Shown piece after piece: positions 1 through 31,303 of a stretch of DNA of 31,303 bases. Numbering within the stretch: position 1 is the first letter of the stretch; every line of letters begins with the position of its first letter. This DNA is from a virus. A model generated the notes under the pieces. The model did not search any database, was not told the origin of the DNA, and saw only the letters and a list, made by a program, of their open reading frames with translations. The translations under genes and the position numbers were made by a program. Location: positions 1 to 31,303 of the IMG/VR virus record IMGVR_UViG_3300034418_001057. One strand, 5' to 3'.

Positions 1-765
1 AGTAGCTGGTCACTATCTTCAAGATTGACCCAAGGTAAACGATTGTCTACAGACAGCACCGCTGCGGAAGCATCTGAGTCCGCCCAGACGTTTGACTTTA
101 TGGACGGATACTATAATGCTACGTCTGTAAGCACAAATTACCAATCTTGGATGTGGAAACGTGCCCCCAACTACTTTGATGTCGTTGCTTACACGGGGAA
201 CGGAACAGCAGGGCGTACTGTAAGCCATAACCTTGGTGTTGCACCTGAGATGATGTGGGTGAAGGTGAGAAGCCAATCATACGGATGGATTACTTATCAT
301 GAAAGTTTGGGGAATACCAAATACATGACTTTAGATGATACAACAGCGGCGGCTACCTACTCACAAAACTGGAATAATACCGATCCAACTGCAACTGAAT
401 TTACATTAGGAACGAACTGGAATGTAAATAAAAGTGGTGAAACTTTCATAGCCTACCTATTCGCAAGCCTAGATGGTGTGTCTAAGGTGGGGACTTTTAC
501 CCATACAGATGGTACGCCCACAGATGTAGATTGCGGTTTTACGTCAGGTGCTAGATTTGTTATTTGGAAGAAAACAAGTAATATTGGTCAATGGGTAGTA
601 GTGGACACTGAGCGTGGGATTGTTGCAGGTAATGACCCATATCTTGAATTAAACAGCACTAATGCTGAAAGTTCTGCATATGACATTGTTGACCCGCTTT
701 CATCAGGTTTTACTGTGGCGCAGGTCATTTCAAGTGGTGATTACATCTTCTACGCAATCGCATAA
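1..765 (+). CDS. Tail protein C-terminal part, DUF7483-like (partial, 5' end outside window)
   Basis: The reading frame is open from base 1, so the gene begins upstream; the first TTG and ATG codons inside it are not convincing starts. The 254 visible residues carry a run of the type YTGNGTAGRTVSHNLGV followed by PEMMWVK, then alternating beta-rich segments ending in GDYIFYAIA. This resembles the DUF7483-type domain repeated in large tail or fibre proteins of marine phages; I recognise it by pattern only. The likely role is a virion surface or adhesion component. It sits just before a tail-assembly-chaperone-like gene and the lysis genes, as receptor-binding proteins often do. It may be the far end of the tail fibre gene cut at the right edge, or a separate tail gene. 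Confidence 0.75.
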   Translation, partial: SSWSLSSRLTQGKRLSTDSTAAEASESAQTFDFMDGYYNATSVSTNYQSWMWKRAPNYFDVVAYTGNGTAGRTVSHNLGVAPEMMWVKVRSQSYGWITYHESLGNTKYMTLDDTTAAATYSQNWNNTDPTATEFTLGTNWNVNKSGETFIAYLFASLDGVSKVGTFTHTDGTPTDVDCGFTSGARFVIWKKTSNIGQWVVVDTERGIVAGNDPYLELNSTNAESSAYDIVDPLSSGFTVAQVISSGDYIFYAIA

Positions 766-792
766 TCAAACTCATATGAAAGGATCAATCTA

Positions 793-1302
793 ATGAGTGA
801 ATACAGAAACAGAACAACAGGTGTCGTAAAGACCCAAGGGCAGTGGCGCAATGAGTTCGCCAACATGTCCCTACCTCGTGTATGGAAAGCAGCAACCCTA
901 GACGCACTAGACCTAGACCCAGTGCTAAAGTCACCTGCGGCTACCACCACAGCATACCAAACATCAGTGCGTGATGGTGTTGTACAAGATGCTAACGGAA
1001 ATTGGGTTGAGAACTACGTTGCTCGTGACATGTTCCAAGACACCACAGAGGATGGCGTTACGACAACCAAGGCAGAGCATGAGGCGGCTTATCAGGCCAC
1101 GCTAGATGCACGTACTGCCGAAGGTCATCGCACCACACGCAATAAGCTATTGGCTGACAGCGATTGGACGCAGATGAATGACAGCCCACTGACAAATGAA
1201 GACAAGACAGCATGGGCAACCTATCGCCAAGAGCTTCGTGATATGTCAGACTTGGCATCATGGCCTAATATTGCCGATGATGATTGGCCTGTAGCACCGT
1301 AA
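793..1302 (+). CDS. Tail fibre assembly chaperone-like protein (Phage_tail_APC type)
   Basis: A 169-residue protein, with AAAGGATC upstream of ATG as a weak ribosome site. The C-terminal third contains RNKLLADSDWTQMNDSPL, then a WATYRQELRDM segment and a WP-rich end; this is the pattern of the Phage_tail_APC / tail fibre assembly family, whose members help fold or trimerise tail fibres. The N-terminal part has no clear match. It follows the tail protein at 1-765 by 27 bases, the usual position of a fibre chaperone. Family assignment is by motif recognition; the chaperone role is inferred from family and position. Confidence 0.7.
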   Translation: MSEYRNRTTGVVKTQGQWRNEFANMSLPRVWKAATLDALDLDPVLKSPAATTTAYQTSVRDGVVQDANGNWVENYVARDMFQDTTEDGVTTTKAEHEAAYQATLDARTAEGHRTTRNKLLADSDWTQMNDSPLTNEDKTAWATYRQELRDMSDLASWPNIADDDWPVAP

Positions 1303-1312
1303 GAGGAAGAAG

Positions 1313-1504
1313 ATGGACAAACGTACTGTTGCATCAGCGCATGAGCGCATAGACACGATAGAAAAGCAGATCGTTGCTATGAAAACTGAAATGGATATTC
1401 AGTTCAAAGATTTGTTCAACCGTGTAAAAAGACTAGAAGCTATTATGATCGGCTCATCGGCAGCTATAATTATTATGCTGTTAAGACTGAGCTTGTCGGG
1501 CTAA
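1313..1504 (+). CDS. Small coiled-coil membrane protein, XhlA-like
   Basis: A 63-residue protein with a strong GAGGAAGAAG ribosome site directly upstream. Residues about 5-43 form an amphipathic heptad-like helix (ERIDTIEKQIVAMKTEMDIQ and onward). Residues about 44-61 are hydrophobic (MIGSSAAIIIMLLRLSLSG) and should span the membrane once. This helix-plus-C-terminal-anchor layout is that of XhlA/haemolysin-type accessory proteins that work beside holins. It opens the lysis cassette, 10 bases after the chaperone-like gene. Function is inferred from layout and neighbours; it could also be an unrelated membrane protein. Confidence 0.55.
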   Translation: MDKRTVASAHERIDTIEKQIVAMKTEMDIQFKDLFNRVKRLEAIMIGSSAAIIIMLLRLSLSG

Positions 1505-1508
1505 ACCA

Positions 1509-1997
1509 ATGCCTGATCCCATTACCATAGGTGCTGCATTATCTGCGGCAAATGTGGCATTTAATGGGTTAAAGTCCATGATCTCTACTGGTCGTGAGAT
1601 ACAGGATTGCGCGGGGCAGCTTTCCAAGTGGGCCTCTGCAATGTCTGACATTACCTACCTAGAGAGCAAGGCAAAGGAGAAACCATCTTTGTGGCAAACC
1701 ATGCGTGGGTCTGTGGAAGCTGAGGCTTTGGAGGCTTTTACTGCAAAGAAACAAGCAGATCACCTTCGTTCTGAGTTGAAGTCTTATATTTCTGCCTATT
1801 GGGGGCCATCCCATTGGGAAGAGCTTGTTAGGTTAGAGGGTCAGATACGCAAAGAACGCAAGGAGCAACTGTATCGCAAGCAAGAAGCAATAGATGCGAT
1901 TATGAGTTGGATCATTGGCAGTGTTATAGCTGTTGTTGGTGCTGGGATATTGGGCGGGATTATCTTTTTAATCGGAGCAGCGCGAGGTCAGTGGTGA
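1509..1997 (+). CDS. Conserved marine-phage protein with C-terminal membrane anchor
   Basis: A 162-residue protein starting MPDPITIGAALSAANVAFNG. The N-terminal 35 residues are small and apolar, the middle (about 50-125) is a charged helical region rich in E, K and R, and residues about 133-157 (WIIGSVIAVVGAGILGG followed by IIFLIG) form one strong transmembrane segment. I recognise this type as common in marine phage lysis regions, but its function is not known to me. The ribosome site is weak. Its stop shares one base with the next ATG (TGATG), so translation is probably coupled. It could be a holin partner or a membrane-tethered structural protein. Confidence 0.7.
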   Translation: MPDPITIGAALSAANVAFNGLKSMISTGREIQDCAGQLSKWASAMSDITYLESKAKEKPSLWQTMRGSVEAEALEAFTAKKQADHLRSELKSYISAYWGPSHWEELVRLEGQIRKERKEQLYRKQEAIDAIMSWIIGSVIAVVGAGILGGIIFLIGAARGQW

Positions 1998-2173
1998 TGA
2001 TTTTTGTTTTGGTTTTTATACAATACATTCCATCTGCCGAGTTAAAGTATTACCAGATTGGGCCAACCCATGCGACTTATGAGGAATGCGAACAAGAACG
2101 CAGAAAGGCAAGAGAGGGTTTGGTAGTTCACAACAGCCAAACGGTGGTCTGTCTTGAGGTTAGTAGAAATTAA
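1997..2173 (+). CDS. Small exported two-cysteine protein
   Basis: A 58-residue protein. The ATG is chosen because it overlaps the previous stop by one base (TGATG) and gives a hydrophobic N-terminus (MIFVLVFIQYIPSAEL) that looks like a short signal or anchor; an upstream in-frame ATG at 1907 would run through the previous gene. Two cysteines (TYEECEQER and VVCLEV) in an otherwise hydrophilic body could form a disulfide in the periplasm. Its place between membrane proteins and holins suggests an envelope role. No family was recognised. A small protein on the other strand (3219-3443) has the same layout. Confidence 0.6.
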   Translation: MIFVLVFIQYIPSAELKYYQIGPTHATYEECEQERRKAREGLVVHNSQTVVCLEVSRN

Positions 2174-2270
2174 AGATGGTGTGTGGGCAGTATACAAAAA
2201 TGGAAAAGTTGTTATAATTACCACGCATAAACGGATAGCGGAGCGTTTATATGCCAGCAACAGTGATTGA
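2154..2270 (+). CDS. Tiny protein, 38 residues, TTG start
   Basis: The frame from TTG at 2154 reads LRLVEIKDGVWAVYKNGKVV, then IITTHKRIAERLYAS and SNSD-like residues to TGA. The composition is protein-like: alternating beta strands with a GVWAVYKNGK turn, followed by a helix. It overlaps the previous gene by 20 bases and the next by 20 bases, filling what would otherwise be an 80-base gap in a tightly packed cassette. There is no clear ribosome site, so it would depend on translational coupling or on another start such as GTG near 2183. No function can be given. Confidence 0.45.
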   Translation: MRLVEIKDGVWAVYKNGKVVIITTHKRIAERLYASNSD

Positions 2271-2463
2271 TGAATACAAAATATTCCCACGGCTGATGAT
2301 GCTAGTGGTTACTATTTTAACTTACCAAAGCGTACACTGGTACATGTCTTTGCCTGATCCTACGAATGGACAGGCTGGTTTGGTTTCAGTTTGTATGGGC
2401 GCACTGACAGGTTGCTTTGGAATTTGGATGAACAAAGAAGCTAAGACGGATCGTGTCTCATGA
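2251..2463 (+). CDS. Small two-helix membrane protein, probable holin component
   Basis: A 70-residue protein with GGAG seven bases before ATG. Two hydrophobic segments are visible: about residues 12-32 (FPRLMMLVVTILTYQSVHWY) and 43-60 (GLVSVCMGALTGCFGIWM), separated by a short polar PDPTNGQ turn, with a charged tail (NKEAKTDRVS). This is the size and topology of small class II holins. It belongs to a small-protein type I associate with marine phage lysis cassettes. It is followed, with a four-base ATGA overlap, by another holin-like gene. Which of the two makes the lethal hole cannot be told from sequence. Confidence 0.55.
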   Translation: MPATVIDEYKIFPRLMMLVVTILTYQSVHWYMSLPDPTNGQAGLVSVCMGALTGCFGIWMNKEAKTDRVS

Positions 2464-2804
2464 TTGGGCAGATAGTATCAGCGATTGGTAGCCTTGCTAC
2501 ATCATACATTGATGGCAAGACAGCCATTCAAAAAGCAAACGCAGAGATTAAACTTAAGCAAGCTACTGGCGAAATGGATTGGGAACAAGCTGCAATCGAG
2601 GCCAGTAAGGACAGTTGGAAAGACGAGCTGTGGACAATAGTTTTTGTTTTGATTCTGTGCGCCAACTTCATTCCTTCTATGCAAGAGACAATGGCACAAG
2701 GGTTTGCTAATTTGGAGACAACCCCAATGTGGGTTCAATGGGGAATGTATGCTTCCATAGCTGCGAGCTTCGGCATACGCACGATGAGAGGATTAAAGAA
2801 ATGA
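2460..2804 (+). CDS. Holin-like protein, GTA 3TM-holin type
   Basis: A 114-residue protein. Residues 1-50 are an amphipathic, lysine-rich stretch (MIGQIVSAIGSLATSYIDGK and onward). Residues about 56-73 (ELWTIVFVLILCANFIPSM) and 91-107 (MWVQWGMYASIAASFGI) are membrane segments, and a basic tail RTMRGLKK ends the protein. The pattern fits the 3TM holin family described for gene-transfer-agent release and related marine phages. It overlaps the previous gene by four bases and the endolysin gene by four bases (ATGA), so holin and endolysin are translated as a block. The holin role is inferred from topology and position. Confidence 0.65.
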   Translation: MIGQIVSAIGSLATSYIDGKTAIQKANAEIKLKQATGEMDWEQAAIEASKDSWKDELWTIVFVLILCANFIPSMQETMAQGFANLETTPMWVQWGMYASIAASFGIRTMRGLKK

Positions 2805-3253
2805 GTTACAAACTAGGCAAGCGCAGCCTGTCAAAACTAGAAGGTGTTGATGAACGCATGGTTGCTGTCGTTAAGTATGCCATTGGTGTTAGTAAGCAAG
2901 ACTTTTCTGTGATCTGTGGGCTTCGCACCATTGAAGAACAACGTGCATTAGTAGCCAAGGGCGCAAGTCAAACCATGAAGTCAAAGCACTTGGATGGTAT
3001 TGCTGTAGACCTTATGGCGTATGTCGATGGTGGGCGTTGGGAATTGAATTTGTATGATGAGATCGCAGATGCGATGGCAGAGGCAGCACGTTCGGTTGAT
3101 GTTCCTATTCGTTGGGGTGCAGCGTGGACTGTTCCAAACATTGCGCAATGGGATGGTGACATGGAATCAGCAATGAATGATTACATTGATACACGCCGAT
3201 CCCAAGGTCGTCGTCCGTTTATTGATGCGCCTCACTTTGAATTGATGGTCTAA
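2801..3253 (+). CDS. Endolysin, L-alanyl-D-glutamate peptidase-like (peptidase M15)
   Basis: A 150-residue protein; the ATG at 2801 overlaps the holin stop (ATGA) and gives the normal length, while the in-frame ATG at 2729 lies inside the holin gene. The M15/VanY zinc-peptidase signature is complete: SKHLDGIAVDL places zinc ligands at His63 and Asp70, and the C-terminal DAPHFEL supplies Asp142 and His145, matching the Asp/His spacing of the T5 endolysin active site. The enzyme should cleave the peptide stem of peptidoglycan between L-Ala and D-Glu. There is no signal peptide, so release would depend on the holin. It is the last gene of the rightward lysis cassette. Confidence 0.88.
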   Translation: MSYKLGKRSLSKLEGVDERMVAVVKYAIGVSKQDFSVICGLRTIEEQRALVAKGASQTMKSKHLDGIAVDLMAYVDGGRWELNLYDEIADAMAEAARSVDVPIRWGAAWTVPNIAQWDGDMESAMNDYIDTRRSQGRRPFIDAPHFELMV

Positions 3254-3443
3254 GCTTTGGACGCATTGATGCAGAGATTCTACCAGTGTCTCTACAGTAA
3301 AGATCAGCGGGTAGCACGTTAGATATTTCTTCGGCTGCCCGAACTAACTGGTAACATTTTTCTGCACTGTTAGTTAAAATATGGCTAGTCATTTCATAGC
3401 CATTTAGCATGTAAACAATACTAAAGATGTAATACGTTGCCAT
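3219..3443 (-). CDS. Small exported two-cysteine protein (convergent with endolysin)
   Basis: A 74-residue protein starting MATYYIFSIVYMLNG. The ATG at 3443 is chosen because AGAGG precedes it at good spacing; the upstream ATG at 3518 has no ribosome site. The N-terminus is mildly hydrophobic, and two cysteines occur (SAEKCYQLVRAAEE and ADLYCRDTG), followed by a basic, proline-containing tail. Its 3' end overlaps the end of the endolysin gene by 35 bases, tail to tail, so it marks the meeting point of the two transcription units. No family recognised; the layout is like the small protein at 1997-2173. Confidence 0.55.
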   Translation of the reverse strand: MATYYIFSIVYMLNGYEMTSHILTNSAEKCYQLVRAAEEISNVLPADLYCRDTGRISASMRPKLRPSIQSEAHQ

Positions 3444-3476
3444 TGTCTTTGCCTCTTGTTTTGATAGATTGTCGCA

Positions 3477-3536
3477 GTGGGCAGTGGCGTCCAAGCCAGC
3501 AGCTATTAGTCCGACCATTCACATAGCACTGCCCAC
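3477..3536. repeat. 10-bp perfect inverted repeat, GTGGGCAGTG / CACTGCCCAC
   Basis: The arms lie at 3477-3486 and 3527-3536, 40 bases apart, between two leftward genes. It has no adjacent T-run, so it is not a standard terminator. It could be a long-loop RNA hairpin in the leader of the 3219-3443 gene, a protein site, or chance. Confidence 0.3.
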
Positions 3537-3540
3537 ACGA

Positions 3541-3951
3541 TTACATTCCTAATTCTTCATGTTGCACAAACTTGTCGTCAAGCACTACACTCTCACGAGG
3601 CAAGCGATAACGATACATGCAGTTGCGAACAGCTAAGACATCTTTGCATAAGACATCTGCTATTTGTTCCTCTGTCAGCCCATAGTTTAGCATTTTGTTT
3701 ACCTTCATTGCTTGTGGGCTAATCTTTACTTCTCTTTTTTGCTTTTTCTTTTCGCGCCCACGTTCGAGTGCAATCTTCTGAGACTTCTTGCTGCGCTCCA
3801 TGACATTGCCAGTGTTGCTTGTGTTGATTTGTTTTTCTTGCTTGAGAGCTTTGAGCCTCATCATCATTGCAACTTCTGATTGGCTTGGCGTTCTGCCAAA
3901 TGCCCGCTTAAAATTATCTAGCGAAATTTCTACGTCTACCACATTGACCAT
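3541..3951 (-). CDS. Basic protein with C-terminal HTH-like segment, function unknown
   Basis: A 136-residue protein. The middle (about 50-78) is strongly basic (MERSKKSQKIALERGREKKK and onward). Residues about 80-118 form a likely helix-turn-helix (NKMLNYGLTEEQIADVLCKD, then VLAVRNCMYRYRLP), in which GLTEEQIADVL resembles the first helix and turn of phage DNA-binding domains. A nucleic-acid-binding role is plausible but unproven. Its ATG overlaps the stop of the upstream gene by one base (TAATG), indicating coupled translation. It lies downstream of the terminator at 4158-4182, so it needs either readthrough or its own promoter. Confidence 0.6.
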   Translation of the reverse strand: MVNVVDVEISLDNFKRAFGRTPSQSEVAMMMRLKALKQEKQINTSNTGNVMERSKKSQKIALERGREKKKQKREVKISPQAMKVNKMLNYGLTEEQIADVLCKDVLAVRNCMYRYRLPRESVVLDDKFVQHEELGM

Positions 3952-4133
3952 TAGATATTGTATCCTTTCCTTCTTAACTCAGACACAAAGCGCTTTAGCT
4001 CTTGTTGAGCTGCGTATATTTCATTGTTTATGCTGGGCCTTGCGTCTGTTCGGTAACGTTCATCTTGCAACCGATCTACCTGTTGGCGCAAGTGTTTTAA
4101 TATTCTTTCGTCTGCTGTATTTAGTTTTGTCAT
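3951..4133 (-). CDS. Small coiled-coil protein, function unknown
   Basis: A 60-residue protein with AAGAGG six bases before ATG. The whole chain is charged and helical, with leucines spaced as in a coiled coil (ERILKHLRQQVDRLQDERY, and later QQELKRFVSELRRKGYNI). It is translationally coupled to the downstream basic protein. It is the first gene after the leftward terminator at 4158-4182. No family recognised; an oligomerising partner of the next protein is one possibility. Confidence 0.55.
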   Translation of the reverse strand: MTKLNTADERILKHLRQQVDRLQDERYRTDARPSINNEIYAAQQELKRFVSELRRKGYNI

Positions 4134-4157
4134 TTAAAGCCTCTTTTAATTGACCAC

Positions 4158-4182
4158 AAAAAAAGCCAGCCCGAAGGCTGGC
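4158..4182 (-). terminator. Rho-independent terminator of the leftward recombination genes
   Basis: On the minus strand GCCAGCC, loop TTCG, GGCTGGC is followed at once by seven T. The stem is seven perfect base pairs capped by a UUCG tetraloop. It lies 77 bases after the SSB-like gene stop and before two further leftward genes, so it separates the recombination block from 3219-4133. Confidence 0.93.
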
Positions 4183-4258
4183 AGTTGAACGAGACAGAGG
4201 AAATGTAAGGATGTCGCGTGTGGTTGTATTATGTTGGATCATATTGGATCATACAAGA

Positions 4259-4648
4259 TCAAAATGGAATTGGATCATCGTGATCTTTCGTCGCATTTAT
4301 CTGTTGATCAGAGACTGAGAATGACATGTAAGGCTTATCACCTTTCATCTTTCTCCATCCACCCAAGCGTTTGTTTGGTGATGGGTTAGTCCAAGGCTGC
4401 TGTTTATCATCAGTCTTATAGATCATGCCTGTATAATCTGGCGCACCTTCTTTCGTATTATCGTTTGGAAAAATTGCACCAACTTTCTCATAGACTTCCA
4501 TGATTTCTTTACCATCACGAGATTGTCTACGAACAATCACAACCTTGGCATCACGCCCATCTGCATTGATCTTACCTTGCAGTAGCAATTCCATATCATC
4601 AAATGCGCGGAAAGCTGCGCCTCGGTTTGTGTCGTCATATTCTGCCAT
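4259..4648 (-). CDS. Putative single-stranded DNA-binding protein (SSB-like, acidic C-terminal tip)
   Basis: A 129-residue protein with AAGGAG eight bases before ATG. Its last residues are DHDDPIPF, close to the DDDIPF tip with which SSB proteins recruit partners. The N-terminal two thirds contain a beta-rich segment (KVVIVRRQSRDGKEIMEVYE, then KVGAIFPN) that could form an OB-like barrel, though no textbook SSB motif is obvious. It lies directly after the ERF annealing protein and the exonuclease, where a phage SSB would be expected. The SSB role is therefore inferred from tail motif plus context. A structured leader (4677-4748) precedes it. Three TTGGATCAT copies occur at its 3' end and just beyond (4234-4278). 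Confidence 0.6.
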   Translation of the reverse strand: MAEYDDTNRGAAFRAFDDMELLLQGKINADGRDAKVVIVRRQSRDGKEIMEVYEKVGAIFPNDNTKEGAPDYTGMIYKTDDKQQPWTNPSPNKRLGGWRKMKGDKPYMSFSVSDQQINATKDHDDPIPF

Positions 4649-4676
4649 GCTTCTGGCTCCTTTGTTTAAGTTAAGT

Positions 4677-4748
4677 GGGCGGTTCTTGGGAACCCTGCCG
4701 CCCTATCAGGGTGATCGAGGCATGTATCTACCAACCTCTTCCCAAGAA
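4677..4748 (-). promoter_or_regulatory. Structured leader with two competing folds before the SSB-like gene
   Basis: The arms TTCTTGGGAA (4683-4692) and TTCCCAAGAA (4739-4748) form a perfect 10-bp stem that begins at the ERF stop codon, with an inner CCCTG/CAGGG hairpin (4693-4697 with 4707-4711). An alternative stem GGGCGG (4677-4682) with CCGCCC (4698-4703) uses bases that sit inside the first fold. The two cannot form together without a pseudoknot. The ribosome site of the SSB-like gene lies just downstream at about 4657-4662. It may control translation or attenuate transcription. Confidence 0.5.
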
Positions 4749-5183
4749 TTAAGGCCAATTCGACTTCGCTCGAGACTTGGGGGTCTCGCTTGTCGAGTTG
4801 GCTTGCATTGTAGTTGCATTGCCATCATCGTCTTCGGCTGGAAGATTAAGCAATGACATGATGCCATACCTACGCGCATAAGTTATGGCACTACCCAAGC
4901 CCTGCATATCATTCTTATTAAGCACAAGCGGTACATGAGAGATCATTTCCCACGTTGGATCGTCTTCGTGCATAAGAATAGTAGATACAAATGAGCCATG
5001 CTCACCTGTGAATACTTGCTGGCTTAGAAAGAAACCGTGCTCACTAAGTGGGCCTGTGACAGCTTCGATAACACCTTCGAGCGTAACGTAACGGCTGCGG
5101 AAGTGTGGGTTGGTGCCTGTCTTAGCGGGTGGCTGTATTGCTTTACGCGCTTTGATCAGTTCAGTTAAAACATTCTTACTCAT
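4749..5183 (-). CDS. erf: ERF-family single-strand annealing recombinase
   Basis: A 144-residue protein with AGAGG eight bases before ATG. It shows the ERF pattern: an N-terminal LTELIKARKAI helix, then GTNPHFRSRYVTLEGVIEAV (residues about 23-42) and the core GLGSAITYARRYGIMSLL (about 95-112) followed by acidic AEDDDGN. ERF proteins anneal complementary single strands in recombination-dependent replication or genome circularisation. It follows the exonuclease gene by two bases, making a classic exonuclease-annealase pair as in lambda Red, and precedes an SSB-like gene. It is somewhat shorter than many ERF proteins (about 180-210), mainly in the C-terminal tail. Confidence 0.9.
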   Translation of the reverse strand: MSKNVLTELIKARKAIQPPAKTGTNPHFRSRYVTLEGVIEAVTGPLSEHGFFLSQQVFTGEHGSFVSTILMHEDDPTWEMISHVPLVLNKNDMQGLGSAITYARRYGIMSLLNLPAEDDDGNATTMQANSTSETPKSRAKSNWP

Positions 5184-5185
5184 TT

Positions 5186-5953
5186 TTAATTCCTCTTGGT
5201 TATGCGCAAGGCTCCACGCTTATCGCGTTTGATTGTTAGATAGTCGCAATAAACCTCGCGCTCATTATCTGCGACCATATTCTTTAAGTCTTTCTTAGCA
5301 TTCTCAAACTTCTTGCTTACTTCAAGACCGTTAATGTAGGTGACTGCCGCGTCCATAAACATGTTGTCGTGGTTGGCATCTCGTGCGACCATTTCGTCCA
5401 ACGGGATTTGGTCGATTGAGATCGACGGTGTGTCAACAGCAATCGGTTCTTCATCGCGTAGCACGTAACCCCAGAAATCCGAGACCACTGCCCACATAGA
5501 ATTGAAATACTCTTGGTTCTTTTTGACATGAACACTTTCCCAATCACTGTTGCCAAAGATTACTGATAGATATGCGCCATCGGCATCGTTGATGTGCATA
5601 TACAATTGTAACTGAGGCATGTAGTATTCTAAAGCTTTGCTCATGTTATTGAACGAGTTGGTGTGCTTGGCTTCAATGATGTTGCCATCCCACATTGCAT
5701 CTACTGTACCAATGACAGGCACATTACCTATTTGTTTTTTAATTTGATACTGGTGGTTTGATAGTACGCAATTATGGTGCTTCTCGAACCAAGCTAAGTT
5801 AAAGTCTTCGGTGTGAATGCCAAGTTGAACTGCAAGAACATTAGATAAATCTTCTGGTTCTTTGCGACCTGTTTTAATTTGCCACAAGTCTAACCAGTTG
5901 CCTTGCAATATTTGGACGCAATCACTGCCTCCAATAAAGCCTTTACGCTCCAT
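5186..5953 (-). CDS. YqaJ/lambda-exonuclease-like recombination nuclease
   Basis: A 255-residue protein. Two ATG codons are adjacent; the second (5953) is preferred because GGAGG is five bases upstream of it and only two from the first. The PD-(D/E)XK features are visible: GFIGGSD near residue 8, LGIHTE with Glu49, GTVDAMWDG with Asp85, IIEAK with Glu94 and Lys96, and PQLQLYM after it. The family digests one strand of double-stranded DNA ends to give tails for annealing. It heads the exonuclease-ERF-SSB block and has its own predicted promoter and operator directly upstream (5976-6000). Confidence 0.88.
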   Translation of the reverse strand: MERKGFIGGSDCVQILQGNWLDLWQIKTGRKEPEDLSNVLAVQLGIHTEDFNLAWFEKHHNCVLSNHQYQIKKQIGNVPVIGTVDAMWDGNIIEAKHTNSFNNMSKALEYYMPQLQLYMHINDADGAYLSVIFGNSDWESVHVKKNQEYFNSMWAVVSDFWGYVLRDEEPIAVDTPSISIDQIPLDEMVARDANHDNMFMDAAVTYINGLEVSKKFENAKKDLKNMVADNEREVYCDYLTIKRDKRGALRITKRN

Positions 5954-5975
5954 CATTTCCTCCTTTTATTATGTG

Positions 5976-6000
5976 ATTATACTACTGCATATGTGCAGTA
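5976..6000 (-). promoter_or_regulatory. Predicted leftward promoter with 18-bp palindromic operator
   Basis: The minus strand carries a perfect TATAAT at 5976-5981, about 20 bases before the exonuclease start. One base upstream is the palindrome TACTGCA-TATG-TGCAGTA (5983-6000). TTGATG lies further upstream as a possible -35, with a longish 20-base spacer. A protein bound to the palindrome would sit between -35 and -10. A near-identical palindrome covers another promoter at 7408-7425. Confidence 0.65.
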
Positions 6001-6003
6001 ACA

Positions 6004-6354
6004 TCAAGAACTTTCACGAAAGACTTGGACAGCTGCGGCATGTAGTTTTTCTTTTTCAGCACGAACTTCTTCACGGTCAGCGATAGCACCAATATCACCA
6101 AGAAAGGCCGCACGATGAGGCTCAAGCTGTCGCTCAGTAAGGTAGCCTAATTCGATCAGAGCTACAGCATTGCGACCCCAGAGCCACGTTTCAGAAACAA
6201 GTTCGCCATTGAGAATTCGATCAGCATTGATGCGATAAGAGTCAGGTGTCCAACTCTTATTACGCTCAATATCTTTCTTGAGTATTTCATGTGACCCGCG
6301 TTTGATGCTTGCCGACCAAACGTCACCTGTCACTGCACTGCTGAGTGATTTCAT
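6004..6354 (-). CDS. Conserved-looking hypothetical protein, 116 residues
   Basis: The protein is soluble and mostly helical, with WTPDSYRINADRIL, then a segment ETWLWGRNAVALIELGYLTE and a charged C-terminal helix (REEVRAEKEKLHAAAVQVFR). No catalytic motif or family is recognised. The ATG overlaps the stop of the upstream gene by four bases (ATGA), so it is translated with it. It lies within the nuclease/recombination gene set, just upstream of the exonuclease promoter. Function unknown. Confidence 0.6.
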   Translation of the reverse strand: MKSLSSAVTGDVWSASIKRGSHEILKKDIERNKSWTPDSYRINADRILNGELVSETWLWGRNAVALIELGYLTERQLEPHRAAFLGDIGAIADREEVRAEKEKLHAAAVQVFRESS

Positions 6355-6554
6355 GATACCACCTTAAAGTATTGCGCTACACGTTTACCGTTTGGCAGTT
6401 CAATCATTGTCTTATCTACAGGATACCCTGCTTTTTTAAGGTCACTAATGCGTGACGCCAATCGAAAGCAATCATAGAAGTCTAAGGCTTGCCATGCTGT
6501 GATTGTTAATCCTTTATCAAGGTGTGCCTTGATCATCTTGTTCTGCGATTCCAT
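6351..6554 (-). CDS. Small helix-turn-helix protein, HTH_39-like
   Basis: A 67-residue protein with GGAGG six bases before ATG. The chain reads QNKMIKAHLDKGLTITAWQA, then LASRISDLKKAGYPVDKTMI with a closing beta hairpin (LPNGKRVAQYFKV). This is the winged-helix pattern of small phage proteins (HTH_39 type) in which LASRISDLKKAGY forms the recognition helix. DNA binding is likely; the target is unknown. It overlaps the upstream nuclease gene by 38 bases in another frame and the downstream gene by four. Confidence 0.7.
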   Translation of the reverse strand: MESQNKMIKAHLDKGLTITAWQALDFYDCFRLASRISDLKKAGYPVDKTMIELPNGKRVAQYFKVVS

Positions 6555-6876
6555 AACTTTCCTCCATTAATAATTGGAATTGCTCGCCTGTCATAATGAC
6601 AAGAGTTTGCGGCGTTCCTTTGCGCCGTTTATAGAAAGCAATATCTCTGCCCTCTAATACTGAGAATGGACTAGGGAAGTTTGATTTATCTCTATATTTT
6701 ACTTCGCCTATCATTTCCAATCCGTTGATTTCGATTTTGATGTCGCCCGAATACTCGCCCCCCAAGCTTCCTGAGAGGGGCTGGCGTTTCGCTTTGATCG
6801 GCGCTTTGATTTGGTTGAGCCATTCGACAAACCACTTTTCGTGGTAAGTTCCTTTGTTTTTGTTACGGTTTGCCAT
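6517..6876 (-). CDS. PD-(D/E)XK nuclease, Holliday-junction-resolvase-like
   Basis: A 119-residue protein with GAGGAAG just before ATG. Residues fit the small resolvase-like nuclease fold: KGTYHEKWF with Glu13, RQPLSGSLGGEYSGDIKIEI with Asp45, and MIGEVKYR with Glu58 and Lys60 forming the E-x-K pair. The RQPLSGS...GD spacing resembles archaeal-type Hjc and related phage nucleases that resolve branched DNA before packaging. It fits with the exonuclease, ERF and SSB-like genes nearby. Its start lies inside the upstream zinc-ribbon gene, with a 166-base overlap. Structure-specific activity is inferred from the family. Confidence 0.75.
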   Translation of the reverse strand: MANRNKNKGTYHEKWFVEWLNQIKAPIKAKRQPLSGSLGGEYSGDIKIEINGLEMIGEVKYRDKSNFPSPFSVLEGRDIAFYKRRKGTPQTLVIMTGEQFQLLMEESYGIAEQDDQGTP

Positions 6877-7025
6877 CTATCTTCCTCGTAGCAATGAAGA
6901 CACACATACCAATGCTTATGCATTGTTTTAGCATGATCGTTTCTGAGTATAGCAACAAACCATTCTGTCTTTGTTTCACATGAAACACAGTGAATATATT
7001 GCTTACCTTTTTTTGACTTCGACAT
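6711..7025 (-). CDS. Zinc-ribbon protein overlapping the resolvase-like gene
   Basis: A 104-residue frame. Residues 1-50 hold two CxxC knuckles, HCVSCETK (Cys13, Cys16) and WYVCLHCYEE (Cys42, Cys45), which should bind one zinc ion. The remaining half, about residues 50-104, overlaps the start of the resolvase-like gene out of frame and is Ser/Lys-rich with low protein-like character, so it is probably an unstructured tail forced by the other frame. The ATG overlaps the end of the upstream XRE gene by 23 bases; the ribosome site is weak. It may bind nucleic acid or a protein partner; function unknown. Confidence 0.55.
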   Translation of the reverse strand: MSKSKKGKQYIHCVSCETKTEWFVAILRNDHAKTMHKHWYVCLHCYEEDRWQTVTKTKELTTKSGLSNGSTKSKRRSKRNASPSQEAWGASIRATSKSKSTDWK

Positions 7026-7242
7026 CGTAGCCTAATGCATCAAGCCAACACATGAGAAAGAAACCAGATGGGATGCGCTTGTGCTGCTCCCACTTATGAA
7101 TCAATGATTCAGTGCAACCAATTTTATGGGCTAATTTTTCTTGGCTTAACCCCTGCTCGTGCCTCGCTTCTACTAACATCTGGATTATCTGATCGTAGTT
7201 GCTTGGCAATCGCGGCTGCGTTTTGTCGTCGCTCTTGCTCAT
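7003..7242 (-). CDS. XRE-family HTH transcription regulator
   Basis: A 79-residue protein. The lambda-repressor-type HTH is clear: LVEARHEQGLSQEKLAHKIG, then CTESLIHKWEQHKRIP with the expected second and third helices, followed by a dimer-like helix (FFLMCWLDALGYDVEV). Such proteins bind operator DNA as dimers. The start is uncertain: the first ATG lies 119 bases inside the upstream HTH gene and lacks a ribosome site, and an ATG at 7179 would give about 58 residues. It is a candidate for binding the CTGCAT palindromes at 5983 and 7408, together with or instead of its neighbour. Confidence 0.78.
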   Translation of the reverse strand: MSKSDDKTQPRLPSNYDQIIQMLVEARHEQGLSQEKLAHKIGCTESLIHKWEQHKRIPSGFFLMCWLDALGYDVEVKKR

Positions 7243-7408
7243 AGATGGCGTCTAAAACTTTACTAGCTGTGTCAAATCTAAGCTCTGTCCTCATGCTTAT
7301 AGTTCTATAATACGTTGAGGACGGAATGTCAGCTACGCGAAACGCCTTAACTAAATCGACGTTTCGCTTTTCTGATTCTTCTTTTAGATATTGCAGATAT
7401 GATTTCAT
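7124..7408 (-). CDS. Small HTH-like regulator, possibly leaderless
   Basis: A 94-residue protein. The segment VDLVKAFRVADIPSSTYYRT looks like helix-turn-helix (a helix, a turn at DIPSS, a recognition helix), followed by a RFDTASKVLDAIYEQ helix as in small XRE proteins. No ribosome site precedes the ATG. A TTGACG -35 with a 17-base spacer places the expected transcription start at or near the A of the ATG, which would give a leaderless mRNA as for lambda cI. An operator palindrome overlaps this promoter and the start codon, suggesting autoregulation. Its last 119 bases overlap the XRE gene. Confidence 0.65.
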   Translation of the reverse strand: MKSYLQYLKEESEKRNVDLVKAFRVADIPSSTYYRTISMRTELRFDTASKVLDAIYEQERRQNAAAIAKQLRSDNPDVSRSEARAGVKPRKISP

Positions 7409-7443
7409 ACTGCATGTATGCAGCTAAAAATCTATCTCGTCAA
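7408..7443 (-). promoter_or_regulatory. Predicted promoter and operator of the HTH regulator
   Basis: On the minus strand TTGACG (7438-7443) is followed after 17 bases by CATACA (7415-7420, a weak -10), then six bases to ATG. The 14-bp palindrome CTGCAT-GT-ATGCAG (7410-7423) covers the -10 and reaches the start codon. It matches the operator at 5985-5998 at 12 of 14 positions and shares the preceding TA. Confidence 0.5.
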
Positions 7444-7630
7444 CCTCATCAGTTTCACCAGACCCATGACACGCCCAACATGTTTTAGTGTATTGTTCAA
7501 GTGATGGTGGTGTATCACGGCTGACCCATGGTTCAGGTCTAGTGTGATAAGTTACGCCATCGCCCAGACATTCTGGGCAATGGACTTTTTCAGTGGGGTA
7601 TTTCGTCTTCAATCGGTGCAAGGTGTACAT
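7424..7630 (-). CDS. DnaJ-type zinc-finger protein
   Basis: About 68 residues. Two CxxCxGxG-like knuckles are present, HCPECLGDGVTYH and CWACHGSGETDE, separated by about 30 residues; this is the arrangement of the DnaJ cysteine-rich repeats and of small phage zinc proteins. The tail is acidic (DEVDEIDF). The start is uncertain: ATG at 7630 is right against a GGAGG, whereas TTG at 7621 has that site nine bases upstream. The long upstream extension to 7744 is a shadow of the neighbouring gene. It probably binds zinc; whether it acts as a chaperone cofactor or nucleic-acid binder is unknown. Confidence 0.6.
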   Translation of the reverse strand: MYTLHRLKTKYPTEKVHCPECLGDGVTYHTRPEPWVSRDTPPSLEQYTKTCWACHGSGETDEVDEIDF

Positions 7631-7781
7631 CCTCCCATGCTTTCCAAGATCGTTGCAGAAATTTCTCACGATCAAATCGTGGGTTAGTTTTTTCAAGCGC
7701 ATCAGCCACAGTGATGTGCGCTTGCGGTGAAAGCTGACACCCAATGGTATCAGCTACGATAATGAAATCCTTACGTGTCAA
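7590..7781 (-). CDS. Small conserved-type phage protein beginning MTRKDF
   Basis: A 63-residue protein. The TTG at 7781 is chosen because AAGGAG lies seven bases upstream and it gives MTRKDFIIVADTIG, a beginning shared by many small phage proteins that I recognise; the ATG at 7814 is not supported. The body continues with ITVADALEKTNPRFDREKFL, a helical region with the typical NPRFD turn. Its start overlaps the 3' end of the DUF932 gene by 11 bases. Function is not known for this type. Translation is probably coupled to the DUF932 gene. Confidence 0.65.
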   Translation of the reverse strand: MTRKDFIIVADTIGCQLSPQAHITVADALEKTNPRFDREKFLQRSWKAWEDVHLAPIEDEIPH

Positions 7782-8601
7782 ATTCAAACTCCTTACTGCG
7801 CATTGCAGATGCAATGGCTGCTTCTCTGTTATACTTTGCAGTGTGCGGTGAACGCAGATCGTGCGTGTGCGTGGCCCAATACGTTAGAGTATTGTACAGC
7901 GCCCACTTGTTGCGCCCTAGTTCACGGCATTCATTTGCCCAAATCTCAAGCAACTTTTCTAGCTGCTTTTCATTTGTCTTGGTGACTTGCGTCTGGCGTG
8001 TGAATGCTTTGGCTACCGTGTTCTTGAAGAACTTCTCAGCCATTGGCGTTGTCACTGTTGTCATCATGTATGACTGCCACACTTCTTTGCGTGACATGAA
8101 GTGATCTAGACCATTGACGATCTTAGCTGCGCTGCCTTCAACATTGATTGACGTTGTGTGCTTGTAACGTGTACGAGCCACAGCATCGGCTGTTGTGCAG
8201 CCATTCAAGCACCAGAGGCGAAGCCCACTGGCTGCTTGTGAGAATGACCATGACGCATCGTAGCTATTGAAGAAGTCAACTTTGAACTTAACGTAATCGC
8301 CAACAGTAGGCTCAACAGTTAAGTCATTAAATAATATTTGACCGCGAAGCTTGCGTCCATTCTCTAGCACTTCCACATCAACAGTGTAGTCGCGCGACAG
8401 GTCGGCTTGCTTTACACTATCAACCACAGAATTAACGACATCATCATGCGTTACCATCTTATAGCGTGACCCATGCACACCAAGAGATTGGTTCGTATCA
8501 GTTCTGACTACATGTTGAGAGCCATCAATAGGCTCTCCATGCATGTCATATACTGGCTGCATTTCCACTGGGAACTCCCAGTTGCTTGTCATATCAAGCA
8601 T
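7771..8601 (-). CDS. DUF932 family protein
   Basis: A 276-residue protein. The ATG at 8601 has GGAGG five bases upstream; an ATG at 8604 and a TTG at 8613 are less well placed. The chain shows the DUF932 pattern: LGVHGSRYKMVTHDDVV near the N-terminus, GRKLRGQILFND, a VKFKVDFFNSYDASWSF stretch, LRLWCLNGC and a C-terminal ALYNTLTYWATH segment. DUF932 proteins occur in many phages and plasmids; their biochemical role is unsettled. It is the largest gene of the leftward arm and lies in a tight operon, overlapping the genes on both sides. Confidence 0.88.
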   Translation of the reverse strand: MLDMTSNWEFPVEMQPVYDMHGEPIDGSQHVVRTDTNQSLGVHGSRYKMVTHDDVVNSVVDSVKQADLSRDYTVDVEVLENGRKLRGQILFNDLTVEPTVGDYVKFKVDFFNSYDASWSFSQAASGLRLWCLNGCTTADAVARTRYKHTTSINVEGSAAKIVNGLDHFMSRKEVWQSYMMTTVTTPMAEKFFKNTVAKAFTRQTQVTKTNEKQLEKLLEIWANECRELGRNKWALYNTLTYWATHTHDLRSPHTAKYNREAAIASAMRSKEFEFDT

Positions 8602-8812
8602 CATTTCCTCCAACGATTTGTATTTGAACTTGGTTATCGAGCACTTGCTCTATTTCAATTAAAGCCTCGATCATTCTCTTGCCCTGATCTAACGTAACAG
8701 GGAATGTAATCTCTGGCATTTCGACGTTAGCTTCCTCAACTCTTGGGGTTAGGTTAGCTATCATCACATTGATTTTGTACAGCTGCTTTGCTGTTGCTGG
8801 CATTAAAAACAT
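8594..8812 (-). CDS. Small helical protein, function unknown
   Basis: A 72-residue protein. GGAGA lies eight bases before ATG, and the ATG overlaps the upstream stop (TAATG). The sequence contains TAKQLYKINVMIANLTPRV and LDQGKRMIEALIEIEQVLD, two long helices joined by a short strand. A second ATG at 8803 begins MPATAKQL, like two other genes of this phage that begin MPAT. No family is named with confidence. It is co-transcribed with the DUF932 gene. Confidence 0.6.
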   Translation of the reverse strand: MFLMPATAKQLYKINVMIANLTPRVEEANVEMPEITFPVTLDQGKRMIEALIEIEQVLDNQVQIQIVGGNDA

Positions 8813-9042
8813 TATTCAATTCTCCATACATGAGTGTATCCATCAATGATGCGTGAAGCTGATTTAAATCCACGCTTCTGCATGCATTTTCTTAGATAGC
8901 CAGACTGGCTTTTCTTTTCTAATTTAATGCAATCTCCGACTTGCATTACATCTAATGCGCTGTCGAATTTAGAACCTGATTTACCACCGTTGCCAAATTG
9001 ACGTTCAGGCATTGGTAGTCCACGGATTAATGTTGCTGGCAT
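8812..9042 (-). CDS. Small basic protein, function unknown
   Basis: A 76-residue protein with an excellent AAGGAGG seven bases before ATG. The C-terminal half alternates strands and basic residues (VMQVGDCIKLEKKSQSGYLR, then KRGFKSASRIIDGYTHVWRI) and could fold as a small beta domain. The N-terminus is glycine- and serine-rich. No family recognised. It is the second gene of the leftward operon that starts near 9165. Confidence 0.6.
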   Translation of the reverse strand: MPATLIRGLPMPERQFGNGGKSGSKFDSALDVMQVGDCIKLEKKSQSGYLRKCMQKRGFKSASRIIDGYTHVWRIE

Positions 9043-9054
9043 TTTATTTCCTCC

Positions 9055-9165
9055 TTATGCTGCAAACAAAATTAGACCTGCGAATAGCAGGGCGAACAAA
9101 GACACACAGATCACTAAGTCGATGATCAGGTCTAATACTTTACGAATGTTGGATATGCTCCACAT
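9055..9165 (-). CDS. 36-residue membrane protein
   Basis: From ATG at 9165 the frame reads MWSISNIRKVLDLIIDLVIC, then VSLFALLFAGLILFAA and TAA. GAGG with following AAAG lies eight to nine bases upstream. Residues about 12-35 form one hydrophobic helix after a short polar start with Arg and Lys, so it should insert with its N-terminus inside. It is the first gene of the leftward operon, and its stop overlaps the ribosome site of the next gene. Early membrane microproteins often act on host functions, but no role can be assigned. Confidence 0.6.
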   Translation of the reverse strand: MWSISNIRKVLDLIIDLVICVSLFALLFAGLILFAA

Positions 9166-9181
9166 CTTACTTTCCTCTGTC

Positions 9182-9290
9182 CATAGTGCAACCATTTGAT
9201 TATTGCTTATGTGCACAAGTTAAGTATGCACTATGCAATGCTTATTGCAAATGGTTTTTTATCTATTGTTTTCTAGTGACGCTACGTCAC
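9182..9290. promoter_or_regulatory. Upstream control region of the leftward operon, with nested inverted repeats
   Basis: Perfect inverted pairs are CATAGTGCA (9182-9190) with TGCACTATG (9228-9236), and AACCATTTG (9190-9198) with CAAATGGTT (9248-9256). The block is rich in TGCA. GTGACG-CTA-CGTCAC (9276-9290) is a separate perfect palindrome whose core recurs near 10.07 and 10.44 kb. A leftward promoter should lie here, but no -35/-10 pair stands out; TTGCAA and AATAAT (minus strand) are weak candidates. Confidence 0.5.
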
Positions 9291-9352
9291 AGACACACAC
9301 ACAGGCTGGCTAGGTTCCAGAATGTTCCACACCCTCCACATGTTCCATCAAC

Positions 9353-9378
9353 AAAAAAAGAGGGGCCGAAGCCCCTCT
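9353..9378 (-). terminator. Rho-independent terminator of the 9384-9917 gene
   Basis: On the minus strand GAGGGGC, loop TTCG, GCCCCTC is followed by seven T, giving a seven-base-pair stem with a UUCG cap. It begins six bases after the gene's stop and separates this gene from the operon starting near 9165. Confidence 0.93.
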
Positions 9379-9383
9379 CAATC

Positions 9384-9917
9384 TTATGCTCGTTTCTTCT
9401 TAGACTTAGGTGTTTCAACTAGGTCATTCGCAACCTCAGTCGCGATGCCCAACATCGCATCCATGTCTAGCAACTCTTGCGGAATGTCTACCTCCTGTTG
9501 AGGGACGTTCTGCGATCCGTAATGATAACCAACAGGCGCACCATACGGTGTATAGTGCTCGCCATGTGCATCGAACCATGCGGCTTGCAAGTCTCGGTAC
9601 ATATCGTCAAGTTGTTCGTGCTTGAACTGCGCGGCTTGGGCGGCTCCGAATGAGCCACGTATCCGCTGCGTACTGATCTCAGTACCATCGAACAACTTGC
9701 GATCTGCCTCGTAACGCTTCTTCTTGTTGGCAGCGTTGACTTCTGTGTCGATGCCATTCTTGCCGCCATAGCGTAAGAAGTAGAGGCCATCCATCATCTT
9801 CTCCATCAGTACCTTGCGTACAAAGGACATCTCATCGTGCGGCAAGAAGTCTTTAGTCTCATAATCGAAACGGTCGTACTCGAAGCTAAGTTCATTAATC
9901 ATTGTAGCGATAGTCAT
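9384..9917 (-). CDS. Hypothetical protein, first leftward gene beside the divergent region
   Basis: A 177-residue protein. The ATG at 9917 has AGGAG seven bases upstream; the longer frame from 9950 lacks support. The N-terminal half is charged and helical (MTIATMINELSFEYDRFDYE and onward; VRKVLMEKMMDGLYFLRYGG). The middle has AAQAAQFKHEQLDDMYRDLQ, then a Tyr/Gly/Pro-rich stretch (YTPYGAPVGYHYG), and it ends in a basic tail PKSKKKRA. No family recognised. It is a single-gene unit with its own terminator, closest to the divergent intergenic region, which is where an early-expressed regulator or host-takeover protein often lies. Confidence 0.7.
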   Translation of the reverse strand: MTIATMINELSFEYDRFDYETKDFLPHDEMSFVRKVLMEKMMDGLYFLRYGGKNGIDTEVNAANKKKRYEADRKLFDGTEISTQRIRGSFGAAQAAQFKHEQLDDMYRDLQAAWFDAHGEHYTPYGAPVGYHYGSQNVPQQEVDIPQELLDMDAMLGIATEVANDLVETPKSKKKRA

Positions 9918-9955
9918 TTTACATTCTCCTATTTCTATCGTTTCATACACAGTCT

Positions 9956-9968
9956 TCTATGTATGCAG
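9956..9968. promoter_or_regulatory. Degenerate copy of the CTGCAT operator upstream of the 9384-9917 gene
   Basis: ATGTATGCAG at 9959-9968 equals ten bases of the operator at 7410-7423, but the other arm is broken (CTTCT in place of CTGC). It lies 42 bases before the start of the leftward gene. It may be a weak third binding site for the same regulator. Confidence 0.35.
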
Positions 9969-10000
9969 ATAGGTCAGCCATAAGGATTTCTGCTCAGTCA

Positions 10001-10430
10001 ACGACGACACATCTTGCATGTGTCGCCAGCTTGCTGGTGAGCGGCTACGTTGCGTCAACTTGCTTGACGCTACGTTCAAAGTCATCGTTTACTTAGCTGA
10101 AATACGGTGGCCCAACTGGAAGTTAAAATACAAAGATTGTGTGTGATAGAGAGATACATCTTCGACAAGGTGTGGTTGCGCTCAGGCACCATAGTGGCAG
10201 GTATACGGTATCAGCGACAGGGGCGATGATAGCGTATAGATGCCGCCCTTCTGTCTAGATACAGTCAGGAGTGGACGAGCTTTGTGTAAACAAAGTCGGG
10301 AGTGTATGACTGTATCCCAGTTAGAAGTGGATGCGCAGACCACGGCGCGGAGAGGATAGGCAGAGCGTATTCCACAAGAATGCACAGTATGCGCACTGCT
10401 TGGGCAAAGAGGGGTCAACCCCCTGTTTGC
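10001..10430 (+). ncRNA. Candidate structured RNA region, multiple plus-strand hairpins
   Basis: This is most of a 715-base gap without a convincing gene. Stems: CGACACAT/ATGTGTCG (10005-10025, loop CTTGC); CCAG-CTTG-CTGG (10026-10037); GCGTCAA/TTGACGC (10052-10070, loop CTTGC); ACATCTT/AAGGTGT (10156-10173, one G.U); GACAGGGGCG with CGCCC-TT-CTGTC (10216-10255, two-base bulge); a long hairpin at 10258-10316; CAAAGAGGGG/CCCCTGTTTG (10405-10429, one mismatch). In 10258-10316 a perfect 10-bp stem encloses GGAGTGGA facing GGAGTGTA, then a CGA-(G)-CTTTGT stem with GTAA loop. G.U and G.A appositions and CUUG/GNRA loops fit the plus strand only. No clear promoter or terminator T-run was found, so ends are approximate. 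Confidence 0.5.
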
Positions 10431-10435
10431 ACAAA

Positions 10436-10462
10436 TGACGCCACGTCACTTTGAATGTGACG
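10436..10462. promoter_or_regulatory. TGACG half-site cluster
   Basis: TGACG-CCA-CGTCA (10436-10448) is a palindrome, and CGTCAC (10444-10449) with GTGACG (10457-10462) makes a second inverted pair. The core TGACGCYACGT also occurs at 9277 and 10066. Two TTGACA hexamers follow at 10475-10480 and 10486-10491, without a good -10 at 17 bases. Confidence 0.5.
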
Positions 10463-10504
10463 TAGGGTAACTACTTGACACACTATTGACAAAAGACGCA
10501 GTGT

Positions 10505-10524
10505 GGGGGGGATCATAGGGGGGG
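10505..10524 (+). other. Paired G7 tracts, possible G-quadruplex
   Basis: Seven G (10505-10511), ATCATA, seven G (10518-10524). Each tract can supply two GGG runs, so one intramolecular quadruplex is possible on the plus strand. It lies 110 bases before the terminase small subunit; another G-rich run (GGGGTGGGGGGG) starts just after that gene at about 11007. Confidence 0.5.
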
Positions 10525-10564
10525 CTTTTAGAGCGCAGTTATATCCCCCTCAATTCAATAAAAT

Positions 10565-10633
10565 GTCCATGGACTCTGGTCTATAAACATATGGACTAGG
10601 GTTCATGGATAGTCCATGGACAAGGGTCTATAA
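10565..10633. repeat. ATGGAC half-site array ending at the terminase small subunit start
   Basis: GTCCATGGAC occurs at 10565-10574 and 10612-10621, each followed three bases later by GGTCTATAA (10578-10586 and 10625-10633). A third ATGGAC lies between at 10591-10596, and GGACTA pairs with TAGTCC across 10593-10615. The last copy contains the AAGGG ribosome site and the A of the ATG. It may be an autoregulatory operator or a packaging recognition site. Confidence 0.7.
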
Positions 10634-11007
10634 TGAACTTAGAAAATAGAAAATTAACAGAGAAACAGCTCGCTTTGGTGGATACACTTGTAGCTACAGG
10701 GTGTTCAGTGCGTCAAGCTGCTGAGTCGGCTGGATATGCTCAAGGCGAATCAGGAAGGGTAAGTGCGCACAAAGCTTTAGCTCAACCACATGTGCAACAG
10801 TATATGATGCAGAGGGTGAGTGAGCAATTGGGAATGAACGCTACCGTTGCGGCTGCTAAAGTTCTAAAGCTTGCAACAGGTGCTAGATCAGAGCATGTTC
10901 AGCTTGAAGCGAGCAAGGATATTCTAGATCGCGCTGGGTTTAAGCCTATAGATAGATCGCAGGTGCAAGTTGCTGGAGACATCAAAGTTTCGATAGACCT
11001 TGGCTAG
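10633..11007 (+). CDS. terS: Terminase small subunit
   Basis: A 124-residue protein; AAGGG precedes ATG by about seven bases. Residues 8-50 (LTEKQLALVDTLVATGCSVR, then QAAESAGYA) form the N-terminal HTH typical of small terminases, with a helical centre (HKALAQPHVQQYMMQRVSEQ) and a segment SEHVQLEASKDILDRAGFKP near the C-terminus that is common in this family. The small subunit recognises the packaging site and regulates the large subunit. It is the first rightward gene, about 1.5 kb before terL, and the repeat array immediately upstream could be its binding site. Confidence 0.82.
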   Translation: MNLENRKLTEKQLALVDTLVATGCSVRQAAESAGYAQGESGRVSAHKALAQPHVQQYMMQRVSEQLGMNATVAAAKVLKLATGARSEHVQLEASKDILDRAGFKPIDRSQVQVAGDIKVSIDLG

Positions 11008-11133
11008 GGGTGGGGGGGTCAAAAACTCGCTGCTAGTTTCTGTTACTTCTCCCTTACTCGCATTTTTCTCCAAAAATATTTTTTCACAAAAACGCTCGAA
11101 TATGGTATGGGGAATTAACGAAGGATTAATTCT

Positions 11134-11469
11134 ATGAGTAAGACACCAGCTTGGCAGAGAAAAGAAGGCCAAAACCCCGAGGGTGGATTGAACGCTAGGG
11201 GCAGGGCTAGTGCGAGGGCGCAAGGCTCAAATCTACAAGCGCCAGTTAAGGGTGCGCCCAAGACTTTGGCGCAGATGCGTAGGAAGGGTTCTTTTCTAAG
11301 CAGAATGGGTGCTGCAAAAGGGCCGATGAAAGATGAGAAGGGTCGCCCGACTCGATTGGCTTTAAGCTTGAGTGCGTGGGGTGCGCCGAGGGATAAGGCC
11401 AAGGCGAGAGCGATGGGTCAGTCTTTGTTAAGACGGTACAAGGCAAAGAAGGAGGCTCAACGTGGATAG
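11134..11469 (+). CDS. Basic protein, DUF6321-like
   Basis: A 111-residue, very basic protein with GAAGGA upstream of ATG. The pattern WQRKEGQNPEGGLNARGRAS, then APVKGAPKT, FLSRMGAAKGPMKDEKGRPT and LALSLSAWGAP is one I recognise from marine phage DUF6321-type proteins, usually found near terminase genes. Function unknown; the charge suggests nucleic-acid binding or a virion-associated role. It is preceded by 126 bases with no gene, containing a G-rich run near 11007 and otherwise A/T-rich sequence without a clear signal. Its end overlaps the next gene by eight bases. Confidence 0.7.
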   Translation: MSKTPAWQRKEGQNPEGGLNARGRASARAQGSNLQAPVKGAPKTLAQMRRKGSFLSRMGAAKGPMKDEKGRPTRLALSLSAWGAPRDKAKARAMGQSLLRRYKAKKEAQRG

Positions 11470-11701
11470 GGCTAAGTTGGAAGCGGAGCGTGACAAGCTT
11501 GAGAAAGAGTTGCGTGTGATGTTGGACATTGGTGCGACAGGTGTGAAGAAAAGCTTAATGAATTTGAAGCGTGGGTTTAAAGCCAGTGGCAAGCCTCGCA
11601 GTAAGGCTGAATCTGATGCCGCGCGTAAGAAGTTAGAGCGTCTTCGTGAGATTGGTCAGATGTTGGCTGACATGCCAGACAAAGAAGAAAGGTTTCCGTG
11701 A
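11462..11701 (+). CDS. Small charged helical protein, GTG start
   Basis: A 79-residue protein starting at GTG with GGAGG six bases upstream. It is almost entirely helical and charged (MDRAKLEAERDKLEKELRVM and, later, SKAESDAARKKLERLREIGQ), so a coiled coil is likely. No family recognised. It overlaps the neighbouring genes at both ends (TGATG with the next), within a run of tiny basic proteins between terS and terL. Confidence 0.65.
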   Translation: MDRAKLEAERDKLEKELRVMLDIGATGVKKSLMNLKRGFKASGKPRSKAESDAARKKLERLREIGQMLADMPDKEERFP

Positions 11702-11868
11702 TGACAGTTAATGCTGCGGGTAATTATACCAAACCTTCTATGCGGAAGACTTTGTTCAAAAGAATTAAGGCTAGGGCCACTCACGGCACAAAGGCTGGTC
11801 AGTGGTCGGCGCGTAAGGCTCAGTTGCTTGCCAAAGAATATAAGAAGCGGGGCGGCGGTTACACATGA
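11701..11868 (+). CDS. 55-residue basic protein, TKPSMRKTLF type
   Basis: From ATG at 11701 the frame reads MTVNAAGNYTKPSMRKTLFK, then RIKARATHGTKAGQWSARKA and QLLAKEYKKRGGGYT. I recognise this as a common small protein of marine phages, with the conserved TKP..RK.LF..IKA and GQWSARKAQ.LAK.YK blocks. Its start overlaps the preceding stop by one base and its end overlaps the next gene by four (ATGA), which supports this frame over a longer one in another phase. It has many Lys and Arg, so DNA or RNA contact is plausible, but its function is unknown. Confidence 0.75.
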   Translation: MTVNAAGNYTKPSMRKTLFKRIKARATHGTKAGQWSARKAQLLAKEYKKRGGGYT

Positions 11869-12101
11869 AGGCTCCGCAGAAATCACTGCTTAATTGGGGA
11901 AAGCAAAAGTGGCGCACTAAGTCTGGCAAGAAGTCTAGTGAAACTGGTGAGCGTTACCTTCCTAGCAAGGCTATTGCTGCTCTTAGTGATTCTGAATATG
12001 CAGCTACAACCAGAGCTAAACGAGAGGGCAAGGCAGCGGGTAAGCAGTTTGTGGCTCAACCGAAAGAGATTGCTCGGAAAGTAAAACAGTATAGGACATG
12101 A
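11865..12101 (+). CDS. Basic protein, DUF5872-like
   Basis: A 78-residue protein. The pattern WGKQKWRTKSGKKSSETGER, then YLPSKAIAALSDSEYAATTR and AKREGKAAGKQFVAQPKEIA matches the DUF5872 type: a W..Q.W.T.SGK segment followed by RYLP..A...LS..E.AAT.RAK. Members occur in phages and giant viruses; their biochemical role is unknown to me. It overlaps the previous gene by four bases. Confidence 0.75.
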   Translation: MKAPQKSLLNWGKQKWRTKSGKKSSETGERYLPSKAIAALSDSEYAATTRAKREGKAAGKQFVAQPKEIARKVKQYRT

Positions 12102-12102
12102 C

Positions 12103-12327
12103 ATGGCATGGTATTTAACAAGTGGTGAACTCTATACTGGCGAGACACATGAGCTTGCTGGTACGACATATAGCGGTAAGACGAGAACGCCTGACTCGCG
12201 CCGCTTGGTGGAAGGGCCAGAACCAACACGTTCTCGAAGCTCCAAAGGACGATTGAAGGCAGACGACCCTTCCACTCCTGATGTTAATGAGGCTTATTCT
12301 AAGCCTAAGGCCAAGAAGAAAAAATGA
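12103..12327 (+). CDS. Small protein with TY.G.TH motif, basic C-terminus
   Basis: A 74-residue protein with AGGA seven bases before ATG. The N-terminal half repeats a short beta motif (MAWYLTSGELYTGETHELAG, then TTYSGKTRTPDSRRLVEGPE) and the second half is disordered and charged, ending KPKAKKKK. I have seen this type among marine phage genes next to terminase, but it has no known function. It overlaps the next gene by four bases. Confidence 0.65.
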   Translation: MAWYLTSGELYTGETHELAGTTYSGKTRTPDSRRLVEGPEPTRSRSSKGRLKADDPSTPDVNEAYSKPKAKKKK

Positions 12328-12524
12328 GCTTTATAAATACTTTGAAGCAAGAAGAACTGACAATGCTTCGACGCATTGTTAAGTCCATTCACTTTCAGTA
12401 TTTTGATCAGAAGCACGGCAAATCTTTTGTGACCAATAAGATGTTAGACAATGTGATTGAGAACATTGGGCCAGAGGCGGCTGAGAAAATGATTCGTCGC
12501 GGGGTAGATAAGGGGCTTCAATGA
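12324..12524 (+). CDS. Small helical protein upstream of terL
   Basis: A 66-residue protein whose ATG overlaps the previous stop (ATGA). It is helical, with KQEELTMLRRIVKSIHFQYF, a YFDQKHGKSF turn and an EKMIRRGVDKGLQ end. No family recognised. Its stop overlaps the terL start by four bases, so the two are translated together; its conserved place next to terL would suggest a packaging or head role. Confidence 0.6.
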   Translation: MSFINTLKQEELTMLRRIVKSIHFQYFDQKHGKSFVTNKMLDNVIENIGPEAAEKMIRRGVDKGLQ

Positions 12525-14044
12525 CCACCTTTTCCTATAAGCCAGATGGCGCGGTGCTAAAGTCCTTTATGAAGGACAATACTTTTTTTCGTGGCATAAG
12601 GGGGCCAGTTGGCAGTGGTAAATCTGTTGGATGTTGTGTGGAAGTATTTCGTCGGGCGCTGGAACAAAAGAAAGGGCCAGACGGAAAACGAAAGTCTAGA
12701 TGGGCTATTATACGGAACACAAACCCACAGCTACGAACTACAACTATTAAGACATGGATTGACTGGTTCCCAGAAGACCAATGGGGAAAATTCACATGGT
12801 CAGTCCCATACACCCACCACATCAAGAAGGGCGACATTGATCTCGAAGTTATCTTCTTAGCATTAGATAGACCCGAGGATGTAAAGAAACTTCTTTCTTT
12901 GGAACTTACTGGCATTTGGATTAATGAGGCCAGAGAAATACCGAAGTCCATCATTGATGCGTGTACCATGCGTGTTGGTCGTTATCCTTCTATGCGTGAC
13001 GGTGGCCCAAGTTGGACAGGTGTTATTGCGGATACAAACGCGCCAGAGGAGGATCACTGGTGGCCTATCATGTCTGGCGAAGTTCCTATTCCAGATCACA
13101 TTCCGCGCGAACAAGCCAAGATGCTAGTCAAGCCAGACAACTGGCAGTTCTTTACGCAGCCAGCGGGAATGGTAGAAGTTAAAGACGATGAGGGCGAAAT
13201 ACAGGATTATACCCCGAACAAAGATGCTGAGAATAGCAAGCACATGTTGAAGGGTTATTATCCAAACCTTATTCGCGGTAAAACAAAAAGCTGGATTGAT
13301 GTCTATGTAATGAATAGGCTTGGGACAATCCAAGACGGAAAGCCCATCTATCCTATGTTTGCGCCAGATGTTCACGTTGCAAAAGAAGAAATACCTGTTG
13401 CCGCAGGTGCGCCACTATATGTAGGCTTGGACTTTGGCCTTACCCCTGCTGCCACTCTTGGGCAAAAAGTCCGAGGTCGCTGGTTGGTTCAGTCAGAAAT
13501 TGTTGCGTTCGATATGGGCATCGTGCGCTTTGCTGAAGTTCTGCGAGAAGAAATAGCCACACGCTTTTCTCAATGTTCTGAAGTCTATATTTATGGCGAT
13601 CCCGCTGGTGACTTTAGAGCGCAGACTGATGAATCTACTCCCTTTCACATTCTGCGTGGGGCTGGCTTGAGGGCGTTCCCCGCGCCATCCAACTCCGTTG
13701 ACCTTCGCCTCGAGTCAGTCTCCTCCCAGCTGAACAAGATGGTTGAAGGGAAGCCAGCCTTTTTAATTGATCGTCGCTGTTCTCAGCTAATCAAAGGCTT
13801 TGAAGGTGGCTATCAATACAAGCGTATGGAAGTAAGTGGTGAGAGGTACGCAGATAAACCAGACAAGAACATGTATTCACATATCCACGATGCGCTGCAA
13901 TACATGATGCTTGGTGCTGGTGAGGGTCGCGCTTTGATGAACAATCAAAAGGCCGCGCGTCCTGTTGTAGCAAATCGTAGCTTTGATGTATTTTCTAAGC
14001 ATAAGCCAAAGCAAAGAAGGCAAGGACTTTGGGCAAGGATGTAA
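12521..14044 (+). CDS. terL: Terminase large subunit (ATPase and nuclease)
   Basis: A 507-residue protein with AAGGGG before ATG. The Walker A motif is GPVGSGKS (residues 28-35) and Walker B is in GIWINEARE (about 131-139) with the catalytic Glu after Asn. The RNaseH-like nuclease carries acidic residues in YVGLDFGLTP (Asp304), YIYGDPAGD (Asp360) and YSHIHDALQ (Asp457). It powers DNA translocation into the prohead and cuts the concatemer. Length is normal for a complete two-domain terminase. It lies directly before the portal block. The full set of active-site residues argues for a functional enzyme. Confidence 0.95.
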   Translation: MTTFSYKPDGAVLKSFMKDNTFFRGIRGPVGSGKSVGCCVEVFRRALEQKKGPDGKRKSRWAIIRNTNPQLRTTTIKTWIDWFPEDQWGKFTWSVPYTHHIKKGDIDLEVIFLALDRPEDVKKLLSLELTGIWINEAREIPKSIIDACTMRVGRYPSMRDGGPSWTGVIADTNAPEEDHWWPIMSGEVPIPDHIPREQAKMLVKPDNWQFFTQPAGMVEVKDDEGEIQDYTPNKDAENSKHMLKGYYPNLIRGKTKSWIDVYVMNRLGTIQDGKPIYPMFAPDVHVAKEEIPVAAGAPLYVGLDFGLTPAATLGQKVRGRWLVQSEIVAFDMGIVRFAEVLREEIATRFSQCSEVYIYGDPAGDFRAQTDESTPFHILRGAGLRAFPAPSNSVDLRLESVSSQLNKMVEGKPAFLIDRRCSQLIKGFEGGYQYKRMEVSGERYADKPDKNMYSHIHDALQYMMLGAGEGRALMNNQKAARPVVANRSFDVFSKHKPKQRRQGLWARM

Positions 14045-14080
14045 TTGTGCGTTGCGTTTTTGTTTTTTCTTAGATTATAG
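14045..14080 (+). promoter_or_regulatory. TTGTGCGTTG element before the portal block, possible promoter
   Basis: TTGTGCGTTG begins at the base after the terL stop. The nested TTGCGT (14052-14057) is followed after 17 bases by TTATAG (14075-14080), a weak promoter-like pair. The same 10-mer occurs on the plus strand at 17491-17500 and 28907-28916, upstream of the capsid and tail fibre genes. Confidence 0.35.
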
Positions 14081-14104
14081 GTCAATAAAGCAAAGGAGAT
14101 AACT

Positions 14105-14518
14105 ATGTGTTGGCAAGTTCTAATTCCAACTTTGATTAGCGCGGTAGTTGGCGTTAAGCAAATGAAAACGCAAAAGGCTGCTATTGCGCAACAGCAACAA
14201 GCGCAGCAAGAAATTCTAAAAGCACAGCAAGAGCAAGCGGCATCTGCAAAGGCATCTTCTGATGCACAGATTGCTGCAATTCGTGAACAGCAAGAACGTC
14301 AAGCTGCGTTGCTTGCAGAAGAAAAAGCTCGGGCTGACAAACTTGCGGCTGAAAAAGCAGAAGAAGCGCGTCAGGCACAGCTAACAGCGCAAGCGCAAGA
14401 AGAAGACTTACTTGCGTCAAGCATGAAGAAAAAAGTTCGTCGAACAGGTACGGCTCGTCGCCGCAGCTTGTTTACTGGTGCTGGTGGTGGAGCAGGGTAT
14501 TACAGTAGGTTTAGCTAA
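14105..14518 (+). CDS. Q/A-rich coiled-coil protein between terminase and portal
   Basis: A 137-residue protein with a strong AAGGAG before ATG. It starts MCWQVLIPTLISAVVGVK, a short hydrophobic N-terminus with a cysteine at position 2. Residues 24-105 are a long Gln/Ala/Glu-rich coiled coil. It ends in a basic, glycine-rich tail (RRTGTARRRSLFTGAGGGAG, then YYSRFS). Such small proteins are common upstream of portal genes in marine podoviruses; I cannot name a function. Its stop overlaps the portal start (TAATG). Assembly or virion roles are plausible. Confidence 0.65.
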   Translation: MCWQVLIPTLISAVVGVKQMKTQKAAIAQQQQAQQEILKAQQEQAASAKASSDAQIAAIREQQERQAALLAEEKARADKLAAEKAEEARQAQLTAQAQEEDLLASSMKKKVRRTGTARRRSLFTGAGGGAGYYSRFS

Positions 14519-16065
14519 TGATTAATGATCCCATTGCGAAAAATTATTTAAAGCGGTACGAGTCCGCTAAAGCAAAGCGTGAAAACTTTGTTCCCTTGTT
14601 CGAGGAATGCTATGAGTATGCTTTGCCGCAAAGGGAATCATTCTATCACGAAACAATTGGTCAACGTCGAGATGATAAAATCTTTGACGAGACTGCCGTA
14701 GTTGGCGTTCAAGAGTTTGCATCTCGCTTGCAATCAGGACTTGTCCCTAACTTTGCACGTTGGGCAGACCTTATGGCTGGTTCAGAAGTTCCAAAAGAAC
14801 AACGTGATTCAGTAGACAATGATCTTGATGCGGTCACTGAATATGTCTTTGAGATTATTCAGAACTCAAATTTCTCCCAAGAAGTGCATGAATCATTTAT
14901 GGACTTGGCTGTCGGCACTGGCGTTTTGGTTTGCGAAGAAGGGGATGCCTTGTCTCCCATCCGCTTCTCCGCAATACCATTGCCACATGTTATCTTAGAC
15001 ACTGGCCCCGATGATCGGATCGACCATGTATTCCGTGAGCGCAAGGGTATTCGCTTTGACCAAATTCAAATCTTGTATCCTACTGCAAAGCTAACTGGTG
15101 AAGTTGCGCATATGGCTCAGAACTCTGGGGACATGAAAACAACAATCCTAGAGGTTGTTTGTCGTGACTATTCTACGCCAAATGTAGAAGCGCACCTTTA
15201 CTATGCAATTTGTATGACAACAAAGACGGTTGTTATGTCATATAAGATGGATGGGGTGGGATCAAATCCATTCATTTGTTTCCGTTGGTCTAAATGTGCT
15301 GGTGAAGTGTATGGTCGCGGCCCACTTATTAATGCGCTGTCTGCCATTAAAACAACAAATCTTACTATCGAACTAATACTTGAGAATGCACAAATGGCTA
15401 TCTCTGGTATTTATCAAATGGAAGATGATGGTGTCGTTAATCCTGATACAATAAATCTTGTTCCAGGGACAATCATTCCAAAGGCTATGGGGTCTGCTGG
15501 ATTGCAACCGATACAAGCAGCGGGACGTTTTGACGTTGCGCAGCTAGTTCTTTCTGACATGCGTCTTAATATTAAAAGGGCGCTATACAATGATATGCTT
15601 GGAAACCCTGACAAAACGCCAGCCTCGGCAACCGAAGTTGCTGAGAGGATGGCTGATCTGTCAAGACGAATTGGTTCTGCCTTTGGAAGATTGCAAGCAG
15701 AACTTGTTCAGCCAGTCTTGCAGCGTGTTATTTACATTCTTAAAAAGCAAGGGCGCATTGAAGTGCCAACAGTTAATGGTCGTGAAGTAAAAATTCGATC
15801 ATCCTCGCCACTAGCACAAGCTCAAGCAAACCAAGATATTACATCTGTATCTCGGTTCTTAGAGCTAACAAATGCAGCCTTTGGGCCAGAAGCAATGCAG
15901 GTTCTTATTAACTCTGAAGAAACTGCTGTGTATCTTGCGAAAAAATTTGGTGTACCTGACACCTTGATTCGTGACGAACAAGAGCGTAGACAAATAGTTG
16001 CAATGATGCAGCAAATGCAGCAAGCTCAAGCTGCCGCACCTGCTGCGGGGCAACCAATGGAGTAA
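14518..16065 (+). CDS. Portal (head-tail connector) protein, T7-like
   Basis: A 515-residue protein. The start MINDPIAKNYLKRYESAKAK and the block PLFEECYEYALPQRESFYHE are typical of the podovirus head-tail connector family, as are GVQEFASRLQSGLVP and the ALYNDMLGNPDKTPASATEV segment near residue 360-375, with the TATEV-like motif conserved in these portals. The C-terminus is Gln/Met/Ala-rich. Twelve copies form the ring through which terL pumps DNA. It is translationally coupled to the coiled-coil protein before it and followed by a small gene and the scaffold, the usual T7-like order. Confidence 0.93.
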   Translation: MINDPIAKNYLKRYESAKAKRENFVPLFEECYEYALPQRESFYHETIGQRRDDKIFDETAVVGVQEFASRLQSGLVPNFARWADLMAGSEVPKEQRDSVDNDLDAVTEYVFEIIQNSNFSQEVHESFMDLAVGTGVLVCEEGDALSPIRFSAIPLPHVILDTGPDDRIDHVFRERKGIRFDQIQILYPTAKLTGEVAHMAQNSGDMKTTILEVVCRDYSTPNVEAHLYYAICMTTKTVVMSYKMDGVGSNPFICFRWSKCAGEVYGRGPLINALSAIKTTNLTIELILENAQMAISGIYQMEDDGVVNPDTINLVPGTIIPKAMGSAGLQPIQAAGRFDVAQLVLSDMRLNIKRALYNDMLGNPDKTPASATEVAERMADLSRRIGSAFGRLQAELVQPVLQRVIYILKKQGRIEVPTVNGREVKIRSSSPLAQAQANQDITSVSRFLELTNAAFGPEAMQVLINSEETAVYLAKKFGVPDTLIRDEQERRQIVAMMQQMQQAQAAAPAAGQPME

Positions 16066-16068
16066 CGC

Positions 16069-16341
16069 TTGACTAATAAGGTCAACGTGGGCGTTGATGG
16101 AATACAGCGCCCACAAGATAAAGACAGAGAGATTAGTCTCAATGTCGCAGAAGTATTTAATACACCGACAGGTAATGCGGTTCTGAAATACTTACGATCC
16201 ATTACCATTGAAATGGTTAATGGGCCAAATGTTACGACAGAAGAACTACGTCACTTAGAAGGGCAGCGTTATCTCGTTGGCCTTATTGAATCGCGTATTA
16301 ATCATGCACATAAGGTAAAAAACAATGGAACAAGAAGCTGA
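16069..16341 (+). CDS. Small conserved podovirus protein after the portal, TTG start, Bbp19-like
   Basis: A 90-residue protein starting at TTG, with GGAG six bases upstream. The core LNVAEVFNTPTGNAVLKYLR followed by EELRHLEGQRYLVGLIESRI resembles small Bbp19-type phage proteins, in which an F.T..G..VL..L block is followed by an EG.R.....I helix. Function unknown; it sits between portal and scaffold, so an assembly role is reasonable. It overlaps the scaffold gene by 17 bases. Confidence 0.6.
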   Translation: MTNKVNVGVDGIQRPQDKDREISLNVAEVFNTPTGNAVLKYLRSITIEMVNGPNVTTEELRHLEGQRYLVGLIESRINHAHKVKNNGTRS

Positions 16342-17044
16342 AAGTGTTGAAACAGTTGAGGCGGTTGACAACCCTGACAACTCTGACAACCAGCGCCCTG
16401 AATGGCTCCCTGAAAAATTTAATGATCCAGCAGAGCTAGGTAAGGCGTATAAGTCATTAGAATCAAAGCTTGGCGAAAAAGAAGAAACTCTACGCGAGCA
16501 GCTTAAAGAAGAACTGCATCAAGAAAGATTCGGCAATCGACCTGCATCTTCTGGTGATTATGAACTTCCAGAAATGATTAACCCAGAAGAAGGTTTTAAT
16601 AACGAACTCCTTCAATGGTGGGCAGATCACTCTTACGAAAATGGCTATTCACAAGAACAATTCCAAAGTGGGATTGAGCGGTTTGCGCAATACGCTGGCC
16701 CTGATGCCCAAGTAGATATTGAAGCGGAACTTAAACAGCTTGGCGATAATGGTGAGGCTAGAGTAGAAGCAGCATCAATGTGGGCGGAGCAATTTTTTCC
16801 AGAAGAAGTTTTGCCAGCAATTGAACTAATGTGTCAAAAGCATCAGGGCATTGTTGCGTTAGAAATGATGATGCAGAAGATGCGTGATCCAGCTATAGAG
16901 CAAAATACAAATGTTGCGGCTGGCTTGGATCAAACTGTTTTAGAAGATATGGCTCGAGATGAAAGATACTGGAACCCAGCTAAACGAGATATGAACTTCG
17001 TCCGACAGGTAGATGAAGGCTATAAAAAGCTCTACAATGGCTAG
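16325..17044 (+). CDS. Scaffold (capsid assembly) protein
   Basis: A 239-residue acidic protein. The first 30 residues are disordered and acidic, followed by a conserved entry motif PEWLPEKFNDPAELGKAYKS (about 24-44), typical of T7-like scaffolds, and a Glu/Gln-rich helical body. The C-terminus (AKRDMNFVRQVDEGYKKLYN) is a helix likely to contact capsid protein. The scaffold directs prohead assembly and is lost before packaging. Position between portal and capsid agrees with this. Confidence 0.85.
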   Translation: MEQEAESVETVEAVDNPDNSDNQRPEWLPEKFNDPAELGKAYKSLESKLGEKEETLREQLKEELHQERFGNRPASSGDYELPEMINPEEGFNNELLQWWADHSYENGYSQEQFQSGIERFAQYAGPDAQVDIEAELKQLGDNGEARVEAASMWAEQFFPEEVLPAIELMCQKHQGIVALEMMMQKMRDPAIEQNTNVAAGLDQTVLEDMARDERYWNPAKRDMNFVRQVDEGYKKLYNG

Positions 17045-17555
17045 AACTTTATTTTACTCAAGGGGCATATCAGTTGCCCCTTTTTTAACAAAGAATGTTC
17101 TGCCTGTGTATAAGGTGCTGTGTTACGAAACGCATAAAGAATTTTCTGAGGTGTACAGAGAAAACCCTCTTGAAGCTTTAATGTCTGTAGCTGGTGTGCC
17201 TGACGTATTCTTAGTTAGCAAAGACAACAAGCCGTTGGCGGTCATGGGCTTACAGGGAATAAATGCGCAGCATGGAATATTGTGGTCGCTATTTACAGAT
17301 CATTTTAAAGAAAACAGAACATCATTCTACAGAGCATCACCTGATCTAATAGAATTTTTTCACACTCATTATTACAGCTTACATGTTGATACTTGGGTTG
17401 AGAATGAGGGCATTATGCAGTGGCTTGCATGGCTAGGCTTTGGCCTTGAGCAGATTGAAGAAGGTGATGACAATATAGCTATGGCACATTTTGTGCGTTG
17501 CAATCCAAATAGAAAAAATGTTTATGCTTTGTCATCAAGGCCCGTAAAGCACTGA
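17037..17555 (+). CDS. DUF2833 / T7 gp13-like acetyltransferase-fold protein
   Basis: A 172-residue protein if started at ATG 17037, which overlaps the scaffold stop by eight bases; an ATG at 17013 would add eight residues. The pattern PLEALMSVAGVPDVFLVSKD, then NKPLAVMGLQGI and WVENEGIMQWLAWLGFGLEQ resembles a GNAT-like fold (a strand PLAVMGL and a C-terminal ..LGF..E motif) and the T7 gp13 family needed for virion core assembly. It lies between scaffold and capsid genes, which is earlier in the gene order than gp13 of T7. Acetyltransferase activity cannot be judged. Confidence 0.65.
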   Translation: MARTLFYSRGISVAPFLTKNVLPVYKVLCYETHKEFSEVYRENPLEALMSVAGVPDVFLVSKDNKPLAVMGLQGINAQHGILWSLFTDHFKENRTSFYRASPDLIEFFHTHYYSLHVDTWVENEGIMQWLAWLGFGLEQIEEGDDNIAMAHFVRCNPNRKNVYALSSRPVKH

Positions 17556-17636
17556 GAAGCCCGAAAGGACACCTTCTATGACGTAGCAGAACGGATACCC
17601 AAGATGCAAAATGAAACTTAACTAAGGACTGTTGAA

Positions 17637-18446
17637 ATGGCTAATACAATTGACCAAGCCTTCATCAAGCAGTTTGAAACCGATGTGCATCTTGCTTATC
17701 AACGCATGGGTTCAAAACTGCGTAACACTGTACGTTCAACAAACGTAAGCGCGTCTGTTGCACGTTTCCAAAAAATTGGTGCGGGTGCTGCATCAACCAA
17801 ATCTCGTAACGGTAATGTCACTGCAATGGAATTGGTACACACCAATGTCGAAGCAACTATGGCAGATTACTATGCTGCGGAATACATCGACAAACTTGAT
17901 GAATTGAAAATTAATATCAATGAACGTCAAGCTGTCGCTGAATCTGCTGCTGCTGCACTAGGCCGTAAGACAGACGAGCTTATCACAACTGCAATGGACG
18001 CTGGTGCAAACTCTACAGCAATCGCTGATGCAACTGGTGCATTGGTTAAAGCAGACTTGCTGACATTGTTTGAAACATTTGGCTCTGCTGATATTCCAGA
18101 AGACGGACAGCGTTACCTAGCAATGTCACCTGCTGGTTTTGCTGACTTGTTTAACATCAACGAATTTGCGTCAAGCGACTTTGTTGGGCCACAAAACCTA
18201 CCGTTTGCTGGTGGCATGACAATGAAAGAATTCTTGGGCTTCAAGATTTTCTCAACGTCTGCTGTAGCTGGTGGTAAGAACTTTGCGTACCACATGCGAG
18301 CTGTTGGCTTGGGCGTAAACTCAGACGTACAGACTGAGATTAACTACGTTCCAGAAAAAGTATCGCACCTAGCGACATCAATGATGTCAATGGGTTCTGT
18401 TGTTATTGATGACAACGGTGTCTACGAAGTTCTGGACAACAACTAA
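17637..18446 (+). CDS. Major capsid protein
   Basis: A 269-residue protein with AAGGA before ATG. It begins MANTIDQAFIKQFETDVHLA, then YQRMGSKLRNTVR, followed by a VARFQKIGAGAASTKSRNGN loop and YYAAEYIDKLDELKININER, a pattern I recognise from the short HK97-fold capsid proteins of marine and alphaproteobacterial podoviruses. It is shorter than T7 gp10. The gap of 81 bases before it contains a TGACGTAG sequence and no gene. It follows the scaffold and is followed by a small partner protein with a strong ribosome site. Confidence 0.9.
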   Translation: MANTIDQAFIKQFETDVHLAYQRMGSKLRNTVRSTNVSASVARFQKIGAGAASTKSRNGNVTAMELVHTNVEATMADYYAAEYIDKLDELKININERQAVAESAAAALGRKTDELITTAMDAGANSTAIADATGALVKADLLTLFETFGSADIPEDGQRYLAMSPAGFADLFNINEFASSDFVGPQNLPFAGGMTMKEFLGFKIFSTSAVAGGKNFAYHMRAVGLGVNSDVQTEINYVPEKVSHLATSMMSMGSVVIDDNGVYEVLDNN

Positions 18447-18458
18447 GGAGATTAGATT

Positions 18459-18728
18459 ATGGCTTACAATGCAGCTAATCTATCTCGCGTTGCTGGCGCG
18501 TCTGGCTTCTCAATGTGGCACTATACTACAGCGGATGCTATCGCGGATGTTAATACAGTGGGTTACTTCAACGATGCGGCTGGCATGATTAAAGTAAACG
18601 ATTACATGATTATCGTTTCTTCAACTGGCGGCACACCTGTTGTTTCCCATGCGTATTGCAACTCAAACACTGGGTCTGTTGTGGACATTGTGAACGGTGT
18701 TGCAATCACAAATACTGACACAGACTAA
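18459..18728 (+). CDS. Small capsid-associated protein (probable decoration protein)
   Basis: An 89-residue protein with AAGGAG well placed. It is beta-rich and Thr/Val/Ser/Gly-rich (MAYNAANLSRVAGASGFSMW, later IIVSSTGGTPVVSHAYCNS), with no long helix. Proteins of this type directly follow the capsid gene in related podoviruses and are thought to decorate the shell or form minor head proteins. A hairpin follows 5 bases after its stop. Role is inferred from position and composition. Confidence 0.65.
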   Translation: MAYNAANLSRVAGASGFSMWHYTTADAIADVNTVGYFNDAAGMIKVNDYMIIVSSTGGTPVVSHAYCNSNTGSVVDIVNGVAITNTDTD

Positions 18729-18733
18729 TGGTT

Positions 18734-18749
18734 GGGGGCTACGGCCCCC
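18734..18749 (+). terminator. Strong hairpin after the capsid genes, terminator-like
   Basis: GGGGGC, loop TACG, GCCCCC gives a six-base-pair G-C stem with a stable C(UACG)G loop. Only TTCCTT follows, so termination would be partial at most. It may protect capsid mRNA or lower expression of downstream tail genes. Confidence 0.6.
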
Positions 18750-18771
18750 TTCCTTCACCTAGAGGTTAGAT

Positions 18772-19365
18772 ATGGCAGTAACAAGTACACCCGCAAATTC
18801 ACCGATAGATATTTGTAGCCGTGCTCTCATCTTAATTGGTGCAGAGCCAATTACTTCTTTTGAAGATGGCAACAATGAAGCATTGATTGCTTCAAACATG
18901 TATGAAGATATTGCGCGGTCTGCTCTAGTAAATGCGCGTTGGCGATTTGCCACTAACCAAGCTATTCTTAACAGATTGAGTGATGCACCCACAGGGCGAT
19001 ATGATGCTGCGTATCAACTTCCGTCTGGCTGGTTAATGACTCATGCTGTAACCGTAAATGATACTCCAATTTTATATCAGACTTATGGAAACAAGCTTTA
19101 TTGTGATGAGCCTAATACCGCAGAGTTAATACTTGATTATACTTACCGTGCAGAAGAAACTGATTGGCCCTCATATTTTACAATAGCTGTGCAGTACGAA
19201 ATGGCTTCTGTTTTGGCTTCAAGTTTGGCTAGGGATACTGGTCTTGCGGCGGCAATGCAGCAGCAAGCACAGATCACTATGATGAAGGCCAGAAGCTTAG
19301 ATGCGCAGCAACAAACAACTCGGAAACTAAACACATCACGGTTTATTGCGCAAAGGCGTAGCTAA
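18772..19365 (+). CDS. Tail tubular protein A (T7 gp11-like)
   Basis: A 197-residue protein with AGAGG before ATG. The pattern SPIDICSRALILIGAEPITS, then FEDGNNEALIASNMYEDIAR and ALVNARWRFAT, with a YDAAYQLPSGWL segment, is typical of tail tubular protein A/adaptor proteins of podoviruses. It forms the ring that joins the portal to the nozzle. Its stop overlaps the tail tubular B start (TAATG). Confidence 0.9.
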   Translation: MAVTSTPANSPIDICSRALILIGAEPITSFEDGNNEALIASNMYEDIARSALVNARWRFATNQAILNRLSDAPTGRYDAAYQLPSGWLMTHAVTVNDTPILYQTYGNKLYCDEPNTAELILDYTYRAEETDWPSYFTIAVQYEMASVLASSLARDTGLAAAMQQQAQITMMKARSLDAQQQTTRKLNTSRFIAQRRS

Positions 19366-21635
19366 TGCAGAAGATAACTGTACCTATAAATAGCTTTCAG
19401 TTTGGTGAGGTAAGCCCTTCGCTTTTATCAAGAACGGACTCTCCTATATACAATGCGTCTGCTCAGAAGATTGAGAATATGTTTTTGCGATCAGAGGGCG
19501 GTGTAATTAAACGTGCTGGTCTAAAAAACATTTATCGTTTTTCCGACATTACAATTGACTCAACTAAAAAGCAGCAATCTCGTTTGTTGCCTTTTATCTT
19601 TTCGGATGATGAGCAATATGTAATCTCATTAGAGCATGAGAAGGTGCGCTGTTTCTTTATTGACCCCACTACTGGCGACACAAGTCTAGTAGATACGATT
19701 ACTACAGATGTGGATGGCAATACTCTTAAGTTTGATCACGATTATTTAAGTGAATACACATTTGCCCAAGAAGCAGATGTTATGTTTATTTGCCATAACT
19801 TGTTTATGCCGCAGCAAATCATTCGGACTAGCCTTACTACGTTTGAAGTATCGGCTTATACATTTGATACTAAAGCTGATAATGCTCTTATCTATCAGCC
19901 GTATTATAACTTCCAAGCTTTTACTAATAAACTTGATCCCGCAGCAACAACTGGCAGCGGTATAACTGTGACTACAACTGATGCATATTTTGATACAACA
20001 GGTACGCAATCTGGCGGCAATTACCCTGACTCAAAGCATGTTGGGGTTACATTAAAGTATCATGACAGTGAAATGGAGATTCAGTCTGTCCAATCTTCCA
20101 CTCAAGCTACTGTTAATATCGTTGATACGCTTGAAGCCATTTTGACAATTAACTCTTTTAGAACAACAGAGGGTAGTAGCACTATAGAAGTTACTTATGA
20201 AGAACATGGTTATAATGTTGGCGATAGCATTATTATTTCAGATGCAGGTGGATTTGCAGGTTTAAGTGCTAATCAAATTAATGGCACAAGAACAGTAACA
20301 TCTATTCCAAATGATAATACATTTACATTTAATGCAGCATCAACAGCTAATGCTTCATTAGCAGGTGGTGGTACACCACACATTGATTCTCATGCCCCAA
20401 CAACAAATTGGTATGAGCAATCATTCTCTGAACTAAGAGGATACCCTGCGGCAATTACATTCCATGAAAATAGGTTAGTGTTTGCTGGTACAATTGCGCA
20501 GCCAGACTCAATCTGGATGAGCAAAAAAAGTAGATACTATAACTTTGACATAGGTGAAGCAGAAGCCGCTGATTCAATACAAGTCACAGCAAGCCTTGGT
20601 GAAGTGAATCAAATTCGTCACTTGGTGTCTAACCGTGACCTACAAGTGTTCACTGCGACCTCTGAAATGTACATTCCATCATTTGAGGCGCAGCCTCTTA
20701 CCCCAACAAATGTGCAAGTAAAACGTCAAACGCCTTTCGGTATAGATTTTGTTAGACCGCAGTTGCTTGATGGTGCGTCTGTATTTGTGCAGACAGGCGG
20801 TAACATTGTTCGAGAATATATCTATACTGATACTGAGGCCGCTTATACATCTGTTGCTATATCTGGCATTTCATCACATTTAGTTCGTGATCCAGTTGAG
20901 ATGAATACTCTTAATGGTGCGGTTGATCGTTCTGAAAGCTATCTGTTTATGATTAACAAAGATGGCAAGATGGCTGTGTTCAATTCAAACCGCGCTGAGA
21001 AACGTGCAGGTTGGGTAGAGTTTACATCACAAGGCAAATTTCATTCATCAGTCACAGTAGATGAGAAGGTTTTTGTTAGTCTTATTATTGATGTTGGTGA
21101 TGGCACAGAAAACTTAGTTTTGTGTCAGCTAACATACGATCACAATATGGACTACGCAAAAAACTATACTGGTACTGCTGGTGTATTTGATGTCAGTGCA
21201 GACTTTGAAGATGGTGCTGTTGTTAATGTCATTGATGGAAATAACTATGTTGGTGAGTTTACTGTAGCATCAGGAAGTATAGATGTATCTGCTGTTGATC
21301 CTGACTTGGCTGCAGCAGAAATAGGTTACAAGTTTGACGTAACGCTAACAACCAATCCTATAGATATTAATTTAGCAAATGGCCCTGCCACTGGTAGACC
21401 TAGAGCTTTAGCATCTGTCATTCTTGATCTTAACAGTACGCTATCAACATCTGTAAACGGAACAAATCTAGTCATTAGGCAAGTGCGTGATGATCTGTCT
21501 CAACAGCTAGAACCGTTTACTGGTAAAAAAGAATTTAGACTTCTTGGATATTCGCGCGATCCACAGATTACAATATCGCAAGAAGCGCCATTGCCAATGC
21601 AGGTTAATGGATTAGTAGCGGAGCTAGTATTGTAA
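19365..21635 (+). CDS. Tail tubular protein B (T7 gp12-like nozzle)
   Basis: A 756-residue protein that begins with the conserved NSFQFGEVSPSLLSRTDSPI and continues with a RSEGGVIKRAGLKNIYRF block, both typical of the podovirus nozzle family. The chain is beta-rich throughout, with FHENRLVFAGTIAQPDSIWM near residue 365-385, a motif shared by these proteins. It forms the hexameric tail nozzle through which DNA and core proteins exit. It is coupled to tail tubular A upstream and to the first internal virion protein downstream (TAATG overlaps at both ends). Confidence 0.92.
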   Translation: MQKITVPINSFQFGEVSPSLLSRTDSPIYNASAQKIENMFLRSEGGVIKRAGLKNIYRFSDITIDSTKKQQSRLLPFIFSDDEQYVISLEHEKVRCFFIDPTTGDTSLVDTITTDVDGNTLKFDHDYLSEYTFAQEADVMFICHNLFMPQQIIRTSLTTFEVSAYTFDTKADNALIYQPYYNFQAFTNKLDPAATTGSGITVTTTDAYFDTTGTQSGGNYPDSKHVGVTLKYHDSEMEIQSVQSSTQATVNIVDTLEAILTINSFRTTEGSSTIEVTYEEHGYNVGDSIIISDAGGFAGLSANQINGTRTVTSIPNDNTFTFNAASTANASLAGGGTPHIDSHAPTTNWYEQSFSELRGYPAAITFHENRLVFAGTIAQPDSIWMSKKSRYYNFDIGEAEAADSIQVTASLGEVNQIRHLVSNRDLQVFTATSEMYIPSFEAQPLTPTNVQVKRQTPFGIDFVRPQLLDGASVFVQTGGNIVREYIYTDTEAAYTSVAISGISSHLVRDPVEMNTLNGAVDRSESYLFMINKDGKMAVFNSNRAEKRAGWVEFTSQGKFHSSVTVDEKVFVSLIIDVGDGTENLVLCQLTYDHNMDYAKNYTGTAGVFDVSADFEDGAVVNVIDGNNYVGEFTVASGSIDVSAVDPDLAAAEIGYKFDVTLTTNPIDINLANGPATGRPRALASVILDLNSTLSTSVNGTNLVIRQVRDDLSQQLEPFTGKKEFRLLGYSRDPQITISQEAPLPMQVNGLVAELVL

Positions 21636-22240
21636 TGGAAGCTTTCGGAAATATGTTCAGCAATTTCTTGAACATTGGCATGTCATTCTGGAACAGCACA
21701 TCTACACTTGCGATGGACATGTACCAGATGGACACAATGTCCAAGATGGGTCAGCTAAAAGTTGATGCACTTCTTAGCGCTGCCGATGCTCAAATGGAGC
21801 AAGCCGAGCTTCAAGCTAAAGAGTATGAGATTGAGCGCAAGGCATCAGCGGTACAAGCGTCACAAACATATGCGCAACGTATGGCTGAATACTCAGAAGC
21901 TACTGAGTTTAACAGCTTTGTTCGAGAGAGTTTACTCGGCGGTGGTGAAAGCATGAGCGTTAATGCATTCGTCAGACGACAGGCAGAGATGGTTGCTGAA
22001 GATGCAAACAGAATAAACAGTCAGGCTATTGCTGTTGATTCCGCTTTAGCTAGAGAAGGACACATGAGTTTGTTGCGTGGGATTAATGCTGCAAGAGCAA
22101 CACGAAACCAAGCGCTTCAAACTGCATACCAAAATACAATTGATCTTCTTCAAGTCTCTGATCCTATTAGTACAGGTATTGGGATAGCCAAAGACGTTAA
22201 GAAGATTTTTACCACTATCCGTGACTTTAGGAATCCTTGA
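21635..22240 (+). CDS. Internal virion protein B-like (T7 gp14 position)
   Basis: A 201-residue protein. The N-terminus has an apolar, membrane-active-looking segment (MEAFGNMFSNFLNIGMSFWN), followed by a long Ala/Gln/Glu-rich helix (QMEQAELQAKEYEIERKASA and onward) and a helical C-terminus (IGIAKDVKKIFTTIRDF). Size, alpha-helical composition and place after the nozzle gene match the gp14-type core protein that helps form the ejection channel in the outer membrane. Assignment rests on position and composition rather than a sharp motif. Confidence 0.7.
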   Translation: MEAFGNMFSNFLNIGMSFWNSTSTLAMDMYQMDTMSKMGQLKVDALLSAADAQMEQAELQAKEYEIERKASAVQASQTYAQRMAEYSEATEFNSFVRESLLGGGESMSVNAFVRRQAEMVAEDANRINSQAIAVDSALAREGHMSLLRGINAARATRNQALQTAYQNTIDLLQVSDPISTGIGIAKDVKKIFTTIRDFRNP

Positions 22241-22242
22241 AA

Positions 22243-25200
22243 ATGAAGCCAGTAGTAAAGCAACGAACCGAGTTCTTTAACAAGCCTATTGGCGTCACTT
22301 CTATCCGCACTGGCGAGCCAGAAATGTGGCAAAGCATAGCTGCATCAGCGGATGCTAGATATAGAGATGCTTATCAATACAATGCTGAACGAGCAAAGCA
22401 GAAGGGTGAGGAGCAAGCGGCTGCTGTCCCGACTAAAGACTTGTTTGTTATTGATCCTAATACTCAGAAGCCTGTTGCGCTAGAGCCACCACGCAGCTTT
22501 GGAATGATTGGTCGCCAAGCGTATCAAAACCTTATTAGCCGTAGGTTTGAGGAATCAATTCAGGCTGAACTTGAAAGTAAAGCGCAAGAATATGCGCAAA
22601 AGTATCCTAGCTCTGGCACATTTCAACAAGAGTTTGCGCGACACATAGAGAATATGGTTGCCCCATCTATGGATGACTCTGGTGAGATGAGCGCATATGG
22701 TCGTGTCATCAATGAACTTGGTGCTGAGTATCTTGCGTCAACTACTGCTGCTATGAAGAAGCGGGAAGCTGAGATTGCCAAAGCTAAACTTAAGCGTCAC
22801 AACCAAGTTACTAGGTACACCAATAGCCGCAAGGCAGTGATCATGGCTGCGGAAGGTGATATAACTGGCGCACGATTGCTTCTTGAGGAAGAATATCATC
22901 GTGTTTCAGAAGAATTTATGGCAGGTGAAGTTCCGTTTAGCGAATATACCAAAGTACAAGATCAGATTGATGGGCTTGAATCTTTAGTATCGACAAACTC
23001 TCTGTCCAAATATTACGTTGAGAATGATGACATACAGGCTCAGATTGTTCTCGCTATCCAAAATCCAGCGTTCAAAGAAAAGCTACCGCCAGAAATTGCT
23101 AAGCAAATAGAAACTGCGTTGCTTACAACGACACCAACTAATCTTGTTAGTGCGTTAGAGTCGTTTGATAAGAGCATGGATGAGTATCTAGACAAACAGA
23201 TTGAGATTGCTCGAAACAATTATCTTAGCAACATCAATCGAACAACAACTATTGCTGATATTGATAGGACAATTGTTTCTGTGCCTGATACTATAAAGCC
23301 AGAAGTCCGATCCGATCTTATTATTGAGGCTGCAACTCAGAGAATACATGGAAGCATTAGTGAAATTGGTGACGTTGGCCCTCTTGCTGACGAACTTCTT
23401 AATGTATCTTTCAATGATACCGATGCACTGACGAAAGTTTTAGGCAAAGAGTTTGTTGCTGAGTTAAGAGAGCTATCGTTTGAAGAACGAGAAACCATTG
23501 CCAAAGGCATCAACGCTCGTAGTTCTGCTTTAAATAATCAGCGTTCAGAAGAACAAAGATTTCTTAAAAACGCATTTGACGCTCAAATTATAGACATTGC
23601 TGACAATAAAACTTACAGCATTGAGGGGCGAATTGCTAAATCAAATGAAGTTATCGCTCAGATTCAGGCATCTAACTTCGACAATAAAGCATCTAAGATT
23701 GATGCGGTGCAAGCTGCTACTGCACAGGCTTTGCAAAATCAAGTAGACCTTAGATTCATGAGTGGCTCTGAGCTTGAGTATTTATCAAGTTTAATCAGAA
23801 CAGGTGATACTCCTAGTTCGGTTTCTTATCAAAGAATCACTGGACTAAAGACAGATGGCAAAGTGCCGAATGATTTTATGGTTGCATACGAAGCCATGAG
23901 ATACTCAGCAAGCATTAATCGCACTACTACTGAGTCAAAGATTGAATCTGCTAAAAAAGGCGTTACTGACTATTACAATAGATTAGTTTCTGACAATACT
24001 ATTGAAAGAAGTAAGCAAGCTGTTGCTGGCGGTTATGCAACTCAAGATGATATTGAAAGGTTAGATAAGGAATACTTTAACGGTATGAGTATTCCATTAG
24101 AGCGTCTGATTAATGACACTCGGGTAGTAGAAGCTGCAACAAAAGGTGTAATATTTCCTACGTTTGCCAAAGCTATTTACAGCAACTTTGCAGGTGGTGA
24201 TTCTAAGAAGTCAGCTTTGGCCTTACAAACATTTGCTGAGTACCAGCTTGCCGAGGCAGTCGTTGATGGACAGTCAATACAATACAATCTAATGCGCAAG
24301 TCACTTGATCCAATGCAATATGGCATGATGGATGCTGCGCTTGCTGCTGTAAATGTGATGGGTGTTAGCCCTGCTGAGTTCTCAGTGCGCCAACAAACTT
24401 ATGCACAAGATGGTGGCAATATCTTTGACGATGTTAAAGCTGATTTAAATGTGCCAAAAACTAGAAACATCTCTACTGCATTTGATGCTTTAGGTATGAA
24501 TATTAGTCCTAAGTTTAAAGAAGAACTTCAGGGTGCATTGATTGCCCGTAAGGTTATGGGAATGCCTGTGACTGAAGAAGGGCTTGAGTCATTTGTTGAT
24601 GAGTATGTTTCATCTATGAATATGACTGCTGATATGTTTGTTATGGCTCCAACTATTGATGGCATGTCTCAGTATTCAAGATTTTCTTGGATGAATACAA
24701 ACGACATGTCTGCAATGAGAGAGCAAGTAATTGGTGCAATAGCTGATGCGCCAGAATATCAACGTATGTTTACTGGTGGTACATTCTTAGATGCGGCGGT
24801 TGAGATATTTATGCAAGCGGTGCCTGGGCGTAATGCAATTGCAATGTTGCGTGAGCAAGAAGATGTGATTGCAAACCTTAACACTGACCGTGAAAAAACA
24901 ATGAAGATGATGCAGATTCTTGGTGTTGATGTTCACTATCAGCCTGTGGTCGAAGCATTTGAAAACGGACAGCCAGCATATCGTGCTGGGTTTAAGACTA
25001 CAGATGGTCGGTTTGAGCCGTTCACAGTAAACAATGAGTTTGTTATTGTGTCTCCACCTGCGCCAGACGAAACAACTGGCTCACTTCTTTTCCAACAAGT
25101 AAACAATAGGGCAAGAATACTAGCTGTTACTGGTGAAGATTACAGCCGTATTGCTGATCCAAATACTAGAATTGCTTTAGCTAGAACAGACGTGCGCATT

Positions 25201-25326
25201 CAGCAACTTCGAGGGCAGCAACAAACCCTTGAGGATTTCCAAGCAAATCCACAGCTATTCCAAGAGCTAACAGAATTGCTTGAAGGTACTGGTGTATCTC
25301 TTGAGGAAATAATCAATGGAAATTAA
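22243..25326 (+). CDS. Internal virion protein C-like (T7 gp15 position)
   Basis: A protein of about 1027 residues. The ATG at 22243 is preferred; a TTG at 22237 overlaps the previous stop and cannot be excluded. It is almost all alpha-helical and polar, rich in Glu, Gln, Lys and Asp, with no transmembrane segment and no enzyme motif seen. Such large helical proteins make the core stacked on the portal and are ejected into the cell ahead of DNA. It is larger than T7 gp15 (about 750) and overlaps the next gene by 11 bases. Confidence 0.75.
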   Translation: MKPVVKQRTEFFNKPIGVTSIRTGEPEMWQSIAASADARYRDAYQYNAERAKQKGEEQAAAVPTKDLFVIDPNTQKPVALEPPRSFGMIGRQAYQNLISRRFEESIQAELESKAQEYAQKYPSSGTFQQEFARHIENMVAPSMDDSGEMSAYGRVINELGAEYLASTTAAMKKREAEIAKAKLKRHNQVTRYTNSRKAVIMAAEGDITGARLLLEEEYHRVSEEFMAGEVPFSEYTKVQDQIDGLESLVSTNSLSKYYVENDDIQAQIVLAIQNPAFKEKLPPEIAKQIETALLTTTPTNLVSALESFDKSMDEYLDKQIEIARNNYLSNINRTTTIADIDRTIVSVPDTIKPEVRSDLIIEAATQRIHGSISEIGDVGPLADELLNVSFNDTDALTKVLGKEFVAELRELSFEERETIAKGINARSSALNNQRSEEQRFLKNAFDAQIIDIADNKTYSIEGRIAKSNEVIAQIQASNFDNKASKIDAVQAATAQALQNQVDLRFMSGSELEYLSSLIRTGDTPSSVSYQRITGLKTDGKVPNDFMVAYEAMRYSASINRTTTESKIESAKKGVTDYYNRLVSDNTIERSKQAVAGGYATQDDIERLDKEYFNGMSIPLERLINDTRVVEAATKGVIFPTFAKAIYSNFAGGDSKKSALALQTFAEYQLAEAVVDGQSIQYNLMRKSLDPMQYGMMDAALAAVNVMGVSPAEFSVRQQTYAQDGGNIFDDVKADLNVPKTRNISTAFDALGMNISPKFKEELQGALIARKVMGMPVTEEGLESFVDEYVSSMNMTADMFVMAPTIDGMSQYSRFSWMNTNDMSAMREQVIGAIADAPEYQRMFTGGTFLDAAVEIFMQAVPGRNAIAMLREQEDVIANLNTDREKTMKMMQILGVDVHYQPVVEAFENGQPAYRAGFKTTDGRFEPFTVNNEFVIVSPPAPDETTGSLLFQQVNNRARILAVTGEDYSRIADPNTRIALARTDVRIQQLRGQQQTLEDFQANPQLFQELTELLEGTGVSLEEIINGN

Positions 25327-28300
25327 TGTCCCCAATTTACCTCCGCTACCAGTAGAAAAAACTCCTGATCCAGCTGACCAGCGCATTACCATAGGTCAAA
25401 CTGGCAACGCTCAAATACAAACTACATTTGGCAGCGTGTTTGATCAGCTATCTTTCTACACAAGCGAAGGTAAATTTGAGGCAAACGCAGCGCAGTCTGT
25501 AGAAGATTACATTGAAAAGCATAACCTTCCATCGCCACTAGCCAATCACATGAGAGCGTTTGGCTCTGCAAGCATGGATGATTTCAACCGTGCAGTACAG
25601 TTTGTACAAAGCAGACAACGTTCACAATATGCGATGGAAAACTCTAGTCTTGGCGCTCAGATTATTACTGACCCAACTATTCCTCTTAGCATCTTTACTC
25701 CATATGCATCAGTCAAAGCGCTGCAAGTTGGCTCAAAAGCTTTGCAATTCTTTAGGCAAGCTGGCGTAAAAGGCATTAAGAATCCAGTTCGCATGGCAGC
25801 TAGTGCGCGGCGTATTGCCAGAGGCGATATGAGCCGCCCTGAAATAACTAAACTACTTGCTCTTGATGGTGCGGTGTCTACTGGCGCAATGACATTCCCA
25901 GAGGCTTTGAGTCAAGCTGGTATTGATCCAGAAGAAGCAGTTAATGACATGCTAACAGCTTCATTGATTACAAGTGCGGGTGCATTGTTTGGTGGTGGAT
26001 TAGGTTACACCTTTTCATCACTGCGGCCTCAACGTGAAGCAGCTAGAACACGCGCATTTAATGAAGGCTATCGTGATTATCTAAATGGCACATCTGACAA
26101 ACCAATAGAAGCAGGTGAGGACACATCACTTGCTGGCGGTTGGTTTACCAATTCTTGGTTTATGAAGGCTGTGCCAACGCCAGTGCGTCAAGTTTTGCAA
26201 AGCGAACGCTATGATGAATTTCTAAAAATGGAAATGCTGGCATTGGCTGGCGACAACGGTATGCCGCTGGTTATGAACCAGCTTGGTAAGTCTGCGGGTT
26301 CTTCTGTATTTACAAACTCTGGTCGCCGCGCAGGTGAATGGTTTGCTACGCTTGAGCAGTTAGACTCTACATACAATGAGCTAATGTCAGCCAAGGGGCG
26401 TGGCGATGTTCAGGTTCTGAACTTGGAATTACGCAATGCGATGGAAAAGATTAGGGGCCGCATTGGCAAAGAAAGCTACACCAAGCAAGAGTGGTATACA
26501 CACATTGGTCGATTGTATGTAGATGAAATCCCTGCCGAAAAGCTAACAGATCAAGAGGTTCGATCTGTTGCTGCGCTTGAAAAGTTCTTTGATAATTACC
26601 GCAAAGAAATGGAAGACCTTGGTCTTATCAATAGCCGAGATATGTTTGAGACTAAGTTCATAGAAGCTCTTGGTCGCAAAGGCGAAAAGATTTCTATGAC
26701 AAATGGCATCATCCAGCAAAACAAACAGTGGATGCAAGGTCAGCAAGCAAAGCTGTCAACAGAATATGAAAAGCTTACAAACAAGCTTGGCTCATTGGCT
26801 AATACCGCACAAACACGCGGCTTAACCGCAAAGCAATTAAAGCTGCAAGATGATTTGCAACGTGAGCTAGTAGAGAAGCAAGCTGAAATGACACGGTTTG
26901 ATGAGCTATTTGACATGATCTCATCAGCTAAGAACATTGATGATCTATACGGAATGCGCAGTAAGCTAGACCTTACGCCCAAAATGCGAGAGGGGCTTGG
27001 CACTTTATCTAAATCTGTAGATGATCTTGTTGCCCAGATTGATAATTTAAAAAGATACTTGGACACAGTTGATAGTCAGCCAAAGGCTAGATACCTTCCA
27101 CGTTTCTTTAACCGTCAAGCAATTGCATCAGATCGCCAAGTATTCAAAGATATATTGATGCGCTGGTATCGCAATAATCCAGAGATACGCACCATCGAAG
27201 ACGGTCAGGTTGTTGTTCGCAAGTTGAGTACAGCACCAGAAGAAGTTGCAAAACGTGCGGAATCTACTATTGCTGCAATCATGGAAGAAACAGAAGAAGA
27301 AGCGATTGAGGCAATCTTCTCTGGCTTTGGTCGCGGCAAGCACTTCATGGAAAGAACGCTCGACATTCCAAACTCAGAAATAAAAGACTTTATTGTCACT
27401 GATGTTAAGGAACTGATGATTGCTTACACTAATCGTGTTGCGCCTAAGATTGAATATCATAAGCGTTTTGTTGATCCTGAGAATGGTGGACTTCAAAGTT
27501 TAGAGGCTCGTCTTGAATATTACCGCAACTATATGCGTGAGCGTGGTTATTCTAAGAAAGAGATAGATCAATACATTAAGAACTTTGTTCATAGTTATGA
27601 TCGCGTTGTTGGGACTACCCTTAAACGCGCTGATGCAATAGATACAAAACTTGCTGATGCACTACGCACTGCGACAAGTTGGACATTCCTTGGTTCATCT
27701 GGAATTGCTGCGGTTGGCGACTTGTCTACTTTGTTCATGGATCACGAAATGAACACTATAGGCAAAGCTTTCTTGTCTATATTAGACTCCAACAATTCTG
27801 CATTTAAGATGGGCAAGCGTGAGGCTAATCTTGCTGGTGAGGCGCTAGAAATTACCATGGGAACAACGCATCTGCGTTACATGGAAAGTTTATCTAATGA
27901 TATGTTTGGCAAAGGTACATTCGATAAGCTTAACAATGCTTTCTATATTGCTAATGGTTTGTCTTTGGTTACTACCGCAGCCAAAAGCTTAGATGGTTTA
28001 GTGCGCAGCCACACAATTATCGAAGCTTCAATGAAGTTGACCAAGGATAAAGCAACCAAGTTTGAGCAAGAGTTTTTGGCGCGGTATAACATTACGCCTG
28101 AATTAGCGCAGCGTATTTCAGAAATGCCAGTGCAAAAAACAGATCAGGGTTTGTTCTTAGCTAACACTGAGGCTTGGACTGATGAGTTGGTGGTACAAGA
28201 GTTTCGCAATGCTTTGCGCAGCGGGATTATGAACCGAGTAATTATGGGTACACCTGCCGATAAGCCAATTATGATGGACGGTGTTGCTTACGTTCCTATA

Positions 28301-28903
28301 AGCTTGGGTCGCCAATTTGGTTTGAAAGAAGATAGCCGTGTGCTTGGATATGCGCGGGTTGAGTCTGGATTACTTGCGCTGCCGTTTACTTTCTACAGCT
28401 ATACAATGGGTGCATTAAGTAAGATTACAGCAAACTATGCAGCGGGATCAGTGCGCAATCCAATGGCGCATATGGCTGTTGCAATGGGTCTAGGCTCTAT
28501 GATTGTTCGTGTTCGTACACCAGATTACATTTGGAATGACATGGAGCCACAGGACAAAATTGCCAGATCATTTGATTTTTCTGGACTTGCTGCTCTTTAT
28601 TCTGACTTGACGTACAGAGCTATAACAATGGCGCATGAGATGGGTATTACCAATGAGACATTCATTTCTCCTAAATTTAAAGCAGAACCAGACATGCTTG
28701 GTGCATTAGCATCGTTTGGTGGCGCACCTGCCGATTGGACTTATGGTGTTGCGCAAGGAATAGGCGACATGCTTTCTGGTAATATGAGTGATGGTGCAAA
28801 GGCTTTAGTGCGGCACACTCCACTAATAAATGCTTTTGCTTTCCAAGGTTTGCTTAAAGATACGGCTATGGATATTGCTGGGTCACTACCGAATAGACCT
28901 TAA
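25316..28903 (+). CDS. Internal virion protein D-like (T7 gp16 position)
   Basis: An 1195-residue protein with GAGGAA before ATG. It starts with a proline-rich segment (NVPNLPPLPVEKTPDPADQ), has apolar stretches near residues 118-150 and 205-235 (LTASLITSAGALFGGGLGYT) that could enter a membrane, then long coiled-coil regions (about 460-590) and a helical C-terminal half. T7 gp16 carries a lytic transglycosylase domain at its N-terminus; I see no such motif here, so peptidoglycan-cutting activity is not supported. The size and place before the tail fibre gene fit the innermost ejection protein. Confidence 0.75.
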   Translation: MEINVPNLPPLPVEKTPDPADQRITIGQTGNAQIQTTFGSVFDQLSFYTSEGKFEANAAQSVEDYIEKHNLPSPLANHMRAFGSASMDDFNRAVQFVQSRQRSQYAMENSSLGAQIITDPTIPLSIFTPYASVKALQVGSKALQFFRQAGVKGIKNPVRMAASARRIARGDMSRPEITKLLALDGAVSTGAMTFPEALSQAGIDPEEAVNDMLTASLITSAGALFGGGLGYTFSSLRPQREAARTRAFNEGYRDYLNGTSDKPIEAGEDTSLAGGWFTNSWFMKAVPTPVRQVLQSERYDEFLKMEMLALAGDNGMPLVMNQLGKSAGSSVFTNSGRRAGEWFATLEQLDSTYNELMSAKGRGDVQVLNLELRNAMEKIRGRIGKESYTKQEWYTHIGRLYVDEIPAEKLTDQEVRSVAALEKFFDNYRKEMEDLGLINSRDMFETKFIEALGRKGEKISMTNGIIQQNKQWMQGQQAKLSTEYEKLTNKLGSLANTAQTRGLTAKQLKLQDDLQRELVEKQAEMTRFDELFDMISSAKNIDDLYGMRSKLDLTPKMREGLGTLSKSVDDLVAQIDNLKRYLDTVDSQPKARYLPRFFNRQAIASDRQVFKDILMRWYRNNPEIRTIEDGQVVVRKLSTAPEEVAKRAESTIAAIMEETEEEAIEAIFSGFGRGKHFMERTLDIPNSEIKDFIVTDVKELMIAYTNRVAPKIEYHKRFVDPENGGLQSLEARLEYYRNYMRERGYSKKEIDQYIKNFVHSYDRVVGTTLKRADAIDTKLADALRTATSWTFLGSSGIAAVGDLSTLFMDHEMNTIGKAFLSILDSNNSAFKMGKREANLAGEALEITMGTTHLRYMESLSNDMFGKGTFDKLNNAFYIANGLSLVTTAAKSLDGLVRSHTIIEASMKLTKDKATKFEQEFLARYNITPELAQRISEMPVQKTDQGLFLANTEAWTDELVVQEFRNALRSGIMNRVIMGTPADKPIMMDGVAYVPISLGRQFGLKEDSRVLGYARVESGLLALPFTFYSYTMGALSKITANYAAGSVRNPMAHMAVAMGLGSMIVRVRTPDYIWNDMEPQDKIARSFDFSGLAALYSDLTYRAITMAHEMGITNETFISPKFKAEPDMLGALASFGGAPADWTYGVAQGIGDMLSGNMSDGAKALVRHTPLINAFAFQGLLKDTAMDIAGSLPNRP

Positions 28904-28906
28904 TAT

Positions 28907-28942
28907 TTGTGCGTTGAGCAAAACATAGTGCAATGTTAATTG
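28907..28942 (+). promoter_or_regulatory. TTGTGCGTTG element before the tail fibre gene
   Basis: The 10-mer TTGTGCGTTG (28907-28916) lies three bases after the stop of the internal virion protein gene. It overlaps TTGAGC (28914-28919), followed after 17 bases by TAATTG (28937-28942), a weak promoter-like pair. The short gap also allows an imperfect stem between AGCAAAACAT and ATGTTAATTGCT. Confidence 0.3.
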
Positions 28943-28962
28943 CTTAAAAAAAGGTAAACGGT

Positions 28963-31303
28963 ATGACAATTAACTTATCAGATAATTCGCCTCGTATATC
29001 ATACTCTGTGGCTGATGGTGTTACTCAAACATCATTTACTGTGCCGTTTGAGTTCTTTGATGATGATGATCTTAATGTTTACGTTGATGGGACGTTAAAA
29101 ACATTAACTACTGATTACACAACAACTGGTGGCGATGGCTCTACTGGCACGGTTGTTATTAGTGTGACAGGTGCATCTGGTGGATCAACGGTTGTTATTA
29201 CGCGCGACATTGATATTGAGCGCACTACTGACTTCCCAACTTCTGGGCCTTTTCAAATTGCAGCACTTAACACTGAGCTTGATCGTATTACCGCTATTGC
29301 TGCTGACCTTGATGATCGTGCTGCTCGTGCTCTCCAGCTTACAGACTATGATGCTGCTGCTGGATTAACGCTTCCTGTTGTTGATGACCGTAAAGGTAAG
29401 ACGCTTGCATTTAATGCTGTGACTGGTGCTGTAGAAGCTGGCCCATCTACTGCTGATGTTCAGTCTGTTTCTGATACTGCTGCTGATATTGCATTGCTTG
29501 CAGACATTCAAGACGGAACAGTTGCAACAAATGCAATTACAAACGTAAATACAATTCGCACTGATGTAACAACTGTGTCTGGCATATCAAGCGATGTAAC
29601 CACAGTAGCAAACAATGATGCAAATGTTACAACTGTAGCTACAAATGATGCGAATATCACAACTGTTGCTACTAATATTGCAAGTGTAAACACAGTAGCT
29701 ACAAACATTGCCGATGTTATTACAGTTGCTAATGACCTTAACGAAGCGGTTTCAGAGGTTGTTACAGTTGCAGATGATCTTAACGAGGCTATATCTGAAA
29801 TTGATACCGTGGCTACTAGCATTACTAATGTTGATCTTGTTGGTGGATCAATTGCAAATGTAAATACAGTAGCTACCGATCTTTCTGGATCGAATACAAT
29901 TGGAACGGTTTCTGCAAATATTACAAATGTTAATGCCGTTGGTGGTATTAGTTCTGATGTTACTGTTGTGGCTGGTATTAGTTCAGATGTTACGACTGTG
30001 GCAGCTGATGGTACTGATATTGGCACTGTTGCTGGCATTAGCGCTAATGTGACTACCGTGGCTGGAGTAAGCAGTAATGTTACAACGGTTGCTGGTATAT
30101 CTGCTAACGTCACCACGGTTGCAGGGATCAGCGCAAATGTTACAACGGTGGCTGGTGACACAGCAAACATTGGTACGATTGCAACCAACCTAAATGGCAC
30201 AGATACAATTGGTACTGTTGCTGGATCAATTAGCAATGTGAACAGTGTTGGCGGTGCAATTTCTGATGTTACTACTGTTGCATCAAATCTGACTGATGTT
30301 CAGAGTTTTGCGAATACCTACCGCATTGGCACTACTGATCCAACAACCAGCCTAGATACTGGCGATCTGTTCTTTAATACATCGAGTGGTGTTCTAAAGG
30401 TTTACACTGGCTCTGCTTGGGAAGCAGGTGTAACGGCTGGTTCTGGGTTCTTGCCTTTAACTGGCGGCACACTTACTGGTGATTTGTCCTTCGGCGACAA
30501 CGACAAAGCCATCTTTGGCGCTGGGTCTGACCTACAGATTTACCATGATGGGTCTAATAGTTATATTAGGGAAAGCGGTGTTGGTAATCTGCTTGTTCAA
30601 GCTCAGAACTTGGAGTTGCAAAGCGTTTCTGGCGAAAAGTTTATTCGTGCGGTAGATAACGCAGAGGTAAACCTTTACTTTAACGAAAGCGCACATCCCG
30701 ACCCAAAGTTAAAAACAACAGTTTCAGGCGTAGACATCACGGGTACTTTGACCAGCGATGGGCTGACTGTGGATGGGGATGCAGTTATTTCATCTGCCAA
30801 TGCACGACTGCGGCTTAAAGAAACTGACACTACTGACAACGATACTCAGCTACAAACTACTGGCGGTGTATTTAAGATTTCTCGCTTAGACGATAACAAC
30901 GCCACAGCAACGCAACGTCTTACTATCGACAACTCAACAGGCGACATCAGCTTCTACGAGGACACAGGCACCACGGCAAAGTTCTTCTGGGATGCGAGTG
31001 CTGAGAGTTTGGGCATTGGGACGACTAGCCCTGTAACCAATATTCAAGTAGTTGAAAGCGGGGGAACGCCAGAAATACGTTTAGCAGATGGCACACATGC
31101 GGCTGGTTTAGGTGTAGACACTGTTCCTTTTGTTGGCTCGATTTCTAACATTGGTTTCGCCTTAAAAACAAACAACACAGAACGTATGCGCATCGACAGC
31201 AGCGGTAATCTCTTATTAGGTTCAGCGACATACGGTGGGTATGGCCCTTTGCAAGTAGGTAGCACGTCTACTGCAAGTACTGTCATACAAATGCTTTCAG
31301 CAA
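28963..31303 (+). CDS. Tail fibre protein, T7-like N-terminal domain (partial, runs off right edge)
   Basis: 780 codons are visible and the frame is still open at the last base. The N-terminus (ISYSVADGVTQTSFTVPFEF, then DDDDLNVYVDGTLKTLTTDY and ITRDIDIERTTDFPTSGPFQ) is the T7 tail-fibre-type virion attachment domain. Residues about 165-445 are built of short repeats of the kind ANVTTVA, SDVTTVAG and NINTVAT, likely a fibrous stalk. After GDLFFNTSSGVLKVYTGSAW comes a beta-helical region with GGTLTGDLSF, LRLKETDT and RMRIDSSGNLLLG motifs, common in marine phage fibres. AAAGG upstream gives a modest ribosome site. It binds the host surface; its receptor-binding tip lies outside the window. Confidence 0.92.
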   Translation, partial: MTINLSDNSPRISYSVADGVTQTSFTVPFEFFDDDDLNVYVDGTLKTLTTDYTTTGGDGSTGTVVISVTGASGGSTVVITRDIDIERTTDFPTSGPFQIAALNTELDRITAIAADLDDRAARALQLTDYDAAAGLTLPVVDDRKGKTLAFNAVTGAVEAGPSTADVQSVSDTAADIALLADIQDGTVATNAITNVNTIRTDVTTVSGISSDVTTVANNDANVTTVATNDANITTVATNIASVNTVATNIADVITVANDLNEAVSEVVTVADDLNEAISEIDTVATSITNVDLVGGSIANVNTVATDLSGSNTIGTVSANITNVNAVGGISSDVTVVAGISSDVTTVAADGTDIGTVAGISANVTTVAGVSSNVTTVAGISANVTTVAGISANVTTVAGDTANIGTIATNLNGTDTIGTVAGSISNVNSVGGAISDVTTVASNLTDVQSFANTYRIGTTDPTTSLDTGDLFFNTSSGVLKVYTGSAWEAGVTAGSGFLPLTGGTLTGDLSFGDNDKAIFGAGSDLQIYHDGSNSYIRESGVGNLLVQAQNLELQSVSGEKFIRAVDNAEVNLYFNESAHPDPKLKTTVSGVDITGTLTSDGLTVDGDAVISSANARLRLKETDTTDNDTQLQTTGGVFKISRLDDNNATATQRLTIDNSTGDISFYEDTGTTAKFFWDASAESLGIGTTSPVTNIQVVESGGTPEIRLADGTHAAGLGVDTVPFVGSISNIGFALKTNNTERMRIDSSGNLLLGSATYGGYGPLQVGSTSTASTVIQMLSA

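Follow-up and report, generated by a model that had tools for sequence, protein, structure and literature searches.

A covarying rod-shaped RNA upstream of terS in marine podoviruses, a candidate leader of the packaging and late transcript

The window analyzed here, a stretch of 31,303 nucleotides of viral DNA (IMG/VR record IMGVR_UViG_3300034418_001057), carries portal, capsid, terminase, and tail genes that identify a podovirus-type phage. Its nearest cultured relative is the Pelagibacter phage EXVC031P Hodr, with 64 to 65% protein identity for the portal and the large terminase. Among the window proteins searched, the recombination proteins Erf, exonuclease, and RusA were recognized, but none fell into a family of RNA or DNA polymerases, primases, or helicases. 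A search for tRNA and tmRNA genes returned none, and a 1,029-residue protein of the tail region (22237 to 25326, plus strand) matched neither PHROG nor Pfam entries at E 0.001. The structure that we describe is located in some 0.7 kb of noncoding sequence, bordered on one side by a divergent early gene of 177 codons (9384 to 9917, minus strand) and on the other by terS, which encodes the small terminase subunit and is the first gene downstream (10633 to 11007, plus strand; PF03592, phrog_2538). This arrangement is constant, with terS located 3′ of the rod in 50/50 contigs long enough to tell.

A hairpin had been predicted at positions 10258 to 10316 of the plus strand, and its sequence proved correct base for base. 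The outer stem is a perfect 10-bp helix (10258 to 10267 with 10307 to 10316), followed by an 8×8 non-canonical helix formed by GGAGTGGA (10268 to 10275), whose AGYG core is kept, and GGAGTGTA (10299 to 10306). The apical hairpin is made up of CGA (10276 to 10278) paired with TCG (10296 to 10298) and CTTTGT (10280 to 10285) paired with ACAAAG (10290 to 10295), leaving a bulged G at 10279 and a GTAA terminal loop at 10286 to 10289. The minimum free energy fold of the plus strand reproduces this structure exactly (-27.1 kcal/mol, z -3.2, with 1/200 shuffles as good). The minus strand of the same region likewise folds well (z -4.9). Folding energy alone was discarded as proof of the hairpin, as several coding windows reach similar z-scores. 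It is the comparative evidence, i.e., covariance-model matches and covariation added to the fold, and not the energy, that makes us accept the hairpin as a real conserved structure.

Rather than a complete element, as first described, the 59-nt hairpin is only the tip of a rod-shaped RNA domain that spans positions 10158 to 10357 of the plus strand. The plus strand of this region folds into a single rod (-82.8 kcal/mol) closed by a stem between ATCTTC (10158 to 10163) and GAGGAT (10352 to 10357), and this base stem covaries in relatives, where it reads ATCTGT/ACAGAT, ATCAGC/GCTGAT, or ATCGCT/AGCGAT. The 5′ arm of the rod has an extra hairpin in this phage (10194 to 10246, plus strand) that is absent from locus L083, which has 28 nt instead of 84 at the insertion in spite of 94% identity just upstream; the rods of relatives without such an insertion are about 145 nt long. 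The rod is preceded by an unpaired conserved leader, TTGTGTGTGATAGAGAGATAC (10136 to 10157, plus strand; alignment A2), which runs from the putative transcription start to the rod, and is followed by a conserved hairpin with a GTCAA loop (10400 to 10434, plus strand) found at the same position in L083, L116, and L130. Only one open reading frame of at least 60 codons crosses the rod; it is on the minus strand and starts with TTG (10182 to 10418). We informally judged a coding role unlikely, given the indel-rich rods of relatives.

To collect homologous loci, viral contigs were scanned for the block CCCAACTGGAAGTTA-N-TGTGTG that precedes the rod, which yielded 56 related viral contigs representing 35 distinct sequences. 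The covariance search proposed with the original prediction was performed with a model of the tip, R1, built from seven sequences and run on 94 loci (809 kb). It returned 21 matches, with E-values from 6e-22 to 7e-3, every one of them at the homologous site and strand, and they included clades not represented in the seed. In the tip alignment, standard pairs fill 90.3% of the pair cells, compared with 70.7% after shuffling and 25 to 39% when the alignment is slid, and the covariation score is 0.397 versus 0.120 for shuffled and at most 0.070 for slid controls. The compensatory stem changes on which the prediction had staked the hairpin were found, 13 of the 19 tip pairs being altered on both sides. 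These covariation counts are not independent, since some changes are common to related sequences, and the alignment had been fitted to the model; even so, the slid control, together with how many versions of the stem occur, keeps the conclusion safe. The outer stem occurs as GATACAGTCA/TGACTGTATC, as GCAATGGCAT/ATGCGATTGC (with one G.G opposition), as GGCAATTGCT/TGCAATTGCC, and in other forms, and the rods aligned clade by clade contain pairs with two or more Watson-Crick types. As judged from these alignments, the tips keep their fold while their stem sequences change. The hairpin belongs to a structured RNA family and is not an artifact.

The purine-rich internal loop has exactly the eight oppositions that had been listed for it, and the idea that it stacks as a non-canonical helix is supported by comparison. 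In six distinct loops of the A/B type, opposition 3:6′ is always A.G and 6:3′ always G.A, 4:5′ is G.U, A-U, or G-C, 5:4′ is U.G or C-G, and 2:7′ is G.U, A-U, or U-A in five of the six. Because the oppositions vary as pairs, with covariation at 4:5′ and 2:7′, we interpret the loop as helical, with wobble and purine-purine pairs, which makes it a clear example of a symmetric non-canonical helix backed by covariation. An AGTG/AGTG or AGCG/AGCG core is present in the window and in L198, L177, L184, L195, L083, L095, and L097, and clade E retains AGCG opposite AGCG. The corresponding site is shorter or paired otherwise in clades C and D; the 8×8 motif is, on this sampling, a clade feature. The bulged G is invariant across 18/18 distinct rows of alignment A3, and the combination of G bulge and CUUUG/CAAAG tip is near-universal, a variant of clade C (L109, L116, and L197) having CGAUG-CUUGC. 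The GNRA cap, on the other hand, did not hold up as a conserved feature: it is confined to a few sequences, and relatives have CTAA, CCAA, CAAA, TAAA, or ATAA loops.

The prediction had also stated that the structure makes sense only as plus-strand RNA. The consensus folds of five clades contain 128 G-U versus 6 A-C cells on the plus strand and 58 G-U versus 24 A-C cells on the minus strand, and two other rod families lean to the plus strand as well (28 to 2 and 14 to 2). All 30 rods have a better fold energy on the plus strand, although base composition explains much of this difference in several clades; the strand call therefore rests on the mismatch asymmetry. The rod is very probably a plus-strand RNA, as this wobble asymmetry favors, but “only” was an overstatement because the minus strand folds well.

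Related phages devoid of the window-type sequence usually have a stable but unrelated fold in its place. The strongest 150-nt fold 5′ of terS beats a coding control from the same genome in 51 of 55 distinct loci, with mean energies of -60.7 kcal/mol upstream of terS and -45.9 kcal/mol in the coding control. At least two other rod families, each with its own conserved tip, are found there. One of them, in L144, L159, L161, L070, L046, and L148, has a three-way-junction tip upstream of terS, in which a CGCC..GGCG hairpin is followed by CTTG and then by AAGTTCGCAAGG..CCTTGCGAACTT. In Hodr, too, the site folds into a stable rod, which shows no sequence similarity. In that genome (L224), the rod lies between divergent genes at 12037 to 12373 and contains CCTCCTTTGG/CCAAAGGAGG, so that its closing stem holds the Shine-Dalgarno-like AGGAGG of both directions. 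Its record, OQ414635, is named EXVC031P Hodr and has EXVC032PBaldr locus tags, likely a public labeling mix-up. A blastn search of cultured phages gave no match, and no GTDB genome was found with the promoter-block pattern.

The divergent 177-residue protein belongs to a very diverse family with no Pfam, PHROG, or NCBIfam match and ends in a lysine-rich tail. Modeling from close relatives only was poor (pLDDT 38). With eight diverse members, the AlphaFold model reached a pLDDT of 74.6 and showed a beta-hairpin and long helices, with no named fold and a resemblance to uncharacterized caudovirus proteins only. The divergent gene came from one cluster (35 members) for 32/32 distinct rods of the window type, while F1 rods occur mainly with a different cluster. 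The rod type thus tracks the type of the divergent gene, not terS, and near-identical terS flanks are shared by different cassettes (L155 versus L165).

Upstream of the rod, a conserved block, CCCAACTGGAAGT-TAAAAT (10111 to 10129, plus strand), in which the palindromic AACTGGAAGTT is followed by a -10-like TANNAT, is the putative promoter of the RNA. TANNAT is complete in 31/34 sequences and its A is present in 34/34, the first TA being imposed by the search pattern; no recognizable -35 accompanies it. The RNA would be expected to start near 10136 from this putative promoter. In 28/28 loci, the stretch from the block to terS was found to lack an intrinsic terminator. The region between the rod and terS contains TGACG palindromes, a TTGACA sequence, and a G-rich block. 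The palindromes, of the TGACGTNNCGTCA type, and TTGACA (10475 to 10480) together cover 10438 to 10480 and are a probable operator and a -35-like element. The G-block of the window, GGGGGGGATCATAGGGGGGG, is at 10505 to 10524 on the plus strand. In 80 distinct loci, it comprises two G-runs, each six to eight residues long and 5 to 11 nt from the other, the commonest form being the mirror-symmetric GGGGGGAGAGAGGGAGAGGGGGG, 31 to 155 nt 5′ of terS. TTGACA is 30 to 32 nt upstream of the G-block in 77 of these 80 loci, none of which has a canonical -10 there. The G-block could serve as a G-quadruplex or R-loop element, or it could form the start region for a late promoter. At the G-block position, contigs L014/L124 and L145 start with long C homopolymers, probably assembly artifacts generated from the G-runs. 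We discarded the idea that the genome ends or has a cos site at the G-block, as the contig breaks fall at differing bases, partly in C homopolymers, and look like an assembly problem. Right before terS, two perfect GTCCATGGAC palindromes (10565 to 10574 and 10612 to 10621), 47 nt apart and each with GGTCTATAA a few bases further on, are likely operators, acting on a terS promoter peculiar to the window phage. Inverted repeats of the TTGACGC-ACGT/TGACGT type, which recur in related loci, flank the rod (10047 to 10075 and 10438 to 10470) and are probable sites for one phage regulator.

No Rfam family matched at the gathering threshold or at E up to 5. The statement that no such element was known is thus borne out for both the hairpin and the rod, and by the criterion of Rfam matching the rod represents an RNA family without counterpart. 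The phage-encoded GOLLD and ROOL RNAs are similar in being structured and without assigned function, but they are longer than 600 nt, against about 200 nt here, and have a different gene neighborhood; no pseudoknot was seen in the rod, and the GOLLD and ROOL models did not match it. The put RNA of phage HK022 acts on the β′ zinc-binding domain of RNA polymerase. The rod resembles it as a presumed leader RNA of a phage, placed between a promoter of the host type and the genes that it serves, and folded with non-canonical pairs and bulges. However, put comprises two adjacent stem-loops of about 70 nt in total, with putR acting in cis from about 270 nt past its start (PMC9378689), whereas all clades here have one long rod of about 145 to 200 nt. 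A put-type layout, in which the RNA is made downstream of a promoter on the strand of the genes served, may apply to our locus, where the plus strand is favored, a -10-like block is present, and no terminator was found.

Because of its position, its strand, the lack of a terminator, and a tip that looks like a protein site, we tentatively favor the interpretation that the rod represents a new type of structured RNA, the leader of the rightward packaging and late transcript, with a protein-binding tip and an action on transcription. Transcription would start near 10136, right after the conserved TANNAT block, and proceed through the short unpaired leader and the rod into terS and the packaging and late genes without meeting an intrinsic terminator. 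A protein would dock at the tip, where the bulged G sits in a short CUUUG/CAAAG hairpin atop the A.G/G.U/U.G/G.A helix, and the RNA would act in cis, either on the host RNA polymerase that transcribes it or on the late-gene factor of that enzyme. The outcome would be an RNA-based control of the early-to-late switch, comparable to nascent put RNA in manner, not in architecture. As no polymerase, primase, or helicase family was detected among the proteins searched, it is the host RNA polymerase that must be managed. The parts of this proposal differ in strength: the structure, its covariation, its location, and the synteny are established, the plus strand and the lack of a terminator have support, and the promoter, the docking of a protein, and the effect on transcription are inferred. 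That the rod is a cis leader of the terS transcript is an evenly balanced proposition. With the second promoter-like element, TTGACA, terS may be transcribed from a promoter of its own, in which case the rod could be an RNA by itself, and the link between rod type and divergent-gene type implies that the rod may instead serve the divergent gene or its product. Action on RNA polymerase itself is doubtful. The rods of related phages differ wholly in sequence, which contact with a conserved polymerase would not predict. Translation control of terS, one of the roles proposed originally, is unlikely at a separation of 317 nt from the start codon, and the sequence analysis gave no positive evidence for the two others, a packaging RNA and a decoy.

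6S RNA binds the σ70 holoenzyme and templates product RNAs. A rod cut from the transcript might similarly work in trans on RNA polymerase, or as a decoy for another host protein, a reading that we consider unlikely and less likely than a leader RNA. The length of the rod and its interrupted helices do fit 6S RNA, itself a rod of about 200 nt with such helices (PMC8876501), the bulged-purine tip is typical of protein sites, and the rod has no coding potential. Nevertheless, the 6S model (RF00013) stayed below its gathering threshold with no match up to E 5, and the rod has no large open central bubble, its largest symmetric loop being the 8×8 one near the tip that is closed by covarying non-canonical pairs; the missing terminator and the invariable place 5′ of terS also speak against a trans-acting RNA. 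Another reading is an RNA-protein pair, in which the divergent protein binds the rod and both form one cassette that regulates the early genes or itself. Although the shared inheritance of rod and divergent gene, the swapping of cassettes before near-identical terS flanks, and the lysine-rich tail argue for it, such a pair is distinctly unlikely: neighboring genes would be inherited together even if their products did not interact, the protein cluster includes three members with other rods, and the predicted fold matches no RNA-binding protein.

In ColE1-like replication, a primer RNA forms a persistent hybrid that is cut by RNase H to prime synthesis. The rod could by analogy be a structured RNA that enters the G-block and persists as an RNA-DNA hybrid, like ColE1 RNA II or the mitochondrial CSBII transcript, both of which are structured or promoter-proximal RNAs followed by a G-rich block. 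The G-rich block is on the non-template strand, about 340 to 475 nt past the putative promoter in the loci compared, the window combines recombination proteins with an apparent lack of replication enzymes, GC skew turns at the rod/G-block region, and the CSBII transcript is a precedent for a hybrid at a G-rich block (PMC6317783). We nonetheless regard a primer as improbable, as GC skew tracks gene direction too, the fixed distance to TTGACA suggests that the G-block is part of a promoter, and there is no sign of a replication start at the rod or G-block. Still more improbable is an element for RNase III processing and stability of the late mRNA: a long, irregular double-stranded stem in the leader whose sequence varies freely while pairing is kept would suit it, but RNase III has no need for the invariant bulged G, the CUUUG/CAAAG tip, or the AGYG/AGYG helix, which are the best-conserved parts. 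Finally, it is scarcely credible that the rod serves packaging, be it as an RNA or as a DNA-level site. The rod does lie directly 5′ of terS/terL and, like phi29 pRNA, is a phage RNA near packaging functions, but it did not match the pRNA family, the packaging motor of the phage is an ordinary TerS and TerL one, and the wobble asymmetry indicates RNA rather than folded DNA.

More broadly, it is conceivable, if speculative, that many marine podoviruses have fast-changing rod RNAs at a fixed place before terS, swapped together with the divergent gene and read into a conserved two-run G-block, that constitute an unrecognized RNA switch for late expression or replication start. The rod adds an RNA family without Rfam counterpart to phages common in marine metagenomes, and it marks a place at which early-to-late control or the start of replication can be tested in a small podovirus in which no polymerase genes were detected. 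Hodr, which is cultured and has a stable rod at the same place, may serve as a test system.
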